Below are positions 1-64,000 of a stretch of DNA of 64,000 nt, piece by piece (position 1 is the first letter of the stretch; each line of letters opens with the position of its first letter). The position numbers and the translations under genes were made by a program. The notes beneath the pieces were generated by a model that had not been told where the DNA came from, ran no database searches, and saw only the letters and a list, made by a program, of their open reading frames with translations. Location of the stretch: positions 186,317 through 250,316 of the forward strand of contig JANLFK010000005.1 in NCBI GenBank assembly GCA_024655945.1. Direction: 5' to 3'. Source of the stretch: a candidate division KSB1 bacterium (GTDB lineage Bacteria > Zhuqueibacterota > Zhuqueibacteria > JANLFK01 > Oleimicrobiaceae).

Positions 1-375
1 CTGCAGGTCTAGTGGGCTCAACTCGTGGCGGGCATCGGTGATGAGCACCACACCGCGCAGCGCCGCGCAACCTTCCAAATAGGCAGTGACGAGCTCACCC
101 CACTGCTCGCGCGCCTGGCGCGAAACCTGCGCAAAGCCGTACCCGGGCAGGTCCACGAAGTAGACGGCGTCGTTGATCAGGTAGAAGTTCAGATGGCGGG
201 TCTTGCCCGGGGTGCTGCTCACCAGCGCCAGCTTACGCCGGCCCACCAGGCAATTGATGAGGCTGGACTTGCCCACGTTGGATCGCCCGGCAAAGGCGAT
301 CTGCGGGCGCTCATCGCGGGGCAGTTGCGTCAGCACAGCGACCGTGCGCGCGAACTCGGCCTTGGTCACTTTCAT
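1..375 (-). CDS. engB: Ribosome biogenesis GTPase EngB/YsxC, truncated by window edge
   Basis: This is a TRAFAC-class GTPase that helps assemble the large ribosomal subunit in the cytoplasm. The 125 visible residues are the N-terminal part. They begin MKVTKAEF and contain the P-loop GRSNVGKSS, the switch I region TPGKT and the G3 motif DLPGYG. The NKxD-equivalent and C-terminus lie outside the window. The ATG at 375 is preceded by GGGAGGGG at good spacing. It follows clpX on the same strand after 75 bp and is probably the last or a late gene of the tig-clpP-clpX run. Family assignment is secure. Confidence 0.95.
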
Positions 376-413
376 CCCGACCCCTCCCTTCTGCACGCAC
401 TCGGCTCAAGGCA

Positions 414-429
414 AGGCGGCATGCCGCCT
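414..429. repeat. 16-bp perfect palindrome between clpX and engB
   Basis: AGGCGGCATGCCGCCT is a perfect palindrome in the 75-bp clpX-engB gap. No T-tract follows it in either direction, so it is a poor intrinsic terminator. It may be an RNA hairpin or a protein site, and its function is unknown. Confidence 0.5.
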
Positions 430-450
430 GTTCCCCCTCCTTGGCCCGCC

Positions 451-1692
<1,242 letters not shown>

Positions 1693-1741
1693 GACTTCAC
1701 TCCGCTACAGACCGGGACGCGCCGCTCTCTCCTGAAGGGCG

Positions 1742-2350
1742 TCACTTGCTTGCCTTCTTCCTTGCCAACTCTTTACGGGTAAGAACCTCGTCGATGATGC
1801 CGTATTCCTTTGCCTCTTCGGCCGACATGAAGAAGTTGCGGTCCGTGTCGCGCGCAATCTTCTCCACCGGCTGCCCTGTGTGGTCGGCCAGGATCTCGTT
1901 CAACTTCTCGCGCAGCAGCAGAATCTCCTTGGCGTGAATCTCAATGTCCGAGGCCTGCCCCTGTGCCCCACCCATGGGCTGATGGATCATGATCCGCGAA
2001 TGCGGCAGTGCGGAGCGCTTCCCCTTGGCGCCGGCTGCCAGAAGCAGCGCCCCCAGGCTGGAGGCTTGCCCCATGCAAATGGTCGCCACATTCGGCTGAA
2101 TGTACTGCATCGTGTCGTAGATGGCCAGGCCGGAGGAGACGATGCCGCCCGGGGTGTTCAAGTACAGGTAGACATCCTTTTCCGGGTCCTCTGCCTCCAA
2201 GAACAGCATCTGTGCAATGACCAGGCTCGCCACGGCATCGTCAATGGCCGTGCCGATGAAGATAATGCGCTCCTTGAGGAGGCGCGAGAATATGTCGTAG
2301 GCGCGTTCCCCTCGACCCGTCTGCTCAATCACAATCGGTACCAGACCCAT
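1742..2350 (-). CDS. clpP: ClpP protease subunit with Asn at the triad Asp position
   Basis: ClpP is the serine peptidase chamber of ClpXP. At 202 residues it has the usual length. The nucleophile S98 (GQASSLG) and H123 (IMIHQPMGG) are present. The motif that normally reads DTDRD is DTDRN here, so position 172, the catalytic Asp in S. aureus-type numbering, is Asn. The codon AAC is clear in the sequence. Listeria monocytogenes ClpP1 is a known ClpP with the same substitution. The start ATG has GAGG upstream, and the gap to tig is 24 bp. Whether another ClpP exists elsewhere in the genome cannot be seen here. Confidence 0.95.
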
Positions 2351-2374
2351 GTCGTCACCTCGTCTGTTCTCTCG

Positions 2375-3712
2375 TCAAAACTGCCCCGCAGGGCTTGCGG
2401 TTACCACCAACGGATGTGCCCCATGCTCTTTGTGCTTCACCTTGCGCTCTTTGATTTTGGCGTGGCGCGCGATGACATCCAGCACGCGCTGCTCAAGCAA
2501 GCTGCGCCTGATGCGGCGCCGCGTTTTCTCGTCGACCTGCTCGAAGCGTTCCGCGCGCCCTTCGCCCTTTGCTTGCTCGCGCATAGCCGCGATGGCCTGT
2601 TCCACGTCTTGCTCGGTGACTTCGATTTTCTCTGCTCTGGCAATCTGGTCGCGGATGAGCTCCCACTTGACCCACCAGATGGCATCCGGGCGCAGCTTCT
2701 CGCGCAGCGTCCTCTCATCGAGGCGGCGGGTGCTCTCCTTGCGCGCCATTTCGATGAGCCCGTCCAGGTAGGCCTCTACCATGTGAGCGGGAGCATCGAA
2801 GTTATTGGCCTTGATGACTTCGTCCATGAGGCGTCGCCGGAGCTGCTCCTGGGCCTCTTCGGCATAATGGGCGGCCAACTGCTCGCGCACGTAGCTGCGC
2901 AACTCCGCCAGGGACTCGAAATCCCCCACGTCCTTGGCCAAATCGTCGTCGATGTCCGGGAGCTCTCTCTTCAGGATCTCTTTAACCGTGACCTCGAACA
3001 GGTCTTCGACCTGTCGCGGCGGTTCGTTGGCTTTGGCTGGAGGGGCCGGGCGCACCAGCCGCACGCGTCGCCTTTCGCCCACCTGCGCTCCCAGCAGCTG
3101 GCGACTGAAAGCAGCATGCTCCTCGGTAGCCGGCGATTCGCGGAGCTCGAGGCGTCGATCTGCATACCGCTCCCCTAAGATGGGCACCCCGGTGCGGTCT
3201 AAGCGCTGCACGTCGATGGTCACGATGTGCCCGAGCTCGGCGCCGCCTTCCACCGCAGTGCTCATCGCATTGTCGCGGCGGATCTTCTCCAGCATCTCGT
3301 CTACGTCCTGGTCGCTCACCCGGTAGACCTCGTGTTCCACCGTGAGCCCCTTGTAGTGCTCCACGCGGATCTCCGGTTCCACATCGACCAGAAGCGTGAC
3401 CGTCAAGCCGTCGTCGGGGTCGAAGTTGGTCTCCGTGATGCGCCCCGACCCGACTGGCTTCAGGCCATATTGGTCGATGATGCCAGGGTAGACTTCCGAG
3501 ACCAACTCCTCAAACACCGCCGCTTCGATCTCTTTGCCAAACATTTCCCGAAGAAGCGAGCGGGGCACTTTCCCCTTGCGAAACCCCTGCAATGCCACGC
3601 GCTTCTGATATTGGGCGTACGCCTCCTCCAGCTTCGGCGTCACCGTTTCCGCCGGAAAGGCGATGGTCACTTGCTTCTGCCACTGTTCTCTGTCCTGAAT
3701 GTCGACTCGCAA
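2375..3712 (-). CDS. tig: Trigger factor, ribosome-associated chaperone
   Basis: Trigger factor binds nascent chains at the ribosome exit tunnel. The N-terminal domain carries the ribosome-docking signature GFRKGKVP. A PPIase-like middle domain and a helical C-terminal domain follow. I chose the TTG at 3712 as start: AAGGAG lies 6 bp before it, and the resulting N-terminus MRVDIQDREQW aligns with known trigger factors. A TTG at 3730 is also in frame but its ribosome-binding site would abut the start. The gene leads tig-clpP-clpX. A strong terminator hairpin sits only about 28 bp upstream of the start, so expression may depend on readthrough from tRNA-Leu or on an unseen promoter. Confidence 0.95.
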   Translation of the reverse strand: MRVDIQDREQWQKQVTIAFPAETVTPKLEEAYAQYQKRVALQGFRKGKVPRSLLREMFGKEIEAAVFEELVSEVYPGIIDQYGLKPVGSGRITETNFDPDDGLTVTLLVDVEPEIRVEHYKGLTVEHEVYRVSDQDVDEMLEKIRRDNAMSTAVEGGAELGHIVTIDVQRLDRTGVPILGERYADRRLELRESPATEEHAAFSRQLLGAQVGERRRVRLVRPAPPAKANEPPRQVEDLFEVTVKEILKRELPDIDDDLAKDVGDFESLAELRSYVREQLAAHYAEEAQEQLRRRLMDEVIKANNFDAPAHMVEAYLDGLIEMARKESTRRLDERTLREKLRPDAIWWVKWELIRDQIARAEKIEVTEQDVEQAIAAMREQAKGEGRAERFEQVDEKTRRRIRRSLLEQRVLDVIARHAKIKERKVKHKEHGAHPLVVTASPAGQF

Positions 3713-3739
3713 TAACTTCTCCTTGTTCAATCCTTTCGC

Positions 3740-3762
3740 AAAAAAAGAACCGCCGAGCGGTT
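3740..3762 (-). terminator. Intrinsic terminator/attenuator between tRNA-Leu and tig
   Basis: On the minus strand AACCGC-TCG-GCGGTT forms a 6-bp hairpin followed by one C and seven T residues. It ends about 28 nt before the chosen tig start. It would terminate the tRNA-Leu transcript or attenuate transcription into tig. Confidence 0.8.
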
Positions 3763-3861
3763 TCCGATTTTCCTCGCCATCCTGATCTGCGTGAGGAGCA
3801 CAGGCAGGGTGAAGGCTCCTGCTGCAGGTTCTTGTCCGCAGGGAGCGTGCCCTCCATCACC

Positions 3862-3948
3862 TGGTGCGAGAGGGGGGACTCGAACCCCCACGCCGTAAAG
3901 GCACTAGATCCTAAGTCTAGCGCGTCTGCCAAACTCCGCCACTCTCGC
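3862..3948 (-). tRNA. tRNA-Leu (anticodon UAG)
   Basis: The cloverleaf can be folded by hand. The acceptor stem is GCGAGAG/CTCTCGC with an encoded ACCA 3' end. The anticodon stem CTAGA/TCTAG encloses the loop CTTAGGA, giving anticodon TAG, which reads CUA Leu. A class II long variable arm and the T-loop GGTTCGAGTCC are present. The length is 87 nt with CCA. A near-consensus promoter lies directly upstream. Confidence 0.95.
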
Positions 3949-3961
3949 CAAACGCGGCGTT

Positions 3962-3990
3962 AATATACATATTTTTGCCTGCATTGTCAA
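3962..3990 (-). promoter_or_regulatory. Sigma70-type promoter for tRNA-Leu
   Basis: Minus strand: TTGACA (3990-3985), a 17-bp spacer and TATATT (3967-3962). The predicted transcription start is a few bases before the mature tRNA 5' end at 3948. Confidence 0.85.
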
Positions 3991-4073
3991 CCGTTTTGTC
4001 CCGGAGGGAGCGACGCGGCGTGAGGTTGTGTGGTGGCTGCGAGAATGGTTCTTGCACCGCCGCAAGACAGAAG

Positions 4074-4093
4074 AGGCCCCAACAGCGGGGCCT
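4074..4093 (-). terminator. Hairpin after the NtrC-like regulator
   Basis: AGGCCCC and GGGGCCT form a perfect 7-bp stem with a 6-nt loop, 26 bp past the regulator stop codon. The sequence after it on the minus strand (CTTCTGTCTT) is only moderately T-rich, so termination is plausible but not certain. Confidence 0.55.
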
Positions 4094-4118
4094 CCGGAGC
4101 CGATTGCCTGGGAAAGAC

Positions 4119-5477
4119 CTACTTGCGAAGCTTGTACTTTTCCAGCTTGTTGTAGAGAGTGCCGCGGCTGACGCCGAGGATATCGGCAGTCTTGCTGATG
4201 TTGCCTTTGGTTTCCGTGAGCACCTGCTCGATAAGGGCCTCCTCCGCCGCCTCCAGACGACGGTCTTCCAGGCGGAGATGAACCACCTTCGGATCTGCAG
4301 GGGGAAGGATTTCTTCTGGCAGGTCGGCGATTTCAACCTTTTCGCCGCGCGCCCGGATGACCGCCCGCTCCACGGCATTGCGCAACTCGCGTACATTGCC
4401 CGGCCAGTCGTACCGGGTGAGCACTTCCTCCGCCGCCGTCGAGAAGCCGCGGATCCGTTTGCCGGTAGCGTCGCAATAGTAGTCGAGGTAGTACTCGGCC
4501 AGTGGCAATATGTCCTCAGGGTGGCGACGCAGAGGTGGAATGCTGACAGAGACTACGTTGAGCTTGTAGTAAAGGTCCTCGCGGAATTTTCCCTGGTCGA
4601 CCAGCTCGGCCAAGTTCTCGCGCGTGGACGAGATGAGGCGCACATCCAGCCCGTAGGTGGTCACTCCGTCCGCTCCCTGGATTTCCCGCTCCTGCAGTGC
4701 CTGTACCAATTTGCCCTGGATGGGAATCGGCAGAGCAGCTACCTCGTCCAGGTAAACCGTGCCGCCGGTGATCAAGGGACTGCTTTGCACCGACGGACGC
4801 CGCAGGTCGGCCATCTCTGGGTCGCCGCCAAAGAGTTGCGCCTGCAACTGGTTGGTGCTGAGGGTACTGCAACTGACCTTGAGATAGGGATTGAGGCGTC
4901 TGGGGCTCAAGCAGTGGATGGTGCGGCTGAACAGCTCTTTGCCTGTGCCAGGCTCCCCCATGAGCAGGATGGGGGCGTTGGAGTTGGCCACCGTTCCCAC
5001 TTGGTGGCAGACGTTGCGCATCCGCCTGGAGACGCAGACCACGCCGCTGAACCGGCACTCGCGGCAGTGGCCGAGGAGGAGGGCATCGCTCAGACCTCGC
5101 CTGGCCACCCGCTCGGCAGTACGCTCCAGGGCAAAGAGCACCTGCGAGGGCCGCGCCGGCTTGAGCAAGTAGTCCACTGCCCCGTTCTTCAGCGCGACGA
5201 TGGCATCGTTGATGGCCCCGTAGCCCGCCATCACCACCACGGCGCACTCGGGTTGCTCGGCGCGAATCCTGCGCAGCAGCCTGACTTCCTCCACCGGCGG
5301 GTTCTTCATCGACAAGAGGACAAAGTCGTAGCCTTCCCCGCGCGCCAGTGCCTGCCACGCCTCTTCGAGTGTCCTGATGGCGACAATCGCCATCCCCTTC
5401 CGCGCCAAGGAGGCCTCTACCAGCGCCACCAGGTTCACATCCTCATCCACAAACAGGACCCTCTTCTCGCGCTCCAT
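4119..5477 (-). CDS. NtrC-like regulator with degenerate receiver and no GAFTGA motif
   Basis: Layout is that of a sigma54 enhancer-binding response regulator: receiver (about residues 5-120), AAA+ domain (about 135-370) and a C-terminal Fis-type helix-turn-helix (TKGNISKTADILGVSRGTLY). Walker A GEPGTGKE and Walker B VYLDEV are intact. The receiver keeps the acidic pocket (D11, E12, D13) and K106. The phospho-acceptor position is Ser (LLSMKN, S56) and the conserved Thr/Ser is Ala (A84). Where GAFTGA should follow LFG, the protein reads LFGGDPEMADLRR, so the sigma54-contacting loop is missing. A Cys cluster (HCRECRF...VVC) sits between receiver and AAA+ domain. Start at 5477 has GGAGGAAGG upstream. 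Probably a DNA-binding AAA+ regulator that is not phosphorylated and does not activate sigma54. Function is inferred. Confidence 0.85.
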   Translation of the reverse strand: MEREKRVLFVDEDVNLVALVEASLARKGMAIVAIRTLEEAWQALARGEGYDFVLLSMKNPPVEEVRLLRRIRAEQPECAVVVMAGYGAINDAIVALKNGAVDYLLKPARPSQVLFALERTAERVARRGLSDALLLGHCRECRFSGVVCVSRRMRNVCHQVGTVANSNAPILLMGEPGTGKELFSRTIHCLSPRRLNPYLKVSCSTLSTNQLQAQLFGGDPEMADLRRPSVQSSPLITGGTVYLDEVAALPIPIQGKLVQALQEREIQGADGVTTYGLDVRLISSTRENLAELVDQGKFREDLYYKLNVVSVSIPPLRRHPEDILPLAEYYLDYYCDATGKRIRGFSTAAEEVLTRYDWPGNVRELRNAVERAVIRARGEKVEIADLPEEILPPADPKVVHLRLEDRRLEAAEEALIEQVLTETKGNISKTADILGVSRGTLYNKLEKYKLRK

Positions 5478-5757
5478 GTTGCCTTCCTCCGACTCCACGC
5501 GCATAGTTCTCCGCTGCGGAATCCTGGGCGCGACGCCGTTTTCTCAGCCCCGGACTCTGCGGGAACGAGCAGGTTAGCGCAATGCGTGCAACCTCTGAAC
5601 CAGATGGAGTCGCCGCGTGGGCCTATGCGGCGAGAAAGCTCCGTTCACGGCTGATGGCCTTCACGCAATCATCATACCAAATGCTAGGCGCGCTGCCCCG
5701 CAACCCACACCTCCCTCTCGACCCTATCGAGGCACTGAGGGCCAAAAGTGCTCTGAA

Positions 5758-5786
5758 TATATACACAATTCTTGGCTAAAAGTCAA
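5758..5786 (-). promoter_or_regulatory. Sigma70-type promoter for the NtrC-like regulator
   Basis: Minus strand: TTGACT (5786-5781), exact 17-bp spacer, TATATA (5763-5758). The predicted start near 5750 leaves an untranslated leader of about 270 nt before the ATG at 5477. Confidence 0.75.
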
Positions 5787-5861
5787 GCAAATTCCGAAAA
5801 AACCGTGGGCGAAAGCCTGTGTCCTATCCCCTTCTGGGCCACCACATGCTCGCGCAGGGAC

Positions 5862-5900
5862 AAAAAAGGCGCGGAGTTACAGCTCGAACCTACCGCGCCT
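5862..5900 (-). terminator. Intrinsic terminator of the secreted-protein gene
   Basis: Minus strand: AGGCGCGG and CCGCGCCT form an 8-bp stem with an 18-nt loop, followed immediately by a run of six T residues. It lies about 100 bp after the stop codon at 6002. Confidence 0.85.
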
Positions 5901-5917
5901 CAACGTGCAAAAGCAAA

Positions 5918-5954
5918 GTGTCTCAGAACAAAACATTGTCTCTCCCTGAGACAC
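5918..5954 (-). repeat. 9-bp inverted repeat, possible first of tandem terminators
   Basis: GTGTCTCAG and CTGAGACAC are perfect 9-bp arms separated by 19 nt. On the minus strand the hairpin is followed by TTTGCTTTTG. It stands just before the strong terminator at 5900-5862 and may be a second, weaker terminator. Confidence 0.6.
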
Positions 5955-6001
5955 GCACCGCGCCTCTCAAGGCGGTCCTACCACTCATGTCACGTCTGAC
6001 G

Positions 6002-6553
6002 TCAACGTCTCGCCGCTATGCTGCTCTCCGTGTGCACCAGACGCAGGGTTTTGGTGCTCGCCCCATAGGAGATGTGCAGCGGCCGCGCTATATCAAACCA
6101 TTCAGGCAGCAGGAGTACGACCTGCCGCACTTCGTTGGCAGCGAGGAGCCCACCAGCCGCACGCTGTCCGTCCAAGGAGAACAGCTCGCGCTCCTCGCCC
6201 ACCACGACCGGTGTCCACTCACGCCCACCCTGGGCTACCCGAATCCGGTCGGGGTAAAAATAGGAGCCCTGTGGCGCCAGGGCCGAGACAGAAAGTATCA
6301 GCGGAATCACCTCGGTCCCCATGCTCTCGCGGGCTATGGCTACGAATCTATCGCTGTAGGCGACCGTAATGGTCAGCGCTCCGTCGGCGAGTCCAGGACG
6401 CACCACCATCGTGCGCAAATGCACGTTGGCATCCATTCCCGTAAGAACCTCAGCCGTGCCGGCGGCAAGCGCGCCTCCTCTGCCGCTTGTGGCCAATGCA
6501 CCCGCCACCATCACACCCATGAGAAACGAGCTCAGCAAGAGTCGTCGCACCAT
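6002..6553 (-). CDS. Secreted protein of unknown function
   Basis: A 183-residue protein with an N-terminal signal peptide (MVRRLLLSSFLMGVMVAGAL, then Ala-rich). The mature part looks like beta-rich soluble sequence with no catalytic motif I recognise. The start at 6553 is chosen because GGAGGA lies 4 bp upstream and it begins directly at the signal peptide; an upstream in-frame start would add 14 residues of unlikely leader. A sigma54-like promoter lies at 6612-6597 and two terminator-like hairpins follow, so it is probably a single-gene transcript. It neighbours the NtrC-like regulator, but a functional link is only suggested by position. Confidence 0.75.
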   Translation of the reverse strand: MVRRLLLSSFLMGVMVAGALATSGRGGALAAGTAEVLTGMDANVHLRTMVVRPGLADGALTITVAYSDRFVAIARESMGTEVIPLILSVSALAPQGSYFYPDRIRVAQGGREWTPVVVGEERELFSLDGQRAAGGLLAANEVRQVVLLLPEWFDIARPLHISYGASTKTLRLVHTESSIAARR

Positions 6554-6596
6554 GCATTCCTCCAAGGTCACCACTAACTCTTCTGGGCCTTGCACT

Positions 6597-6612
6597 TACA
6601 ATCTTCGTGCCA
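6597..6612 (-). promoter_or_regulatory. Sigma54-like promoter (-24/-12)
   Basis: Minus strand: TGGCACG, 4 bp, TTGTA. The -24 element matches the sigma54 consensus exactly. The -12 element is TTGTA instead of TTGCA. It lies 44 bp upstream of the secreted-protein ATG, on the right strand and at a sensible distance. By rough expectation such a match is uncommon by chance in 64 kb, but the -12 deviation keeps confidence moderate. Confidence 0.45.
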
Positions 6613-6721
6613 CAAGAAAGGTGCGATCGGCAGGTGTGATAAGCGGCGGATTTTCAAAAATGAGGCAGCCTGGCGCCCCTTGCCGCACCTGGGCACCGAC
6701 TGCGCGAGGACGAAGCGTTGT

Positions 6722-8503
6722 TCACGCGTGAGACAAAGGCGAGTGGCGCTGCCAGCGGTCCGGCACGCCACGCAGCAGCAAGCGTCCGACCAACATGAGC
6801 AGCGCGAGCGCAGCCACTGCGGCCTTGTACTTGACCTCATCACCGTAGGCGCCCAGCGCGTATACCACCGTCCCCCAGAGCAAGGGTCCGGTGATGGCTG
6901 CCGCCTTTCCCGAAAGCGAGTACAAGCCAAAGAACTCGCCCAGCCTCGCCGCGGGGACCAGGGTCACCAACAGGGGCCTGGCCGAGGTCCAGGTACCGCC
7001 CAAGAACATGCCGATGGCGCAGGCCAGACCCCAAAAGAGGGCCCTGTTGTCGATGGCTACCACCAGCACCAGAGAAACAATCCACCCGGTGAGCACCACC
7101 GTGAGCGCAGACTTGGGACCGAACCGGTCGGTAAGAAGGCCGAAGAGAAAAGAACCGATGGCGGCGGCAGTGGTGGCTACTAAGAAGAACGGCACCACCA
7201 CATCGCTGGAAAAGCCCACCACTTTCACGGCATACACCGCCATGAAAATGATAATCGTCTCCACAGCTTCCTCATAGAAAAACTTGGCTGCCAGGAAGCG
7301 CAGCACCCCAGGCGTCTCTTTGGATTTGGCAAGCCCCGCCACGATGCGCTGCGCCGTCTCCTCGAACTCATGTGCTCCAGGAAAGACCGGCTGCAGGATC
7401 TTGCGGAGCACGAAACGGTGGTAAGCAGCCAGAACGCTGCCCACCTCGACGCGCCCGGACTCGCCTTGCAGCCTTCGGGCGGCAAGACGCCACAGAACAC
7501 AGCCTCCCACGGCTAAGGGCGCGGCAAGGAGAAAAGGAACATAGGCGGCGGCGGGCAGGGCGGCCTGCAGCGAGTTTCGCGCCATCTCCCTTGTCTTTGA
7601 CGGCACCGGCTGGCGGTCCCGCACAAACACAAAGGTGGGTATGGCCGTGAGCAGGAAGAGGAAGCCAGTGGGTAGGAAGCTTCCGACATGCCCCCACCCG
7701 CCCTGATGCCGGTACAATCGCCAGGTGCGGACATCTTCGTGGACGGGCGCCTGCCAGCGCACCATCACCGCGCGCCGCGCGCCTTCCCCCTGAGGCGCCA
7801 AGGTCGTGTCCCGCGCCTGAATACGCATGGGCAGGGCCCTCGCTTTCCCCTGCGCGTCGACAGCCTTCAGGATATACTCATAGTGGGCATCGCGGCCCAC
7901 ACTCACATCAAGGTAGGCGCGCTCCCCACCCTCAAGGCGTGCGACCTCCACCTCTTGCCCGCGCAAAAACGGCACTTCTATCCCCAGGAACTCTATCCCG
8001 CCAGTGACGAAAGGCATGACCACCAGCAGGCCAAAGAAGCTCCCAAGGTAACCCACGGCGACCCCGTACCCGGAGATTTTGCCCATCGTGCGCGGGGTAC
8101 TGACCTCTGGCAAGAGGGCATTGTAGAAGACCAAGCTCCCCTGGTAGGCAAAGTTCGCCAAAATGTAGAACAGGAGGGCACACAAGGCGGTGGGCAGACC
8201 AGGCATGCCGAGCGCACCCACGATGCCGATCATGGCCGTGCCCGCTACGCAGAGCAGGGTCAGTGCGATGAGATACGGCATGCGCGCCCGAAAACGATCC
8301 GAGACCACGCCCAAGACCGGCATGGTCAGCCCCACCAGCACCATGGAAAGGGAGTTGCCAACACTCACCCAGATGTCCTCCATGGCAAGGTTGACCGTCA
8401 TCCACAGCGGGAAGTACATGGTCACCACATTCATGGAGTAGATGGTGTTGGCAAAGTCGTAGAGGATCCATGAGGCAACGGCACGGGCAGGTGCACGGCG
8501 CAT
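6722..8503 (-). CDS. UMF1/Atg22-type MFS permease with a large soluble insert
   Basis: The N-terminus (ASWILYDFANTIYS) carries the signature of the UMF1 / Atg22-like branch of the major facilitator superfamily. The 593-residue protein is longer than the roughly 420-450 usual for bacterial members. The excess is a hydrophilic insert of about 115 residues (about 190-305) after the first six membrane segments. Its second half (MVRWQAPVHEDVRTWRLYRH) resembles a fibronectin type III strand pattern. Six further membrane segments follow, with the MFS loop DRFGPKS. Substrate unknown. Start ATG at 8503 has GGGAG upstream. It lies on the minus strand after a 72-bp gap from the Roadblock gene. Confidence 0.85.
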   Translation of the reverse strand: MRRAPARAVASWILYDFANTIYSMNVVTMYFPLWMTVNLAMEDIWVSVGNSLSMVLVGLTMPVLGVVSDRFRARMPYLIALTLLCVAGTAMIGIVGALGMPGLPTALCALLFYILANFAYQGSLVFYNALLPEVSTPRTMGKISGYGVAVGYLGSFFGLLVVMPFVTGGIEFLGIEVPFLRGQEVEVARLEGGERAYLDVSVGRDAHYEYILKAVDAQGKARALPMRIQARDTTLAPQGEGARRAVMVRWQAPVHEDVRTWRLYRHQGGWGHVGSFLPTGFLFLLTAIPTFVFVRDRQPVPSKTREMARNSLQAALPAAAYVPFLLAAPLAVGGCVLWRLAARRLQGESGRVEVGSVLAAYHRFVLRKILQPVFPGAHEFEETAQRIVAGLAKSKETPGVLRFLAAKFFYEEAVETIIIFMAVYAVKVVGFSSDVVVPFFLVATTAAAIGSFLFGLLTDRFGPKSALTVVLTGWIVSLVLVVAIDNRALFWGLACAIGMFLGGTWTSARPLLVTLVPAARLGEFFGLYSLSGKAAAITGPLLWGTVVYALGAYGDEVKYKAAVAALALLMLVGRLLLRGVPDRWQRHSPLSHA

Positions 8504-8575
8504 GCTGCCTTACTCCCTGTGTGCTGGGAATTGAGGATGCGGAAACCACCGGCGCGCGCAAAGCTCCGCCGCCGG

Positions 8576-9019
8576 CTACTCGCGGGTAACTTGTCCGATC
8601 AGACGCACCAGGCGATTGGTGAGGCCGCGAAAGCTCTTGTGGGGAGCCACCACGGCCGCCAACACCGCTGGCTGCCCGAACGCCTGGACGGAGCGGAGGA
8701 CAATCTTTCGCCCGCCTTGGTCTTCAAGCAGAACCTCGGCCAGTTTCGCCATCCCCCCCAGCTGCGTGGCGGTCCGCTGCACCTGCTCCAATACGATGGC
8801 GATCTCTGCCAAGAGATCTTGGTTGACCGCGGTCTCCCCGGCCACACCGGCAAGCGGTAGGCCGTCGATGGTGAAGAGATACGCCGCTTCATAATGCCCA
8901 AGGCGAATGAGCTGGAGCATCTGCTGCTCGATGAACTGCTGTGGCCCCAGCACCTGCGCGCCTTCATCCGGGGCCACCTCCGGCTGCGTCTCGACCTTGT
9001 CAAAGTTCAGGTGGAGCAT
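8576..9019 (-). CDS. Roadblock/LC7-like protein, downstream partner of MglA
   Basis: A 147-residue protein. Its core (about 30-140) has the alternating pattern of Roadblock/LC7 folds, with a strand (AAYLFTIDGLPLAG), a helix, and further strands with a basic C-terminus. Roadblock proteins such as MglB act as GTPase-activating or scaffolding partners of MglA-type Ras-like GTPases. It lies 13 bp after mglA with AGGAG before the ATG, so it is very likely co-translated. The match is weaker than for the upstream Roadblock gene, so the family call is probable, not certain. Confidence 0.65.
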   Translation of the reverse strand: MLHLNFDKVETQPEVAPDEGAQVLGPQQFIEQQMLQLIRLGHYEAAYLFTIDGLPLAGVAGETAVNQDLLAEIAIVLEQVQRTATQLGGMAKLAEVLLEDQGGRKIVLRSVQAFGQPAVLAAVVAPHKSFRGLTNRLVRLIGQVTRE

Positions 9020-9032
9020 CCTCTATCGGCTC

Positions 9033-9653
9033 CTATCGAACACCATGGGTAGCATAGGCGGCTGACCGTGATTCGCCCCTTTGCACATAGGCAACCACGC
9101 CGTTGATGCACGCCCGCAGCGATTCGAACACTCCTACTCCCTGCGGTGCCACCGCCTCGAAGAAGGGTACGTTGCAGAAGTTGAGCTTCTCCTGCAAGAT
9201 CGGCACCGGCAGGACATTTGGCAAGTCGCGCTTGTTGTACTGCATCACCCAGGGAAACTCGGCAAGGGTCGTGCCCCGACCGATCAGGTACTCTTCAAGT
9301 TCTGCCATGGAGGCCAGGTTATCGCTCAACCGCTCTCGCTGCGAATCGGCCACAAAGACGATGCCGTCCACCCCCTCCAGCACGATTCTGCGGCTGGAGC
9401 CGTAGTAGACTTGCCCCGGGGTGGTGTAGACGTTGAAGCGCGGCCGCATCTGCTTGATGCGCCCCACTTCCAGTCGCAGGAAGTCGAAGAACAGCGTCCT
9501 CTCTTCGCGCGTCCTGAGGGAGATGAGCTCGCCACGCAGCCTTGGGTCGATATGCTCGTAGATGTAGAGCAGGTTGGCAGTCTTGCCACCTAACCCTGGA
9601 CCGTAGTAGACGATCTTGAAGAGGATCTCATTTCGGGCGGTGTTGATAAACAT
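9033..9653 (-). CDS. mglA: MglA-family Ras-like GTPase
   Basis: The 206-residue protein has the MglA/gliding-motility GTPase layout. The P-loop is GPGLGGKT, switch II is TTPGQVYYG, and the NKRD specificity motif is present (YNKRDLPNVL). MglA controls polarity and motility in Myxococcus. In other phyla related proteins occur with Roadblock partners in unknown roles. The ATG at 9653 (MFINTARNEI) matches MglA N-termini; a TTG at 9665 overlapping the previous stop is possible but would add four residues. The gene is sandwiched between two Roadblock-like genes on the same strand. Confidence 0.92.
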   Translation of the reverse strand: MFINTARNEILFKIVYYGPGLGGKTANLLYIYEHIDPRLRGELISLRTREERTLFFDFLRLEVGRIKQMRPRFNVYTTPGQVYYGSSRRIVLEGVDGIVFVADSQRERLSDNLASMAELEEYLIGRGTTLAEFPWVMQYNKRDLPNVLPVPILQEKLNFCNVPFFEAVAPQGVGVFESLRACINGVVAYVQRGESRSAAYATHGVR

Positions 9654-9661
9654 GGGGCAGG

Positions 9662-10171
9662 TCAACCACGAAAGGAGCGTTCCAACTCGCGCTTCAGCAG
9701 CTCGCCGAATTCCATGTCCAGGAAGCGAGCAGCTTCTTCTTCTGCCCGGCGCGCTTCCTCAAGGATGCGATTGAGCAGGGCAACGGCCTTGTTGGCGAAG
9801 ACGCGCACAATCCCCAAGGCAACTGACGGCTCGAAGACAATCAGTAGCAGGTAGCTGCCGCCCACGCTGGCGATGTAGACGTTGCCCCGTGTTCCCTCAT
9901 GGAAAAGGAGGCGGAACTTTCCGGGCTCGCCAAGCAAGCGGGCGATTTCGGCTGTGGCGGAGAACTCCCCCGCGGCCAGCGCCGTCAGCGAAGCGATGTC
10001 CAAGTCCGCGCGGGCACCGCCTTGGCAAATGGGGTGACCGTTCATGTCTGCAAAGACGATGGTGCGCGCTCTGGTTTTGGTGACCAGCTCGGTGACAATG
10101 GAGCGGATCTCGGCATAGTTGGACTCTGACAACAGGATCCTCCTGTTGTCCGCATTAGGCGCAAGATCCAT
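9662..10171 (-). CDS. Roadblock/LC7 domain protein (MglB-like)
   Basis: The 169-residue protein has a central Roadblock/LC7 domain (about residues 15-125): IVFADMNGHPICQGG, then ASLTALAAGEFSATAEIA, then a strand pair ending YLLLIVF. A charged C-terminal helix (about 130-169) is extra. I chose the ATG at 10171 because GGGGAG lies 7 bp upstream; a longer reading frame to 10243 lacks this. It precedes mglA by 8 bp. The likely role is a regulator or GAP of the neighbouring GTPase. Confidence 0.82.
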   Translation of the reverse strand: MDLAPNADNRRILLSESNYAEIRSIVTELVTKTRARTIVFADMNGHPICQGGARADLDIASLTALAAGEFSATAEIARLLGEPGKFRLLFHEGTRGNVYIASVGGSYLLLIVFEPSVALGIVRVFANKAVALLNRILEEARRAEEEAARFLDMEFGELLKRELERSFRG

Positions 10172-10239
10172 ACCAGGTCTCCCCATGGTGGTCGGCAGCC
10201 TGGCGCATCTCCTGAGCGCGCCTATCGAGCCTGCGCAGG

Positions 10240-10968
10240 TCAACGGCCCAGCGCAAGTCGGTCGGCCAGATACGCCGGAAGTCCTGCCGCAAGAATCTTC
10301 TCTTGGGTGCTTTCAAATGCGTAAGCAACACGTACCAATTCGAAAGTCAACTCCTCCGTGTCGAAGACGCCAAAGCAGGCGTCAGGATTGCCATCGCGGG
10401 GCTGGCCCACACTGCCCACATTCACGAGATAGCGCCGATCCTTTGCCAGCGCCACCCTCTGCTCCGTGCTGACTCCGATCTGCTCATCCTCGCCCAGCTC
10501 GAGCACCACAGGCACATGTGAGTGCCCCATGAAGCAGACCTGTTCCCCAAAAGCGGCAAAGCTGCGCCGAGCGTCGTCCAGAGTCTCCAGGTAGTCCCAC
10601 TGTTCTGGCGCCTCTGGGGTAGCATGCACGAAAAGAAGGCTCTCCCTCCTGTAAACGTATTGCAGGCCCGACAGGAATTGCCGGTGTTCTTCGCTGAGCA
10701 CGTTCCCCGTCCACGCCGCCGCCACCCGCGCCATGTGGTTGAAGTAGGTGGTGTCGGTGAGGCCAACGCTGGCAAAATCGTGATTGCCGGCAATGATGAC
10801 CCAGGCCCGGCTGCGCACCAGGTCGATGCAGTCGTTGGGGTCAGGGCCGTAGCCGACGATGTCCCCTAAGCAGAGCACATCGTCCACGTGCAAGTCATCG
10901 ATGGTCTGCAGGACCGCCGTGAGCGCTTCGAGATTGCTGTGGATATCGGAGATGATTGCCATGCGCAT
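10240..10968 (-). CDS. Calcineurin-like metallophosphoesterase
   Basis: A 242-residue cytoplasmic phosphoesterase with all metal-binding blocks: SDIHSN, CLGDIVGYGPDP, AGNHD, and the C-terminal GHSH with a further His. This resembles the small YfcE / protein-phosphatase-like group that includes bacterial phosphodiesterases and phosphatases. Substrate cannot be read from sequence. The start at 10968 is supported by a promoter at 11042-11014, which lies inside the longer frame that begins at 11046. The gene is upstream of the Roadblock-MglA-Roadblock cluster on the same strand, with a 68-bp gap, and could be co-transcribed with it. Confidence 0.88.
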   Translation of the reverse strand: MRMAIISDIHSNLEALTAVLQTIDDLHVDDVLCLGDIVGYGPDPNDCIDLVRSRAWVIIAGNHDFASVGLTDTTYFNHMARVAAAWTGNVLSEEHRQFLSGLQYVYRRESLLFVHATPEAPEQWDYLETLDDARRSFAAFGEQVCFMGHSHVPVVLELGEDEQIGVSTEQRVALAKDRRYLVNVGSVGQPRDGNPDACFGVFDTEELTFELVRVAYAFESTQEKILAAGLPAYLADRLALGR

Positions 10969-11013
10969 CGCCAGCACCTGCTCGTCGCGTGTCTGCCGCC
11001 GGTTGTGGGCACT

Positions 11014-11042
11014 AATATACGACCCAGACAGCCAGAAAGCAA
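11014..11042 (-). promoter_or_regulatory. Sigma70-type promoter for phosphoesterase/mglA cluster
   Basis: Minus strand: TTGCTT (11042-11037), 17-bp spacer, TATATT (11019-11014). Expected start near 11007, about 40 nt before the phosphoesterase ATG at 10968. Confidence 0.75.
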
Positions 11043-11222
11043 GCACTATTTCACCGATTTTCGCGGTAGCCGAGCCGACTGCACTGCGCCCGGCGAATTC
11101 GCTCGTCGGCCACGTCAGCGGACAGTGGCCGGAGGAGATTCACCGCATCCGTGCTACGGCGAATCGCCGGCCTGTCCACAGCTTGCGCTCAGACCCACCG
11201 CTTGAGTCGCCTGGAGGCTTGT

Positions 11223-13733
11223 CTACAGCATCCAAACCGGGTCTATGTCCACAGCGAGGCTGACGCTTTGGTCCTTGTGCTGCTTCTGGTAGCGCTGCAG
11301 GGCCTGCCTGAGGGCGCCATTCATGGCGCGACCTGCCGGGTCTCTGTTCTTCGCGCCCTTCAGCACCACCTGCCAGCGATAGTGGCGCTGCAAGCGGACC
11401 AGCGGCGCAGGGAGCGGGCCGAAACAGCGAAACGGTGCCCCCTCTTTGGGGAGCAGGTCAAAAAAGCTCCTTGCCGCCCTGGCCGCCTTCTCCTCCTTCA
11501 CGCTCTCAAAACAGACCACTGCCAGGCGTCCAAACGGCGGGTAACCGAGGATGCGGCGGTCCTCGATCTCCTGCAGGTAAAAGCCCTGAAAGTCATGATG
11601 CTGCGCGAACCGCAGGCAGTAGTGGTGCGGCGAATACGATTGGATGACCACCTCCCCGCGCTTGTCCACACGGCCAGCCCTGCCGGCCACCTGGGTGAGG
11701 AGCTGAAAAGTCTGCTCGGCGGCACGAAAGTCCGGGAAGAACAGTCCGGTATCTGCCGAAATCACCCCCACCAGCGTCACCCGCTGAAAGTCCAACCCCT
11801 TGGCCACCATCTGCGTGCCGAGGAGGACGTCGAATTCCCCGCGCTCAAAGCTCTCCAAGATGCGGTCGTGGGCCCGACGCCCTTTGGTTGTGTCCATGTC
11901 CATGCGCACCACGCGCGCCTGCGGGAAGAGCTGCGCCAGAGCCTCCTCAACCCTCTGCGTACCAGTCCCCTTGAACAGAATATCGGTGCCGCCGCAGTTT
12001 GGGCAGACCGTGGGCGCGCGTTTGGTGAAGGAACAGTAGTGGCAGCGCAACGTGTGGTCGTGCATGTGGAAGGTGAGGGTGACATTACAGTTGCGGCACT
12101 GCTCCACGTGCCCGCAGTCGCGACACTTGATGAACGTGGCGTAGCCCCTGCGATTTTGCAGCAGGATCACCTGTTCGCCGAGGGACAGCTTCTCCTCGAT
12201 CTTCTGCTCGAGGAGCCGGGAAAAAACCACTGGTTGCCGGGGACGGCCGGCGCGACGCTCGGCGGTCATGTCCACGATGGTCACCTCGGGCATGGGCACA
12301 TGGTCGATGCGGTGGGTAAGTCGCACCAGCTGGTACTTCTGCGTCTGCGCGTTGTAGAAGGTCTCCAAGGACGGGGTGGCGCTGCCCAGGACGACGACCG
12401 CATTGTTCAACTTGGCGCGCATGACGGCCACATCGCGGCCGTGGTAGCGCGGGTCCATGTCCATCTGCTTGAAGGTGGCTTCTTGCTCTTCGTCCACCAC
12501 CACCAGGCCGAGGTTCTGCACCGGCACAAAGATCGCCGAACGCGGCCCGATGACGATGCGGTGCACCCCTTTGCGGATGCGCCGCCAGGCATCGAAACGC
12601 TCCCCAGGCGAGAGACGGCTGTGCGACACGGTGACCTGGTTCTGAAAGTGGGCTCGAAAGCGCGCCACGATCTGCGGGGTGAGCGCAATCTCCGGCACCA
12701 ACACGATCGCGCCCTTACCCATGCTCAAGGCACGGCGGATCGCCTCGATGTAGACTTGCGTCTTGCCGCTGCCGGTGACGCCATGCACCAGCAGGGCGGA
12801 AAACGTACCCGCACTCAGCCCCTGGCTGATAACGTCCAGCGCCTGCTGCTGCTCTTGGGTGAGCACCACCGCCTTTGCTTCGGGAATTGGAACGCGATCG
12901 TAGTAATCGCGCGACACCTCCCGGTGCACCACTCTCACCAGGCCGGCCTTGAGCAAGGCAGCGACCGACTGGCCCGAGGCACGAGCGGCGCGCAACAGGT
13001 CTGCTAAGCTGGTCTTATACCCCTCGCTTGCTAACAAGACCCGCAGGCATTCTGCCTGGCGCGGTGCCCGCGTGGTGAGCTCCCCCACCAGCGTATGCCA
13101 CTCCTCGGGCGAACGGCCGTCCTGCAGCACAATCCATCGCTCCGTGCGCACGCCCACCGCTGCCTTCGGCAAGAGCTCCTCGACCTGCACTAACCCCTGT
13201 TCCTGCAGCTGTGCCACGGCACAGGACACCCCGCGCGCGCCCACCTTTCGCTCCAATTGCGCCATGCTGAGGGGGCTCTTGGCCATCAGCGCCCGCAAGA
13301 TGAGCGCCTGCCGCGGTGCGCGCCTCTCCATGTCGGGCAGCAGGTCCGCGCTGACCTCCGTGCCCAGGCTCACCATCCTTCGCGACTCCAGATGGATACC
13401 CGCAGGCAGAGCCGCCTTCAGCACTTCGCCCAAAGGACAGATGTAGTAGTCGGCAATCCACCGGCAGAGCTGCAGCATCTCCTCGGCGAAGAGCGGCTCC
13501 GGGTCCAGGATGTCGGCGACCTCTTTGAGCTCGGTCAGATCGCAGCGCTCGGCAAGTTCCACGACAAAGCCAGTGAGGCGACGCCGGCCAAACGGCGCCA
13601 GCACCCTCTGCCCCACCTTGAGGTTCTCGCGCAACTCCTCCGGCACCCGATAGGTGAAAGCGTGGTCAACGGGGATCGGGAAAACAATGTTCGCGTATTC
13701 GTTCACTCTGCATCCTGACTTCAAGGCACGCAT
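11223..13733 (-). CDS. priA: Primosomal helicase PriA
   Basis: PriA restarts stalled replication forks. The 836-residue protein has the N-terminal 3'-DNA-binding domain (YANIVFPIPVDHAFTYRVP), an SF2 helicase core with Walker A GVTGSGKT, and the eight-Cys zinc region (CRDCGHVEQCRNC and CHYCSF...CPNC). Motif II reads DEEQ where PriA normally has DEEH. The start is uncertain: the frame opens at 13733, but a GTG at 13706 (VNEYANIVFP) fits PriA N-termini better. It lies 22 bp downstream of the sbcD-like gene, so the two form a DNA repair/restart operon. Confidence 0.95.
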   Translation of the reverse strand: MRALKSGCRVNEYANIVFPIPVDHAFTYRVPEELRENLKVGQRVLAPFGRRRLTGFVVELAERCDLTELKEVADILDPEPLFAEEMLQLCRWIADYYICPLGEVLKAALPAGIHLESRRMVSLGTEVSADLLPDMERRAPRQALILRALMAKSPLSMAQLERKVGARGVSCAVAQLQEQGLVQVEELLPKAAVGVRTERWIVLQDGRSPEEWHTLVGELTTRAPRQAECLRVLLASEGYKTSLADLLRAARASGQSVAALLKAGLVRVVHREVSRDYYDRVPIPEAKAVVLTQEQQQALDVISQGLSAGTFSALLVHGVTGSGKTQVYIEAIRRALSMGKGAIVLVPEIALTPQIVARFRAHFQNQVTVSHSRLSPGERFDAWRRIRKGVHRIVIGPRSAIFVPVQNLGLVVVDEEQEATFKQMDMDPRYHGRDVAVMRAKLNNAVVVLGSATPSLETFYNAQTQKYQLVRLTHRIDHVPMPEVTIVDMTAERRAGRPRQPVVFSRLLEQKIEEKLSLGEQVILLQNRRGYATFIKCRDCGHVEQCRNCNVTLTFHMHDHTLRCHYCSFTKRAPTVCPNCGGTDILFKGTGTQRVEEALAQLFPQARVVRMDMDTTKGRRAHDRILESFERGEFDVLLGTQMVAKGLDFQRVTLVGVISADTGLFFPDFRAAEQTFQLLTQVAGRAGRVDKRGEVVIQSYSPHHYCLRFAQHHDFQGFYLQEIEDRRILGYPPFGRLAVVCFESVKEEKAARAARSFFDLLPKEGAPFRCFGPLPAPLVRLQRHYRWQVVLKGAKNRDPAGRAMNGALRQALQRYQKQHKDQSVSLAVDIDPVWML

Positions 13734-13755
13734 ACCACCACACGTGCCCTGACCC

Positions 13756-14871
13756 TCACTGCTCCGGCGCCAAGTAGCGATGGCCCAATTGTCTCAGACG
13801 CTCCTTCTCGGCCTCCGAGGCGTCGAGGCTCTGCACGTAGCGGTCGAACTCCACAGGCAGGGCCTCGATGGCCGTTGCGCCCGCTGCCTTGCCTTCCTCT
13901 GCGGGCTGTTGGGAGAACTGCCTGTCCAGGTGAAATGCCTGGGGGAAAAGCGCATCGATCTGGCGCACATCCAGCCGCAGCAACGTCTGATGGCGCAGGT
14001 TCACCAGGCTCAGGCCGACGATAGCACCTTCGGGCACTTTGCTACTCAGCGCCGCCAGCTCATCGTAGATCTGCGGCGCGTCGAGCCCAGTGCAATCCAC
14101 CGCAGGGAGCTTCACCATGGGGCGGCTGGTGACCGGGCAGTACTGCACTTGTTTGCTCTCCAGGTCGACGAGCAGAAACCCCGTCTCGTTCGCCCATTCA
14201 TTGAGGCTGGTGCGCTCGGTGGCCCCGGAGTAGCAGACATGCGGCTTTATGGCGATGTGCCGGTGATAGTGGCCGAGCGCGACGTAGTCGAACGTCTTCA
14301 CCAACGCGGCTTCCACGTCGGGGAGGCGCTGTTCATTGAACTCCCCCATCGAGTAGGTCTGCCCGCTGGTCCAAGCGCCATGGGTGACCAGCACGTTGTA
14401 GCGGGCCTCGGGCCGGAAGGCCACCGCCTTGAACGCCGCCTCGAGCTCCTCACTCAGCGCGCAGTGCGGCACACAGTGGAAATCCACATCCCCGATGGAA
14501 AAGCGCTCATAGCGCCCGCCATAGGCGGCATGCACCTTGGGGAAGAGGGCAATGCTTTCGAAGATCGACCCTGTGGCAGCAATGCGCGGGGTGGAATGGT
14601 TGCCGGACACCATGACGAGCTCGATCCCTGCCTCCACGATCCTCTGGATCCCCTCCAAGGCAACCCTGATGGCGCGGTTGGTGGGTCTGGAGGTATGGAA
14701 CAGGTCCCCCGCGTGGACGAACACCTCGGGCCTGTGCGCCAAGGCGGCCGCCACCACCTGGTTCCAAGCATCGTAAAAGTCCTGTTCGCGCTGGTTGAGT
14801 CCAGTGCGCGGGTCAACCTTGCCGTACTCTGAGTACCCCAGATGGGTGTCAGAGACGTGAAGAAGTTTCAT
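13756..14871 (-). CDS. sbcD: SbcD/Mre11-type DNA exonuclease
   Basis: A 371-residue Mre11-family metallophosphatase. Motifs are in order: SDTHLG at the N-terminus, HAGDLFH, SGNHS, a conserved His in the central part, and GHYHRH. SbcD normally works with the ATPase SbcC to trim DNA ends and hairpins; no sbcC is in the window. The start ATG at 14871 begins directly with the nuclease fold (MKLLHVSD). The reading frame stays open far upstream, but that extension looks like non-coding leader and a promoter lies at 15068-15040. Confidence 0.9.
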   Translation of the reverse strand: MKLLHVSDTHLGYSEYGKVDPRTGLNQREQDFYDAWNQVVAAALAHRPEVFVHAGDLFHTSRPTNRAIRVALEGIQRIVEAGIELVMVSGNHSTPRIAATGSIFESIALFPKVHAAYGGRYERFSIGDVDFHCVPHCALSEELEAAFKAVAFRPEARYNVLVTHGAWTSGQTYSMGEFNEQRLPDVEAALVKTFDYVALGHYHRHIAIKPHVCYSGATERTSLNEWANETGFLLVDLESKQVQYCPVTSRPMVKLPAVDCTGLDAPQIYDELAALSSKVPEGAIVGLSLVNLRHQTLLRLDVRQIDALFPQAFHLDRQFSQQPAEEGKAAGATAIEALPVEFDRYVQSLDASEAEKERLRQLGHRYLAPEQ

Positions 14872-15414
14872 TGGACTCCCGCGTGTGCCACCCCTTGCCC
14901 TCACCGAAGCCCGGCGCGCAGCCTCCTTTGCGCAGTGCTGCCACGGAGCCGGCGCTTCCGCTGCGCTGCCCCACCAGGCGAGGATCCACCCCTCGCTCCC
15001 GACCGCATTGCACCAAGGCGCGCCTTCCCTCGTCGCCGAAAGATAGCAAAGTCTGAGGTGGGAATCAAGCAGGATGATGGAGGAGAGGCTGAAAGGGAAG
15101 AACACGAACAGCGAGGGCGCAGCATGCGGCTGCTGGCGCCCTCCGCCAAGAGTTCCGTACCAAAACAGCCGCTTCCCTGGGGGAATCATGGCCATTGGCA
15201 TGAGGGCCGCCTTGCCTCGCCGCAGTCTTCCGTACGGGGCTGAACAGGGCAACCCACACCCCAGCGCCTCTCTCCCCCCCATCACAGGCCGGTTGGCCGT
15301 TGCGCGGAGGCAGAAGACAAACTTGGCCGAGCCAGGCCCTTTCGCGGTTCTGGAAGGCGGTCGTCTCTCGAGGCAGCCATCCTCGCACCAACTCTGCCGC
15401 CGCCTGGCGTGTGC
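14872..15414. other. Intergenic region upstream of sbcD
   Basis: 543 bp between the sbcD-like gene and the stop of the secreted regulatory-domain protein. It contains a promoter at 15068-15040. I see no convincing gene or RNA in the rest. Confidence 0.5.
15040..15068 (-). promoter_or_regulatory. Sigma70-type promoter for sbcD-priA
   Basis: Minus strand: TTGATT (15068-15063), 17-bp spacer, TATCTT (15045-15040). Predicted leader about 160 nt before the sbcD ATG. Confidence 0.6.
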
Positions 15415-16356
15415 CTACTTGACCAGTTCCGCCTTCATCACGGCGACTACCGCCTCCTCCGGGCCCTTGCTGCTCGCCCTCCCCACCACCACGAACTCAC
15501 CGAGGGGCAGGTTGAGGCTCGTGCCGAAGTTCACCCCTGGGATCGGCGTGTTCAAGTGCAGCTTCTCAAGCCTCACCGCGCCGCCGTCTGCCTCGAGGTA
15601 TTCCACGCGCTCGATGCTGCAGGAGGCGAACCTGTGCTCGGAGACGCCGACTTGCAACAGGCAGAGCTCGCCGCTGTACACCGTGGCGGTTCCGGTGCCG
15701 AGCAGCGAGTAGTGGCTGTAGCGAAAAAGCGCGCTCAGTTTCTTCACCACCGGAGCAATGTCTGCGGGAATCTCCGTCTTGCGCTCGCCCCTCCCGTCCG
15801 CCAAGAAGAGATGCAGGTCGAGGCGCACCTGCTTGGGCTGCACATCGTAGCGGGCAAGCAGGCTGGCGACTTTGTCCAACACCTCGGGGGTGTCGCGCAC
15901 GGTGAGCACGCGCATGGTCTGCCCGGGGATGACCTCGCCATTCTCGCTCAGGAACGGCTTGATCAGGTTCGCCAGCTCGACAGGATTCTTGTACCTGAGG
16001 TCAAAGGTGCGAGCGACCATGGAGCCCTTGCCGCGAAGCCTTATGGTCAGCGACTTGGTCTTGCCCGCCGTCACGACGAGCCACTGCTGCAGTTGCGGGG
16101 CGTAGTCTGGCGCCGTCACACGGAGGTCGTAGGCTGTGGCCTGCAGACCCTGCAGGACAAACGAGCCGCGCTCGTCGCTCTCGGTTGCGACAAGCCGCCC
16201 CCCTTCGCTCTGCGGGTAGGCCAAGATGCTTGCTCCCGCGATCCCCTTGCCGGTCGCTTCATCTACAACGGTCCCCTCGATTCTGCCCGTCTCCTGTGCC
16301 AGGGCCATACCTGTGGTCAGCAGAACGGCAAGCACTGTCACACACCGCAGGTTCAT
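15415..16356 (-). CDS. Exported protein: carboxypeptidase-regulatory-like domain plus secretin-N-like domain
   Basis: The 313-residue protein has a signal peptide (MNLRCVTVLAVLLTTGMALA). A carboxypeptidase-regulatory-like beta-sandwich follows (about residues 25-105: GRIEGTVVDEATGKGIAGA and AYDLRVTAPDYAP). The next segment (about 112-180) reads FDLRYKNPVELANLIKPFL and VRDTPEVLDKVASLLARYD, a pattern like the short N-domains of secretins and TonB-associated proteins. The C-terminal third is unassigned. It is the last gene of an ECF sigma/anti-sigma operon and is a candidate target or sensor of that system. Start has GGAGG upstream. Confidence 0.75.
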   Translation of the reverse strand: MNLRCVTVLAVLLTTGMALAQETGRIEGTVVDEATGKGIAGASILAYPQSEGGRLVATESDERGSFVLQGLQATAYDLRVTAPDYAPQLQQWLVVTAGKTKSLTIRLRGKGSMVARTFDLRYKNPVELANLIKPFLSENGEVIPGQTMRVLTVRDTPEVLDKVASLLARYDVQPKQVRLDLHLFLADGRGERKTEIPADIAPVVKKLSALFRYSHYSLLGTGTATVYSGELCLLQVGVSEHRFASCSIERVEYLEADGGAVRLEKLHLNTPIPGVNFGTSLNLPLGEFVVVGRASSKGPEEAVVAVMKAELVK

Positions 16357-16395
16357 GTCTGTTCCTCCCTCGAAAAGTCCCTTCTCGCATTGCCG

Positions 16396-16890
16396 CTAAT
16401 CCAAGAACCAGACGATGGTCATGCGCGGGTCATCGACATGCAAGACCAACGGGGTGGTACCGGGCTCAAGCCCCCCCTCAACTACGGGCAGGGCAGCGCC
16501 CTGGCTCACCAGCTTTTTCGCCGGCTGGAGCGCACTCTCCCCAGCTGAGCGCATGGCGAAATCACGCAGCCAAAAGGCTGCACCTGCCACCAGCACGGTC
16601 AAGCCGACGCCCACCAAAGCCAGCCTCACACGCGCTCTCGCAAATTGCGCTCGCTGGCGATCCCGGGCAAGTTCTGCGCGGACCCTGGGCCACAGCCGCA
16701 CCCCCGCAGCGACTTCTTCCGCAGGGGCAAAACACCGCCTGCCCGCCGCCAAGACACGCTGCAAGCGCACGAGCTCAGCCTGGCAGGCAGCGCAACTGTC
16801 GAGGTGGCGGCTCACCCGCTCCTGCAGCCGCGGCGGAAGGTCGTTCCCCGCGTAGAGTTCGAGCAGCTCCCGCACGCGTGTGCACTTCAT
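16396..16890 (-). CDS. Anti-sigma factor with zinc-finger domain
   Basis: A 164-residue membrane protein. The N-terminal anti-sigma zinc finger has the H-x3-C-x2-C core (RHLDSCAACQ, about residues 28-37). A single membrane segment (LALVGVGLTVLVAGAAFWL) follows, then a short periplasmic tail. Such proteins hold a partner ECF sigma factor at the membrane. It starts 3 bp after the sigma gene stop, so translation is coupled. The C-terminal tail is short, about 65 residues, with no known sensor domain. Confidence 0.88.
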   Translation of the reverse strand: MKCTRVRELLELYAGNDLPPRLQERVSRHLDSCAACQAELVRLQRVLAAGRRCFAPAEEVAAGVRLWPRVRAELARDRQRAQFARARVRLALVGVGLTVLVAGAAFWLRDFAMRSAGESALQPAKKLVSQGAALPVVEGGLEPGTTPLVLHVDDPRMTIVWFLD

Positions 16891-16893
16891 CTC

Positions 16894-17463
16894 CTACCTC
16901 TCCAGCAGTTCAGGGAATTCGCTTTCGATGATGTCGCGCAGCGCCCGCCGCGCCAAGCAGAGGTGGCTCCTCACGGTGCTTTGCCGGCAGCGTAGGATGC
17001 GCGCGATTTCGCCAATCTCCAGGCCCTCGAGGTCGCGCAGCACAAAGGCAGCACGTCGCTTAACACCTAAGCGTTGCGCCAGGCTCCTCACCACGGCAAA
17101 GAGCTCCGCGCGTTCGGTCTCTTCTTCAGGCCCGGCGTCATGGTCTGGCTCCTCCTGGGCATCTTCGTCGCGTGCGAGCCCTCGTCCCGAACGCCGCTCG
17201 CGGGCGACGATGTCGTAGCAGAGATTGACCACGATCCGGTAGAGATACGTGAAGAGAGGCCGCGCGAGGTCCACCCTGTGCAGGGAGCAGTATAGGCGCA
17301 CAAAAGCCTCATGGCTTGCCTCGCGCGCCAAGCCTCTGTCGCCCAACGTGCGCAGAGCCAAGGCGAAGACACGGCTCTGGTAGCGCTCCACTATGGTTCC
17401 AAACGCCGCCTTGTCTCCGCGGCGCGCCTGCTGGAGGAGTTGTCGCTCATCGACTGCCTGCAC
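16894..17463 (-). CDS. ECF-type RNA polymerase sigma factor
   Basis: A 189-residue sigma70-family ECF protein. Region 2 (FGTIVERYQSRVFALALRTLGD and EASHEAFVRLYCSLHRVD) and region 4 with helix-turn-helix (LEGLEIGEIARILRCRQSTVRSHL) are both present. A linker rich in acidic residues (DEDAQEEPDHDAGPEEE) lies between them and is longer than usual. The start is a GTG at 17463 with GAGG close upstream. It heads an operon with a membrane anti-sigma factor and an exported protein. Autoregulation is likely for this class, but I could not define its promoter. Confidence 0.92.
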   Translation of the reverse strand: MQAVDERQLLQQARRGDKAAFGTIVERYQSRVFALALRTLGDRGLAREASHEAFVRLYCSLHRVDLARPLFTYLYRIVVNLCYDIVARERRSGRGLARDEDAQEEPDHDAGPEEETERAELFAVVRSLAQRLGVKRRAAFVLRDLEGLEIGEIARILRCRQSTVRSHLCLARRALRDIIESEFPELLER

Positions 17464-18233
17464 GCCGCCTCTGCTGCACGCTGCTTCTCACCAGGCCCTG
17501 AGATCGACTTTCCATGTAATGATACCGTGCCACGCCCCAAAATGCTGAACGGAAAGAGTCGGTTTCGTGGCAATTGAAAAACTCCTGAACAGGTGGATGT
17601 GGCCCGCACAGCGAAGCAACAACCCGGCACCGGGGCGAAAGGCCGCTTTGCCTGGAAGCCGGGTAATCGCGCCCTCCTCACTTGCCCGCCATGCGGCGAG
17701 AATAGAGGTCGCCTCCCCTGGATTGGCACGCTGCCTTCTGCTCTCCGCATCACACTCAAGCAGCAGGTGGACAACCTGACCTCTCCAGCTCACGACAAAA
17801 TGGTCCTTGATTGCTTCCCTCTGCTTTTCTATCTTTGCGGGCAGCATGCGAGCCAGCGTTTCACCTGGGCCTCGGACTTCCGTCTCGAACAAAGCGGGCC
17901 CTGATTCTCGAGCGGACCGGCCGGAGATCTTTTCAAGATGTCGCTCACCCTGAACTGTTCACTCTTGCGAAGCGAAACCCACAGGAGCTTGATGCGAGGC
18001 AAGACCGTAGCGTCAACTCATCCCTCCTGCCCTGGGCGAATGCCACGCCACCTTAGGCTCTCTTCTGCCACGTGGACGATTGAGGTCGCGGGGCACCAAG
18101 GTTCCGGCCTCCATAGCCCTACAGGTCAAATGGTCGGTTGGCTCTGCTCAAAGGGTTCGCCCCCCTCTTTCGCGAGGTCGCCAAGCATCTGCGAGGGGCA
18201 GATTCCCCCTGTGCAGACGAGCTCCATTGAAAT
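17464..18233. other. Divergent intergenic region, nothing recognised
   Basis: 770 bp between the ECF sigma gene (minus) and the DedA gene (plus). Reading frames present, such as one at 17488-17892 minus, have no recognisable domain and poor starts. No promoter, RNA or repeat could be supported. Confidence 0.5.
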
Positions 18234-18830
18234 ATGACGCAGGCCATTTTGCAATTCGGCTACCCCCTCGTTTTTATCGGGGTGATGCTTCAGGGTGAGC
18301 TGCCCGTGCTTTTGGGCGGTTTCTTAATCCACCAGGGTTACTTTGACTGGGTTCCGCTCATCTTCTGGGCAAGCTTGGCTACTGCGCTGGGCGATCAGCT
18401 TTACTTCTCTCTGGCCCGGTGGCAAGGGAGGAGGTGGTTAGCGCGCTTTTTTGCCAGTTCAAAGAAGCTTTGTCAAGCTGAAGAAGTGATTCAGCGGCAT
18501 GGAGCCCTGATCGTGCTGCTCATGCGTTTTCTCTACGGGCTACGTCCCTTCCTTCCCGGAGTCCTCGGGCTCTCCCGGGTTGGCTTCTGGCAATTCACCC
18601 TGTTGAATAGTGTCGGGGCCTGTTTGTGGGCAGGGTTGTTCGCCGCTATCGGCTACGTTGTCGGCGACGGGGCCTCGCTGGTTGCCGCCAACCTCCGTGC
18701 ACTGGAGCGTGGAATCCTTTTCGGGACGATCTCCCTTTCGCTGATCCTGGCGCTCGTCCGCTGGTGCAGGCCCTGGTCGCAGGCCGGCAAAGGCCCCGCG
18801 GGTGGAAAACCCAAAGATGCTCATCGATAG
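18234..18830 (+). CDS. DedA/SNARE-associated family membrane protein
   Basis: A 198-residue inner-membrane protein of the DedA family. Members are involved in lipid-carrier recycling and membrane homeostasis. Visible signatures are an N-terminal re-entrant region (FIGVMLQGELPVLLGGFL), the basic segment after GDQLYFSLARWQGRRW, and the conserved RFLYGLRPFLPGVLGLSR loop. About five hydrophobic segments can be counted. The ribosome-binding site upstream of the ATG is weak. The gap to the GH97 gene is 63 bp on the same strand, so they could share a transcript. Confidence 0.85.
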   Translation: MTQAILQFGYPLVFIGVMLQGELPVLLGGFLIHQGYFDWVPLIFWASLATALGDQLYFSLARWQGRRWLARFFASSKKLCQAEEVIQRHGALIVLLMRFLYGLRPFLPGVLGLSRVGFWQFTLLNSVGACLWAGLFAAIGYVVGDGASLVAANLRALERGILFGTISLSLILALVRWCRPWSQAGKGPAGGKPKDAHR

Positions 18831-18893
18831 TGGGTGTAGGTCCTTCTCAGTAGCTCAAGCGGACGTCCGCAATAGCCATAGGAGGCAACCAGC

Positions 18894-20867
18894 ATGGAAC
18901 GTTTCCCAGCCAGCGCACTGATCCTGGCCGTGGTGTTCAGCCTCGGGTTTCGCACCGCGCAGGCGAAACGAAGTCTCCTCCTTTCTCCAGAAGGGCGCAC
19001 AGAGGTGATGGTAAAGGTCGCGGAGGCCATCACCTACTCGGTCCGCCACGACGGGAGGGAGATCGTTTCCCCCTCACCCATCTCCTTGACGCTGGGCGAT
19101 GGCACCGTCCTCGGTCTCCGGCCCGCGCTCCGGAGGACGCAGCAGCGCGAGATCAAGCAGGTGATCCGCCCGGTGGTGAAGGAGAAATCCGCGGAGATCC
19201 TGGACCACTACCGGGAGCTCGTGCTCGACTTTGAAGAAGGCTTTTCCCTCGTTTTCCGAGCCTACAATGACGGGGTAGCCTACCGCTTTGTCACGCGGCT
19301 GCCCGGAGAGATCACGGTGAAGGCGGAGCAGGCCTCGTTCCGGTTCCCAGCCGATTGCATGACCTACTTCCCCGAGGAGGAGAGTTTCTTTTCCCACTCG
19401 GAGCGACTTTATTTGCACATCCCCCTGAGCCTGATCACCCCGGGCCGCTTCTGCTCGTTGCCGGCACTGGTAGAGATCCCGGATCGACCCAAGGTGGCGA
19501 TCACCGAATCGGACCTCGAGGACTACCCGGGGATGTACCTGACCGGCTCGGGAGACGGGCCCAACACCCTCGTAGGCCTCTTCCCCCACTACGTGCTTGA
19601 GGATAGCGCCCGGAGCGACCGCGACCTCGTGCCCACCCGGCGCGCGGATTTCCTCGCCCGGACGCGCGGTGAGCGGGTTTTCCCCTGGCGGGTGCTGGTC
19701 ATCGCCGATCGCGACGGGGATCTGGTGGAGAACCAGATGGTCTACAAGCTGGCCCGCCCCCTGGAGCTCGACGATACCTCCTGGATCAAACCGGGGAAGG
19801 TTGCCTGGGATTGGTGGAATGCGCTCAACGTGTACGGCGTGGACTTCCGTGCAGGGATCAACACCGCCACCTACAAGTACTACATCGACTTCGCCGCCAG
19901 CTATGGGATCGAGTACGTGATCCTCGATGAAGGATGGTACAAGCTGGGCAATCTTCTGGAAGTGAATCCGGACATCAACATGGAAGAACTCACGGCGTAC
20001 GCCCGCGAAAAGAACGTCGGCCTCATCCTCTGGGTTGTGTGGAAGACGCTGGACAATCAAATGCAGGAGGCGTTGGACCAGTTCCAGCGGTGGGGCATCA
20101 AAGGGATCAAGGTCGACTTCATGCAGCGGGACGATCAGGAGGTGGTCAATTTCTACTGGCGGGTGGCCCGAGAAGCCGCTAAGCGTCACCTGGTGGTGAA
20201 TTTTCACGGGGCGCACAAGCCCACCGGCCTGCGGCGGGCCTACCCGAACGTCCTCACACGGGAGGGGGTGCGAGGCATGGAATGGAGCAAGTGGAGCACC
20301 GGTGCCTCGCCCGACAATGCGGTGACCATCCCCTTCCTGCGAATGCTCGCGGGGCCCATGGACTACACCCCGGGCGCGATGTGGAACGCCACGCGCGACC
20401 AGTTCCGCCCCGTGATGACGCTGCCGATGAGCCAGGGGACTCGCTGCCACCAGCTCGCAATGTACGTCGTGTACGAAAGCCCCCTGCAGATGCTCTCCGA
20501 TAGCCCCACCCGCTACCTGAAAGAACCGGAATGCATGGAATTCCTCGCCAAGGTTCCCATGGTCTGGGACGAGACGCGGGTCCTGGACGCCCGCGTCGCC
20601 GAGTACATCCTCCTGGCCCGGCGGAACGGCCAGGAGTGGTGGCTCGGGGCGATGACCAACTGGACGCCGCGCGACCTGCAGGTGGACTTCTCCTTCCTCG
20701 GCCCCGGCAGGTTCGAGCTCCAGGCCTACCAGGATGGGATCAATGCCGATCGTTGTGCCATGGACTACAAGCGGGTGGTCAAGACGATCGATGCGGGTCA
20801 CCGGGAGGAGATCCACCTCGCACCCGGAGGTGGCTGGGCAACATACATCGTGCCGACGCCAGACTGA
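18894..20867 (+). CDS. GH97 glycoside hydrolase (retaining-type, probable alpha-galactosidase)
   Basis: A 657-residue exported enzyme with a signal peptide (MERFPASALILAVVFSLGF). It has the GH97 arrangement: N-terminal beta-sandwich (about 25-280), TIM barrel (WDWWNALNVYG; LDEGWY; KVDFMQRDDQ; TREGVRGMEW) and a C-terminal beta domain. GH97 contains inverting SusB-like alpha-glucosidases and retaining alpha-galactosidases. An Asp in the KVDFM strand (D408) is the mark of the retaining, galactosidase-type group, so that activity is inferred. AGGAGG precedes the ATG. Neighbouring GH2 and galactose mutarotase genes fit a galactoside-degrading role. Confidence 0.9.
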   Translation: MERFPASALILAVVFSLGFRTAQAKRSLLLSPEGRTEVMVKVAEAITYSVRHDGREIVSPSPISLTLGDGTVLGLRPALRRTQQREIKQVIRPVVKEKSAEILDHYRELVLDFEEGFSLVFRAYNDGVAYRFVTRLPGEITVKAEQASFRFPADCMTYFPEEESFFSHSERLYLHIPLSLITPGRFCSLPALVEIPDRPKVAITESDLEDYPGMYLTGSGDGPNTLVGLFPHYVLEDSARSDRDLVPTRRADFLARTRGERVFPWRVLVIADRDGDLVENQMVYKLARPLELDDTSWIKPGKVAWDWWNALNVYGVDFRAGINTATYKYYIDFAASYGIEYVILDEGWYKLGNLLEVNPDINMEELTAYAREKNVGLILWVVWKTLDNQMQEALDQFQRWGIKGIKVDFMQRDDQEVVNFYWRVAREAAKRHLVVNFHGAHKPTGLRRAYPNVLTREGVRGMEWSKWSTGASPDNAVTIPFLRMLAGPMDYTPGAMWNATRDQFRPVMTLPMSQGTRCHQLAMYVVYESPLQMLSDSPTRYLKEPECMEFLAKVPMVWDETRVLDARVAEYILLARRNGQEWWLGAMTNWTPRDLQVDFSFLGPGRFELQAYQDGINADRCAMDYKRVVKTIDAGHREEIHLAPGGGWATYIVPTPD

Positions 20868-20884
20868 CAGAAAGATCGCATTTC

Positions 20885-20905
20885 GTCAGCGACGGCATCG
20901 CTGAC
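20885..20905. terminator. Hairpin between convergent GH97 and AbiEi genes
   Basis: GTCAGCGA and TCGCTGAC form a perfect 8-bp stem with a 5-nt loop, 18 bp after the GH97 stop. No T-tract follows on either strand. It may help end transcription from one or both sides. Confidence 0.45.
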
Positions 20906-21060
20906 AAGGAGCACGGAACACCCGTTTCGGCAAGCCACTGAAACTCGATCGGCGAATGGTCTAAAAGCTTGATGGCGCGGCAGTGCCTGAGGCAAACGCA
21001 GGAGCCTCGGGCACACGATGGTCGGGGGGAGCGACCGCTCATGCGCAAAGGCGAGCGTTT

Positions 21061-21669
21061 CTATTCGCCGTGGAAATCCCAGTCGGGAGGCGCAAAACGA
21101 GCGATGTGCCGCCGCACAGTCTTGGGATATCCGGGTGACATCTCCGCAACCTTCTGCGGAGAGAGGTTTTCCCAGTTCCATTCGTCGAGTGCAGGCTCCA
21201 GGCCGTTCTGGCGCTGCAGGTAGACAAAGTCCAGGGCTGCCTTCTCGGGTTCGGCAAGGAAGATGCGGTCGCACACCCCATAGCCAAAGAAGAGTGGCGC
21301 CTTGATGTGGAAGTACACGATCTCCCCTAAGGCAGTGCGAAAGGCCTTGGTCTTGTTGGTGGTCACGCAGGTCAGCACATGAGGAGCCTGGTCGGCTACG
21401 CCGTGCAAGAAAAGGGCGGACTCGCACGAGATGTAGGCTGGCGGGTACAGGAGGCTCGCCACTTCCTCCAGGCTTGTGCGCTGCAGCCCGTTGACGTAGA
21501 GCCCCTTACCCAACTTGAGCAACAAGCCCGCCTGGCACAGTCGGCTGACGGCCTTGCGCAAAGCGGCGCCGGAGAGACCGGTCAGACGCCGCAGCTCCAC
21601 AAAGGTGAGAATGGCCTTTCCGCGGCGCAGGAGGTCGATCCACCGGGCTTGTGTGAAAAGCTGCTGCAT
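21061..21669 (-). CDS. AbiEi-type antitoxin / transcriptional repressor
   Basis: A 202-residue protein with an N-terminal winged-helix (ILTFVELRRLTGLSGAALRKAVSRL) and the AbiEi-type C-terminal domain (YISCESALFLHGVADQ; YFHIKAPLFFGYG; EPEKAALDFVYLQ). AbiEi antitoxins of type IV systems oppose AbiEii toxin and repress their own promoter through inverted repeats. The start at 21669 has GAGGGAG 9 bp upstream; an ATG at 21678 would sit directly on that site. The gene follows the toxin after a 14-bp gap, the reverse of the usual antitoxin-first order. Confidence 0.88.
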   Translation of the reverse strand: MQQLFTQARWIDLLRRGKAILTFVELRRLTGLSGAALRKAVSRLCQAGLLLKLGKGLYVNGLQRTSLEEVASLLYPPAYISCESALFLHGVADQAPHVLTCVTTNKTKAFRTALGEIVYFHIKAPLFFGYGVCDRIFLAEPEKAALDFVYLQRQNGLEPALDEWNWENLSPQKVAEMSPGYPKTVRRHIARFAPPDWDFHGE

Positions 21670-21683
21670 GTCGGCCATCTCCC

Positions 21684-22505
21684 TCAGAGGGTCCGTGCAA
21701 CCTCTTCCCCAACGGCCAGCATCTTTCTCCTCACCGCCTCGTAATCATTCCGGGCCAGGTGCGTGCGGTAGCGCTCGGGCAGAAATCGGGCCATTTCCGC
21801 GGCCAACGACGAGGAGGCGATGAGCGCTATCCTCTGCCGGCAAGACTCTGGACTCATGCGGACGCCATAGTCCTGCAAGTTCCTCGCAACCAGATCGCGG
21901 TCAAGCGGGGCTTTCAGGACTTCCGTCAGGTACCAGATGTCCAAGACATCTCTGCCCTTGAGAAAGCGCCGCCCGTAGAGCGCGGCCAGCTTCTCCGCCA
22001 GAAGCTCAGCCGGAGAGAGCGCGACAACGAGCGGCTGTCGGCTAAGCACATCCATCTGCGAGCGCACGGGCCTTGCTTCAACCTGGTAGACCGGAAACTG
22101 GCCGAATTGAATCTTGAGCCTGTACCTCTGCCTCTGCCCCTGCGGCTGGAAAAGGAACCAATAGGCCGAGACCTTGGCTCCTCTGGTCGTCTCGGGAAAG
22201 CGCCACTCGAAGGAGCCCAACCCCAACATCTGCACCACGGCCTTCTCGATGGGCGATCGAGCCTCCTCCACCAGGCGGTCGCAGAAGGGGCGGTCGATCT
22301 CCTTGCCGGCGAAATCCAGGTCTTCGGAGTAGCGGTACCCCCCGTAGACCAGATGCAGGCACGTGCCGCCCTGGAAGGCGATCCTATCGCTTTGCGGCCG
22401 GGTGAAAAGCGCCTGCAACACCGCCAGGTGCAGTGCTTCCGCCAGGACAATGCTCAGGGGAAGTCGCTGCTCCTTAGCCAGCTCTGTCAGTTGCTGCCAA
22501 AGCAT
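21684..22505 (-). CDS. AbiEii-type nucleotidyltransferase toxin
   Basis: A 273-residue member of the AbiEii/COG2253 nucleotidyltransferases. The diagnostic motif is FQGGTCLHLVYGG followed by RYSEDLDF, with the catalytic acidic pair in SEDLDF. Downstream regions include LAEKLAALYGR and GRDVLDIWYL, both typical of the family. AbiEii toxins are reported to bind or transfer nucleotides and stop growth during phage infection. The start at 22505 is supported by GAGG upstream and by the operator/promoter geometry; a frame to 22577 would begin upstream of the promoter -10. It is the first gene of the pair. Confidence 0.88.
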   Translation of the reverse strand: MLWQQLTELAKEQRLPLSIVLAEALHLAVLQALFTRPQSDRIAFQGGTCLHLVYGGYRYSEDLDFAGKEIDRPFCDRLVEEARSPIEKAVVQMLGLGSFEWRFPETTRGAKVSAYWFLFQPQGQRQRYRLKIQFGQFPVYQVEARPVRSQMDVLSRQPLVVALSPAELLAEKLAALYGRRFLKGRDVLDIWYLTEVLKAPLDRDLVARNLQDYGVRMSPESCRQRIALIASSSLAAEMARFLPERYRTHLARNDYEAVRRKMLAVGEEVARTL

Positions 22506-22506
22506 G

Positions 22507-22548
22507 ATATTTCCGCCTCTGGACTGATCCGTCCTTCTGCGGAAATAT
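22507..22548 (-). promoter_or_regulatory. Palindromic operator of the AbiE-type operon
   Basis: ATATTTCCGC (22507-22516) and GCGGAAATAT (22539-22548) are perfect 10-bp inverted repeats with a 22-bp spacer. One arm covers the -10 box and the other reaches within 2 bp of the toxin ATG. This is the position expected for antitoxin-mediated repression. Confidence 0.75.
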
Positions 22549-22572
22549 AAGGCACGCGTGGCGAAATTCCAA
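22544..22572 (-). promoter_or_regulatory. Sigma70-type promoter for the AbiE-type operon
   Basis: Minus strand: TTGGAA (22572-22567), 17-bp spacer, TATATT (22549-22544). Predicted start near 22537 gives a leader of about 32 nt. The -10 overlaps one arm of the operator. Confidence 0.75.
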
Positions 22573-22956
22573 GCCAAAAATGCCCCTGGAGCGACACACC
22601 GTAGAAGCTCCGCTTGGGCCGCTCATCCTGCATGCCACGCGAAACAGGGCCGGGACAGGCGCCCCGAGCGTCGGGCACATCTGCGGTCCCCTTGTGGGAA
22701 GGAGCGACAACATCGGAGGGTTCACGAGAGAGGAAGCGCGCATGAGCTCGGAAGCCTCTCCTGCCCCCCGCGCCATTCAGGACTCTTTTTCGGGCTCGAA
22801 ATGGCCATCCGCCGCTTCGTTCGGCCCGGGGCGTTGCCGCCTTCCGCTTGGGCCGCAAAGTGATCGGGACGCCTCCGGGCCAAAGGCCGAACTGAGCAAT
22901 ACGCTCAGCTGCGTAGGAGTCGGGCCGGCTCACTTTTCCAATGCCTAAGAAACAGG
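22573..22956. other. Divergent intergenic region between AbiE and GH2 promoters
   Basis: 384 bp separating the outward-facing promoters of the toxin-antitoxin pair and the GH2 gene. I see no supported gene, RNA or repeat in it. Confidence 0.5.
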
Positions 22957-22985
22957 TTGACTTTTTCCTAGTGATTCCTTAATTT
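22957..22985 (+). promoter_or_regulatory. Sigma70-type promoter for GH2-galM
   Basis: TTGACT (22957-22962), 17-bp spacer, TAATTT (22980-22985). Predicted leader about 77 nt before the GH2 ATG at 23069. Confidence 0.7.
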
Positions 22986-23068
22986 GCGAAGCGCCGTGGG
23001 TGGACACCGCTTTAAGCGCAAGGGGACATGCTCGACGCCCCCAATCCGCCGGGCTTAGGAGGAAGCAG

Positions 23069-25537
23069 ATGGACGCATGCTACCATCGCACAATCTCTGT
23101 TGTCCTTTGGACCCTCGCGGTGGCGATGCTCCTTTCTTTCTTGGCCTGCCGCAAGCGGAGCCCCGGCTGGCAACCGGCTCCAAGCCCACTGTTCACGCGC
23201 TGGGCGAAGGAGGTCTCGCCCGACAACGCCTGGCAAGAGTACCCGAGGCCGCAAATGGCGCGGAAGGACTGGTTAAACCTCAATGGCCTCTGGCAACTGG
23301 CGATCGTCGCGAGGCAGAGTGCACGCCCGGCTAGCTTTCCGCACCGGATCCTCGCCCCGTTCCCCGTGGAATCGGCCCTTTCCGGACTGGCGAGGCGGGT
23401 GAGCTTGGAGGAGCGCTTGTGGTACCGCCGCACGTTCCGGCTCCCCGATTCCTGGCAGCAGGGCCGGGTTCTCCTCCACCTGGACGCCGTGGACTGGGAG
23501 GCGGAGGTCTATCTCAATGGCGTCCGGCTGGGCCAACATCGCGGTGGATACGATCGGTTCAGCCTGGACGTCACCGAGGCGCTCCGGCCCCGCGGAAAGC
23601 AGGAGCTCGTGGTTGCGCTCTGGGACCCGACCGATGCAGGCGGGCAGCCGCGGGGCAAGCAGACCCTCACCCCCGGCGGGATCTATTACACACCGACGAG
23701 CGGCATCTGGCAGACGGTCTGGCTGGAACCGGTGCCGGAGACATTCATCGCGGGCTTGCGCCTGGTGCCCGACGTGGATCGGAGCACGCTGCTTGTGTCG
23801 GCGGAAATCCGCGACGAGACAAAGAGCCTGCGCCTGGTGGCGAGGGCGACGGCCAGTGGCAGAGAAGTTGCCCGGCAATCGGGGCCGGCGGACAGGGAGC
23901 TGGTCCTCACCATCCCATCCCCCAGGCTTTGGTCACCGGACGACCCGTTCCTCTACGATCTGACCGTTGCCCTCGAGCGAGGCGGCAGGAAGATCGACGA
24001 AGTGCGGAGCTACTTCGGCATGCGCAAGGTGACCATCGGACCGGATAGTAGCGGCGTCACTCGCATCCTGCTCAATGGCGTGCCCCTCTTCCAGATCGGC
24101 CCGCTGGACCAGGGGTTCTGGCCGGACGGGATCTACACGGCGCCTACGGATGAAGCGCTCCGCTTCGACCTGGAGATGATGAAGCGCATGGGCTTCAACA
24201 TGGTGCGTAAGCATGTGAAGGTGGAGCCGGAGCGTTGGTACTCCTGGTGCGATCGCCTGGGCCTGCTCGTGTGGCAGGACATGCCCAGCGGCGCCAATCG
24301 CACCCCGGAGGAGCGGGAGCAATTCGAGCGCGAACTCGAGGCGATGGTGCGGGGTCGTTTCAATCACCCCTGCATCATCATGTGGGTGCCTTTTAATGAG
24401 GACTGGGGACAGTACGACACGGAGCGCATCGTCGAATTCGTCCGGCGGCTCGACCCCAGTCGGCTCGTGGACAACGCCAGCGGCTGGACGGACGCTGGCG
24501 TCGGCGACGTCCACGACGTCCACTCCTACCCGGATCCCATCGCGCCGCCGGTGGAGCCGGGGCGGGCCGCTGTGTTGGGTGAATTCGGGGGATTGGGCCA
24601 CGTCGTGGCAGGCCACACCTGGACGGAGCGGGGCTGGGGCTACGATCTCCTGCCCACGCGGGAACGGCTGCGCGAGAGGTACGTCGAAGTGCTCACCGGC
24701 GTGCATCGCTTGGCCCGAGAGGAGGGGCTCAGCGCCGCCGTGTACACGCAGATCACCGATGTGGAGACGGAGAACAACGGCCTGCTCACCTACGATCGCG
24801 AGGTGGCCAAGATCCCGCCCGAGGCCGTGGCACGGGCCAATTGTGGCTACTTGCCGCCGCCGCTCGCCAACCGCGTGACCCTCTTCATCGAGCGCGCGGA
24901 TGCCGCGCTGATCACCTTCCGGCCCGGAGCTGAGATCCATTACACGTTGGACGGCCGAATTCCGACCCGGCAAGATCCCGTCTACAGCGGGCCGATCCCG
25001 ATCACGGAAGACCGCATCCTGCAGGCGAAGGCCTTCTGGCCGGATGGGCAGGAGAGCGATGTGGCGACGTACAGCTTCCGCAAGGTTGCCCCGCTTGCGC
25101 CCGTCCCGGAGAAAGGTTTCGCGCCCGGCCTGCGGGTCCGCTACTACGAGGGGGAATGGGAGAAGCTCCCGGATTTTGCCAGCCTGCAGCCGGTGCAGGA
25201 GACGACGCACCCGGCAGTCGATCTTGCTCCCACGCGACGCGACACGCTGTTTGGCCTCGTCTACTCCGGCTACCTCCACGTCCCGGTCACAGGCGTGTAT
25301 CTGTTCTACCTGCGCTCCGACGATGGGTCTCGCCTCCACGTCGGCGATCAGCTTATGGTGGACAACGATGGGTTGCACGGCGCGAGGGAGAAGTCCGGTG
25401 CCATCGCCTTGCAAGAGGGATTCCATCCGTTCCGCGTGGAGTACTTCCAGAGACGCGGCGGCTGGGCGCTCGAGGTCGGCATCGAAGGCCCCGGCTTGCC
25501 GAAGCAGCCGCTTTCCCCCGGGATCCTTTTCCATTGA
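23069..25537 (+). CDS. GH2 family glycosidase lipoprotein with C-terminal FN3-like and PA14 domains
   Basis: An 822-residue lipoprotein: signal sequence ends in the lipobox LSFLAC. GH2 domains follow in order: sugar-binding jelly roll (about 55-220; DWLNLNGLWQL), Ig-like (about 225-320) and TIM barrel. The acid/base is E444 in FNEDWGQ and the nucleophile is E505 in GEFGG. The C-terminus adds a chitobiase-type FN3-like domain (about 600-675; HYTLDGRIPTR) and a PA14 domain (about 685-822), probably for carbohydrate binding. The start has GGAGGAAGCAG before the ATG; the frame is open further upstream without support. Activity is probably beta-galactosidase-like, inferred from family and from the mutarotase 39 bp downstream. 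Confidence 0.88.
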   Translation: MDACYHRTISVVLWTLAVAMLLSFLACRKRSPGWQPAPSPLFTRWAKEVSPDNAWQEYPRPQMARKDWLNLNGLWQLAIVARQSARPASFPHRILAPFPVESALSGLARRVSLEERLWYRRTFRLPDSWQQGRVLLHLDAVDWEAEVYLNGVRLGQHRGGYDRFSLDVTEALRPRGKQELVVALWDPTDAGGQPRGKQTLTPGGIYYTPTSGIWQTVWLEPVPETFIAGLRLVPDVDRSTLLVSAEIRDETKSLRLVARATASGREVARQSGPADRELVLTIPSPRLWSPDDPFLYDLTVALERGGRKIDEVRSYFGMRKVTIGPDSSGVTRILLNGVPLFQIGPLDQGFWPDGIYTAPTDEALRFDLEMMKRMGFNMVRKHVKVEPERWYSWCDRLGLLVWQDMPSGANRTPEEREQFERELEAMVRGRFNHPCIIMWVPFNEDWGQYDTERIVEFVRRLDPSRLVDNASGWTDAGVGDVHDVHSYPDPIAPPVEPGRAAVLGEFGGLGHVVAGHTWTERGWGYDLLPTRERLRERYVEVLTGVHRLAREEGLSAAVYTQITDVETENNGLLTYDREVAKIPPEAVARANCGYLPPPLANRVTLFIERADAALITFRPGAEIHYTLDGRIPTRQDPVYSGPIPITEDRILQAKAFWPDGQESDVATYSFRKVAPLAPVPEKGFAPGLRVRYYEGEWEKLPDFASLQPVQETTHPAVDLAPTRRDTLFGLVYSGYLHVPVTGVYLFYLRSDDGSRLHVGDQLMVDNDGLHGAREKSGAIALQEGFHPFRVEYFQRRGGWALEVGIEGPGLPKQPLSPGILFH

Positions 25538-25576
25538 AGGCGTGACCGGTATGGCTGAGGAGGAGGGAGATTGGCT

Positions 25577-26722
25577 ATGAGAACGACGGTCGGCACGGCA
25601 CTGGTTCTGCTCGGCTTGGGAGCTTGGATCCACGTGAACTGCGGTAAGCAGCAAGGAGGAGGCATGCAGGTCTCGCACGAGGTCTTCGGGAAGATGCCGG
25701 ACGGGCGGGTCGTGGAGGCGTTCGACCTCCGCAATGCGCACGGAATGAAGGCGCGGATCATCACCTACGGCGGCATAGTGGTGTCGTTGGAGGTGCCCGA
25801 TCGGCAGGGGAAGTTCGCCGATGTCGTGCTCGGCTACAGTAGCTTGCAGCCATATCTGGAGGACTCCCCGTACTTCGGTGCGATCGTGGGGCGCTACGGC
25901 AATCGGATTGCCAACGGGCGCTTCGTGCTGGACGGCGTCGAGTACCGTCTGGCCACCAACGACGGACCGAATCACCTGCACGGCGGGGTGAGGGGCTTCG
26001 ACAAGGTGGTGTGGCAGGGCGAGCCGGTTCGGGAGAAGGACGCCGTGGGCGTGCGCCTCACGTACCTCAGTCCGGATGGGGAGGAAGGTTATCCCGGGAA
26101 TCTCCGGGCCGTCGTGACCTACCGCCTCACGAATCAGAACGAGCTGCACATCGACTACGAGGCGACCAGCGACAAGCCCACCATCGTGAACCTCACGCAC
26201 CACAGCTACTTCAACTTGGCTGGCGAGGGGAGCGGCGACATTCTCGGCCACGTGCTGCAAATCTTGGCGGACCGCTTCACGCCGGTGGATGCGGGGCTGA
26301 TCCCCACCGGCGAGCTCCGCAGCGTGGAGGCAACTCCATTCGACTTCCGCCAGCCGACGCCCGTCGGCCAGCGCATCGATTGGGATGACGAACAGCTGCG
26401 CAATGGTCGGGGGTACGACCACAACTTCGTCCTCAACTCCGGCGGCGGGATGCTCGCGCTGGCGGCCACGGTGTACGAGCCCACCTCCGGCCGGGTGATG
26501 GAAGTCCTCACCACCGAGCCCGGACTGCAGTTCTACAGCGGCAATTTCCTGGACGGGCATCACGTGGGGAAGAGCGGGAAGGCCTACGGCCACCGCAGCG
26601 GCTTCTGCCTCGAGGCGCAACACTTTCCGGATTCCCCGAACACACCGCACTTCCCGTCCGTCGTGCTCCGCCCCGGAGAGACGTATCGGCAGGGCACAGT
26701 CTATCGCTTTTCCGCGCGCTGA
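25577..26722 (+). CDS. galM: Exported galactose mutarotase (aldose 1-epimerase)
   Basis: A 381-residue aldose 1-epimerase that interconverts alpha and beta anomers of galactose or other hexoses. The conserved blocks are NRIANGRF, NDGPNHLHGG and LTHHSYFNL (catalytic and binding His) and the catalytic Glu in GFCLEAQHFP. The N-terminus has a signal peptide ending in HVNCGK, which is compatible with a lipoprotein. The ATG at 25577 has AGGAGGGAG 7-8 bp upstream; an in-frame TTG two codons earlier is less likely. It follows the GH2 gene by 39 bp, so released sugar can be mutarotated outside the cytoplasm. Confidence 0.93.
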   Translation: MRTTVGTALVLLGLGAWIHVNCGKQQGGGMQVSHEVFGKMPDGRVVEAFDLRNAHGMKARIITYGGIVVSLEVPDRQGKFADVVLGYSSLQPYLEDSPYFGAIVGRYGNRIANGRFVLDGVEYRLATNDGPNHLHGGVRGFDKVVWQGEPVREKDAVGVRLTYLSPDGEEGYPGNLRAVVTYRLTNQNELHIDYEATSDKPTIVNLTHHSYFNLAGEGSGDILGHVLQILADRFTPVDAGLIPTGELRSVEATPFDFRQPTPVGQRIDWDDEQLRNGRGYDHNFVLNSGGGMLALAATVYEPTSGRVMEVLTTEPGLQFYSGNFLDGHHVGKSGKAYGHRSGFCLEAQHFPDSPNTPHFPSVVLRPGETYRQGTVYRFSAR

Positions 26723-27124
26723 GACAGACCCAGGGCGCAAGGGCCACGAGACTCTATCGAGGTTGATTTGCCCGGTGCAGGCGGGCAAACGCCGCCTTGC
26801 CGCCATTCTTCCGGGCCACGGGGGAGAACGGGCTGCTTTTCGCCGTCTTCCCCGATAGGACCCATGCGAGTCGTTTCTGCAGGCGTTTCGGCCATGGTGT
26901 CGCCTCCCACATGAACCGGCCGCGGCCTCGTTCTGGCCCGGTCACAAGTTGGAGGCGGCGCCACGCGACAGGCCGGGGGGCAGTACGCGTGGCTCTCTTC
27001 TGGCGGGTGCAATAGGCAAGATTGTCCTTGCACTCCTGCCCGGGATTTGTTAAATTGGCCTCCCCGAGTTGCGCTGTTCGTTTCCACCATGAAGGACAAA
27101 GCCCTTGCGCAGAAAGGAGCCCCG
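26723..27124. other. Intergenic region between galM and the fucose operon
   Basis: 402 bp. A perfect 8-bp hairpin (TTTGCCCG 26767-26774, CGGGCAAA 26782-26789) lies about 45 bp after galM but lacks a T-tract. A promoter lies at 27028-27056. No gene is apparent. Confidence 0.55.
27028..27056 (+). promoter_or_regulatory. Sigma70-type promoter for the fucose operon
   Basis: TTGCAC (27028-27033), 17-bp spacer, TAAATT (27051-27056). Predicted leader about 60 nt before the fucosidase ATG at 27125. Confidence 0.7.
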
Positions 27125-29197
27125 ATGCGTGAGAACCGACGTATGCGGCAGGGCATCCGCCTTGCAGCCATCGCTGTCTTGTTTGCCATGGTGGGTGCGA
27201 TGAATGCTCAGAAGCTCCCCGAGACCCCGGCCGAACGGGATGCGCGCATGCACTGGTGGCGCGAGGCCCGGTTCGGCCTTTTCATCCACTGGGGGTTGTA
27301 CGCCATCCCTGCCGGCGAGTGGCAGGGCAACACCGAACACGGCGAGTGGATCCTGCACACCGCCCAGATCCCGCTGGAGCAGTACGAACAGTTCCTCCAC
27401 CAGTTCAATCCGGCCAAATTCAACGCCGACCAATGGGTGCGCCTGGCCAAAGAAGCGGGGATGAGGTACATCGTCATCACCAGCAAGCACCACGACGGCT
27501 TCTGCCTGTTTGATTCAAAGCACACGGACTATGACGTGATGTCGACGCCGTTCAAGCGCGACATCATGCGGGAGTTGGCAGAGGCCTGCGCCAAACACGG
27601 CCTGAAGATCTGCTGGTACCACTCCATCATGGACTGGCACCACCCCGACTATCTGCCCAGACGGCCTTGGGAAAAGCGCCCGGCTGTCGGGGCCGACTAT
27701 GCCCGATACCGCCAGTACCTGCACGGCCAAGTCACCGAACTCCTCACCAACTATGGGCCCATCGGCGTCATGTGGTTCGATGGCGAGTGGGAGGATACCT
27801 GGCGCCATGAGTACGGCGTGCAATTGTACAACTTGTGCCGGACGCTGCAACCGCAGGTCATCGTCAACAACCGCGTGGATGTGGGGCGCGAAGGAATGGC
27901 CGGCCTCAACCGCGAGGGGGAATTCGTGGGCGACTTTGGCACGCCGGAGCAGGAGGTGCCGGCTACCGGCCTGCCGGGCGTCGACTGGGAAACCTGCATG
28001 ACCATGAACCGCCACTGGGGCTACAACAAGTTCGACCACGACTGGAAATCCCCCACGGAGCTCATCCGCACGCTGGCGGACATTGCTTCCAAGGGCGGCA
28101 ACTTCCTCCTCAACGTGGGCCCCACACCGGAAGGGGAATTCCCTGAACCGTGCGTGGAACGCCTTAAGGCCATTGGCAGATGGATGCGCGCGAACGGCGA
28201 GGCCATTTACGGCACACAGGCGAGCCCATTTGCGCTGCTGCCGTGGGGCCGCTGCACGCAAAAGGCGCTGACTGGCAAACGCACCCGCCTTTACTTGCAC
28301 GTGTTCGACTGGCCGTCCGACGGCAGCCTCATGGTGCCCGAAATCCTCAACAGGCCGCACAAGGCCTTCCTGCTCGCCGAGCCGCGCAAGCCCCTCAGGG
28401 TAATACGCAAGGAGGATGCGCTGGTCATCCAGGTGCCGGCGCAAGCACCGGACAGCGCGAACTCGGTTGTGGTGCTGGACATCGATGGGCCGCCGCAGGT
28501 AGTTCGTCCCCCGCTCATCGAGGCAGAAAACGACATCTTCATCGACTCGCTCGCCGTGCGCATCACCTCCCCGCTGCAAGGGCTGGAGGTGCGCCACACC
28601 ACCGACGGCAGCGAACCCACTGCCCGCTCGCCGCTGGCCACGGGCCCCCTGCGGCTGACCGCGACAACCACCGTCAAAGCTCGGTGCTTTCGAGGCAAAA
28701 AGGCGCTTTCCGCGGTCAGCCAGGCCGATTTTTTGAAAGTGCCTGCCATACCTGCAGCGCACATCGCTGGCCTGGTGAACGGGCTGCGCTACGAGTTCTA
28801 CCACGGCGTGTGGGACGTGCTGCCTGACTTTGACTCGCTGACCCCGGTCAAATCGGGCACGGTGTCCACATTCGACTTTGCGCCGCGCGACACCAGCGAG
28901 CACTTTGCCTTCCGCTACACCGGCTTCGTGCACGTCCCCAAGGACGGCGTGTACCGATTCTTCACCGTGTCTGATGACGGCAGTTGCCTCTTCGTCGCCG
29001 GACAGCAGGTAGTGGACAACGACGGGCTGCATGGCGCGCTGGAGCGCAGCGGAGCAATTCCCTTGGCGGCAGGCTTCCACCCGATCACGGTCACCTTTTT
29101 CGAAAGGACGGGGGGCGACCTGTTGGAAGTGCTGTGGGCCGGACCAGGAATTGACAAGCAGCCCATTCCCGCCGCAGCCCTATTTCATCGTCCCTGA
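27125..29197 (+). CDS. GH29 alpha-L-fucosidase with C-terminal FN3-like and PA14 domains
   Basis: A 690-residue exported retaining fucosidase. A signal peptide is followed by the GH29 barrel (about 30-370): WWREARFGLFIHWGLY, TSKHHDGFCLFDS, and the nucleophile D219 in MWFDGEWED. A beta domain, a chitobiase-type FN3-like domain (about 469-540) and a PA14 domain (about 553-690) follow. The last module closely resembles that of the GH2 enzyme upstream (both have VDNDGLHGA and a KQP...LFH end). The ATG at 27125 has AAAGGAG upstream. It heads a fucose operon with the kinase, isomerase and fuculokinase-type genes and supplies L-fucose by cleaving terminal alpha-fucosyl residues. Confidence 0.93.
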   Translation: MRENRRMRQGIRLAAIAVLFAMVGAMNAQKLPETPAERDARMHWWREARFGLFIHWGLYAIPAGEWQGNTEHGEWILHTAQIPLEQYEQFLHQFNPAKFNADQWVRLAKEAGMRYIVITSKHHDGFCLFDSKHTDYDVMSTPFKRDIMRELAEACAKHGLKICWYHSIMDWHHPDYLPRRPWEKRPAVGADYARYRQYLHGQVTELLTNYGPIGVMWFDGEWEDTWRHEYGVQLYNLCRTLQPQVIVNNRVDVGREGMAGLNREGEFVGDFGTPEQEVPATGLPGVDWETCMTMNRHWGYNKFDHDWKSPTELIRTLADIASKGGNFLLNVGPTPEGEFPEPCVERLKAIGRWMRANGEAIYGTQASPFALLPWGRCTQKALTGKRTRLYLHVFDWPSDGSLMVPEILNRPHKAFLLAEPRKPLRVIRKEDALVIQVPAQAPDSANSVVVLDIDGPPQVVRPPLIEAENDIFIDSLAVRITSPLQGLEVRHTTDGSEPTARSPLATGPLRLTATTTVKARCFRGKKALSAVSQADFLKVPAIPAAHIAGLVNGLRYEFYHGVWDVLPDFDSLTPVKSGTVSTFDFAPRDTSEHFAFRYTGFVHVPKDGVYRFFTVSDDGSCLFVAGQQVVDNDGLHGALERSGAIPLAAGFHPITVTFFERTGGDLLEVLWAGPGIDKQPIPAAALFHRP

Positions 29198-29226
29198 CCG
29201 AGGCCAAGCCAAGGAGCAGCGCAGCC

Positions 29227-30429
29227 GTGAACCTCATCATTTGCAACATCGGCTCCACCAGTCTAAAGTTCCAGCTGTTGGAGATGCCGGCGGAGACCGA
29301 GCGGGCGCGCGGCCACGTGGAGCGCATCGCTTCCGCGGAGGCCACGCTCACCTTCTGGGTGGCCGGTACACAGGTGGCACGCAGCACCGCAGCCATTGGC
29401 AGTCACCGCGAGGCCGTGCAGCAGGCCCTCCATTTTCTCACCGGCCCACCCCACCGTGTGCTCAGCAGCCTGGCGCAGATCGACGGCGTGGGGTTCAAGA
29501 CGGTGCAGGCCGGCGAGCTGAGCGGCTCGGTACTCCTCACGGATCAAGTTCTCCAGGCCATGGAGGACTTTGCCGAGCTTGCGCCTGCGCACAACCCGCC
29601 TTACTTGGCAGCTATCCGTATGTTTCGGGAGCTGCTGCCGGCCACCCCCCTTGTGGGCGTGTTCGAGCCTGGTTTCCATGCGGCAGCCCCGGACTATGCC
29701 AAAGTCTACGGCGCGCCCTACGAGTGGTTCGCGAAATTTGGCGTGCGGCGCTACGGCTACCACGGGGCCTCGCACCGCTTTGTCGCCCAGGAGACAGTCA
29801 GGGTGCTCAACCTCCCTCCAGACCGACATCGCATCATCTCCTGCCATCTGGGCGGCTCCTCCTCCCTGTGCGCCATCAGGAACGGCGTATCCATCGATAC
29901 CTCCATGGGCTTCACGCCGCAATCGGGGCTCATCCAGGGAACGCGCATCGGCGACATGGACCCGTTCGTGCTGCCGTACATCATGAAGAAAAGGGGCATC
30001 ACCCTGGAGCAGGCGCTGCAAGAGTGCAGCAAGGACGGAGGGCTGAAAGGCCTGTCCGGGATTTCGGAGGACATGCGCGACATCAAGGCGGCCGTCGCCC
30101 GTGGCGACCAGCGGGCGTTGTTGGCGAGGAACAAGTTCATCTACGACAGCAAGCGGTACATCGGCGAGTACCTGGTGCTTCTGGAGGGGATCGATGCCAT
30201 CGCCTTTGCCGGCGGAATTGGGCAGTGTGATGCCGAGCTCCGCGCCGAGGTGCTGGCGTCGTTGGCTTTCTTGGGCATGAAGGTGGACCACGAACGCAAC
30301 CAGGCCCACGGCCCGGTCATTTCCGCCGAAGACTCGCGCATTGCGGCGCTGGTAGTGCACACCAATGAAGAGTTGGTGGTGGCGCGCGAAACCATGCGGG
30401 TCATCCAGTCGATAGAAACAGTCCAGTGA
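29227..30429 (+). CDS. Acetate/propionate kinase family protein
   Basis: A 400-residue member of the acetokinase (ASKHA) family, with the usual length. Visible blocks are NIGSTSLKFQL at the N-terminus, YGYHGASHRFVAQE in the middle, DTSMGF and GGIGQ near the C-terminus. The phosphate-loop block normally reading HLGNGAS is HLGGSSS here. The start is a GTG at 29227 with AAGGAG 10 bp upstream. It lies 29 bp after the fucosidase and 48 bp before fucI. A role in energy conservation from the propionyl-phosphate or acetyl-phosphate made at the end of fucose breakdown, as for PduW, is an inference. Confidence 0.85.
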   Translation: MNLIICNIGSTSLKFQLLEMPAETERARGHVERIASAEATLTFWVAGTQVARSTAAIGSHREAVQQALHFLTGPPHRVLSSLAQIDGVGFKTVQAGELSGSVLLTDQVLQAMEDFAELAPAHNPPYLAAIRMFRELLPATPLVGVFEPGFHAAAPDYAKVYGAPYEWFAKFGVRRYGYHGASHRFVAQETVRVLNLPPDRHRIISCHLGGSSSLCAIRNGVSIDTSMGFTPQSGLIQGTRIGDMDPFVLPYIMKKRGITLEQALQECSKDGGLKGLSGISEDMRDIKAAVARGDQRALLARNKFIYDSKRYIGEYLVLLEGIDAIAFAGGIGQCDAELRAEVLASLAFLGMKVDHERNQAHGPVISAEDSRIAALVVHTNEELVVARETMRVIQSIETVQ

Positions 30430-30477
30430 AGCACCGATGAGGAACCAAATTCTTAGGCAAAAGGAGAGCGAGACACC

Positions 30478-32295
30478 ATGGCAGTGACAAGTGACTTTCT
30501 CCAGGTTGCCCCACGCAATCGGCTGCGCGGGACGCTTCCCAAAATAGGGATCAGGCCGGTGATCGACGGCCGCCGTCAGGGGGTGCGCGAATCCCTGGAG
30601 GCACAGACCATGCAGATGGCGCGCAATGCCGCTCGTCTGCTCACCGAGATCCTGCGCCACGCCAACGGCCTGCCCGTGGAGTGCGTCATAGCCGATACCT
30701 GCATCGGCGGCGTGGCCGAAGCGGCCGCTGCGGCGGAAAAGTTCGCGCGCGAGGGCGTGGGCGTGTCGCTCACGGTCACCCCCTGTTGGTGCTACGGCAC
30801 CGAGGTGATGGACACCGATCCCTTGACGCCGAAGGCGGTTTGGGGACTCAACGGCACGGAGCGGCCCGGGGCCGTCTACTTGGCGGCGGCGTTGGCTGGC
30901 TACAGCCAATTGGGCCTGCCTGCGTTTGCCATCTATGGCCGCGACGTGCAAGACGCCGACGAGACCAGAATCCCGGATGATGTGGCCGACAAGCTGCTGC
31001 GCTTTGCCAAGGCAGGGCTGGCCGTGGCCACCATGCGCGGCACCTCCTACTTGGCGATGGGCGGCGTGTCCATGGGCATCGCCGGCTCCATCGTCGACCC
31101 CGGCTTTCTCTTGCACTATCTGGGGATGCGCTATGAGCACGTGGACATGAGCGAGTTCGTCCGTCGGCTGGAGCAGAAGATTTTCGATCCGGAGGAGTTC
31201 CCCCGCGCCCTGACCTGGGTGAAGAAGTACTGCCAGGAAGGCGAGGACCCCAACCCGCCGGAGGGGCAGCACAGCCGGGAGCGCAAGGACTGGGAATGGG
31301 AGACCGTGGTCAAGATGACCATGATCGCCCGCGACCTCATGGCGGGCAATCCTCGCTTGGCAGAGCTGGGCTATGGCGAGGAGGCGCTCGGCCACAACGC
31401 CCTGCTGGCCGGGTTCCAGGGGCAAAGGCAGTGGACCGACCACTTTCCCAATGGCGACTTTTTGGAGGCAATGCTCAACTCCTCGTTCGACTGGAACGGC
31501 ATTCGCCAGCCTTACCTTGTTGCCACGGAGAACGATTGCCTGAACGGGGTAGCGATGCTCTTTGGCCATCTGCTCACCGACACGGCGCAGATTTTTGCCG
31601 ACGTGCGCACCTACTGGAGTCCGGCCGCGGTGCAGCGCGTGACCGGCAAGAAACTCAGCGGCCGCGCCGAGAACGGTATCATTCACCTCATCAACTCCGG
31701 CTCCGCCTGTTTGGACGGCTGCGGCCAGCAACGGCGGGGCGGCAAGCCGGCGATCAAGCCCTTCTGGGAAATCACCCCAGAGGAGGCCAAGGCATGTTTA
31801 GAGGCGACGCGCTGGTGCCCGGCAGACCTCGGCTACTTCCGAGGCGGCGGGTTCTCTTCGCAGTTCCTCACTGTGGGCGAGATGCCGGTAACCATGTCGC
31901 GCGTGAACATAGTGAGCGGCCTGGGGCCGGTCCTGCAAATTGCTGAGGGCTACACGGTGGACCTGCCCTTGGAGGTGCACCGCACCTTAGACCGCAGGAC
32001 CAATCCCACCTGGCCGACCACCTGGTTCGTGCCGGTGCTCAATGGCGAAGGCCCTTTCACCGACGTCTATTCGGTCATGGCCAACTGGGGAGCCAACCAC
32101 GGCGCCGTCAGCTACGGGCACATCGGCGACCGCCTCATCACCTTAGCCGCCATGCTGCGCATTCCGGTAGCGATGCACAATGTGCCGCGCGAGCGCATCT
32201 TCAGGCCAAGCGCCTGGGGGGCCTTTGGCACCAAGGACCTGGAGGGAGCTGACTTTCGCGCCTGCAAGAACTTTGGGCCGCTCTACGGTCGGTAA
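30478..32295 (+). CDS. fucI: L-fucose isomerase
   Basis: A 605-residue aldose-ketose isomerase converting L-fucose to L-fuculose, close to the roughly 590-residue E. coli enzyme. The N-terminal domain ([18 protein letters not shown]) and the Mn-binding C-terminal half ([32 protein letters not shown]) are typical of FucI/AraA-like enzymes. D-arabinose may be an alternative substrate, as in related enzymes. AGGAG precedes the ATG. It follows the kinase gene by 48 bp and precedes the sugar kinase by 27 bp. Confidence 0.95.
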
Positions 32296-32322
32296 TCGCC
32301 AAACAAGCACGAGGCAGCGACC

Positions 32323-33798
32323 ATGGCAGCGCGGAAATACTTGGCCTTTGACTTTGGCGCAGAAAGCGGACGGGCAATGCTGGGGTTAGTCGACGAGCGC
32401 TCCATCCAACTTGCCGAACTGCACCGCTTTGCCAACCGGCAGGTGACACGCGACGGCCACCTCCACTGGGATTTGGCCTACTTGCGCGGCGAGCTCGAGC
32501 GCGGGCTCGCTGCGGCTGCTGCAGCCGGGCACAAAGAGCTAGCTGGCATCGGGGTTGACACCTGGGGCGTGGACTTTGGCCTGTTGGATGCTGACGATCG
32601 CCTGCTGAGTGACCCCTACGCCTACCGCGACAGCCGCACCGCAGGGGTGATGGAAGAGGTATTTGCCACCATTCCGCGCGAGGAGCTCTACCGGCTCACC
32701 GGCAGCCAGTTCATGCAGTTCAACTCCCTGTTCCAGTTGGTGTGCACGGCACGCAGAGAGCCTGAGGTCTTGGCCCGCGCCCGCACGCTCCTCTTCATGC
32801 CCGACCTATTCAACTTTTTCATGACCGGCGAGAAGAGCTGCGAGTACACCATTGCCTCCACCTCGCAGATGCTCAACGCGCGCACGCGCACCTGGGAAGA
32901 GGCGCTTTTCTCCCGCCTGGGTCTGCCCCGCCAGCTTGTCCTGCCGCTGACTGCTCCCGGCACCCGCCTTGCGCCGCTGTCTGAGCAAGTGGCAGCCCGT
33001 GTGGGTTTGCCCCGCGTGCAAGTCATCGCCCCAGCCTGCCACGACACCGCCAGCGCCGTGGCTGCGGTGCCAGCCGGCCAGGGCTCCTGGGCCTACCTCA
33101 GCTCCGGCACTTGGTCGCTTCTGGGCGTGGAGCTGCAGGAACCGATGATCAGCGAGCTTTCCCTGCAAGGCAATTTTACCAACGAAGGCGGGGTGGGCGG
33201 CACGATCCGCTTCCTGCGCAACACCATGGGGCTGTGGCTTCTGCAGCGCTGCCGACGCGACTGGGAAAGGTCGGGCAGATCGATGAGTTACGACGAGTTG
33301 GTGGCGCTGGCCAAAGACGCCCAACCCTTTGCCACCCTGGTGGACCCCGACGATGCCTCGTTCCTGAATCCACCGGACATGCCCGCGGCCATTCGCGACT
33401 TTGCGCTGAAGACCGGCCAGCAACCACCGCAGAGCAAGGGCGGCTTCGTGCGCTGCGTTTTGGAAAGTCTGGCCCTCAAGTATCGCTTCCTGGTCGAGAG
33501 GCTGAGGTTCATCACTGGCGTGCAGCCGGAAGTGCTGCACATCGTAGGCGGGGGCTCACAGAACGAGCTCCTCAACCAGTTCACAGCCGACGCCACCGGG
33601 CTTCCAGTGTTGGCCGGACCGGTGGAGGCCACCGCCTTGGGCAACATCGCCGTGCAGGCCATTGCCACGGGGCAGTTGGCTTCGCTTGCAGAGGCGCGCG
33701 AACTGATTGCGCGCTCCTTCCCGCTCAAGGAGTACCGGCCTCAGCACAGGGCAGCCTGGGACGAGGCGTACGGCCGCGCGGCACCGCTGTTCCACTGA
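32323..33798 (+). CDS. FGGY-family L-fuculokinase/rhamnulokinase
   Basis: A 491-residue FGGY carbohydrate kinase of the RhaB type. The N-terminal phosphate motif is FDFGAESGR. Sugar-contacting regions include GVDTWGVDFGLL and the second domain carries SSGTWSLLG and HIVGGGSQNELLNQ. Homology is nearer to rhamnulokinase than to E. coli FucK, but with L-fucose isomerase next door the probable substrate is L-fuculose. No fuculose-1-phosphate aldolase lies in the window, so the pathway must be completed elsewhere. GAGGCAGCGACC precedes the ATG. Confidence 0.88.
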   Translation: MAARKYLAFDFGAESGRAMLGLVDERSIQLAELHRFANRQVTRDGHLHWDLAYLRGELERGLAAAAAAGHKELAGIGVDTWGVDFGLLDADDRLLSDPYAYRDSRTAGVMEEVFATIPREELYRLTGSQFMQFNSLFQLVCTARREPEVLARARTLLFMPDLFNFFMTGEKSCEYTIASTSQMLNARTRTWEEALFSRLGLPRQLVLPLTAPGTRLAPLSEQVAARVGLPRVQVIAPACHDTASAVAAVPAGQGSWAYLSSGTWSLLGVELQEPMISELSLQGNFTNEGGVGGTIRFLRNTMGLWLLQRCRRDWERSGRSMSYDELVALAKDAQPFATLVDPDDASFLNPPDMPAAIRDFALKTGQQPPQSKGGFVRCVLESLALKYRFLVERLRFITGVQPEVLHIVGGGSQNELLNQFTADATGLPVLAGPVEATALGNIAVQAIATGQLASLAEARELIARSFPLKEYRPQHRAAWDEAYGRAAPLFH

Positions 33799-34167
33799 CC
33801 TTGCACCAAGGGAGGCCCGGAATCTTTGGCAAGCGGTAAGCAACCGGAATCGCGCTCCTCGGGGGGAGACGCCGGCAGGCGCGCATCTCAGGCACGGGGC
33901 CATTGCTCCGCAATGAGCTCCTCCGAGGAGAGCTCGCCCGCACCGGGTAGCAGCAGAAGGAACCGCTACCTCGCGCGTCCCAAAGGAGCAAGCCGCGCTT
34001 CGCCACAGTGAGGCTGGAGCGCACTGCTATTCGCCGTAGCCGCGCCAACGCCGCTTTCGAGGCAGGCTGAGGGGTGGCGAAGCTGGAGGGGGTTGAGGCG
34101 GTTTGATTGCTGGCTTCGTCACTGGCGTCCATGGTTCTGTTAGACATTCGCCGAAGGAAGAACGCGC
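33799..34167. other. Intergenic region between sugar kinase and symporter
   Basis: 369 bp. It holds a small hairpin (CATTGC 33901-33906, GCAATG 33910-33915) next to an imperfect one around GAGCTC repeats (33914-33934). No gene or clear promoter was seen, so the symporter may be on the fucose transcript or have its own start. Confidence 0.45.
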
Positions 34168-35832
34168 ATGGGACTGACATGGATCGATTTGGTGGTCTTC
34201 ACCGGCTTCTTGGGCGCGGTCATGGCGGTATCGCTCTACGCCGGCCGTCGCGAGCAGACCTCTGAGGACTATTTCCTTGCCGGTCGCAAGCTGACCTGGT
34301 ACCTGGTGGGCTTTTCGCTCATCGCGTCGAACATTTCCACGGAACACTTTGTGGGCATGGCCGGCTCTGCCTTCGGGCGCGTGGGGCTGGCCATAGCCAG
34401 CTACGAGTGGATGGCAGCCATCACCCTGGTGATCGTGGCGTGGTGGCTTCTGCCCATCTTCCTCAAGGCCGGCATCTACACCATGCCGGAGTTCTTGGAG
34501 TACCGCTACGATGTGGCCACGCGCACCATCATGGCCACCTACATCATGGCGGCCTATGTTGTGGTGCTGTTGGCCACGGTTCTCTACAGCGGGGCCGTGG
34601 CGCTCAACGCCATCTTCGACATACCGCGCCTCTTCGTGCAACGGTTCGGCATGGAGCAGGCGCGCGCCGAGCACTGGGCAAACATCACCGGCATCTGGCT
34701 CATCGGCATCATCGCCGGCAGCTACACGATCTACGGTGGGCTCAAGTCGGTGGTGTGGTCCGACCTAATCCAGGGCGCAGGGCTGCTCATCGGCGGGGCG
34801 CTGGTTACGATCTTGGGACTGACTTTCCTCGGGCACGGCAACATTTTCCACGGCTGGCAGAGCTTTGCCAGTGCCAATGCCCACAAGCTCCACGTGGTGC
34901 TCCCCTGGAACGATCCGGATGTGCCGTGGCTTGCGGTCTTTGTCGGGGGCCTGTGGATTCCCAACCTCTTCTATTGGGGCCTCAACCAATTCATAAGCCA
35001 ACGCACCTTGGGGGCAAAGAGTGTGGCTGAGGGGCAAAAGGGCATCATGTTGGCGGCGCTGCTCAAGCTCTGCATCCCCTTCATCATCGTCATCCCCGGC
35101 ATCATGGCTTACCAGCTCTTCGGCAGCGAGATCACCGTGGCCGACAAGGCTTATCCGCACATGATCAGCAAGCTCCTGCCGCCCCAGCTTCGTGGGGTCA
35201 TGTTGGCCGCCCTTGCCGGCGCGGTGATGAGCACCTTCAACTCCGGGTTGAATTCGGCCTCGACGATTTTCACCATCGACATCTACGCCAAGTACCTCAG
35301 GCCGCAGGCTTCGGCGCGCCACCTGGTGCGCGCGGGCAGGCTGGTGACCACGGTGATTGTCGTGGTCGCCTGCCTGTGGGCGCCCATCATCTCCAAGTTC
35401 AAGGGCGTGTTCAGCTACATTCAAGAGATTTGGGGCTTTATCTCGCCGGGAATTGTCGCCGCGTTTCTGGTGGGGTTAGTGGTCAAGAAGGCGCCCCCTG
35501 CCGCAGGCAAGGCGGCCATGCTCATCGGCTTGCCGCTGTACGGCTTCTGCCGCTTCGGGCGCTTCATCTGGCACATCCCCGGCCTGCAGAATTTTGCTCC
35601 TGGCGCTTATCGCGCAGTGGCGGCTTTCAACTCGTGGGCTTTTCTTCATCACATGGCGTTGGTGTTCATCGTGCTGGCCATCTGCATGCTCATCATCACC
35701 CGGGCGCGGCCGCTGCAGAGGCCGGTGACGCTGCCCGTTTCCTCCCTGGACACGCGCAACCACCCGCACGTGTACCTGATGGGCGCCGTGGTCATCGCCC
35801 TCACGGTGACGCTGTACGCCATTTTCTGGTGA
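34168..35832 (+). CDS. Sodium/solute symporter (SSS family), probable fucose transporter
   Basis: A 554-residue membrane protein of the SSS/SGLT family with about 14 hydrophobic segments. Family signatures are AGRREQTSEDYFLAGRKLTW near the N-terminus, SNISTEHFVGMAG, and the GSYTIYGGLKSVVWSDLIQ loop. SSS transporters bring in sugars, amino acids or vitamins with Na+. Placement after the L-fucose genes suggests L-fucose or a related sugar, but substrate is inferred. GAAGGAAG lies before the ATG. The decarboxylase gene starts 25 bp downstream. Confidence 0.88.
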   Translation: MGLTWIDLVVFTGFLGAVMAVSLYAGRREQTSEDYFLAGRKLTWYLVGFSLIASNISTEHFVGMAGSAFGRVGLAIASYEWMAAITLVIVAWWLLPIFLKAGIYTMPEFLEYRYDVATRTIMATYIMAAYVVVLLATVLYSGAVALNAIFDIPRLFVQRFGMEQARAEHWANITGIWLIGIIAGSYTIYGGLKSVVWSDLIQGAGLLIGGALVTILGLTFLGHGNIFHGWQSFASANAHKLHVVLPWNDPDVPWLAVFVGGLWIPNLFYWGLNQFISQRTLGAKSVAEGQKGIMLAALLKLCIPFIIVIPGIMAYQLFGSEITVADKAYPHMISKLLPPQLRGVMLAALAGAVMSTFNSGLNSASTIFTIDIYAKYLRPQASARHLVRAGRLVTTVIVVVACLWAPIISKFKGVFSYIQEIWGFISPGIVAAFLVGLVVKKAPPAAGKAAMLIGLPLYGFCRFGRFIWHIPGLQNFAPGAYRAVAAFNSWAFLHHMALVFIVLAICMLIITRARPLQRPVTLPVSSLDTRNHPHVYLMGAVVIALTVTLYAIFW

Positions 35833-35857
35833 CGAACACAGAACGATGAGGAGCACC

Positions 35858-37318
35858 ATGCACATTCCTTCTCAAGAGAGCGTCGGCGACTGGTCGCCTG
35901 AGGAGTTCCGGCGGCACGCCGAGCAGACGCTCCACTGGGTGAGCTCGTATTTGGAGAACTTGCGCTCCTATCCGGTGCTGTCGCGCGCCGCACCGGGCCA
36001 AATCAAAGCACAGCTCCCTGCCTCTCCTCCTGAACAGCCGCAGCCGTTTGCTGACAGCCTCGCCGACTTTGAGCGGGTGGTTCTGCCCGGTATCACCCAC
36101 TGGAACCACCCGCGTTTCTTCGCCTATTTCTCCATCACCGGTTCCTGTCCAGGCATCTTGGGCGAGCTCATCTCCTCGGCGCTCAACGTGAACGCCATGC
36201 TCTGGAAGACCTCGCCGGCGGCAACAGAACTGGAGCAGGTTGTCCTGGACTGGCTGCGGCAGATAGTCGGCCTGCCAGAGGACTTTTGCGGTGTCATCAA
36301 CGACACCGCCTCGGTGAGCAGTCTCTGCGCTATGGCTGCGGCGCGCGAGGCTGTCGGCTTGGCGATTCGCGAACAGGGGCTGAGTGGCAGAAGCGACCTA
36401 CCGCGCCTGTGCATGTACACCTCCGACCAGGCGCACTCGTCCATCGAAAAGGCGGCAATCGTCTTAGGCATCGGCCAGCAGTGGCTGCGCACAATTCCCT
36501 GTGACGCCCAGTACCGCATCGATGTTCGCGCCTTGGAGCAGGCCATCCGCGCCGATGAGGCCGCCGGCCATCGCCCCCTGTGCGTGGTGGCCACCATCGG
36601 CACCACCTCCACGACCAGCGTCGACCCGGTAGCGGCAATTGCCGAGCTGTGCGCCGAGCATGCCCTGTGGCTGCATGTGGACGCAGCCTACGGGGGCGCC
36701 GCCGCCATCGTGCCGGAAAAGCGCTACCTGTTCACCGGCTGGCAGAGGGCCGACTCTATTGTCGTCAACCCGCACAAGTGGCTCTTCACTCCCATCGACT
36801 GCAGCGTGCTCTTCTGCCGCAGGCCCGAGGTGCTGCGCCAGGCTTTTAGCCTCACGCCCGAGTATCTGCGCACCGCCGAGCAGGGCCAGGTGACCAACCT
36901 GATGGACTATGGCGTCTCCTTGGGACGGCGTTTCCGCGCCCTGAAGCTATGGATGGTCATTCGCTCGCTGGGCACTGCCGGGATCGCCCAGGCGTTGCGC
37001 CAGCACATGGCCTATGCCGAACGTTTGGCTGAGGCCATTGCTGCCCACCCTGATTTTGAGCTGGTGGCGCCGGTGCCGTTCAGCACCGTGGTCTTTCGCT
37101 ATCGGCCGCGCGGGGTGCCGGAGGAGCGCCTCAATGCGCTGAACGAGCGACTGCTTGCCGCCGTGAACGGCACGGGAAAGGCCATGCTCTCCCACACCGT
37201 GCTGCGTGGCGTGTATGCCCTGCGCTTAGCCATCGGCAACCTGCGCACCACCTGGGCGGATGTGGAACTGGCGTGGCGGGTGGTGCAGGAGGAAGCAGAG
37301 AGGGTGGGGCGGGAATAG
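35858..37318 (+). CDS. PLP-dependent group II decarboxylase (aromatic amino acid decarboxylase type)
   Basis: A 486-residue fold-type I PLP enzyme of the aromatic-L-amino-acid decarboxylase group. It has THWNHPRFFAYF near the N-terminus, HVDAAYGG for the PLP ring, and the Schiff-base Lys K307 in NPHKWLF. The most likely reaction is decarboxylation of tryptophan, tyrosine, phenylalanine or DOPA, but some members are aldehyde synthases. The ATG at 35858 has GAGGAGCACC upstream and is preferred to the ATG at 35846. It follows the symporter by 25 bp, but its metabolic link to fucose is not obvious. Confidence 0.9.
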   Translation: MHIPSQESVGDWSPEEFRRHAEQTLHWVSSYLENLRSYPVLSRAAPGQIKAQLPASPPEQPQPFADSLADFERVVLPGITHWNHPRFFAYFSITGSCPGILGELISSALNVNAMLWKTSPAATELEQVVLDWLRQIVGLPEDFCGVINDTASVSSLCAMAAAREAVGLAIREQGLSGRSDLPRLCMYTSDQAHSSIEKAAIVLGIGQQWLRTIPCDAQYRIDVRALEQAIRADEAAGHRPLCVVATIGTTSTTSVDPVAAIAELCAEHALWLHVDAAYGGAAAIVPEKRYLFTGWQRADSIVVNPHKWLFTPIDCSVLFCRRPEVLRQAFSLTPEYLRTAEQGQVTNLMDYGVSLGRRFRALKLWMVIRSLGTAGIAQALRQHMAYAERLAEAIAAHPDFELVAPVPFSTVVFRYRPRGVPEERLNALNERLLAAVNGTGKAMLSHTVLRGVYALRLAIGNLRTTWADVELAWRVVQEEAERVGRE

Positions 37319-37352
37319 GAACCGCATCGGTCCAAACTGCCCCATCTTTTTT
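37305..37352 (+). terminator. Terminator of the fucose/decarboxylase operon
   Basis: TGGGGC (37305-37310) pairs with GCCCCA (37339-37344) around a smaller ACCG-CAT-CGGT hairpin, followed by T6 at 37347-37352. The stem overlaps the decarboxylase stop codon. Confidence 0.6.
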
Positions 37353-37353
37353 C

Positions 37354-37382
37354 TTGACTTCCAGCCACAAATTCCTTATCTT
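37354..37382 (+). promoter_or_regulatory. Sigma70-type promoter for the DoxX/oxidoreductase operon
   Basis: TTGACT (37354-37359), 17-bp spacer, TATCTT (37377-37382). It lies directly after the preceding terminator. Predicted leader about 220 nt before the DoxX ATG at 37608. Confidence 0.75.
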
Positions 37383-37607
37383 GTCGGCCAGAGGGCGCAC
37401 GGTACTGGCCCGGGCTGGTGGCCTTGCGCAATGGCGCCCCTGGAGGGAGGATGCGGTGCAGAAAACGCGAGGAACTCAGACCCCAATCTCCATCCCGGAC
37501 AGCGCAGCGAGCCGCTCAATGCCCTGCTCTCCCTTGCTGACACGCCTCAGGCACTTTCCGGTCAGGACCTGGCGTCCTCTTGTCGTTCACATAGCAAGGA
37601 GGAGCTC

Positions 37608-38129
37608 ATGACATCCCAGACATCCCCGTCTGAAAAGGTAACCTGCTCCGGCTGGCAGCTAGGCGCCTTGGTCGCCCTGCGCATGCTCATCGGCTGGCAC
37701 TTCCTCTACGAAGGGCTGGCCAAGCTGCTCAATCCGTACTGGTCGTCGTCCGGCTATCTGTTGGAGGCCAAGGGCTTCCTTTCCGGGTTCTGCACCTCCA
37801 TCGTGGCCAATCCGACGGCGCTGCGCCTCGTCGACTGGCTGAACATCTACGGCCTCATCGCCATTGGGCTGGGGCTCATCGTCGGCTGTCTCACCAGGCC
37901 GGCGGCTATTGCCGGCGCAGTGTTGCTCCTTCTCTACTACCTCTGCAATCCGCCCTTCGTCGGCTTCAAGTACTCCTCCCCGACCGAGGGCAGCTATCTC
38001 ATCGTCAACAAGAACCTCGTCGAGTTGTGTGCGCTGGTGGTACTGGCGCTTTTCCCCACCGGCAGGATAGTAGGCCTGGACCGATTGCTGTTCGGTCCGC
38101 CGCGAATCGTTGACCCACAACATGCGTGA
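37608..38129 (+). CDS. DoxX-family membrane protein
   Basis: A 173-residue protein with four hydrophobic segments typical of DoxX: ALRMLIGWHFLYEGLAKLLN at the start, INIYGL-like second segment, and PAAIAGAVLLLLYYL. The family includes DoxD/DoxA thiosulfate:quinone oxidoreductase parts and many proteins of unknown role. GGAGGAG lies before the ATG at 37608. It is the first gene of a run with Gfo/Idh/MocA oxidoreductases, which suggests passing electrons from sugar oxidation to quinones. That is an inference. Confidence 0.78.
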   Translation: MTSQTSPSEKVTCSGWQLGALVALRMLIGWHFLYEGLAKLLNPYWSSSGYLLEAKGFLSGFCTSIVANPTALRLVDWLNIYGLIAIGLGLIVGCLTRPAAIAGAVLLLLYYLCNPPFVGFKYSSPTEGSYLIVNKNLVELCALVVLALFPTGRIVGLDRLLFGPPRIVDPQHA

Positions 38130-38146
38130 AAGTTGGAGAACGCTCC

Positions 38147-39748
38147 ATGCCTGAAGAGAACGTCCGCGAAAGCGAGCACCAGGCGCAGCCACCCCAGGCA
38201 CGTCGAGGGATTGGCAGACGCGAGGTGCTCAAGGGCCTGGCTTCGGTGCCAGTGTTGGGGCTCTTCGTTTACGGTCTGCTCAAGAAGCGGTCGTTGGATG
38301 AAAGCCGCCGCGCGCAGATTCTGTCGGAGCTGGGTCTGGGCGAGGCGCCGGCCGTGCTGCCCAAGACTACCGGCAAGAAGGCCGGCGAGCTGATCCGCCT
38401 CGGCATCATCGGCTTCGGCGGCCGCGGCGAGGACCTGATTCGGGCAGCAGGCTTTGCCCACCCCGATTGGGTGGAGCAAAAGCGCCGCGACGCAGAGAAG
38501 AACAAGTTGGACAAATGGCTGGAGGACTGGCTCAAGCAGGAAGACCTGAACATCGCCCTGACCGCAGTATGCGACGTCTTCGACGTGCGCGCCGAGCGCG
38601 GTTTGGCGGCCTCCAAGAACGAGGTGCGGCCAGGAGGAACCGGCGCGCCCTTGGCAGGAGCCAAACGCTACCGCCACTACCAGGAGCTATTAGCCAGCAA
38701 GGACGTGGACGCGGTGATTATCGCCACGCCCGACCACTGGCACGCGCAGATGGCCATCGATGCCGCCCAGGCCGGCAAGCACGTCTACTTGGAAAAGTGC
38801 ATGACGCGGACCGAGGAGGAGGTCTATCGCCTGCACGAGGCGGTGACGCGCAGCGGCATCGTCTTTCAGCTCGGCCACCAGAACCGCCAGCAGGCCACCC
38901 ATGCCAAGGCGCGAGAGATCGTGCAGAAGGGCATCTTGGGCCCCATCACCCTGGTGGAGACCACCACCAATCGCAACTCGCCGGGCGGCGCCTGGGTGTA
39001 CGACATCCACAAGGACGGCAGCCCGCAGACCATCGACTGGGAGCAATTCCAGGGGCCGGCGCCGCACAAGGTGCCGTTTAGCTTGGAACGCTTCTTCCGC
39101 TGGCGCTGCTGGTTCGATTATGGCACCGGCCTCTCCGGCGACCTGCTGTCGCACGAGTACGATGCCGTCAACCAAATCCTCGACTTGGTCATACCGCACT
39201 CGGCGGTGGCCTCCGGCGGCATCTACTTCTACAAGGACGGCCGCGACGTGCCCGACGTCTTCCACGTAGTCTTTGAGTATCCCGAGCGCAACCTGACGCT
39301 CATTTACAGCGCCACACTGGCCAGCAACCGCAATCGCGGCAAGGTGTTTATGGGCCACGACGCGGCCATGGAGGTGGGCGGCGTTCTCACCGTGACCCCC
39401 GACTATGAGTCTACGCGCTTCAAGAAAAAAATCGAGGACGGGGTCATTGACCCCTCTCTGCCGCTGTTCACCTATCACCCAGGCGCCAAGGGCATCGACG
39501 CGGTCACCTCGGCCAGCGAGCAGTACTTCGCCTCGCGCGGGCTCCTGTACACCTATCGCGAGGGCAAGCGGGTGGACGTCTCACACCTGCACATCAAGGA
39601 GTGGTTAGACTGCATTCGCAATGGCGGGCAACCCAGTTGCAACATCGAACGCGGCTTCGAGGAGGCCATCACCTGCCACATGGCCACCAAGTCCTATCTG
39701 GAAGGGCGCAAGGTCTTGTGGGACCCGGTCAAGCAGAGAATTGTCTGA
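38147..39748 (+). CDS. Gfo/Idh/MocA oxidoreductase with twin-arginine-like signal
   Basis: A 533-residue exported NAD(P)-type dehydrogenase. The N-terminus has GRREVLKGLASVPVLGLF, a twin-arginine-like signal. The Rossmann motif is LGIIGFGGRGED (about 85-96) and the catalytic EKCMTR Lys follows at about 220. The C-terminal half is the Gfo/Idh/MocA dimerisation domain. The start at 38147 has GGAG 9 bp upstream; a GTG at 38126 is possible. Exported members often keep a bound NAD(P) and oxidise or isomerise sugars in the periplasm. Neighbouring DUF1080 and sugar-isomerase-like genes fit a keto-sugar pathway. Substrate unknown. Confidence 0.87.
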   Translation: MPEENVRESEHQAQPPQARRGIGRREVLKGLASVPVLGLFVYGLLKKRSLDESRRAQILSELGLGEAPAVLPKTTGKKAGELIRLGIIGFGGRGEDLIRAAGFAHPDWVEQKRRDAEKNKLDKWLEDWLKQEDLNIALTAVCDVFDVRAERGLAASKNEVRPGGTGAPLAGAKRYRHYQELLASKDVDAVIIATPDHWHAQMAIDAAQAGKHVYLEKCMTRTEEEVYRLHEAVTRSGIVFQLGHQNRQQATHAKAREIVQKGILGPITLVETTTNRNSPGGAWVYDIHKDGSPQTIDWEQFQGPAPHKVPFSLERFFRWRCWFDYGTGLSGDLLSHEYDAVNQILDLVIPHSAVASGGIYFYKDGRDVPDVFHVVFEYPERNLTLIYSATLASNRNRGKVFMGHDAAMEVGGVLTVTPDYESTRFKKKIEDGVIDPSLPLFTYHPGAKGIDAVTSASEQYFASRGLLYTYREGKRVDVSHLHIKEWLDCIRNGGQPSCNIERGFEEAITCHMATKSYLEGRKVLWDPVKQRIV

Positions 39749-39787
39749 GGGCGGGCCACGAGAAGAGCCAGCACAGCGGAGGGCGCT

Positions 39788-40999
39788 ATGTCGACAAAGA
39801 CACGACTCGGCATCATGATGTTCCTACAGTACGCGATTTGGGGGGCATGGGCACCGGTGCTTTCGGAATATTTGATGAACCGGCTCGGGTTCACTGGTGT
39901 GCAAGTCGGGTGGATCTATGCGGTCCTGCCGCTGGCAACCATCGTGGCACCTTTTCTTGGCGGGCAGGTCGCGGACCGTTGGCTTGCCTCTGAGAAGGTG
40001 ATCGCCATGCTGCAGTTGGCAGGCGGCGTGTTGCTCCTTGCCATGTCGCGCCTCACCTCCTATGGCACCCTGTTGCCCCTCATGTTGCTCTACTGCCTGC
40101 TCTATGCGCCGACGCTGGCCATCACCAACTCCATTGCCATGATCAACTTGGAGAGTTCCGAGAAGGAGTTCGGCCGCATTCGCGTGTGGGGCACCATCGG
40201 CTGGATTGCTGCCGGGTGGCTCCTGGCCGCGTGGCGGTACGGTGGGCAGAGCCTGATGTTGCGCGGCGACACCCTCTTCTTGGCCGGCATCTTCTCCCTC
40301 ATCATGGGACTGCAGGCCTTTAGCCTGCCGCACACGCCGCCGAAGAAGGAGGGCGTCAACCCCTTCGCCTTCCTTGAGGCGCTAAAGATGCTGCGCGACA
40401 AGAACTTCTTGATCTTCGTGAGCATCACCTTCGTGGTGGCCACGGAGTTGGAGTTCTACTACATCCTCACCGCGCCCTTCTTGCAGTCGCCGGTCATTGG
40501 CCTGCCGGCCAAATCGATCTCCGCAGTGATGACCATTGCCCAGGTGGCGGAAATCTTTGTGATGGCCTTCCTCCTTTCCCTCTTTCTGGAAAAGTACGGC
40601 ATGCGCAACACGCTGGCCATCGGCGCGTTGGCCTGGCCGATCCGCTACATCATCTTCGCCATCGGCAAACCGGCCTGGTTGGTCATCGCCTCGTTGGCCC
40701 TGCACGGCTTCTGCTATGTCTTCTTCTTCACGGCAGCATTTATCTACGTGGACAAGGTGGCACCTAACGACATCCGCGCCTCGGCGCAGAGTCTGATCGC
40801 CATCATCGCTTTGGGACTGGGGCGCTTCATCGGCAGTCTCTTTGCCGGTTGGATAAAGGATACGTTCACCGCGGCAGGTGTGACCAACTGGCGGGCCGTG
40901 TTCATGGTGCCCTGTGTGCTGACCATCCTGTGTGCCCTGGCCTTTGTGCTCTTTTTCCGCGAAGAGCGGGAGGCGGGCAAGGCACGGGCGACGGCTTGA
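39788..40999 (+). CDS. MFS permease of the nucleoside:H+ symporter-like group
   Basis: A 403-residue membrane protein with 12 hydrophobic segments. The start LGIMMFLQYAIWGAWAPVLSEYL and FGRIRVWGTIGWIAAGWL match the NupG/XapB-like MFS branch, which in Bacteroidetes often occurs with Gfo/Idh/MocA and DUF1080 genes. Substrate is probably a sugar or sugar derivative here, by context. GGAGGGCGCT precedes the ATG. It sits 39 bp after one oxidoreductase and 27 bp before the other. Confidence 0.85.
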   Translation: MSTKTRLGIMMFLQYAIWGAWAPVLSEYLMNRLGFTGVQVGWIYAVLPLATIVAPFLGGQVADRWLASEKVIAMLQLAGGVLLLAMSRLTSYGTLLPLMLLYCLLYAPTLAITNSIAMINLESSEKEFGRIRVWGTIGWIAAGWLLAAWRYGGQSLMLRGDTLFLAGIFSLIMGLQAFSLPHTPPKKEGVNPFAFLEALKMLRDKNFLIFVSITFVVATELEFYYILTAPFLQSPVIGLPAKSISAVMTIAQVAEIFVMAFLLSLFLEKYGMRNTLAIGALAWPIRYIIFAIGKPAWLVIASLALHGFCYVFFFTAAFIYVDKVAPNDIRASAQSLIAIIALGLGRFIGSLFAGWIKDTFTAAGVTNWRAVFMVPCVLTILCALAFVLFFREEREAGKARATA

Positions 41000-41026
41000 G
41001 AGGCAAGCAGAAAGTGAGGTGAGCAT

Positions 41027-42277
41027 ATGGAAGTGACCAGGCTGGGGGTCGGAATCGTGGGGGGAGGATTTGTGGGGAGCTTCCACATCCGCTCGTGGGT
41101 GGGGGTACGCGATGCCGACATCTTAGGCATCGTGGACAAGAATCGCCGGACTGCGCAAGCAGCGGCCTCCTTGGCCAAAAAGCTGCGCGTTGGCGATGCC
41201 AAGCCGTACAAGAGCATCTCCGACATGGTGGCCGACCCGGCCATCCACGCCATCTGGATCTGCATCCCCAACTATGCGCGCTTGGAGGTGATGGAGGAGA
41301 TCGTCCATGCCTTAGAGACGGGCCAAGGGGAGCTGATCGGCGTGGCCTGCGAAAAGCCCTTGGGGCGCACCGTGGCTGAGGCACGCAAGATGCGCGATCT
41401 AGCCAGAAAGGCCGGCCTGCTGGACGGCTACTTAGAAAACCAAATTTTCTCCCCCAGCGTGGTACGGGGAAAACAGATTGTCTGGTCCCGCGGAGCGGCC
41501 ATTGCCGGCAGGCCGTACTTGGCGCGGGCCGCCGAGGAGCACAGCGGACCGCACATGCCGTGGTTCTGGGAGGGCACCTTGCAGGGCGGCGGCGTACTGA
41601 ACGACATGATGTGCCACTCCGTGGAAGCGGCGCGTTTCCTGCTCACCCCGCCAGGAGCGCCGCGCAACGTGCTCACCCCGGTCAAGGTGACCGCCCACAC
41701 CTCTTGCCTGAAGTGGCAACGTCCGGAGTACGTCCGTCACCTCAAGAAGTATAGCGAGGGCAAGCTGGACTACCGCCGGCGTCCTGCCGAGGACTTTGCC
41801 AGGTCGCTCATCGAGTACCACGACGAGCACGGCGAGCCGCTGATTGTCGAAACCACCACCTCCTGGTGCTACGTGGGCGCCGGGCTGCGTCTGAGCATGG
41901 AGCTTCTGGGGCCGGAGTATTCTCTGGCCATCAACACCCTCGAGTCCGGGCTGCGGGTCTTCTTCAGCCGAAAGGTGAAAGGCGAGCAGGGCGAGGATTT
42001 GGTGGAAAAGCAGAACGCCGAGATGGGCTTGATGCCGGTGGTGAGCAACGAGGAGAGCGAGTACGGCTACGAGGCGGAAAACCGCCACATGGTGCAGTCC
42101 TTCTTGGCCGGCAAACGGCCCATGGAGAACTTTGACGACGGCCTGAGCGTGACCGAGCTGCTCATGACTGCCTACATGAGCGCCGAGCAACAGAAGACGC
42201 TCTCCTTCCCGCCGCCTGGTCTGGACAGTTTCGTCCCAGCGGTGGCGCAAGGCAGGTGGAATCCGCGCAAGCTATAG
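41027..42277 (+). CDS. Gfo/Idh/MocA oxidoreductase, cytoplasmic
   Basis: A 416-residue dehydrogenase without a signal peptide. The Rossmann motif is GIVGGGFVGSFH at the N-terminus, and the catalytic CEKPLGRT (Lys about 108) is intact. The region FWEGTLQGGGVLNDMMCHSVEAAR carries the conserved Asp/His pair of this family. It resembles inositol and keto-sugar dehydrogenases. GAGGTGAGCAT precedes the ATG. Together with the exported paralogue and the permease it suggests that a keto-sugar made outside is reduced after uptake; this is an inference. Confidence 0.88.
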   Translation: MEVTRLGVGIVGGGFVGSFHIRSWVGVRDADILGIVDKNRRTAQAAASLAKKLRVGDAKPYKSISDMVADPAIHAIWICIPNYARLEVMEEIVHALETGQGELIGVACEKPLGRTVAEARKMRDLARKAGLLDGYLENQIFSPSVVRGKQIVWSRGAAIAGRPYLARAAEEHSGPHMPWFWEGTLQGGGVLNDMMCHSVEAARFLLTPPGAPRNVLTPVKVTAHTSCLKWQRPEYVRHLKKYSEGKLDYRRRPAEDFARSLIEYHDEHGEPLIVETTTSWCYVGAGLRLSMELLGPEYSLAINTLESGLRVFFSRKVKGEQGEDLVEKQNAEMGLMPVVSNEESEYGYEAENRHMVQSFLAGKRPMENFDDGLSVTELLMTAYMSAEQQKTLSFPPPGLDSFVPAVAQGRWNPRKL

Positions 42278-42334
42278 GCCAAGCTCGGCACCTAGCGCGG
42301 CAATAACCAACCCGCATCCTTGAGGATGAATATC

Positions 42335-43162
42335 ATGGCGCGAACACTGTGTGCTGCTCTGCTGCTGGCCAGCTGGGTAGGGTGCGCCACCCGCACGCCG
42401 GCGCCTCCTCTGGCCGTGCAGTGCTGGACGTTCCGGGCCTTCACCTTCATCGAGGCGCTGGACCGGATTCAAGAGCTGGGCCTGTCCGCAGTGCAGGCCT
42501 ACCCAGGACAACCGCTCGCTGCAAACCTGCCTGGGGCGGTCTTTGACCACCGCATGCCGGAAGAGCAGGTCAACTGGGTGGAAAAGGCGCTCGCTGAGCG
42601 CGGCCTGCGCCTGGTGGCCTACGGGGTGGTGGACGTCGGCCGGGACGAGGAGAGTATGCGCCCGGTCTTCGACTTTGCCAAGAGGCTGCACATTCCCACC
42701 GTAGTCGCCGAGCCCGAGTTCGAGGCTCTGCCACTGCTGGAACGCATCGCCAAGGAATATGACATCCGCGTGGCCATCCACAATCATCCGGCGCCATCCC
42801 GATACGCGCGCCCGGAGACCCTCAACGAGCAGATCCGCCAGCGCGACCACCACTTGGGCGCCTGCGCCGACACCGGCCATTGGCTGCGCAGCGGAGTGGT
42901 GCCGGTGGAGGCCTTGCGCCTGCTGCGTGGCCGCATCCTGGACGTGCACCTCAAGGACCTCAACGCCTTTGCCAGGCGCGACGCCACTGACGTGCCCTGC
43001 GGCCAGGGGAAGGCCAATATCCGCGCGGTGGTGGCCGAACTGCGCCGCCAAGGGTACGACGGCTACCTGTGCATCGAGTACGAGAACGAAGAGCAGCGCG
43101 ACAATCCGTCGCCGGCTGTGCGGCGGAGCATTGCGTATCTGAACAAACTGGGCTGCCGCTGA
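42335..43162 (+). CDS. Sugar phosphate isomerase/epimerase-like lipoprotein
   Basis: A 275-residue TIM-barrel protein of the xylose-isomerase-like (AP endonuclease family 2) superfamily. The N-terminus has a lipobox (LASWVGC), so the protein should be anchored in the periplasm. The barrel starts with VQCWTFRAFTFIEALDR; metal ligands are likely in IHNHPAPS, GACADTGHWLR, DVHLKD and LCIEYENE. GAGG lies 9 bp before the ATG at 42335. Lipoprotein members often occur with Gfo/Idh/MocA and DUF1080 genes. A 3-keto-sugar isomerase or hydrolase role is possible but unproven. Confidence 0.82.
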   Translation: MARTLCAALLLASWVGCATRTPAPPLAVQCWTFRAFTFIEALDRIQELGLSAVQAYPGQPLAANLPGAVFDHRMPEEQVNWVEKALAERGLRLVAYGVVDVGRDEESMRPVFDFAKRLHIPTVVAEPEFEALPLLERIAKEYDIRVAIHNHPAPSRYARPETLNEQIRQRDHHLGACADTGHWLRSGVVPVEALRLLRGRILDVHLKDLNAFARRDATDVPCGQGKANIRAVVAELRRQGYDGYLCIEYENEEQRDNPSPAVRRSIAYLNKLGCR

Positions 43163-43200
43163 GGCTGAGCCTTCGGCAGCATGCGGAGGTAGGATTTATC

Positions 43201-45057
43201 ATGAAGGCACATCGGCTTTGCCTGATGAGCGCCGCGGCGGCGATCCTGTGCCTTGCCGCCTGCAGAAATCACCAATGGGTCACGCTGTTCGATGGGCGCT
43301 CCGTGGAGGCCTGGCGAGGCTTTCACCGCGCGAACTTCCCCAACGAAGGCTGGACCGTGCAAGACGGAGCGCTGAAGACCATCGGCGGCGGCGAGCATGT
43401 GGACATCATCACCAAAGAGACCTATCGCAACTTCGAGTTGGTCCTGGAATGGAAGGTGGCCCCCGGGGGCAACAGCGGCATCTTCTACCGCGTGACTGAG
43501 GAGGCCGACGCCGTCTGGCAGTCTGCTCCGGAGATGCAGGTGTTGGACGACGAACGCCACCCCGACGGCCGCGAACCAAAGACCTCCGCCGGCGCTCTCT
43601 ACGGCCTCATCGCGCCGCTGGGCAAGCGTCTGCGCCCGGCGGGAAAGTACAACCAGGCGCGCATCGTGGTGCAGGGCACTAAGGTGGAGCATTGGCTGAA
43701 CGGCGCGAAGGTGGTGGCCTATGACCTGGCCAGCGACTCCCTGCGGCACCTCATCGCCGGAAGCAAGTTCAAGGACTACCCCTGGTTTGCCTTGGCAAGG
43801 CAGGGACACATCGCCCTCCAACACCACGGCGAGGAGGTCTGGTACCGCAACATCAGAATCCGTCGCCTCCCGGAGGAGCAGAACGTGCCGCCGGAAGGCT
43901 TTGTCGCTCTGTTCAATGCCCGTGATCTCACCGGCTGGAAGGGCCTGGTGGGCAATCCGCTCACGCGCGCGCAGATGAGCCGCGACGAACTGGCCCAGGC
44001 ACAAGCCGCAGCCGACGACACCATGCGCGCCCACTGGCACGTGGTGGATGGCGTGTTGGTCTTCGACGGCAAAGGCAGCCACCTCTGCACTGCCCGCGAC
44101 TATGAAGACTTTCAACTCCTGGTCGACTGGAAAATCGAGCGCGACGGGGACAGCGGCATCTACCTGCGTGGCTCCCCACAGGTGCAAATCTGGGACGCCA
44201 ACCGCCATCCGGAAGGCTCAGGGGGACTGTACAACAATCAGGTTCATCCCAGCAAGCCGCTGGTGTGCGCAGACCGCCCGGTAGGGCAATGGAACACCTT
44301 CGACATCACCATGGTCGGCGAGCGAGTTACCGTGCTCCTGAACGGAAAACTCGTGGTGGACAACGTGGTCATGGAGAACTACTGGGACCGCGCGCAGCCG
44401 ATTTTCCCCGCCGGCCAGATCGAGTTGCAGAGCCACGGCACCAAGCTCTACTTTCGCAACCTCTTCATCCGGGAAATACCGCGACCTGGGGAGTGGCGCC
44501 AGCTCTTCAACGGCACCGACCTCAGCGGCTGGGTGGGAGCCACGAACGCCTACTACGTGCGCAACGGTGCCATCGTCTGCCCCAAGGGGGTCCATGCCAA
44601 CCTGTACACTGCCGACGAGTTCCAGGACTTTATCCTGCGCTTTGAGTTCCGGCTCACGCCGGGTGCTAACAACGGTCTTGGCATCCGGGCGCCACTGCAA
44701 GGCGACGCCGCCTACGAGGGCATGGAGCTGCAGATCCTGGATGATAGCCACCCAGCGTACGCAACCATCAAACCGTATCAGTGCCACGGCTCCATCTATG
44801 GCGTAGCACCGGCCCTGCGCGGCCATCTGCGCCCTGCCGGGGAGTGGAACGTGCAGGAAGTGAAGGCGCAGGGGCGCCAGATAACGGTCGTGCTCAACGG
44901 TGTCACCATCGTGGACGTGGACCTGGACCAGGTGAGCGCCGCCGGCACCCCGGACGGCCATCCCCACCCAGGTTTGCAGAGAAAGCGGGGGCACATCGGC
45001 TTCTTGGGGCACGACGCCCATGTGGAGTTCCGCAATATCTGGCTAAAGGAGCTGTGA
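43201..45057 (+). CDS. Lipoprotein with three tandem DUF1080 domains
   Basis: A 618-residue lipoprotein (lipobox LCLAAC). It holds three copies of the DUF1080 / 3-keto-disaccharide hydrolase concanavalin-like domain. They begin near residues 26 (WVTLFDGRSVEAW), 233 (FVALFNARDLTGW) and 431 (WRQLFNGTDLSGW). Each has the conserved VLDD/ILDD or IWD region followed by a GLY/SIYG segment and an NGxxV strand near its end. Copy 2 reads VQIWDANRHP in place of the VLDDERHP form. GGAGG precedes the ATG. DUF1080 proteins hydrolyse 3-keto-glycosides made by partner Gfo/Idh/MocA enzymes, which matches this operon. Confidence 0.87.
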   Translation: MKAHRLCLMSAAAAILCLAACRNHQWVTLFDGRSVEAWRGFHRANFPNEGWTVQDGALKTIGGGEHVDIITKETYRNFELVLEWKVAPGGNSGIFYRVTEEADAVWQSAPEMQVLDDERHPDGREPKTSAGALYGLIAPLGKRLRPAGKYNQARIVVQGTKVEHWLNGAKVVAYDLASDSLRHLIAGSKFKDYPWFALARQGHIALQHHGEEVWYRNIRIRRLPEEQNVPPEGFVALFNARDLTGWKGLVGNPLTRAQMSRDELAQAQAAADDTMRAHWHVVDGVLVFDGKGSHLCTARDYEDFQLLVDWKIERDGDSGIYLRGSPQVQIWDANRHPEGSGGLYNNQVHPSKPLVCADRPVGQWNTFDITMVGERVTVLLNGKLVVDNVVMENYWDRAQPIFPAGQIELQSHGTKLYFRNLFIREIPRPGEWRQLFNGTDLSGWVGATNAYYVRNGAIVCPKGVHANLYTADEFQDFILRFEFRLTPGANNGLGIRAPLQGDAAYEGMELQILDDSHPAYATIKPYQCHGSIYGVAPALRGHLRPAGEWNVQEVKAQGRQITVVLNGVTIVDVDLDQVSAAGTPDGHPHPGLQRKRGHIGFLGHDAHVEFRNIWLKEL

Positions 45058-45130
45058 AATGGCGAACAAAACCGCTGGCGCATTTGCGCGCAAGCACGGC
45101 AACGGGACTTGCCAAAGGAGGAGCAGACTC

Positions 45131-46651
45131 ATGTTAATGCGAAGCAGACACGTGACGCACCTTGCTTGTGTGCTTGTCCTCTTCTGGGCAACACCGGCCC
45201 TGCACGCCCAGGAGCTCAACTTGGAGGATCAGGTCATCGAGCACACGCTGGACAACGGCTTGAAGATCCTCATGGTCGAACGCCACGAGGTGCCACGCGT
45301 CGTGTGCCACATCTACTATCGGGTCGGCTCGGTCAACGAGCGGCCGGGTATCACCGGCATTTCCCACTTTCACGAGCACATGATGTTCAAAGGCACGCGC
45401 ACCATCGGCGTGACTGACTTTCAAGCCGATGATGCCTTGAACCGCCAGATCGACAGCCTCTACCACCTCATCTACCGCGAAAAGTACTGGAAGCGCGACG
45501 GCGACCAGGCCAAGATCAAGTGGTGGGAGGCGCAGGCCGACAGCCTCATGAAATACGAGAAGCGCTACATCATCAAGGACGACCTGTGGGAGACGTACAT
45601 GAAGAACGGTGGCACCGGCCTCAATGCCTCCACTGGGAAGGAGATTACCGGGTACTACGTCACCCTGCCGTCAAACAAGGTGGAGCTGCAAATGTGGTTG
45701 GAGTCCGACCGCATGCTCAACCCCTACTTCCGCGAGTTCTACTCGGAGAAGGAGGTGGTGCGCGAGGAGAGGCGCCTCAGCGAGAACAGCCCGGGCTACT
45801 TCTTCCGCGAGCAGCTCAATGCCACCTTCTGGGCCGCCTCCCCCTATGCCTGGAGCGTGGTTGGCTGGGACGCCGACCTGCAGAAGCTCACCAAGCAAGA
45901 CATGATCGAGTACAATCGCCGCTACTATGTGCCGAACAATGCCGTGGCCGTGTACGTAGGGGACATCAATCCCCAGGGGATCATCGCCTTAGCGGAGAAG
46001 TACTTCGGTCGCATCCCGCGGGGACCTGACCCGGAGCCGGTGCGCACCACGGAGCCCAAGCAGTACTGCGAAAAGCGCCTCTACGGCGAGGCCGAGGCCC
46101 CTCCTTCGGTGACCATCATGTACCACGTGCCGCCAGCCGGGCACCCGGACGCGGAAGTCTTCCGCGTGATAAGCGGGCTCATGAACGGCACCACCGGGCG
46201 GCTCTACAAGAAGCTCGTCAAGGAAAAAGGGATTGCCGTGGAGGCGTCCGCTTCCGGCGGCGGCATGATGTACGACGGCCAATACTCCTTCAGCGGCCGC
46301 CCAAAGTCAGAGGCGGGCCATACTCCTGAGGAGGTGGAGCAGGCCCTGTACGAGGAGAGCGAGCTCCTCAAGAAGGAACCGGTGCCGGAGTACGAGCTGC
46401 AGAAGGTCAAGAATCAGACGGAGGCGAACTTTGTCCAGAGTCTGCGTTCCACCTACGCACTGGCAGCCCGCCTCGGTCGCGCCGAGTTAGGCCTCGGCTG
46501 GCGCGACCTGCAGAAATCCTTGGAGCGCATGAAGGCGGTGACGGCCGAAGACATCATGCGCGTGGCCGCAACCTACTTCGTCAAAGACAATCGCACGGTG
46601 GGCATTCTCTATCGTGCCGCCCGCACGCCACAAGGCAGGCGCGCCAGGTAG
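45131..46651 (+). CDS. M16 family zinc peptidase, catalytic subunit
   Basis: A 506-residue exported insulinase/pitrilysin-family protein. A signal peptide (HLACVLVLFWATPALHA) precedes the M16 domain. The inverted zinc motif HFHEH is intact (H79, E82, H83), and the downstream Glu lies in the region about 76 residues later. It processes peptides in the periplasm. The ATG at 45131 has GGAGGAG upstream; another ATG two codons later is possible. It is followed after 42 bp by a second M16 protein that lacks the zinc motif, a common heterodimer arrangement. Confidence 0.92.
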   Translation: MLMRSRHVTHLACVLVLFWATPALHAQELNLEDQVIEHTLDNGLKILMVERHEVPRVVCHIYYRVGSVNERPGITGISHFHEHMMFKGTRTIGVTDFQADDALNRQIDSLYHLIYREKYWKRDGDQAKIKWWEAQADSLMKYEKRYIIKDDLWETYMKNGGTGLNASTGKEITGYYVTLPSNKVELQMWLESDRMLNPYFREFYSEKEVVREERRLSENSPGYFFREQLNATFWAASPYAWSVVGWDADLQKLTKQDMIEYNRRYYVPNNAVAVYVGDINPQGIIALAEKYFGRIPRGPDPEPVRTTEPKQYCEKRLYGEAEAPPSVTIMYHVPPAGHPDAEVFRVISGLMNGTTGRLYKKLVKEKGIAVEASASGGGMMYDGQYSFSGRPKSEAGHTPEEVEQALYEESELLKKEPVPEYELQKVKNQTEANFVQSLRSTYALAARLGRAELGLGWRDLQKSLERMKAVTAEDIMRVAATYFVKDNRTVGILYRAARTPQGRRAR

Positions 46652-46693
46652 GTAAGACGAAGAAGGCCCATCGCCCTACAGGAGGAAGCGCAC

Positions 46694-48151
46694 ATGAGAC
46701 GCTTGTTAATCACTGCCATACTTGCGGTGGTGGCGCTGTCCATAGCGACGGCCACCGCCCAGATTCCGCAGCATCCCTCTCAGCTTTCCTTTCGGCCGCT
46801 GCCCTTCGAGCCCCCCAAGGCCAAGGACTATCGCTCCGTACTCAGCAACGGCATGGTGGTCTACATCAAGGAGGACCACACCTTGCCGACAGTGGACATT
46901 CGGGCCACCATCCGCACAGGGAGCCTCTATGACCCGCCGGACAAGGTGGGGCTGGCGCGCATGGCAGGCGAAGTGATGCGCACCGGCGGCACCAAGAACA
47001 TCAGCGGCGACGACTTGGATGAACGCCTCGCCTTCCTGGGCGCCTCCATCGGCACCATGATCGGCACCACCTCTGGCAGCGCCAGCATGTCGTGCTTAGC
47101 ACGCGACAGAGAAGAGGTGCTCAAGCTGTTCGCCGACGTGCTGATGAACCCGCTTTTCGCCGAGGAAAAGATCAAGCTCTACAAGGACAAGGCCATCGAG
47201 GCACTGAAGACCAAGAACGACCAGCCGCGTGCCGTCTTGGAGACGGAGTTCCGCAAGCTGCTCTACGGCAACCACCCCCTGGTCTGGGAGGAGACGAAGA
47301 CCTCGATCGAAGGAATCACCCGGCAAGACCTGATGGCTTTTCATTCCGCCTACTTTGCCCCGAACAACATCATACTGGCGGTGGCAGGGGACTTTCAACG
47401 CCAGGAGATGCTGCAGAAGTTAGAACAGGCCTTTGCCGGCTGGCAGCGCCGTCCGGTGACCATCCCCCGCATTCCGGAAGTAGCCGCCAAGAATCGTCCC
47501 GGCGTCTTCATGATCCAGAAACAGATCAACCAGGGGTATGTGAACGTCGGGCACTTTGGCATCAAGGACACCAACCCGGACATCTTTGCCATCAACGTGA
47601 TGAACTTTATTCTTGGCGCCGGCAGCTTCACCTCGCGCATCACCAGCAAGGTGCGCTCTGATGAGGGCCTGGCCTACAACACTGGGTCGCGTTTCGCCAA
47701 CGAACATCTCTTCCCCGGCACGTTCTATGGCTATGTACAGACCAAGTCCCAGACCGTGTACTACGCAATTTCCCTCATCCTCAAGGAGTTCGAACGGATC
47801 CGGCGGGAGCCTGTGAGCGACGAGGAGATGGAAACGGCCAAAAACTACTTCCTGGACAGCTTCCCAGACCGGTTCTCCACAGCCATCGGCACGATGAGCA
47901 CCTTTGCCTCTTTGGAGTACGACGGCTTCCCGCTCGACTATTTCGACACCTACTGCGCCAAGATCCGAACGGTGACCAAGGAAGATGTTCTGCGCGTGGC
48001 CAAGAAGTACATCAAGCCGGACGAGATGACCATCATGGTGGTGGGCGACATCGAGGCGTGCAAGAAAGGGGACGAGAAACATCCCGGCACCTTAGACCAG
48101 CTGGGCCGCATCACCGAGATGAAGCTGCCTGACCCTCTCACCGGCCTGTAG
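46694..48151 (+). CDS. M16 family peptidase-like protein, non-catalytic subunit
   Basis: A 485-residue exported M16 homologue (signal MRRLLITAILAVVALSIATATA). At the position of HxxEH it reads ARMAGEVM, so zinc binding is lost. The region RSDEGLAYNTGSRF keeps the Arg/Tyr pair that M16 beta-type subunits supply to the active site of their partner. AGGAGGAAG precedes the ATG. With the upstream gene it should form an alpha-beta heterodimeric peptidase. This division of labour is known for M16B enzymes such as the mitochondrial processing peptidase. Confidence 0.9.
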   Translation: MRRLLITAILAVVALSIATATAQIPQHPSQLSFRPLPFEPPKAKDYRSVLSNGMVVYIKEDHTLPTVDIRATIRTGSLYDPPDKVGLARMAGEVMRTGGTKNISGDDLDERLAFLGASIGTMIGTTSGSASMSCLARDREEVLKLFADVLMNPLFAEEKIKLYKDKAIEALKTKNDQPRAVLETEFRKLLYGNHPLVWEETKTSIEGITRQDLMAFHSAYFAPNNIILAVAGDFQRQEMLQKLEQAFAGWQRRPVTIPRIPEVAAKNRPGVFMIQKQINQGYVNVGHFGIKDTNPDIFAINVMNFILGAGSFTSRITSKVRSDEGLAYNTGSRFANEHLFPGTFYGYVQTKSQTVYYAISLILKEFERIRREPVSDEEMETAKNYFLDSFPDRFSTAIGTMSTFASLEYDGFPLDYFDTYCAKIRTVTKEDVLRVAKKYIKPDEMTIMVVGDIEACKKGDEKHPGTLDQLGRITEMKLPDPLTGL

Positions 48152-48167
48152 AATAGCCAAGTGCACA

Positions 48168-48193
48168 GGGGACGGCCCTGGCCGGCCGTCCCC
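48168..48193 (+). terminator. Strong hairpin after the M16 peptidase pair
   Basis: GGGGACGGCC and GGCCGTCCCC form a perfect 10-bp stem with a 6-nt loop, 17 bp after the stop. The following TTGTCCTATT is only partly T-rich. Probable terminator. Confidence 0.65.
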
Positions 48194-48240
48194 TTGTCCT
48201 ATTGCCTACCTGACCGCTGACCAACGGGAGCAGCCTATCC

Positions 48241-49665
48241 ATGGAACGCAAGAACCAGCCACACGGGGGAGAACGTCGTCCGCCACTTTTTGTCGCGCTC
48301 ATTCCCATCCTGGCGATGATGGCTTTGCTGGTCATTGGCTACGGGATCTACCACATCGTCCCCCAGGTGCTGCTCATCGCTGCCGCACTGCTCACCGGCC
48401 TGCTCGGCATGGTCCTGCGCTTCCGGTGGGAGGACATGCAGAAGGGGATTGTGGAAAGCATCCACAAGGCGCTGCCCGCCATGCTCATCATGATTTGCGT
48501 GGGCATCCTCATCGGCTCGTGGATTGCCGCCGGCACGATCCCGATGATCATCTACTACGGCCTCAAGCTCATTTCGCCCAAGGTCTTTCTCGTCACCGCC
48601 TGCTTTGTGTGTAGCGTCACCTCACTGGCGACGGGGACCTCCTGGGGCACGATCGGCACGCTGGGCGTGGCGTTCATGGGCATCGCCACGGCCCAAGGCA
48701 TTCCGGCGGGACCAGCAGCCGGTGCCATTGTCGCAGGCGCGTATTTTGGTGACAAGATGTCGCCCTTCTCCGACGTCACCAATTTGGCGCCGGCAGTGGC
48801 TGCCTCCAACCTCTTCGACCACATCAAGCACATGATGTATTCGGCAGTGCCGGCCTGGTTGCTGGGCTTTGTCGTCTATTTCGTCGTCGGCCTGCGCTAT
48901 GGCACCACCACCGCCGAATCGGAGACGATGCGGCTGATCATGGAGACGCTGCGCCAGCACTTTTGCTTCCATGTGCTGCTGTTACTCCCTCTGGTCGTGG
49001 TCTTTTATTTTGCGGCAACAAAGAAGCCTGTGCTGCCGGGCATGCTGTTTTCCGCTTTGGTAGCCGGCGCATTGGCGGTCATCTTCCAGGGTGCCTCGGT
49101 GCCCGAGGTTGCGCAGGCCATGGACACCGGCTACAAGTCGGCCACGGGCGTAGCAGAGGTGGACAGACTCATCTCACGTGGTGGCATGATGAGCATGATG
49201 GGGGTGCAACTGGTGGCCTTCACGGCCTTCAGCTTCGGCGGCATCATGCAGCGCACTGGGCTGCTGCAGGTGATCTTTGACCACATCAAGAGCCTCACCG
49301 AGCGCGTGTGGAGCCTGGTGGCAACCACTGCGGCCAGCGCCATTCTGACGGCCATGGTGACCGGCAGTTCCTACCTGTCCATGATCGTCCCTGCCGAACT
49401 ACTTGCCCCCGTGTACCGCCAGAAGGGCTTGGCGGCAAAGAACCTGTCGCGGCTCGTCGAGGAGTGCGGGGCCATCATCGTACCGCTCATCCCGTGGAGC
49501 ATGGCAGGGGTGTACGTCACCGGCACCATCGGGGTGTCGCCCTTTCAGTACCTGCCGTGGGCGGTGCAAAACTATGCGGCAGTGCTGATCCTGGTGGTGT
49601 TCGGCTTCACCGGCTTGACGATGGCGCCCAAGATACGGGAGGACGAAACGCAGGTGGGGAGCTGA
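48241..49665 (+). CDS. nhaC: NhaC-family Na+/H+ antiporter
   Basis: A 474-residue inner-membrane antiporter. The NhaC signature is clear: SLATGTSWGTIGTLGVAFMG, GAIVAGAYFGDKMSPFSDVTNLAPA, and the repeat-like C-terminal block TGSSYLSMIVPAEL with EECGAIIVPLIPWS. Around 11-12 hydrophobic segments. Members exchange Na+ for H+, or malate for lactate in some cases. GGGAG precedes the ATG. It is separated from the M16 genes by a terminator-like hairpin and converges with the cobalamin-protein gene. Confidence 0.9.
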   Translation: MERKNQPHGGERRPPLFVALIPILAMMALLVIGYGIYHIVPQVLLIAAALLTGLLGMVLRFRWEDMQKGIVESIHKALPAMLIMICVGILIGSWIAAGTIPMIIYYGLKLISPKVFLVTACFVCSVTSLATGTSWGTIGTLGVAFMGIATAQGIPAGPAAGAIVAGAYFGDKMSPFSDVTNLAPAVAASNLFDHIKHMMYSAVPAWLLGFVVYFVVGLRYGTTTAESETMRLIMETLRQHFCFHVLLLLPLVVVFYFAATKKPVLPGMLFSALVAGALAVIFQGASVPEVAQAMDTGYKSATGVAEVDRLISRGGMMSMMGVQLVAFTAFSFGGIMQRTGLLQVIFDHIKSLTERVWSLVATTAASAILTAMVTGSSYLSMIVPAELLAPVYRQKGLAAKNLSRLVEECGAIIVPLIPWSMAGVYVTGTIGVSPFQYLPWAVQNYAAVLILVVFGFTGLTMAPKIREDETQVGS

Positions 49666-49679
49666 GGCTTTCGGCCTCA
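49663..49679. terminator. Small hairpin between convergent genes
   Basis: TGAGGC and GCCTCA form a 6-bp stem with a 5-nt loop. It overlaps the nhaC stop codon and lies 18 bp from the stop of the convergent gene. There is no T-tract, so its function is uncertain. Confidence 0.35.
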
Positions 49680-49696
49680 CCCCGCCGCCAGGGGGG

Positions 49697-51328
49697 TCAA
49701 AAGCCCAGGCGCTGCAACCTCTCTTTCTCGGTGAGTTCATGGCCTGTGGCCAAGTCTATGGCCACGCAGGCGCCGTTCTTCATCTGCGTGGCCACCTTGC
49801 CTGCCGCATGGGGGTTGCCGCAGAGATGGGGGGCATCGAGAATGCCCACTTGCACTGCCCGCGCCAGGTTCTCCGGCTCAGACCACGGATCGTCCACGTG
49901 GTGTGCAGGGAGGGCGCGGATTGCCTCGAGCAGGAGCTTGGCATCGGCCAGGAGTTGCTCCTTCCGCTCGCTGACCAGATGGGACTCCGCCACTGGCAGC
50001 GCGCCCAAGCTATGGTTTTGGATCACGCCGCGCACAATCGCCGCGCTCTCGATAATCTCCTCTGGGGTGGCCGCATGATGGCCCTCACAGAAAGCCACCA
50101 CGTGCACGATGTGCGGCTCTAAGGCCAGCTGGTAGAAGGTTGACGCGGCCAGTTGGCCTTTTGCCACATCGGCTGCCGTGCTCATGCTCGCCAGCCCGGT
50201 GCGCGTCTGGCGGACGCTTACGAAGCCATCGTCGTGCAGCGATTCGATGAGAGCCACCTTGGCCAGCATCTTGGCAAGGTCCATGGGCGCAGAGGTGCGC
50301 GCCGGGGTATTGAACATGTACTGCGCCACATAATGGCGGGCCCCGCTCCTCTTGGCATTGTAGGCCGCCAAGAATGCGGCTGCCACGGCCACGCTGTCCG
50401 GCGCCTCGCGCAGGCTCCAGTGGTGCGCTTCGTTCACTTCCAGGGGGATGCCATGACTGGCGTACCAGCGCATAGCCTCCTGGTTCTCGCGGATGGCCTC
50501 AGGCAGAGCCCGGTCAGAGCGGCCGTCCAGCACATTGTACCAGAAGAGTGGCACCGCGCCCCAAGCGACGTTGATGGTCTCGGCGAGCATCTCCGCCCAG
50601 CGCACCAGGTCGCGGGTGCCGGCGTAGCAGCGCAGCAGCGGGTAGTTGCCGCGGCGGGTCGCTTCGTAGATGGCGCGCAGGTCGGCCGGCGATCGCAGTG
50701 GTACTCCGCCGGCGCCATCCAGCTCCGGTCGCATCTCCTCCTGGCGAAAGAAGCACTCCTGAGCGTTCTGGTCTGGCGCGATGGACAAGACGTCAATGGC
50801 GCCCGCCATGGCAAGCTGGCGTGCTCCGGCGATGGTGGCGCTGAGGTCGGGCAGCCCAAAGTGGTGCCGCAGTATCGGCGAAGGCGCGGCAGCGGCAACG
50901 CGCGCCATCAGGGTCTGCGGGGGCTGCGCCGGGGCGATTGTCTGGCTCCTCTTGGCGAAAAAGGCCTCCACCTCCTCGCTGGTGGCGTCGCCAAAGACGG
51001 CGGCAAAAAGGCCGCTGCGCCGTGCCACCTCTGCCGCCGGAGGCGTGCCGCCGAACAGCCAGACCTTGTCCTGCCAGCCGCGCCGGGCAATGAGCTGCCG
51101 CAACGAAGCGAGAATGGGTTCCAAGGTCTCTGCCGTCAAGCGATAGCTCACCGCAATCGCCTCGGGCTGGTGTTGGTCGATCGCCTGCTCCAGGCGCTCC
51201 ACCCCTACCGCAGCGCCAAGGAAATGCGTGTCGTAGCCGTGGCGCTCGGCAATCCTGAGGAAAGACAGGACGCCTGCCACGTGCACGCACCCGCCCAAAG
51301 CCCCGGCGATCATCGTCCGTCGTGCCAT
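49697..51328 (-). CDS. Cobalamin-binding-domain protein with TIM-barrel-like region, unknown substrate
   Basis: A 543-residue cytoplasmic protein. The first about 130 residues look like a B12-binding Rossmann-like domain: the lower-ligand motif D-x-H-x-x-G appears as CVHVAG (C14, H16, G19), followed by VSYRLT and FGGTPPA. The remainder (about 155-480) resembles the barrel of adenosylcobalamin mutases such as glutamate mutase E, with AIDVLSIAPDQNAQE, PLFWYNVLDGRSDR and NEAHHWSLREAP. I do not recognise a specific enzyme. The Cys for Asp change is unusual. It starts 3 bp after the octopine-dehydrogenase-like gene, so the two products probably act in one pathway. Confidence 0.65.
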   Translation of the reverse strand: MARRTMIAGALGGCVHVAGVLSFLRIAERHGYDTHFLGAAVGVERLEQAIDQHQPEAIAVSYRLTAETLEPILASLRQLIARRGWQDKVWLFGGTPPAAEVARRSGLFAAVFGDATSEEVEAFFAKRSQTIAPAQPPQTLMARVAAAAPSPILRHHFGLPDLSATIAGARQLAMAGAIDVLSIAPDQNAQECFFRQEEMRPELDGAGGVPLRSPADLRAIYEATRRGNYPLLRCYAGTRDLVRWAEMLAETINVAWGAVPLFWYNVLDGRSDRALPEAIRENQEAMRWYASHGIPLEVNEAHHWSLREAPDSVAVAAAFLAAYNAKRSGARHYVAQYMFNTPARTSAPMDLAKMLAKVALIESLHDDGFVSVRQTRTGLASMSTAADVAKGQLAASTFYQLALEPHIVHVVAFCEGHHAATPEEIIESAAIVRGVIQNHSLGALPVAESHLVSERKEQLLADAKLLLEAIRALPAHHVDDPWSEPENLARAVQVGILDAPHLCGNPHAAGKVATQMKNGACVAIDLATGHELTEKERLQRLGF

Positions 51329-51331
51329 CGT

Positions 51332-52492
51332 TCACACCTCCCCGCTCACCGCCAGCAGGCGAATCTCTTTGACCGACTTGCCCCGCAAGCCGAGCGAATC
51401 GACTGTTCTGCCCTTCTTCCAAAAGTCCACTCCCCGCATCAGCGAGGAAAGATGGATGATGGCCTTGATCGTCGGCGTCTCCACCTTCAGCATTTCGCCG
51501 ATGGAAGCGATGGGCACCAGGCTCATCGGCACGTCCTCGTCGATGTAGCGGTGATGGAGGCGATCAGGCGCTTTGATGCCCACATAACCCGGGTTGTCGT
51601 GCATGGCTTCGTAGAGGTTTTCCCCAGTGGCGCTGTACGCGGTGTACAACCAGTTGCGCGCGCTCATGGCGCGAATGCCCAGGGCTGCAGCCACATCCAG
51701 CCGTTCCTTGTCAATGCGTTCCAACACGCGCGTGACCGACCTGCTTGCGCCTTGCACGTAGTATTCAAAGTCGCCGTGCGTCTCCTCGATCCAGGCAGCA
51801 TTCAGCACAGTCAAAGCTGGATGAAAGACCGCGCCGATGTTGTCGAAACTTGTTTTGAAGACATTGTCGCCGGGCACAAATTGCGGAAAGGCGCGGTTGA
51901 TGACCTTCAGTACACCGGGGATCCAGTAAGCGGGGAGCGTGGCCACGGGCACGGCTGCCTTGACAGAAAAGATCTTGGCATGTGCTGGCCCGAGTGCGCG
52001 GGAGGCATAAAGGAACGTCTGGGCCTCGGCAATGAACGGCAGCTCAGCGACGCCATGCTGGCGCAACACGTGATGGAACTCCAAGGCGCCGCCGGTGCGC
52101 CCTGGGTTGAGCACGACGATCTGGTGGGGTTTGATGTGTGACGCGCAGACTTCTGCCATGTAGCGATGACCGGTGGCCGGCACCACGACCATCAGCACAT
52201 CCACCCCCTCCAGGCACTCGGCGATATCGCTGGAGGCGACAGCCACCTTGCCGAACCCTTTGACTTCGCCCTCCAACCTGATACCGCCCCGCTCCTGGAC
52301 CGGCTGAATGCGCCGCCTTCCACGGTTGAAGAGGTTGACCTGGAACCCCATGATGCCCAAGTGGCCAGCCATGGCCAGTCCTCCATGACCTGCGCCCAGC
52401 ACGCAGAACTTGAGCTCCTTGGGGTCCTTGGCGAGCATGGCCTTCAGGTAGGCCCGGCGCCGGCTGTCCATGTCGGTGGCGCTGCAATTCAT
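51332..52492 (-). CDS. NAD(P)-dependent octopine/nopaline dehydrogenase family protein
   Basis: A 386-residue dehydrogenase. The nucleotide-binding motif is VLGAGHGGLAMAGHLG (about 30-45) and the N-terminal domain ends in LMVVVPATGH. The C-terminal octopine dehydrogenase domain carries the catalytic His region FDNIGAVFHPALTVLNAAWIE. Opine dehydrogenases join an amino acid and a 2-oxo acid reductively; many bacterial relatives have other substrates. The ATG at 52492 has GGAGG 8 bp upstream. It is followed 3 bp later by the cobalamin-binding gene. No B12 riboswitch-like sequence was seen upstream. Confidence 0.87.
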   Translation of the reverse strand: MNCSATDMDSRRRAYLKAMLAKDPKELKFCVLGAGHGGLAMAGHLGIMGFQVNLFNRGRRRIQPVQERGGIRLEGEVKGFGKVAVASSDIAECLEGVDVLMVVVPATGHRYMAEVCASHIKPHQIVVLNPGRTGGALEFHHVLRQHGVAELPFIAEAQTFLYASRALGPAHAKIFSVKAAVPVATLPAYWIPGVLKVINRAFPQFVPGDNVFKTSFDNIGAVFHPALTVLNAAWIEETHGDFEYYVQGASRSVTRVLERIDKERLDVAAALGIRAMSARNWLYTAYSATGENLYEAMHDNPGYVGIKAPDRLHHRYIDEDVPMSLVPIASIGEMLKVETPTIKAIIHLSSLMRGVDFWKKGRTVDSLGLRGKSVKEIRLLAVSGEV

Positions 52493-52702
52493 TTTCATCC
52501 CCTCCTCTTCTCGTGAGGCGCTTCCTTCCTCGGCCATTTGCCGACCTGCGTTCCAGGCCAAGAGGGCGGCTCAATCAACCGACGGCAGAATACCTCGTCG
52601 CGAAGAGCCAGTAGGCTCCCCTTCTCCCCTGAAGTCCTGTGCCCCCTCGGCGAAAGACCAGCGTGTTGTCCCCGCCTGCTGCGTCCGTGGAGGGCGGTAC
52701 GA

Positions 52703-53485
52703 CTAAGGCTGTTGGCGCTCCATCATCTTCATCATGTCCTTCATGCTGGGGCCCTTGGGCTTCGCTTTCTTGGGGTCAAACAGGTCATCCGCCAGGCCGG
52801 TATTGACCTTTGCCGAGGTCACGCGCGTGGTACTCGCCAGCTTGCCTTCGATATAGACATCCGTGCGGAAGGGGATCTCAAAGTCTTTGTGCACGGCGCG
52901 GAAGTCAGAGCACTGCACGCTCATCGGCTTTTCCATTCCCTCGGCCTTTCCCTCGGCCTTGACCAGGAGAAAGGCATCCTTGTCAATCCACAGTTTTGAG
53001 AAGGGCGAACCTTCCTTGGGTGTACCTTGCACCGCATAGCAACTGCGGCCGTTCACCTTCTCCTCCCCTACCACGCGCGCATCGCTGGTTACCCGATCCC
53101 ACCATTCCCAGTCGCTGGCGTACTTCTCGCCCTCCTCCCTGGGCACCTTCTGCGTGCCCATCATGGGGGAGACCAGCCAATAGTCCTTGCCATCGCCGAT
53201 GACGATATTCTCCATCTTACCCATACCCGGCGCGAGCTCTGTCTGCACCTCGGCACGGGACTTGTCACCCTTGGTGTAGATCGTCATCTGCGACTGTATC
53301 TTCCCCTGTTCGGTGATGGTCTCCATCACCTGCTGGAGGGTCAGGTCCTTGATCTCGGCCTGCAACCGCTCGTGACGAGCGCGGGCCTCCTTGACCAAGC
53401 CTGCCCAGTCGATCGCCGTGGCCACACCGGCGATTGCTATGCACAACCCCAGGGCGGCAGTAATCATCAGGCTGCGGTTCCTCAT
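52703..53485 (-). CDS. LolA-like outer-membrane lipoprotein-sorting protein homologue
   Basis: A 260-residue exported protein with signal MRNRSLMITAALGLCIAIAGVATA. The mature part is a beta-rich LolA/LolB-like fold (SQMTIYTKGDKSRAEVQ; DYWLVSP; SKLWIDKDAFLLVKAE; DVYIEGK) and ends in a Met-rich tail. The pattern matches the COG2834/DUF4412-like group, which handles lipids or lipoproteins in the periplasm. GGAG precedes the ATG. It stands alone, between the opine dehydrogenase operon and the methylase pseudogene. Confidence 0.7.
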   Translation of the reverse strand: MRNRSLMITAALGLCIAIAGVATAIDWAGLVKEARARHERLQAEIKDLTLQQVMETITEQGKIQSQMTIYTKGDKSRAEVQTELAPGMGKMENIVIGDGKDYWLVSPMMGTQKVPREEGEKYASDWEWWDRVTSDARVVGEEKVNGRSCYAVQGTPKEGSPFSKLWIDKDAFLLVKAEGKAEGMEKPMSVQCSDFRAVHKDFEIPFRTDVYIEGKLASTTRVTSAKVNTGLADDLFDPKKAKPKGPSMKDMMKMMERQQP

Positions 53486-53627
53486 GGTTCACTCCGCGTT
53501 AGGTGAGAATCATGCGCCGGGGCTCAGCCCGGCAGCGGGAAAATCATGACCTCAACGGCACCGAGCTCAGCCCCTGCTGCCGAGGCGAGCGAAAGGAGTC
53601 GGGGGAGCACTCTGCTGGGGCGGAGGG

Positions 53628-54043
53628 CTAGGACGTTGCTTTCTTGCGCCTGCCAACATTATACCTGGCTTTGGGTTCGCGTATGGCGGGCAACTCATCC
53701 AACCCCGACAAGTCTCTCCCGATGACCAGCCCCCTCATTGTCGCGTGATGGGTGTTTTTCATCGGAATCAAGCGCATCTGAAATCCATGTGCCGTCGTGC
53801 CATTTCTTTTACTTCTTCCGCTTCGTCATAAGTCATCAAAAAATCGCCCACGAGCGACTCACAGATCGTGAAGAGACGCTCGTGATCAAGCTCGTGATGT
53901 TTATAGAGTCGTTTGCCGGCCTTCTTTCCACCGGGATAGCGGAAAGGACTTCGCTGGGGAACGGATGCGACATTCACCGGGCGGAGTAGTACCATCTCGT
54001 CAGAATATTCAGGCAATAACGGGAGTTGCCTCTGCGTCCCCAT
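53628..54043 (-). pseudogene. D12-class adenine DNA methyltransferase, internally deleted and frameshifted
   Basis: The frame opens with an N-terminal motif of D12-class N6-adenine methyltransferases (SPFRYPGGK) and jumps directly to their C-terminal part (AGKRLYKHHELDHERLF; GDFLMTYDEAEEVKEMA). Roughly 150-200 residues, including the DPPY catalytic region, are missing. The first frame stops at 53768 (ending MDFRCA). In another frame the C-terminus continues as FQMRLIPMKNTHHATM and VIGRDLSGL to a TAG at 53628. Removing two bases near CACATGGAT restores the expected reading RHGFQMRL. The gene lies 2 bp after the NotI-like endonuclease gene, of which it was surely the partner. It cannot make an active enzyme. 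Confidence 0.85.
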
Positions 54044-54045
54044 GG

Positions 54046-54933
54046 TTAAAACGGCCTCTCGATAGTTTGATTCGTTGGAGGCGTTTCCAAGTGCTCGTCG
54101 AGTTTTTCCTGAAGCAACTTGATGAAATCCTCCATCCTCCCGGGCGACGGGGTGGTGATGGCAAGCAGGGCAGGCTCAAATTCAGTAAAAACCTCATCCA
54201 CCTTCGTCAGATAATATCGCCCTACCCCATGCCGCTCTTCCACGCTCAGCTCCCAATCATAGATGAGCCACGCAATATCCGCACCACTTTTCGGAACCCG
54301 TTTCAGAGCGGGTAAAGTGGCAAAGAAACTTTTGTTCAACGCCACGGCTATTTTCTTTTTCCAACTGTGCAAGATTCCACCCTTGTAAACAAGCTGAGGA
54401 ACAAGTCTTTTTCGAGAAGATGAAAGGTAATCGGGACGAGGATAGTTCGGCTCGCCAGACCAATCCATAGAAGCCCTGCTTTGTGGATTGCCCATGTAAT
54501 ACTCGAATGGTTCACGGACGTTGCCGAAAATATAGACTGCTTGAATCTCAAGGGCACCGAAGTCAATAACCTTGCCACTATCGTCATATGCGACAAGAAC
54601 CACGTCAATGTTTCCCGCAGACTTGCCATGAGCATCATTTAAACGAACCTCAGTCAGAGAAGTCCACTGTGTTCCCTCCCCCAAAAAGAAAGCTGCAGCA
54701 TGGTCGGCTATAATCCAGTCCTGACGAAATCGGATGGGACAGGTAATGACAGGATCGTTGTCATGATAGATGCTGCACACACCGAGAGGGTTCTTTGCCT
54801 TGTCTTTTGTGCAATTCAGCACCTTGTTGCTGAAAGGGCAGAGACGAAGGGAGCGGTATCGCCTGGCTGTCTCGGTTTGGTCCTCAATCAGGTAACCAAA
54901 GACCTCTGCCAGTGGCTGTCCACCACGATTCAT
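54046..54933 (-). CDS. NotI-family type II restriction endonuclease
   Basis: A 295-residue protein with the layout of NotI-like enzymes. An N-terminal Cys4 metal site (C32, C41, C53, C65, in LCPFSNKVLNC...GVC...TCPIRF) corresponds to the iron-binding site of NotI. The PD-(D/E)xK core is NID (D110) followed by ALEIQA (E129, Q131), as in NotI. Recognition sequence cannot be deduced. The region is AT-richer than the surroundings and uses less GC-rich codons, suggesting acquisition. GGAAGG lies before the ATG and a promoter is at 55023-54995. Its neighbouring methylase is broken, so either protection comes from elsewhere or the nuclease is inactive. Confidence 0.85.
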   Translation of the reverse strand: MNRGGQPLAEVFGYLIEDQTETARRYRSLRLCPFSNKVLNCTKDKAKNPLGVCSIYHDNDPVITCPIRFRQDWIIADHAAAFFLGEGTQWTSLTEVRLNDAHGKSAGNIDVVLVAYDDSGKVIDFGALEIQAVYIFGNVREPFEYYMGNPQSRASMDWSGEPNYPRPDYLSSSRKRLVPQLVYKGGILHSWKKKIAVALNKSFFATLPALKRVPKSGADIAWLIYDWELSVEERHGVGRYYLTKVDEVFTEFEPALLAITTPSPGRMEDFIKLLQEKLDEHLETPPTNQTIERPF

Positions 54934-54994
54934 GGTAGGTCCTTCCTAATCATCTCACTTCCCAGCGTGGGCATATAAACAAACCTTCAATTGA

Positions 54995-55023
54995 AATATA
55001 GGCCTATGCGGGGAAAAAGTCAA
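54995..55023 (-). promoter_or_regulatory. Sigma70-type promoter of the restriction locus
   Basis: Minus strand: TTGACT (55023-55018), 17-bp spacer, TATATT (55000-54995). The predicted start near 54988 falls in the palindrome TTCAATTGAA, a possible operator. Confidence 0.8.
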
Positions 55024-55198
55024 ACGATTTTTCCCGAGGATTGCTACGGCGGCTCTGCCAGACTCGGAGGGCAGCCGTCTGGAGGGCCACATGCGGCTGC
55101 AAGGAAAGTTACGGATGCCCGAAGCGAGAGCCAGCCTCGCTTCTATCTCGGTGGGTCAACCTGCCGCACCAGCGCATCTTGCCTTCATTTGAACAGAT

Positions 55199-55231
55199 GG
55201 CCTTTCTCCTGCTCGCCAGAGGAGAAAGGCC
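55199..55231 (-). terminator. 12-bp hairpin ending the DUF4252 operon
   Basis: GGCCTTTCTCCT and AGGAGAAAGGCC are perfect 12-bp arms with a 9-nt loop. It lies 109 bp after the last gene of the operon. No T-tract follows, so it may work as a stability element or a rho-assisted end. Confidence 0.55.
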
Positions 55232-55339
55232 ACCGCGTTCTTGCTACCCACCCATTTCATCCAGAGAAATTCGCAGATTAGGGCGCCGGACGGTTCGCTT
55301 CGCCACGGCGGGCGCAGGAGGCGCAACGCATGCCGGGCG

Positions 55340-55900
55340 TCACAACGCAGCGCTTGCGCCAACTCGCGAGGCTACCCCCTTGGCAGCCAAGCCACGGCTG
55401 CGTACTGCTTCTTCCAGCACCCTCTCCAGGCGTCCGCGCACTTCCACCAGCACCAGCTCCTCGCCATCCGCGGCAATGACGAAAAGGGCATCGATACGCT
55501 CTTTGCGCAGATGCGCAAGCACCATCGTCGCCTCTTTCCGGCCTTTGACCTTGACAATCGGCTCATAGCCTCGCCTGGTCAGGCTTCGCTCCACTGACTT
55601 GGGTATCATCCCGGCCTGCTCGCCGCATTCGCGCAGTTGATAGAGGCCCACCTGCACGCTGCGGATGTCCAGCAGCAGGGCCGCGGCTTCATCTCCGTGG
55701 GCAGCCACGTTGGCGACGGCTCCGGTCAGCCACATGGAACCCGGCCCCAAGCTGAGCTGGAACACCGTCTTTACCTCTTTTGCCCCGGAGGCGCGCAGGA
55801 CCGTGTCGCGCACATGGCGGAAATTGCGATCGACGTCTGCGCACCCGGCCACGGCAATTGCCGCCACCAGGAGCAGCAGGCCTCTGCGGACTATGCTCAT
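55340..55900 (-). CDS. Small lipoprotein, last gene of ECF sigma operon
   Basis: A 186-residue lipoprotein (lipobox AIAVAGC). The rest alternates strands and helices: TVFQLSLGPGSMWLTG, an ADGEELVLVEVRGRLE strand pair, and an Ala-rich end. The length, position and partial resemblance suggest a diverged DUF4252-like protein like its neighbour, but this is not certain. GGAGGAG precedes the ATG. It is separated from the upstream DUF4252 gene by 13 bp. Function unknown; it could be a target of the sigma factor. Confidence 0.65.
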   Translation of the reverse strand: MSIVRRGLLLLVAAIAVAGCADVDRNFRHVRDTVLRASGAKEVKTVFQLSLGPGSMWLTGAVANVAAHGDEAAALLLDIRSVQVGLYQLRECGEQAGMIPKSVERSLTRRGYEPIVKVKGRKEATMVLAHLRKERIDALFVIAADGEELVLVEVRGRLERVLEEAVRSRGLAAKGVASRVGASAAL

Positions 55901-55913
55901 GCGCTCCTCCCGC

Positions 55914-56489
55914 CTACTTCGGTCGCTCGCTTGTCTTCACGCCTTCAAGTGCCGGGATGTCCAACTTCTTGCCCATCTTCCCGATGGCGTCCATGTCAAT
56001 TTCGCCCACGATGTTGACAAAGGCAGCCTCGCCCCCTGGCTCAACGGCCATGACCAGCAAACCGACGATTTTCTCGCCCTCCATCTTAAGATAGACGTGG
56101 GCGCTCTCCCCCCTGCGGTCCTTGGCGCGCACCACCTTCTCCCACCGCTTTCTGGCCAGCTCCTGCTCGATCTTGGCGATTTGTGGCTGCAGAGCAAGAG
56201 CCCTCACGCTGTCGGTGCCAAAGGTGTTCACCCGTACCAAGAGCAATTTGGACAGCATTCTCGCCAAGCCCTCGCCCTCCTCGCCGGCGGCCTTGGCCAC
56301 CAGGCGCAGCAGCGGACCGCCAATGTACACCTCGACGATCTCCTCACCCTCAGTTGGGATGGGAAGCTGCGAAAAGTCCACGTAACCAGGGTGCTTCTTG
56401 AGCTCTTCGTCCTCTTGGGCGAACAATGGCATTGTGCTTGCGGCCACGGCGACCAGCAAGGCTGCGAGCCACGTTGTGCCTCTCATCAT
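55914..56489 (-). CDS. DUF4252 domain protein, exported
   Basis: A 191-residue exported protein with signal peptide TWLAALLVAVAASTMPLFA. The mature region (VDFSQLPIPTEGEEIVEVYIGGPLLRLV; then VYLKMEGEKIVGLLVMAV; IVGEIDMDAIGKMG) fits DUF4252, often found in operons with ECF sigma/anti-sigma genes. Its role is unknown. The start at 56489 overlaps the anti-sigma stop by 4 bp and has GGAGGG upstream, so translation is coupled. Confidence 0.8.
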   Translation of the reverse strand: MMRGTTWLAALLVAVAASTMPLFAQEDEELKKHPGYVDFSQLPIPTEGEEIVEVYIGGPLLRLVAKAAGEEGEGLARMLSKLLLVRVNTFGTDSVRALALQPQIAKIEQELARKRWEKVVRAKDRRGESAHVYLKMEGEKIVGLLVMAVEPGGEAAFVNIVGEIDMDAIGKMGKKLDIPALEGVKTSERPK

Positions 56490-57034
56490 TGGATTCCCTC
56501 CTGTGTCAGCACGCGCAAGGCAGTCGAGACGCCACGCTTCAGCGGCTCGACCACCTGCCACGGCAGGACCTCCTCTTGCAAAGTGCGCTCGGTCAGCCTG
56601 AGCGCGTGGTTGACGTAAGCGAACGCTAACTCCACATCGTGGCGCGCCTGAACCACTTGCTCAGGGCTGTAGGCAGACTCCGGTTGCGGCGGCAAAGCCG
56701 GACGGCGAAGAAGCAGGAACAGCGCCACGGCTGCGGCGGCCCCTGCCAAGGCCACTCGCCACGCGAAGCGAGGAAAAAGTGCCACTGCCCGCCTGCGCGC
56801 TGGCTGTGCCCTGTCTGTCACCGGCAGGCGCTCTAACACGCCTTCGGGGCACGGAAGCACCGGCAGAGCCCGCAGACTGGCGCGCAGGGCCGCGTTCGCC
56901 TCCACCTCAGCGCGACACCGCGCACAGGTGCGGAGGTGCCTCTCCACCTCGCGCCGCTCTCGTCGGGTAAGCTCCCTGTCGAGGTAAGCATCGAGCATCG
57001 CACCTGGGTGTTTTTGAGGAGCTGCCTGCTTCAT
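56486..57034 (-). CDS. Anti-sigma factor with zinc-finger domain
   Basis: A 182-residue protein with a zinc-finger anti-sigma domain (VERHLRTCARCRAE, about 29-42) and one membrane segment (ALAGAAAAVALFLLL). The C-terminal part (about 118-182) is a predicted periplasmic helical region with VELAFAYVNHALRLTERTLQ. It overlaps the sigma gene by 4 bp and the DUF4252 gene by 4 bp. Confidence 0.85.
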   Translation of the reverse strand: MKQAAPQKHPGAMLDAYLDRELTRRERREVERHLRTCARCRAEVEANAALRASLRALPVLPCPEGVLERLPVTDRAQPARRRAVALFPRFAWRVALAGAAAAVALFLLLRRPALPPQPESAYSPEQVVQARHDVELAFAYVNHALRLTERTLQEEVLPWQVVEPLKRGVSTALRVLTQEGIQ

Positions 57035-57564
57035 CCTCTGACCTCCTCAGCCATCTCCCCAAGGGCCATGCGCAACTGCTTGCGTCCGCGGTGGATGTAA
57101 ACTTTTACCGAGTTCATGGGTATGCCCAAGGCTGCGCTTATCTCCTCGTACTTCATGTCCAGCCATTCGCGCATGATGATGATGCTTCGCAGGCGCGGGG
57201 GGAGGCGTCGAATCGCTTCCTCCAGGCAATCCTTCAGCTCCTGCTGCTCCGCCACCCTGTGCGGATCGTGTTCAATTTCCTGCGTGGGGACTGCTTTTGT
57301 CGCCTCGCCAAGTTCGTCATCGCTCACCACCGCGCGTTCCGCCTTGTGCCGCCGCAGGCTGTCGATGCACAAGTTGTGCGTGACCCGCATGAGCCAGGCC
57401 TTCAGGGTCGGCTTGCGGATCGCATCGAAATGCTGCCAGGCGCGCAGCAAAACCTCCTGCGTCACATCCTCGGCGTCCGGACGGTTTCCGAGGAAGTAGT
57501 ACGCCTGGCTGTAGATGCGATCCTTGTACGCCAGAACCATGGTTGTGAAATGCGACTGTCTCAT
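57031..57564 (-). CDS. ECF-type RNA polymerase sigma factor
   Basis: A 177-residue ECF sigma factor. Region 2 (DRIYSQAYYFLGNRPDAEDVTQEVLLRAWQHFDAI) and region 4 (LKYEE-like DMKYEEISAALGIPMNSVKVYIHRGRKQL) are complete. GTGAGGCCCG precedes the ATG. It heads a four-gene set with overlapping stops and starts. It is distinct from the first ECF factor in the window. The upstream metal transporter gene ends only 38 bp away on the same strand, so the promoter could be upstream of that gene or within it. Confidence 0.93.
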   Translation of the reverse strand: MRQSHFTTMVLAYKDRIYSQAYYFLGNRPDAEDVTQEVLLRAWQHFDAIRKPTLKAWLMRVTHNLCIDSLRRHKAERAVVSDDELGEATKAVPTQEIEHDPHRVAEQQELKDCLEEAIRRLPPRLRSIIIMREWLDMKYEEISAALGIPMNSVKVYIHRGRKQLRMALGEMAEEVRG

Positions 57565-57602
57565 CGGGCCTCACCTACCAAGACGCAGGAGGCGCGAGAT
57601 TG

Positions 57603-58313
57603 TTACAGTCCGAGGAACTTTATCGCCAAATCAGACAGGGCAATGATCGCCCCGGCAAGGGCATGGGAGAAGCGCTCCAAGCCTGCCGTCTTCACTGAAA
57701 GCAGGCCGCGAGCGAGCAGCCCAACGATGGTGAGCATAGTCAGGATGGTGACCGTGCCGAAAACGCCGGTCACGCCTGCCACTGCCGCCCAATGGTGCCC
57801 GGCGGCCGGGTACATGAGAAGCGGAATGAGCGGCTCGCAGGGACCGAGCACAAAAATGATGAACAGCACCCAGGGCGTCACCTGGCCTTCGCCTTGGTGC
57901 AGGTGACCATGCCCACCGGTGTGCGTGTGCGGGTGGGTCTGCACATGGCCATTCTCATGGACGTGCACATGTGAATGCGGCCGGCTGACTATGCCGCGAC
58001 GCACGCCCCACACGGCGTAGGCGAGGCCAAAGCCGATGAGCAGCCACGATGCCGCCTCTCCCCGCGCACTCTCGATGCCTTCTAAGGTGCTCACGGCAAT
58101 GCCGGCAGCCACGCCCACCGCGCCGATCACTACCGAGCTCAGCACGTGACCAATCCCGCAGGCCAGCGTGACCAGGAGCGTCTTTGCAACCCGCCAGTTA
58201 CGTGCCCGCGCTAACACCACAAACGGCAGATAGTGGTCGGGTCCTATGACCGTGTGGACAAAGCCTATGGATGCAGCGGAGGCCATGAGTATTGCCCAGG
58301 TGGAGTCCTGCAT
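57603..58313 (-). CDS. Membrane metal transporter of the NiCoT/UreH-like group with His-rich loop
   Basis: A 236-residue membrane protein with about six hydrophobic segments. The N-terminal HTVIGPDHYLPFVVLA resembles the H-x-(4)-D-H motif of nickel/cobalt transporters and UreH-type proteins. A central cytosolic-type loop is very His-rich (SHVHVHENGHVQTHPHTHTG and on), a feature of metal storage or relay. A conserved FVLGPCEPLIPLL follows. GGGAGGG precedes the ATG. Nickel, cobalt or other divalent metal transport is inferred. Confidence 0.7.
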   Translation of the reverse strand: MQDSTWAILMASAASIGFVHTVIGPDHYLPFVVLARARNWRVAKTLLVTLACGIGHVLSSVVIGAVGVAAGIAVSTLEGIESARGEAASWLLIGFGLAYAVWGVRRGIVSRPHSHVHVHENGHVQTHPHTHTGGHGHLHQGEGQVTPWVLFIIFVLGPCEPLIPLLMYPAAGHHWAAVAGVTGVFGTVTILTMLTIVGLLARGLLSVKTAGLERFSHALAGAIIALSDLAIKFLGL

Positions 58314-58328
58314 GTGCCCTCCCTGTGC

Positions 58329-59270
58329 CTATTGGCTCACTTCGCCCTCTTCCCAGGTTGCCGAAAGCAGATAGCTCCTCGACTCGCCTGCGATCTCCAC
58401 CTCTATGACCTTGCCCTGCGCGTGCAGCTCGGCCAGGGCCTGGCGGATGTCGCAAAGCTCCCAGTCGAACAGACGCGCAATGTGCCCCGGCCAGGAGACC
58501 AGCACCGTACTGAAGTACTTCTCCAGGACCTTTGTCCGCGCTTGCTGCGGTTCGATCTCCTGCGCTGTCTGGAGCTCCGCTGCGAAACGCCGCCCCACCA
58601 GGTCCCACACAAAGGTGAAAGGCTCATAGAGCTCCGCCACCTTGACGACGTACAGCTTCATCTGCAGCTCGGCCATGGCCCGATCGAATTCATAGCGCTG
58701 GGCAGGACTGGCAAGTCGGCTCGCTTCTTTCAGCTCGCGGGTGATGCGCGGAGAGCGCTCGACCAACGCGTCCATGATGCGCTTGGCGCCGGGACTAAGG
58801 TGGCCGCGCCTGTGCGCGTGGAGATAGTCCGCGGCCTCGCCTGTCACGCCTCGCGTGCTGGCGAAGTACGGGAAATACTCCAAGGAAATCATCGTGGGGC
58901 GGGAACGCAGCGCCTTGCCGTAGTAGATTTTCTTCTCGGCGGCAAGGACGTCCTTCGCTTCCCAGACCAGCCCGATGGACCAGTCATGCTGAATGTGCTC
59001 GGGCATCTGCGGGTTCCGTTCCCCGCAGACGGCATGCCAAAGGCAGGGGAGCTCAGAGCGCTGTGCGGCAAAGGCAAAACAGAAACCCACCTGATTCACA
59101 AAGGCCAAGGCCTCTTCCACCGAGGTGACGCGCAACTGGCTGGTGCGCCGATAGAGGCGATCACGCCGCTGCTCGATGCCCTCCCAGGTCAGGCGTAAAG
59201 GCCTGATACCGGCTCGGCGAGCTTGCGGCGCAGCGCGACGTGCCGCAGGAGGGGCCCCATGTCTCGTCAC
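58329..59270 (-). CDS. AlkZ-related winged-helix protein
   Basis: A 313-residue protein. The N-terminal half (LTWEGIEQRRDRLYRR; VTSVEEALAFVNQVGF) and the C-terminal winged-helix segment (FDWELCDIRQALAELHAQGKV) resemble the AlkZ/YcaQ family of DNA glycosylases and their less characterised relatives. The QxQ/QxD catalytic motif of true AlkZ is not evident, so glycosylase activity is doubtful. The start is a GTG at 59270 overlapping the peroxiredoxin stop by 4 bp, so the two are translationally coupled. Confidence 0.6.
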   Translation of the reverse strand: MTRHGAPPAARRAAPQARRAGIRPLRLTWEGIEQRRDRLYRRTSQLRVTSVEEALAFVNQVGFCFAFAAQRSELPCLWHAVCGERNPQMPEHIQHDWSIGLVWEAKDVLAAEKKIYYGKALRSRPTMISLEYFPYFASTRGVTGEAADYLHAHRRGHLSPGAKRIMDALVERSPRITRELKEASRLASPAQRYEFDRAMAELQMKLYVVKVAELYEPFTFVWDLVGRRFAAELQTAQEIEPQQARTKVLEKYFSTVLVSWPGHIARLFDWELCDIRQALAELHAQGKVIEVEIAGESRSYLLSATWEEGEVSQ

Positions 59271-59830
59271 GGCGTCCGTTCCGGGCGAAGCGGTCCCATG
59301 GCACGCAACACCCGCAGCACCTCGTCCACGTGTCCCTGCACCTTGACCACCGGGAAAACAGCGCGCACGTTGCCGCGTTCGTCAATGACAAAGGTAGAGC
59401 GGTGCGCCCTGCCATCCGGCCCCAGGGTGCCGTAAGCCCGGCAGACCGCACCACTGGTGTCGCTGAGGAGAGAGAAGTTGAGCGCGAGTTCCTGGCAGAA
59501 CTGCTGGTGCGACTGGGCGTTGTCGACGCTCACCCCCAAGACCGTGGCACCCAGGGAATCGATGCCGCCCAGCCGGTCGCGGAAAGCGGCGGCTTCTAAC
59601 GAGCAACCGGGCGTGCGATCCTGAGGGTAGAAGTAGAGCACCACCCGCCTGCCACGGAAGTCGCTCAGGCTCACCATCGAGCCGTCGTACGCCGGCAGCG
59701 TGAACTCTGGTGCCGGGGCACTCACCCGCGGCATGCCCAGTGCCCAGCGCTCGACCTCGGTCTTGCCGCATGCCAGCAGGAAGCAAAGCCAGATCATCCC
59801 CACTGCACTTGCCCAGTCCCTTCCTTTCAC
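59267..59830 (-). CDS. bcp: Peroxiredoxin (BCP/PrxQ type), lipoprotein
   Basis: A 187-residue thioredoxin-fold peroxidase. The signal ends in a lipobox (FLLAC), so it should be anchored in the periplasm or outer membrane. The core reads APEFTLPAYDG and YFYPQDRTPGCSLEA, where the Cys of TPGC is the peroxidatic residue. A second Cys (FCQEL) lies later and may be resolving. A GTG at 59830 with GGAGAGG 8 bp upstream is the preferred start; another GTG lies 9 bp earlier. It reduces peroxides. Confidence 0.88.
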   Translation of the reverse strand: MKGRDWASAVGMIWLCFLLACGKTEVERWALGMPRVSAPAPEFTLPAYDGSMVSLSDFRGRRVVLYFYPQDRTPGCSLEAAAFRDRLGGIDSLGATVLGVSVDNAQSHQQFCQELALNFSLLSDTSGAVCRAYGTLGPDGRAHRSTFVIDERGNVRAVFPVVKVQGHVDEVLRVLRAMGPLRPERTP

Positions 59831-59868
59831 GCGAAACACCTCTCCATTCTCAGACCATTCCTTCGCCG

Positions 59869-60594
59869 TTAGCCACCCGGTAGGCTGCGCTCTCTTGGTT
59901 CAACAGAGCACGAAATCCGCCGCTCCAGTTCGATGCAACTCTCCGAAACCCGTGCCCGATATGCCACGCACTCCACGCCCGCGGCCAGCGCCTGCCGCAA
60001 TGCACCTGCATAGGCCGGGTCGATGTGGTCAGCAGGCCGCAGCAGCCGCGCATCGCCCCCCTGCACCACGAAAAAGATGACTGCCCGCCACCCGCGCGCG
60101 ACAGCCCCCACCAGCTCTTCGAGGTGCCGTTTGCCGCGCGTGGTCACCGCATCAGGAAAATAGGCAACGCCGTCTTCGACCAAGGTGACGTTCTTCACTT
60201 CCACAAAGCAGCGGCCATCGGGCCCGGCGAGCATGAAGTCGAAGCGCGTATGAGGGCCGAACCGCACCTCCGGCTTTAGCTCAGCGTAGCCGGAAAGCTC
60301 CGGCACCAGTCCGCCACGCCATGCCTCTGCCACCAGGGGGTTGGCCCTGAGCGGATTGATGCCCACCGAGGTGCCGTCCACCATCAGCAGCTCCCAGGTG
60401 AAAGCGCAGCGCCGCTTGCGGTCGTTGGCCGCGGAGAGGAGCACCAGGCTCCCCGGCGCGCTGCAACCGCGCATGCTGCCGCTATTGGGACAGTGGGCGG
60501 TGACTAGCCTGCCATCGGCCAAGCGCACGTCCGCGAGAAAACGCTGATAGCGCCGCACCAGCGTGCCTGAGAACAAGGGGGCGGGCAGTTGCAT
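59869..60594 (-). CDS. sfsA: SfsA family DNA-binding/sugar fermentation stimulation protein
   Basis: A 241-residue SfsA homologue of normal length. Characteristic parts are RYQRFLADVRLADG near the N-terminus, HCPNSGSMRGC, and the acidic FMLAGPDGRCFVEVKNVTL with a PD-(D/E)xK-like core. SfsA is reported to bind nucleic acids; its cellular role is unsettled. The ribosome-binding site is modest. It starts 8 bp after the nitroreductase stop. Confidence 0.93.
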   Translation of the reverse strand: MQLPAPLFSGTLVRRYQRFLADVRLADGRLVTAHCPNSGSMRGCSAPGSLVLLSAANDRKRRCAFTWELLMVDGTSVGINPLRANPLVAEAWRGGLVPELSGYAELKPEVRFGPHTRFDFMLAGPDGRCFVEVKNVTLVEDGVAYFPDAVTTRGKRHLEELVGAVARGWRAVIFFVVQGGDARLLRPADHIDPAYAGALRQALAAGVECVAYRARVSESCIELERRISCSVEPRERSLPGG

Positions 60595-60602
60595 GGACGC
60601 GC

Positions 60603-61157
60603 CTACAGTCCCTCGCTCGTGTTGAACCGGCAGATCTCCTCAAGGCGCTTGCGTGCTTTCGGCTTGAGGGGGGTATGGGCAGGGTAGCCCAGGGCGATGA
60701 GGCTGACAATACGGTACCGCCGCGACACACCCAGCGCCTTGCGCGCACCGCGTTCACTGAACCAGCCAATCCAACAAGTGCCCAGGCCTATCTCATGCGC
60801 CTGCAACACCAGGTGCTCGCCGGCAATGCCCATGTCCAGCAGGTAGTAGTTGGTGCCCTGGATCCGCGCCCCCAAGCGATTAGCCAGGACGTCCGGTTTG
60901 GCTATCAGGGCAATGAGCACCGGGGCGGCCGCTGCCCAGCGCGTGGGGGCGTAGATGCCACTGAAAGCAGCAGCCGCCAACTTCTCTTTGAGCGCCGGGT
61001 CATCCACCACCACGAACCGCCACGGCTGCACGTGCTCGGCAGAAGGGGCCCATCGTGCCGCCTCCAAGCAGGTGAGAATCTTGTCGCGCTCCACCGGCCG
61101 GTCGGCGAACTTCCGAATGCTGCGGCGCGTCTGCACCAGTTCGAGGAATGACCGCAT
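60603..61157 (-). CDS. Nitroreductase family flavoprotein
   Basis: A 184-residue FMN-dependent enzyme of the small nitroreductase family. The FMN-binding N-terminus is RRSIRKFADRPVERDKIL, followed by AARWAPSAEHVQPWRFVVV, and the C-terminal block GLGTCWIGWFSE is typical. The start at 61157 lies 8 bp after the EndoQ stop; a TTG at 61169 is possible. Substrate unknown. Confidence 0.9.
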   Translation of the reverse strand: MRSFLELVQTRRSIRKFADRPVERDKILTCLEAARWAPSAEHVQPWRFVVVDDPALKEKLAAAAFSGIYAPTRWAAAAPVLIALIAKPDVLANRLGARIQGTNYYLLDMGIAGEHLVLQAHEIGLGTCWIGWFSERGARKALGVSRRYRIVSLIALGYPAHTPLKPKARKRLEEICRFNTSEGL

Positions 61158-61165
61158 AGGCCGTC

Positions 61166-62413
61166 TCAAAACAGGCTGAGTTGCTCCTGGCCCTGCTGCT
61201 CGTCGTCGGCAAAGATTTCGATCTTGCCAAACTCCCCGTCGTGGCCAGGCACAATGTACAATTTGCCCTGCCTTACCCGCATGATCCCGGTAAGAATCCG
61301 TTCAGGCACAAAACTGGCAAGCTGACGCTCCTCCAGGTCGAGGAGGAGGCAGAACTCGCTCCCCGCTTCTGCCACCAGCCGCAGATACTCGTTCTGCACG
61401 CCCACGGTATCCACCCCCTGCCCCAGCGCCTCAGCGATAATCTCCTGCAGTGGAATGAGATGCACGGCAGGAACCGCATTGGCGGGCACGAAACCAGGCG
61501 GGCGGTCGGCGAGCTCATCAACTCGATGCATGACGCCAATGGTGAGCTGCCTGCCGCACACCGGGCAAAGACCGCCGTGGCGCTTGGTCTCCTCAGGCGA
61601 AAACACCACACCGCACCGCCGATGTCCGTCAAAGTGGTACTTCCCTTCTTCCGGGAAAAACTCGATGGTCATCAGGAAGCGCTGACGGTCGCCAGTCTCG
61701 ATGACCTCCTTGAGGCGGAAGTAGTCCAGCTCGCAGTCGAAAACGTTAGCCTCGCGCCCGATGCGCGAAGGCGAATGCGCATCGGAATTGGAGACCAACG
61801 TGATGTGATCCAGCTTGCACAGGCGCCAGTTCATGGCCGGGTCGGACGAAAGGCCGGTCTCGATGGCCTTGATGTGCGGCGTCATGTCCTGAAAGCACTC
61901 TTCCAAGGAATCGAATCCCGAGTTGGCGCCAAAGACCGAGAACCACGGCGTCCAGGCGTGGGCGGGGATCACCATTGCATCAGGACAGGCATCCAGGATC
62001 ACGCGCGTCAGGTCGCAAGCGGACAAGGCAAAGGTGGGACGTCCGTCCGCGTCCAACCTCCCGCGCACCTGCAAGGCCCTGATGATGGCGTCCGCCCCGA
62101 CAAGGGTCGGCACGTAGACCAAGAGGTGCACCTTGCGCGTCTTGCCCCCCTGGGCGTAGACGGCGGACAGTTCCGTGCTCAGCACAAAGCGCACGCTGCC
62201 GTCACCATCCTTGGGCAAGAGCAGGCCGTGTCCGTCCTCCTGGAGCGCGGCGGCTATTTCCTGCCGATACTTGGGGTGGGTAAAGTCGCCCGTGCCCATG
62301 AGCGCGATCCCTTTGCGCCGGGCCCACTTTGCCACCTCGGCGACACCCATGTCCTGGCTGGTGGCAATGCTGTAGCGCGAATGGATGTGCAAGTCGGCGA
62401 TGAATCGCGGCAC
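61166..62413 (-). CDS. Endonuclease Q family PHP-domain repair nuclease
   Basis: A 415-residue PHP-domain protein. The metal-binding N-terminus reads ADLHIHSRYS, followed by MGTGDFTHP and the Glu in STELSAVY. IPAHAWTPWFSVFG and SNSDAHSPS complete the site. A zinc finger (HRRCGVVF...GLCPVCGR) follows, then a C-terminal region. This is the arrangement of endonuclease Q, which cuts DNA 5' to deaminated bases such as hypoxanthine, uracil or xanthine. The last residues read EQLSLF, matching the bacterial sliding-clamp binding consensus. The start is GTG at 62413 with GAGG 7 bp upstream. It precedes the nitroreductase by 8 bp. Confidence 0.88.
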   Translation of the reverse strand: MPRFIADLHIHSRYSIATSQDMGVAEVAKWARRKGIALMGTGDFTHPKYRQEIAAALQEDGHGLLLPKDGDGSVRFVLSTELSAVYAQGGKTRKVHLLVYVPTLVGADAIIRALQVRGRLDADGRPTFALSACDLTRVILDACPDAMVIPAHAWTPWFSVFGANSGFDSLEECFQDMTPHIKAIETGLSSDPAMNWRLCKLDHITLVSNSDAHSPSRIGREANVFDCELDYFRLKEVIETGDRQRFLMTIEFFPEEGKYHFDGHRRCGVVFSPEETKRHGGLCPVCGRQLTIGVMHRVDELADRPPGFVPANAVPAVHLIPLQEIIAEALGQGVDTVGVQNEYLRLVAEAGSEFCLLLDLEERQLASFVPERILTGIMRVRQGKLYIVPGHDGEFGKIEIFADDEQQGQEQLSLF

Positions 62414-62470
62414 GTCTCGTCCTCAGAGGTCACTCAAAAACCTTGTCCCCATTCATGCAGCAGGGGGAAG

Positions 62471-63280
62471 TCAGGTCGCGCACAGAGGCAGCTCTCCACC
62501 CGTGGAGTCCCCAGCCACACTCTCATCGCTCAAGCCAATGCGACGCGCGTACTGCTTCCCTCTTTCCAGCAGCTCTTGGACGCTGTCCCGGAGCCTTTCG
62601 CTGAACAGGCGCAGGGTCTGCTTCTCATGACTCGCGATATAGTCGCGGATGTAGTGGGGGGCACCCACACGGAAAGTCAGCTTCCTGCCTGGAAAGTACG
62701 GATGTTCCGTGCCGCGCAGGGCGGTAGGCAGAATGGGGATGTCCTCCAACCCTTCGTGATGCAGGTCGTAGACGATCTTCGCCAGACCGTACTTGAAACG
62801 ACGCAGTCGCTCCGGGCGGGAGGTCCCGCCTTCGGGGAAGATGCACAGGAGGCTCCCCTGACGGAGTGCCTCCTTGGCCAGCGCAAAGAACGACTTGTCG
62901 TTCACCCCGCGTTTGACCGGAATGGTGCCGCAATAAGGCACACGCGTCACCATGACGCGCGCCGCCCAGTCACTGACCCTCCGAATGGTGCCCTTGGCCC
63001 AGGCGAAAGAGAAATGTTCCCGAATGTAGCGCTCCACCATCTCGCGGCAGACTTCCAGGTCGAAAAGCTCCGCAGTGCCGACAAAAGAGACGCGGCGGGG
63101 CACCACGCCTCCGATGAAGAAGATGTCTTTCCAGTTGATGTGGTTGGCGGCCAGCACCGCGGCCCCTTGACGAGGGATATGCTGCAGGCCGGACACGCAG
63201 ACGCGTTGCGTGCGCACCCACCACTCCGAACGTTTCTTCCACAGGTCATACAGCTTTTCGTTGAGGAGAACCCGGTCCAT
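62471..63280 (-). CDS. 1-acyl-sn-glycerol-3-phosphate acyltransferase (PlsC-like)
   Basis: A 269-residue membrane-associated acyltransferase. The catalytic H-x4-D motif is in ANHINWKDIFFIGG, and the glycerophosphate-binding block is IFPEGGTSRPE. PlsC adds the second acyl chain in phospholipid synthesis. The start at 63280 (MDRVLLNEKLYDLW) has GAGAGGG upstream; an upstream ATG (17 residues earlier) would give a hydrophobic extension of uncertain reality. It follows the deacetylase gene by 73 bp. Confidence 0.88.
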   Translation of the reverse strand: MDRVLLNEKLYDLWKKRSEWWVRTQRVCVSGLQHIPRQGAAVLAANHINWKDIFFIGGVVPRRVSFVGTAELFDLEVCREMVERYIREHFSFAWAKGTIRRVSDWAARVMVTRVPYCGTIPVKRGVNDKSFFALAKEALRQGSLLCIFPEGGTSRPERLRRFKYGLAKIVYDLHHEGLEDIPILPTALRGTEHPYFPGRKLTFRVGAPHYIRDYIASHEKQTLRLFSERLRDSVQELLERGKQYARRIGLSDESVAGDSTGGELPLCAT

Positions 63281-63353
63281 AGCCCTCTCGCCGGTAACTG
63301 CAAAGGTCGCCAAGCTGCACAGCAGCACCATCGCGCAGCGCCGACATGAGTTG

Positions 63354-64000
63354 CTACATCATCCGCGAGACGGTCACAAAAACATAACTCCTTTCCCGCA
63401 AGCCGTCGATAATGAGCGGCACCATCTTGTGCACCTGGTCGTCCTTGCGTTCCGTGCCCAGGTGCATGAGGATGATGGCCCCCGCAGCGCCTTGCGGTTC
63501 GGCCCGCCCAAAGTTCGCGATGCGCTCCACCACCTCCTCGGCCGAATGATAGGCCGGCGAGTTCTTGTCCGCCACCCAATCCAGCGTGTCCATGGTCTCC
63601 TTGCCGTTGCGCCCCATGGTCCAGCCCACCTGGCGGTAACCGAGCTCGGCGGCCCAGGCGCGGATTTCGGCATTGTGCTCCCCGTACGGTGCCCGCCACA
63701 GCTTGGCCATCTCTTTGCCGGTGACTTTCCGGAACAGCTCCTCGGTGGCGAGGAGCTCGCGTTGCAACAGCTCGCGCGTCACGCCAGGTCTGGTCAGGTG
63801 GCGGCCGTTTTCCGCGTAGGTGGTGAGATGCGGATGTGACCAGGTGTGGTTGCCAATCTCGTGTCCGTCGGCAACCATCAGCCGCACAAGATCGGGGTAA
63901 CGGCGGATAAAGGCTCCGGTGAGGAACATGGTGCAGTGCACGCCCTTGCTGCGCAGCGCCTCAAGAACCTCGGCCGCCGCGTTATCGGAAGACCCACCGT
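63354..64000 (-). CDS. Polysaccharide deacetylase (NodB homology), 5' end outside window
   Basis: A carbohydrate esterase family 4 protein, truncated at the window edge. The visible 215 residues begin GGSSDNAAAEVLEALRSKG and include HEIGNHTWSHPHLT (metal His residues), LWRAPYGEHN and the C-terminal IILMHLG with its catalytic His. Such enzymes remove N-acetyl groups from chitin oligosaccharides, peptidoglycan or exopolysaccharide. The reading frame continues through 64000 without a start, so the usual leader and first metal Asp lie outside. Confidence 0.92.
   Translation of the reverse strand, partial: GGSSDNAAAEVLEALRSKGVHCTMFLTGAFIRRYPDLVRLMVADGHEIGNHTWSHPHLTTYAENGRHLTRPGVTRELLQRELLATEELFRKVTGKEMAKLWRAPYGEHNAEIRAWAAELGYRQVGWTMGRNGKETMDTLDWVADKNSPAYHSAEEVVERIANFGRAEPQGAAGAIILMHLGTERKDDQVHKMVPLIIDGLRERSYVFVTVSRMM

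Follow-up and report, generated by a model that had tools for sequence, protein, structure and literature searches.

An apparently new B12-binding, mutase-like family encoded beside an opine dehydrogenase in bacteria and archaea

The gene pair

The window considered here is the whole 64,000-nucleotide stretch analysed, part of contig JANLFK010000005.1 of a candidate division KSB1 bacterium. Two genes lie 3 bp apart on its minus strand, where an earlier note on this DNA had placed them (Table 1). The product of the first, which an alternative start (TTG at 52561) would extend to 409 aa, is the octopine/nopaline dehydrogenase homologue that the note had taken it to be: it matches Pfam Octopine_DH (PF02317) with 164.5 bits against a cut-off of 30 (E = 2.2e-48), and its residues 28-378 match PDB entry 1bg6 (E = 5.8e-72). 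The second encodes a single chain of 543 aa in which a B12-binding domain is fused ahead of a TIM barrel. What follows on the fold, the cofactor-site residues, the gene linkage and the dehydrogenase signature is computed.

Table 1. Features of the dehydrogenase-mutase gene pair (positions are those of the window)
Feature	Position	Strand	Remarks
Opine dehydrogenase-like gene (first)	51332..52492	-	386 aa from ATG; Pfam Octopine_DH, PDB 1bg6
B12-dependent mutase-like gene (second)	49697..51328	-	543 aa; Pfam B12-binding, AlphaFold and PDB matches
B12-binding Rossmann domain, mutase residues 1-129	50942..51328	-	model fit to 4jgi, 1y80
CVHVAG motif, mutase residues 14-19, in place of DxHxxG	51272..51289	-	H16, putative cobalt ligand
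Mutase TIM barrel, residues 133-537	49718..50932	-	model fit to 1cb7_B
R132 codon, dehydrogenase (ArODH position 111), acidic-substrate determinant	52097..52099	-	Arg 74/74; PMC10787698
G220 codon, dehydrogenase (ArODH position 198), second determinant	51833..51835	-	Gly 74/74
Shine-Dalgarno-like GGGGAGGTG for the mutase gene	51335..51343	-	sequence read; inside the end of the dehydrogenase gene

Conservation and surroundings of the pair

Across 84,980 species genomes, a single scan returned 176 stretches encoding relatives of the mutase, the best 80 of which were kept. In 79 of these 80 loci a gene for a dehydrogenase lies next to that for the mutase (a count that includes tblastn finds, among them dehydrogenase genes broken or cut at contig ends), and the sole exception sits at a contig end. 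The pair is present in all four relatives from the window's own phylum, and its carriers belong to six named phyla and more, including both bacteria and archaea. Overlaps of exactly 4 or 1 bp are found in 31 of the 70 pairs whose gap could be read from the ORF ends. Adjacency in 79/80 loci, along with the four relatives from the same phylum, indicates that the pairing is not due to chance, and the survey of gene neighbourhoods proposed in the earlier note has found the pair to be conserved. The mutase had no match on plasmids at E 1e-10, and one scan of viral contigs gave 62 pattern matches with no mutase relative among them.

In some lineages the neighbours of the pair include genes for the reactivase GlmL, an AsnB-like ligase or a D-Ala-D-Ala-ligase-like enzyme (61 of 87 neighbour proteins were scanned, near-duplicates being omitted by eye). 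GlmL is encoded directly downstream of the pair in 4/80 loci; the two of these proteins tested against NCBIfam score above the cut-off, by 21 bits and 0.2 bits. The AsnB-like ligase has a changed TTIR motif, and half of its 8 examples lack the glutaminase cysteine. Two further neighbours appear confined to particular lineages and were given no weight: V-type ATPase genes, downstream in 11 loci, and DUF502, upstream in 5. A GlmL-family gene scoring above the cut-off occurs in 13 of the 20 pair-bearing genomes tested, and a true glutamate mutase occurs alongside the pair in 2 of the 20. The genome of the window encodes a CobA/BtuR corrinoid adenosyltransferase, with neither a PduO-type adenosyltransferase (PF01923) nor GlmL found in it. 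Rfam detected no cobalamin riboswitch in the window, nor in the loci searched with it (10 of the 80).

These surroundings bear on the direction in which the two enzymes would work. Opine dehydrogenases are reversible and many carriers of the pair are presumably fermenters, both of which would suit a catabolic pair that degrades environmental opines or N-carboxyalkyl amino acids of the glycation type, as would the YheO-like PAS regulator found upstream of the pair in 5 loci (cluster 17). Such a role nevertheless seems unlikely. Any one uptake system is found beside the pair in a few of the 80 loci at most: 3 have an MFS-type transporter downstream, and 9 have ABC ATPases at varying distances. 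The genes that do recur in linkage with the pair encode ligases, and these point to synthesis rather than breakdown.

Substrate signature of the dehydrogenase

Residues of the dehydrogenase were counted in 74 sequences, from 73 of the 80 loci and the window. The catalytic H224 is present in all of them (74/74), and R315 and D320 in 73/74 each, with one gap. Two further residues kept throughout, R132 and G220 (74/74 each), correspond to Arg 111 and Gly 198 in ArODH numbering, and R57 (70/74) to position 35. The Arg/Gly combination at 111 and 198 sets a preference for acidic amino acids and pyruvate, and Arg at 35 leads to the use of NADPH (PMC10787698). Five plasmid-borne controls (H1, H2, H4, H5 and H12, hand-picked from 40 listed of 270 records, which cover plasmids alone) have His, His, Asn, Ala and Ser at the place of R132, where ArODH has Ala; at the place of G220 all five, as well as ArODH, have Asn. 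Two of the five controls carry R57 as well. By the first two residues, the dehydrogenase can be placed in the metagenomic mODH subclass, and a preference for acidic amino acids is predicted from its look-alikes. One of these, mODH-582, acts on aspartate with a KM of 24.8 mM and a kcat of 0.9 per s (PMC10787698), poor kinetics that would allow the true substrate to be a different acidic amino acid.

The B12-binding domain

The Pfam B12-binding family matches residues 6-119 of the mutase (E = 1e-11), and residues 2-129 of its AlphaFold model fit the solved B12-binding domains 4jgi (Z 16.2, rmsd 2.2) and 1y80 (Z 15.5), such that the structural search keeps the N-terminal domain within this fold. 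The pattern previously noticed in the protein is present in full (C14-V-H16-V-A-G19, S61-Y-R-L64 and G93-G94). Across all 85 sequences taken into the motif counts, the His of the putative cobalt ligand is invariant (85/85), and the residue two places before it is Cys in 74 and Asp in 11. The earlier note had remarked on Cys at the place of Asp as a feature that might alter B12 binding. The Cys is indeed there, but it is not peculiar to the gene in the window; being the rule in the family and alternating with Asp, it need not entail weak binding. This alternation beside the cobalt ligand across the family amounts to a natural experiment.

The same Cys, along with the occurrence of B12-binding domains in regulators (that of 8jbt also fits the model, Z 15.7), could be taken as signs of a sensor or relic domain in a protein that is no mutase at all. 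We regard this as highly improbable, since the His, the glutamate at the coenzyme site and many other barrel residues are invariant (see below), and GlmL is linked to the pair in 4/80 loci.

The barrel and its active site

The mutase-like barrel suspected earlier is borne out by the AlphaFold model of the 543-aa protein (pLDDT 92.4). Compared with glutamate mutase and the aminomutases, as the note had suggested, residues 133-536 come closest to the E subunit of glutamate mutase (1cb7_B; Z 33.4, rmsd 3.0 A, 373 aligned residues, 16% identity), followed by lysine and ornithine aminomutases (Z 30.6 and 27.2) and methylmalonyl-CoA mutase (Z 22.8). The aminomutase and glutamate mutase folds come to a near tie in a distant member of the family, L004 (Z 27.1 vs 27.9), and the single mutase sequence finds its best PDB match in ornithine aminomutase (E 2.6e-5). 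When the barrels were compared profile to profile with 2 GlmE, 4 KamD and 2 OraE sequences, the result was not significant, so that the kinship of the barrel rests on its fold.

Those second-best folds, the sequence match and some residues around H302 and Y264 that resemble ornithine or lysine aminomutase would be in keeping with a PLP-dependent relative of these enzymes, shifting an amino group. The PLP lysine of aminomutases lies on the Rossmann domain (Lys629/Lys144; PMC3958899), where it follows the His at a distance of 11 residues in the aminomutase chain compared. In the present family no sequence has Lys at that place (0/85), at most 9/85 have it at any place from 7 to 18 after the His, no lysine is invariant in the barrel alignment described below, and Pfam PF09043 does not match the mutase at E up to 1, all of which makes a PLP enzyme quite improbable. 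Leucine aminomutase, a B12 activity with no assigned gene, was also considered and found no support in the gene context.

Residues of the barrel were mapped onto glutamate mutase through a MAFFT sequence alignment at about 16% identity, rather than a structural superposition, in 63 rows (58 of the 80 loci, the window and L002-L005). E415 and G158 stand, in 63/63 rows each, at the places of Glu330 and Gly68 of glutamate mutase. The adenosyl group, at its ribose in the case of GlmE, is in contact with Glu330 or the residue equivalent to it (PMC4413051); Gly68 is dealt with in PMC10947579. In the same alignment the arginine claw of glutamate mutase (R66, R100 and R149) is replaced by H156, Q190 and Y235, and its E171 by A255, each in 63/63 rows, and the family has new invariant arginines at R154 and R233. 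The place of Y177 is held by Tyr (59/63) or Phe (4/63), and Y181 is not kept. With the claw arginines and Glu171 replaced and the PLP lysine absent, the mutase appears to be neither glutamate mutase nor an aminomutase.

A variant glutamate mutase might still isomerise a free acidic amino acid (e.g. glutamate to a 3-methylaspartate-like product), which the dehydrogenase would then condense with pyruvate. This is a branch of the best explanation given below, with which its odds overlap, and it can be held only tentatively. The closest fold, GlmL next door in 4/80 loci, the aromatic residue at the place of Y177 and a partner from a subclass that favours acidic amino acids and handles aspartate poorly are consistent with it. 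Against it are the replacement of all three claw arginines and Glu171, the loss of Y181, the coexistence of a true glutamate mutase in 2/20 pair-bearing genomes and the lack of any match to NCBIfam TIGR01503 (glutamate mutase) in the window's genome, mutase gene included, at E up to 10.

A proposed pathway

The pair probably represents a new adenosylcobalamin mutase subfamily working in series with an opine dehydrogenase that acts on acidic amino acids. Weighed against this explanation were the absence of GlmL from the window's genome, the failure to find a riboswitch, the aminomutase likeness around H302 and Y264, the presence of R57 in 2/5 controls and the derivation of the barrel map from sequence. 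The use of adenosylcobalamin, the substrate, the direction and the radical step we infer as follows. The two genes would encode consecutive steps of one anaerobic pathway, in which the dehydrogenase, preferring NADPH, would reductively join an acidic L-amino acid of the aspartate/glutamate type to pyruvate, or carry out the reverse. In the N-terminal Rossmann domain, His16 would hold the cobalamin in its base-off form, and filling of the barrel by the substrate would lead to breakage of the Co-C bond. The adenosyl radical would then abstract a substrate hydrogen, and a 1,2-migration of a group would take place, of the glutamate mutase type and with no need for PLP.

The substrate of the mutase would not be glutamate in its glutamate-mutase pose. 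Our first choice, at somewhat less than even chances, is the opine made by the dehydrogenase, e.g. N-(1-carboxyethyl)-aspartate or -glutamate; the second, and a less probable one, is an acidic amino acid isomerised before the dehydrogenase acts. Given the glutamate-mutase-like barrel and the lack of a PLP lysine, the carbon-skeleton rearrangement tied to an N-substituted amino acid dehydrogenase that the earlier note had raised is the favoured prediction for the reaction. A longer scheme, which we put forward as doubtful, has the opine (a secondary-amine tricarboxylate) rearranged by the mutase and then closed or amide-coupled by either of two interchangeable ligases, AsnB-like or D-Ala-D-Ala-ligase-like, yielding an amino-acid-derived metabolite across bacteria and archaea in what would be a B12 counterpart, in logic, to PylB-PylC-PylD.

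To our knowledge, the adenosylcobalamin-dependent mutases fall into few families, each of them defined by the compound it acts on. Fifteen cobamide-dependent families are covered by a survey available in part (PMC6461909). Among the literature matches listed for both enzymes together, no paper joins a B12 mutase with an opine dehydrogenase, in agreement with the earlier impression that no known pathway links the two families. The mutase appears to be a hitherto undescribed type of B12 radical enzyme, and the pair appears to point to a new metabolic pathway. If true, this would add a widespread adenosylcobalamin mutase family (176 relative-encoding stretches in 84,980 species genomes). As the substrate class of the partner is known in vitro from look-alikes, the mutase substrate would be narrowed to a short list and the pathway opened to direct tests, also in cultured members of Thermoanaerobacter and Thermoanaerobacterium; T. 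wiegelii of the first genus and T. saccharolyticum of the second have homologues of the pair.

Comparison with known systems

The dehydrogenase shares the R111/G198 pair and Arg35 with the hot-spring mODHs (PMC10787698), and the His-Asp dyad and a full-length match with both these and ArODH/CENDH 1BG6. The mODHs were studied as isolated biocatalysts in a paper whose main text does not contain the word 'cobalamin' (PMC10787698); the pair described here may supply their natural context. As is the case for glutamate mutase (GlmS/GlmE), the mutase combines a B12-binding Rossmann domain with a TIM barrel and retains the adenosyl-contacting Glu and the Gly. It differs in being one fused chain, B12 domain first, rather than separate S and E subunits, in having mostly Cys where glutamate mutase has Asp in the motif, in the replacement of the arginine claw and Glu171, and in its opine dehydrogenase partner. 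OraE and KamDE are alike in the fold of barrel and B12 domain, the latter being detectable by sequence, whereas here the B12 domain is N-terminal, without the PLP lysine and without a PF09043 match. The likeness to the pyrrolysine pathway is one of logic only: PylB, PylC and PylD are an amino acid mutase, an ATP-grasp ligase and a dehydrogenase, PylB being a radical SAM enzyme rather than a B12 enzyme.

Arrangement and conservation of the gene pair

The ORFs and Pfam matches of the two genes (see table) bear out the arrangement proposed in an earlier note on this DNA, namely a B12-domain protein and an octopine/nopaline dehydrogenase homologue encoded 3 bp apart, and a good ribosome-binding site for the mutase ORF is placed within the end of the dehydrogenase gene. 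Four NCBIfam models touch the mutase (OraE, MtgC and two of methylaspartate mutase S), all far under cut-off. The antiporter gene holds the same position in both relatives from the same genus (L002 and L003); no homologue of it was matched in the 80 other loci (best 80 of 176 relatives).

Coordinates of features in the window and in related loci
Feature	Sequence	Position	Strand	Remarks
Opine dehydrogenase-like gene	window	51332-52492	minus	Pfam Octopine_DH, 2.2e-48
Mutase ORF, 543 aa	window	49697-51328	minus	Pfam B12-binding, 1e-11
Na+/H+ antiporter gene	window	48241-49665	plus	PF03553; next downstream of the pair, convergent
NotI-type restriction endonuclease homologue	window	54046-54933	minus	Pfam NotI, E 8.9e-66
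AlkZ-related protein	window	58329-59270	minus	PF24741, E 7e-30
Mutase of second branch	L004	862-2733		distant relative, same phylum
Mutase of second branch	L005	856-2517		distant relative, same phylum
Split dehydrogenase, 256 + 142 aa	L085	about 6831-8000		two ORFs; frameshift or assembly error

Within the window's phylum, mutase relatives occur in 5 of 82 genomes: the window's own, two others of its genus, and two more remote ones (L004 and L005, 32 and 31% identical to the window mutase). A wide scan of genome contigs gave 204 candidate stretches and from these 176 relatives, the best 80 of which come mostly from Bacillota and Armatimonadota, but also from Chloroflexota, Planctomycetota, a Thorarchaeon, a Methanoculleus and an Aminicenantes MAG. 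A quick tree puts this Aminicenantes sequence closest to the window's among those from other genera. Of 37 genomes in the class of Thermoanaerobacter wiegelii, 21 carry a single mutase match, partial in one case.

Next to the mutase, 79 of these best 80 loci have a dehydrogenase gene (upstream on the same strand in 77, downstream in L077 and L089; cut off at the start of the fetched stretch in L016, L028 and L052) as do 4/4 relatives from the phylum, so that the neighbourhood survey suggested earlier finds the pair conserved. The sole locus without a visible dehydrogenase, L011, lies on a contig that stops 110 bp past the mutase. Gaps were taken from ORF ends in 70 pairs, with the first possible start codon as the start; in 31 of these the two genes share exactly 4 or exactly 1 bp. 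Linkage across so many lineages, and in both gene orders, speaks strongly for a joint function of the mutase and the dehydrogenase.

Genes accompanying the pair

A CobA/BtuR adenosyltransferase is encoded in the window's genome, and B12-binding domains occur at 7 places, the pair's mutase included; no match to GlmL (the accessory protein of glutamate mutase), GlmE (a glutamate mutase subunit) or a PduO-type adenosyltransferase was found in it. Among 20 pair-bearing genomes, true GlmE is present in 2 and a GlmL-family gene over cut-off in 13. The pair is therefore no mere variant of the glutamate mutase operon, and GlmL is not always alongside.

GlmL lies directly downstream of the pair in 4 of the 80 loci (L065, L072, L084, L085). 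In eight others (L012, L021, L029, L030, L043, L049, L051, L053) the pair is adjoined by an AsnB-like gene whose product has, in all eight cases, ALVR or LLVR at the place of TTIR of E. coli AsnB, and in four (L012, L049, L051, L053) is devoid of the N-terminal glutaminase Cys; a ninth AsnB-like gene (L054), not adjacent, is without the motif. The adjoining proteins may serve as a dedicated ligase, with a logic like that of beta-lactam synthetase. A D-Ala-D-Ala-ligase-like gene adjoins the pair, on the same strand in nine cases and divergently in two, in L031, L032, L035, L047, L055, L063, L065, L067, L079, L083 and L087. All three of its products tested score below cut-off with the NCBIfam ligase models listed, though a PDB comparison, made for one product, finds ligases as its nearest solved structures. 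The two ligase-like sets do not overlap; 5 changes each on the quick tree, and 2 for GlmL, imply several gains or losses of these links. The presence of ligase-like genes in some loci suggests that the pair's product is sometimes carried on to an amide; no AsnB-like, D-Ala-D-Ala-ligase-like or GlmL gene stands beside the window's pair.

A YheO-like PAS/HTH regulator is found about 2 kb upstream of the mutase in L012, L019, L021, L030 and L043 (Thermoanaerobacter, Caldanaerobacter and a Clostridia MAG), and V-type ATPase genes follow the pair in 11 Bacillota loci (e.g. L015, L017, L042, L070), a probably lineage-specific association.

Substrate class of the dehydrogenase

The window dehydrogenase matches the opine dehydrogenase ArODH (1bg6) over residues 28-378 (5.8e-72). 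H202, R292 and D297 of 1bg6 correspond to H224, R315 and D320, kept in 74/74, 73/74 and 73/74 of the pair's dehydrogenases (one gap). PMC10787698 describes six hot-spring enzymes (mODHs) that make up a new subclass, sharing about 40% identity with ArODH and favouring acidic amino acids together with pyruvate. Their preference for L-Asp rather than L-Phe is set by Arg at 111 combined with Gly at 198, while Arg at 35 accompanies NADPH. Among the pair's dehydrogenases, 74/74 carry this first Arg and 74/74 the Gly (R132 and G220 in the window), and 70/74 carry the second Arg (R57). At further positions listed there for some mODHs, agreement is found at 34 (Asn/Ser, 74/74), 36 (Ser/Thr, 59/74), 14 (His, 51/74) and 291 (His, 39/74), and mostly disagreement at 108 (His, 8/74), 157 (Arg, 5/74) and 253 (Arg, 7/74).

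R132 and G220 are absent from ArODH and from five plasmid relatives, two of which have the Arg at 57; the mutase had no match in the plasmid collection. Since these plasmid controls are more remote, at 26-32% identity, the signature could be the mark of a clade rather than of partnership with the mutase. On either reading, these residues speak for acidic substrates. The mODH kinetics on Asp printed in PMC10787698 are poor, and the true substrate may therefore be other than Asp.

Most likely, the dehydrogenase would use NADPH to join an acidic amino acid to pyruvate, or run in reverse, and the mutase, with adenosylcobalamin on His16, would carry out a radical 1,2-shift on the dehydrogenase product or on the amino acid. 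The literature searched for both enzymes together, which was not exhaustive, yielded no paper joining a B12 mutase with an opine dehydrogenase, a partner not described there for B12 enzymes. The mutase family would be a new subfamily of known fold and, as we infer, of known radical chemistry.

Fold and active site of the mutase

An AlphaFold model of the window mutase, built on a 63-row alignment (pLDDT 92.4, pTM 0.83), places the N-terminal domain (residues 2-129) inside the B12-binding fold (4jgi, Z 16.2) and the barrel (133-537) closest to glutamate mutase E (1cb7_B, Z 33.4, rmsd 3.0, 373 aligned), ahead of lysine 5,6-aminomutase (Z 30.6), ornithine 4,5-aminomutase (27.2) and methylmalonyl-CoA mutase (22.8). 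The structural search envisaged in the earlier note thus upholds both assignments.

L004 and L005 form a second, deeply split branch (31-32% identity) with a canonical DxHxxG, a Pfam B12 match that is absent or sub-threshold (for L004, no Pfam match at all at E up to 1); upstream lies a dehydrogenase of the same kind. The L004 model (32% identity, pLDDT 87.2) matches glutamate mutase (27.9) and lysine aminomutase (27.1) equally well, and one match, to IcmF, spans both domains (465 aligned, 5.4 A, Z 16.8).

His16, the putative cobalt ligand in CVHVAG, is invariant (85/85), as is R63 of the second motif, SYRL (63/63). The position two before His16 is Cys in 74 of 85 mutases and Asp in 11, the latter group including the two Thermoanaerobacterium loci as well as L004 and L005. 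Replacement of Asp by Cys is therefore widespread and tolerated in the family, and does not signal the decay of a single gene.

The PLP lysine of aminomutases (PMC3958899), expected 11 residues past the His, is Lys in 0/85 mutases; Lys occurs 9 residues past in 7/85 and 17 past in 9/85. Parts near H302 and Y264 resemble ornithine or lysine aminomutase. A profile-profile comparison of the barrels was not significant. The active site was mapped by aligning the family in MAFFT with L090 and L091, two true glutamate mutases. This map is sequence-based, at about 16% identity, and the claw residues known from the literature stand in it at the numbers given in print. Gly68 and Glu330 (E329 in L091), the latter connected with adenosine in PMC4413051, are kept as G158 and E415 (63/63 each). 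In contrast, R66, R100, R149 and E171 are replaced by H156, Q190, Y235 and A255 (63/63 each), Y177 is Tyr in 59/63 and Phe in 4/63, and Y181 is not kept (residue roles from PMC10947579). It therefore seems that the coenzyme machinery has been kept and the substrate pocket rebuilt. R154 and R233, both invariant, each precede a replaced claw residue by two positions on its strand and are expected to sit further inside the barrel. As the residues with which glutamate mutase grips its free alpha-amino acid are lost and these two arginines are new, we favour the opine as the mutase substrate, tentatively and at somewhat under an even chance.

Follow-up and report, generated by a model that had tools for sequence, protein, structure and literature searches.

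In the genome of a candidate division KSB1 bacterium, an open gene for a NotI-like restriction endonuclease lies beside the remains of a D12 class adenine methyltransferase gene. How can the first have been kept when the second was destroyed? A sequence-only reading of this DNA had proposed a restriction system in decay, and it had offered three escapes for the cell: the nuclease is inactive, another methylase protects the sites, or the sites are avoided. The locus lies in a window of 64,000 nucleotides, which is the whole stretch of DNA that was analysed (contig JANLFK010000005.1). The two genes, called R and M here, and the lesions in M were found at these positions.

54046..54933 (-): NotI-family (PF12183) restriction endonuclease gene (R), 295 uninterrupted codons, identified by Pfam, profile, fold match, and core residues
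53628..54043 (-): what is left of a D12 class N6-adenine DNA methyltransferase gene (M), split over two frames and covering residues 1-37 and about 219-318 out of 318
53912..53940 (-): deletion junction in M, where 552 bp (184 codons) between the short direct repeats (C)CGGTGGAAAGA are missing
53785..53792 (-): frameshift in M, a 2-base CA insertion before the C-terminal part, relative to L001, L023, L024, L025, L063, and L096

The product of R matches the NotI family in Pfam at 9e-66, with 222 bits against a curated cut-off of 22. The four cysteines of the Cys4 motif (C32, C41, C53, and C65) and the catalytic core (D110, E129, and Q131) are present, and they are near-invariant in an alignment of 86 close relatives, the window being counted in. 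A single-sequence phmmer search of the PDB with R gave only chance matches; it was the family profile, built from 13 relatives of R, that recovered the crystal sequence of NotI (3bvq/3c25) at 2.2e-10. An alignment with NotI had been proposed as a check on R, and it can be made. The profile aligns 3bvq/3c25, and an AlphaFold model of R (pLDDT 87.5) matches the fold of NotI 3c25 in Foldseek with an E of 1.8e-11 and a TMq of 0.66. A Shine-Dalgarno-like GGAAGG stands ahead of the start codon.

What is left of M begins at 54043, two bases past the R stop codon. Intact sister copies with 82-89% identity are available for comparison. A genome of the same class (G035) holds an intact R-M pair, with an R that is 89% identical to that of the window and a methylase (G035/L001) that matches PF02086 at 3.4e-10. 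Further intact pairs were found in Roseilinea, Pyrinomonas, and a Thermus plasmid (Thermus brockianus pTbrSNM4-1c, R 72% identical). With the intact G035 methylase as the tblastn query, three pieces were recovered in two frames, corresponding to G035 residues 1-37, 219-266, and 266-318. The best piece scores 2e-23 against a profile of intact methylases, so the match is not due to chance. Measured against the intact methylases of both G035 and T. brockianus, M of the window lacks residues 38-221 and has its C-terminal part in another frame.

The deletion is in frame and is placed near 53924-53932, between two repeats that encode GGK. Both repeat copies read CCGGTGGAAAGA in L023, and the window junction reads CCCGGTGGAAAGAAGG. 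A junction of this kind is expected after slippage at short direct repeats or recombination between them. The missing segment of 184 codons (552 bp) has a counterpart in all 6 close relatives examined, and both AdoMet motif I (FAGGG) and the DPPY motif IV fall within it. A D12 methylase without motif I and DPPY cannot methylate. Since both are gone, the product of M cannot methylate, and what is left is not a functional D12 methylase (PF02086). With M destroyed, the locus no longer holds a complete type II system of an intact R and an intact cognate M. The CA insertion, near 53786-53791, was judged against six relatives. The piece of M ahead of this frameshift is still 92% identical to that of G035, and the loss of M is therefore recent relative to the split from G035. 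The sequence-only reading had described M as destroyed, which the deletion, the frameshift, and the tblastn pieces in two frames bear out. Its positions for the frameshift (53770) and the deletion (53920) were right within about 20 bases.

The two genes lie together in a short stretch that differs from its surroundings.

53554..54994 (-): whole foreign cassette, 1.44 kb, recognised by the empty site in congeners G020 and G021 and by a drop in GC
54995..55023 (-): TTGACT-17-TATATT, which resembles a promoter and is conserved ahead of the lolA-like gene in both G020 and G021
52703..53485 (-): host LolA-like gene (PF17131), now downstream of the cassette
55340..55900 (-): host DUF4252 gene, the upstream neighbour, from Pfam and congener comparison

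Congener G020 has about 30 bp in place of window positions 53554-54994, with 84% DNA identity on both flanks, and the same site is also empty in G021. The GC content is about 47-49% inside the cassette against about 62% outside. The cassette is evidently a horizontally acquired type II R-M pair, consisting of a NotI-family nuclease and a D12 methylase. It begins directly behind the -10 of the conserved host promoter-like sequence. A promoter scan by itself is at chance level, and the case for this promoter rests on its conservation in both congeners. Because it stands directly in front of R, R should still be transcribed. The lolA-like gene now lies 1.44 kb from its conserved promoter (window 52703-55023), and its expression may now depend on read-through.

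The closest relatives are found in Candidatus Roseilinea, Roseiflexus, Anaerolineae, Pyrinomonas, and Thermus. Several of these groups are hot-spring organisms. The family is also present in Nitrospirae, Planctomycetes, Chlorobi, Methanothrix, and two viral contigs. The survey maps a widely transferred NotI-like/D12 family across bacteria, methanogenic archaea, a plasmid, and viral contigs, and no characterised member of this family was found. Among the 86 close relatives, with contig-edge loci left unscored, an unbroken R is followed by an unbroken D12 M in 64. A broken R beside an intact M was found at 8 loci (L033, L039, L049, L054, L063, L082, L096, and L099), and a clearly broken M beside an open R was found in the window and in L050. 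A loss of M is uncertain at three loci: L040 has an N gap, L080 an inversion within M, and L087 an R whose C-terminus is replaced. There is a stop in R of L043, where M is cut by the contig end, and both genes are damaged in L081 and L085. Five further loci are cut by contig ends, and some of the stops in the survey could be assembly errors. A broken R with an intact M is commoner than the converse, but by itself the 8:2 ratio of broken R to clearly broken M does not reach significance, and loci in which R has been wholly lost escape a search pattern that requires the R N-terminus. No conserved methylase-free clade of R was seen among the surveyed relatives.

Details of three loci follow. In L050 (5001-6392, Nitrospirae isolate HyVt-268), an independent deletion in the D12 M removes about residues 73-214 and ends just before AGGKKAGKRLY. 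The R of L050 is open and NotI-like, and it carries G103W and P179Q. L004 (1354-2193, from G074 of the same class) contains a NotI-like R with the catalytic change E129C, a stop near the end, and no adjacent methylase. In Pseudomonas phage vB_Pae_U8 (L157:544-2669), a C5 methylase adjoins a NotI-family endonuclease that is annotated only as a hypothetical protein.

Is the nuclease itself still functional? It had been described as intact with its Cys4 site and D110/E129/Q131. The open frame and these residues were confirmed, but that verdict was reached because the core residues alone were judged, and radical changes appear when R is compared with the 86 relatives. At columns that are at least 95% conserved in this alignment, R of the window deviates by P39L, F84L, and S136F; the R proteins of G035, L023, L025, and L063 have zero deviations at such columns. 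P39L and S136F are two radical changes at near-invariant sites. P39 is within the Cys4 loop. S136 is located five residues past the catalytic ExQ, between it and the invariant G137, and the serine is shared even by three relatives as distant as about 30% identity. At least two radical changes at such columns occur in only 2 of the 64 intact-pair R proteins, and in one of these, L030, whose M is intact, a Cys4 cysteine is gone. Radical changes in R were found at 4 of 6 loci with a damaged or missing M against 6 of 64 intact pairs (Fisher p 0.003), the M-damaged grouping having been chosen after the data were seen; L050, with its own M deletion, and L004, with E129C and no M, are examples.

The substitution rates were also compared. 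Polarised N:S changes are 20-22:29-30 on the window branch against 5-6:28-32 on the G035 branch (Fisher p 0.005-0.03), and the same comparison with four outgroups gives p 0.21. In a three-taxon codon model with two near outgroups, omega is 0.13-0.15 on the window branch against 0.06 (p 0.03-0.05); with the distant outgroups L024 and L025, the difference is not significant. The average omega is far below 1, which argues that R was constrained over most of the branch. The rates are suggestive of strong constraint for most of this time and of relaxation only lately. Despite its core residues, the window nuclease is probably not intact in function.

We consider it fairly probable that this is a recently decaying, acquired R-M cassette in which nuclease activity was lost or much reduced before M was lost or at about the same time. 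The cassette would have been acquired horizontally and would have inserted where the lolA-like transcript begins. Missense changes would have abolished or greatly lowered the nuclease activity, either first or about simultaneously, and the best disabling candidates are P39L, within the Cys4 loop, and S136F, beyond the catalytic ExQ. The methylase would then have been dispensable and could have eroded quickly, through the core deletion between short direct repeats and through the frameshift as a second, separate lesion. The decay proposed in the sequence-only reading is supported by the two lesions in M, the open frame of R, and the empty site in congeners. Among its three escapes, an inactive or weakened nuclease is the best supported, by the radical changes relative to the 86 relatives. 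Two features count against a dead nuclease: it has kept every catalytic and Cys4 residue, and its reading frame is uninterrupted.

It is also possible that the nuclease is active and that a methylase encoded elsewhere protects the sites. Methylases were searched for in the genome, a 97.7% complete draft in 26 contigs. The search for other D12 or cytosine methylases, suggested beforehand as a check, returned neither: no second D12 methylase was found in the genome by Pfam or with an alignment of 11 sequences of the cognate family, and no C5 methylase was found. An orthologous M elsewhere in the genome, as in separated R-M systems, was not found. Other classes are present, with N6_N4 methylases at four loci, one HsdM-type, and one Eco57I-like, and separated R-M systems are documented (PMC3488263). 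Protection in trans is conceivable on these grounds, but a methylase of another class would need the same specificity, and in 64 of the 86 close relatives an unbroken D12 gene lies next to this R. Protection from elsewhere is unlikely. Two of the genome's other modification loci were recorded separately. At L109:3330-4951 (C1 about 344.6-345.6 kb), a type III modification gene lies in two frames, split near a G-run, and adjoins a BPTD_3080-type restriction subunit; the split gene could be a pseudogene, phase variation, or an assembly error. Eco57I/N6_Mtase-like matches extend over several frames at C18:20249-21414 (L158, L159, and L161), perhaps another broken methylase. The site of an active nuclease could instead be absent or very rare, as has been proposed for PacI (cited in PMC3488263). 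Palindromes were counted in an 864-kb sample of genome stretches, together with two whole-genome pattern counts. Every 4- and 6-bp palindrome occurs in the sample, so the idea that the sites are avoided fails for these lengths as far as complete avoidance is concerned. TAGCGCTA occurs once in the 3.94 Mb genome against 5 and 9 times in congeners, and TCACGTGA occurs 6 times genome-wide against 12 and 24, but both were picked from 256 8-mers, so their depletion is no evidence by itself. Both are still present in the genome and were rejected as avoided sites. A rare site is quite improbable as the answer. CTAG is strongly depleted in the same sample (145 seen, 1276 expected). In the PDB, the intact methylase had only a marginal match, from which no specificity can be inferred. 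That the nuclease is still active in a lineage without its methylase, with the site nearly purged or an unrelated methylase class having taken over, is doubtful as a whole. If true, the locus would show a type II system in the middle of a change of antidote.

R may not be expressed, or cleavage may be tolerated through repair. A short stretch upstream of R is alike among relatives and has diverged in the window, and a solitary R was not lethal in the case of PaeR7I (cited in PMC3488263). However, the congener-conserved promoter directly upstream and the GGAAGG before the start codon speak for expression. Since the host promoter would still transcribe R, a weakened protein is more likely than silencing through loss of the promoter, and we regard absent expression or tolerated cleavage as rather improbable. 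An assembly artefact, or a strain mixture in which most cells have an intact methylase, is suggested by the draft state of the assembly (26 contigs) and by the direct repeats that flank the deletion. At only about 12 bp, these repeats are much shorter than usual assembly k-mers, and the frameshift, caused by a 2-base insertion, is a lesion apart from the deletion. Moreover, the missing middle of M is found nowhere else in the assembly and there is a parallel M deletion in L050, which makes such an artefact very doubtful. The low omega and the open frame could also mean that the nuclease was retained because it serves some other function, such as that of a DNA-binding protein. This is scarcely credible, since the recent methylase loss accounts for the low omega and the surveyed relatives include no conserved clade that lacks the methylase.

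The cassette can be compared with known systems. NotI (PDB 3bvq/3c25) shares PF12183, the Cys4 motif, the D/E/Q core, and the fold with R of the window, but the identity is about 15% over the fold alignment and the window protein is shorter. NotI cuts GCGGCCGC, a site without adenine. The recognition sequence of the window family must therefore differ, since its partner is a D12 adenine methylase. The pairs of T. brockianus pTbrSNM4-1c and G035 have the same arrangement, R then M with ends adjacent or overlapping; their methylase is intact, whereas that of the window is destroyed. PacI is likewise an endonuclease without a cognate methylase, but it has the HNH fold, and the explanation proposed for it is site absence. 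Ershova et al. (2012) reported 272 solitary endonucleases in 1040 genomes, with 11 of type II beside corrupted methylases, and weighed the same explanations: inactive R, another methylase, no sites, and sequencing error (PMC3488263). The window locus is a new example of this class. It has a full-length R, a corrupted M within 4 kb, no cognate M found elsewhere in the genome, and 64 complete orthologous pairs elsewhere. What is new here, compared with that class, is a resolved history for one case (the lesion, the empty site, the intact sister copies, and the substitutions in R) and a concrete disabling hypothesis that is testable with the sister enzyme. The death of a restriction system is unusually well resolved at this locus, with its acquisition, its lesions, and a testable order of loss.
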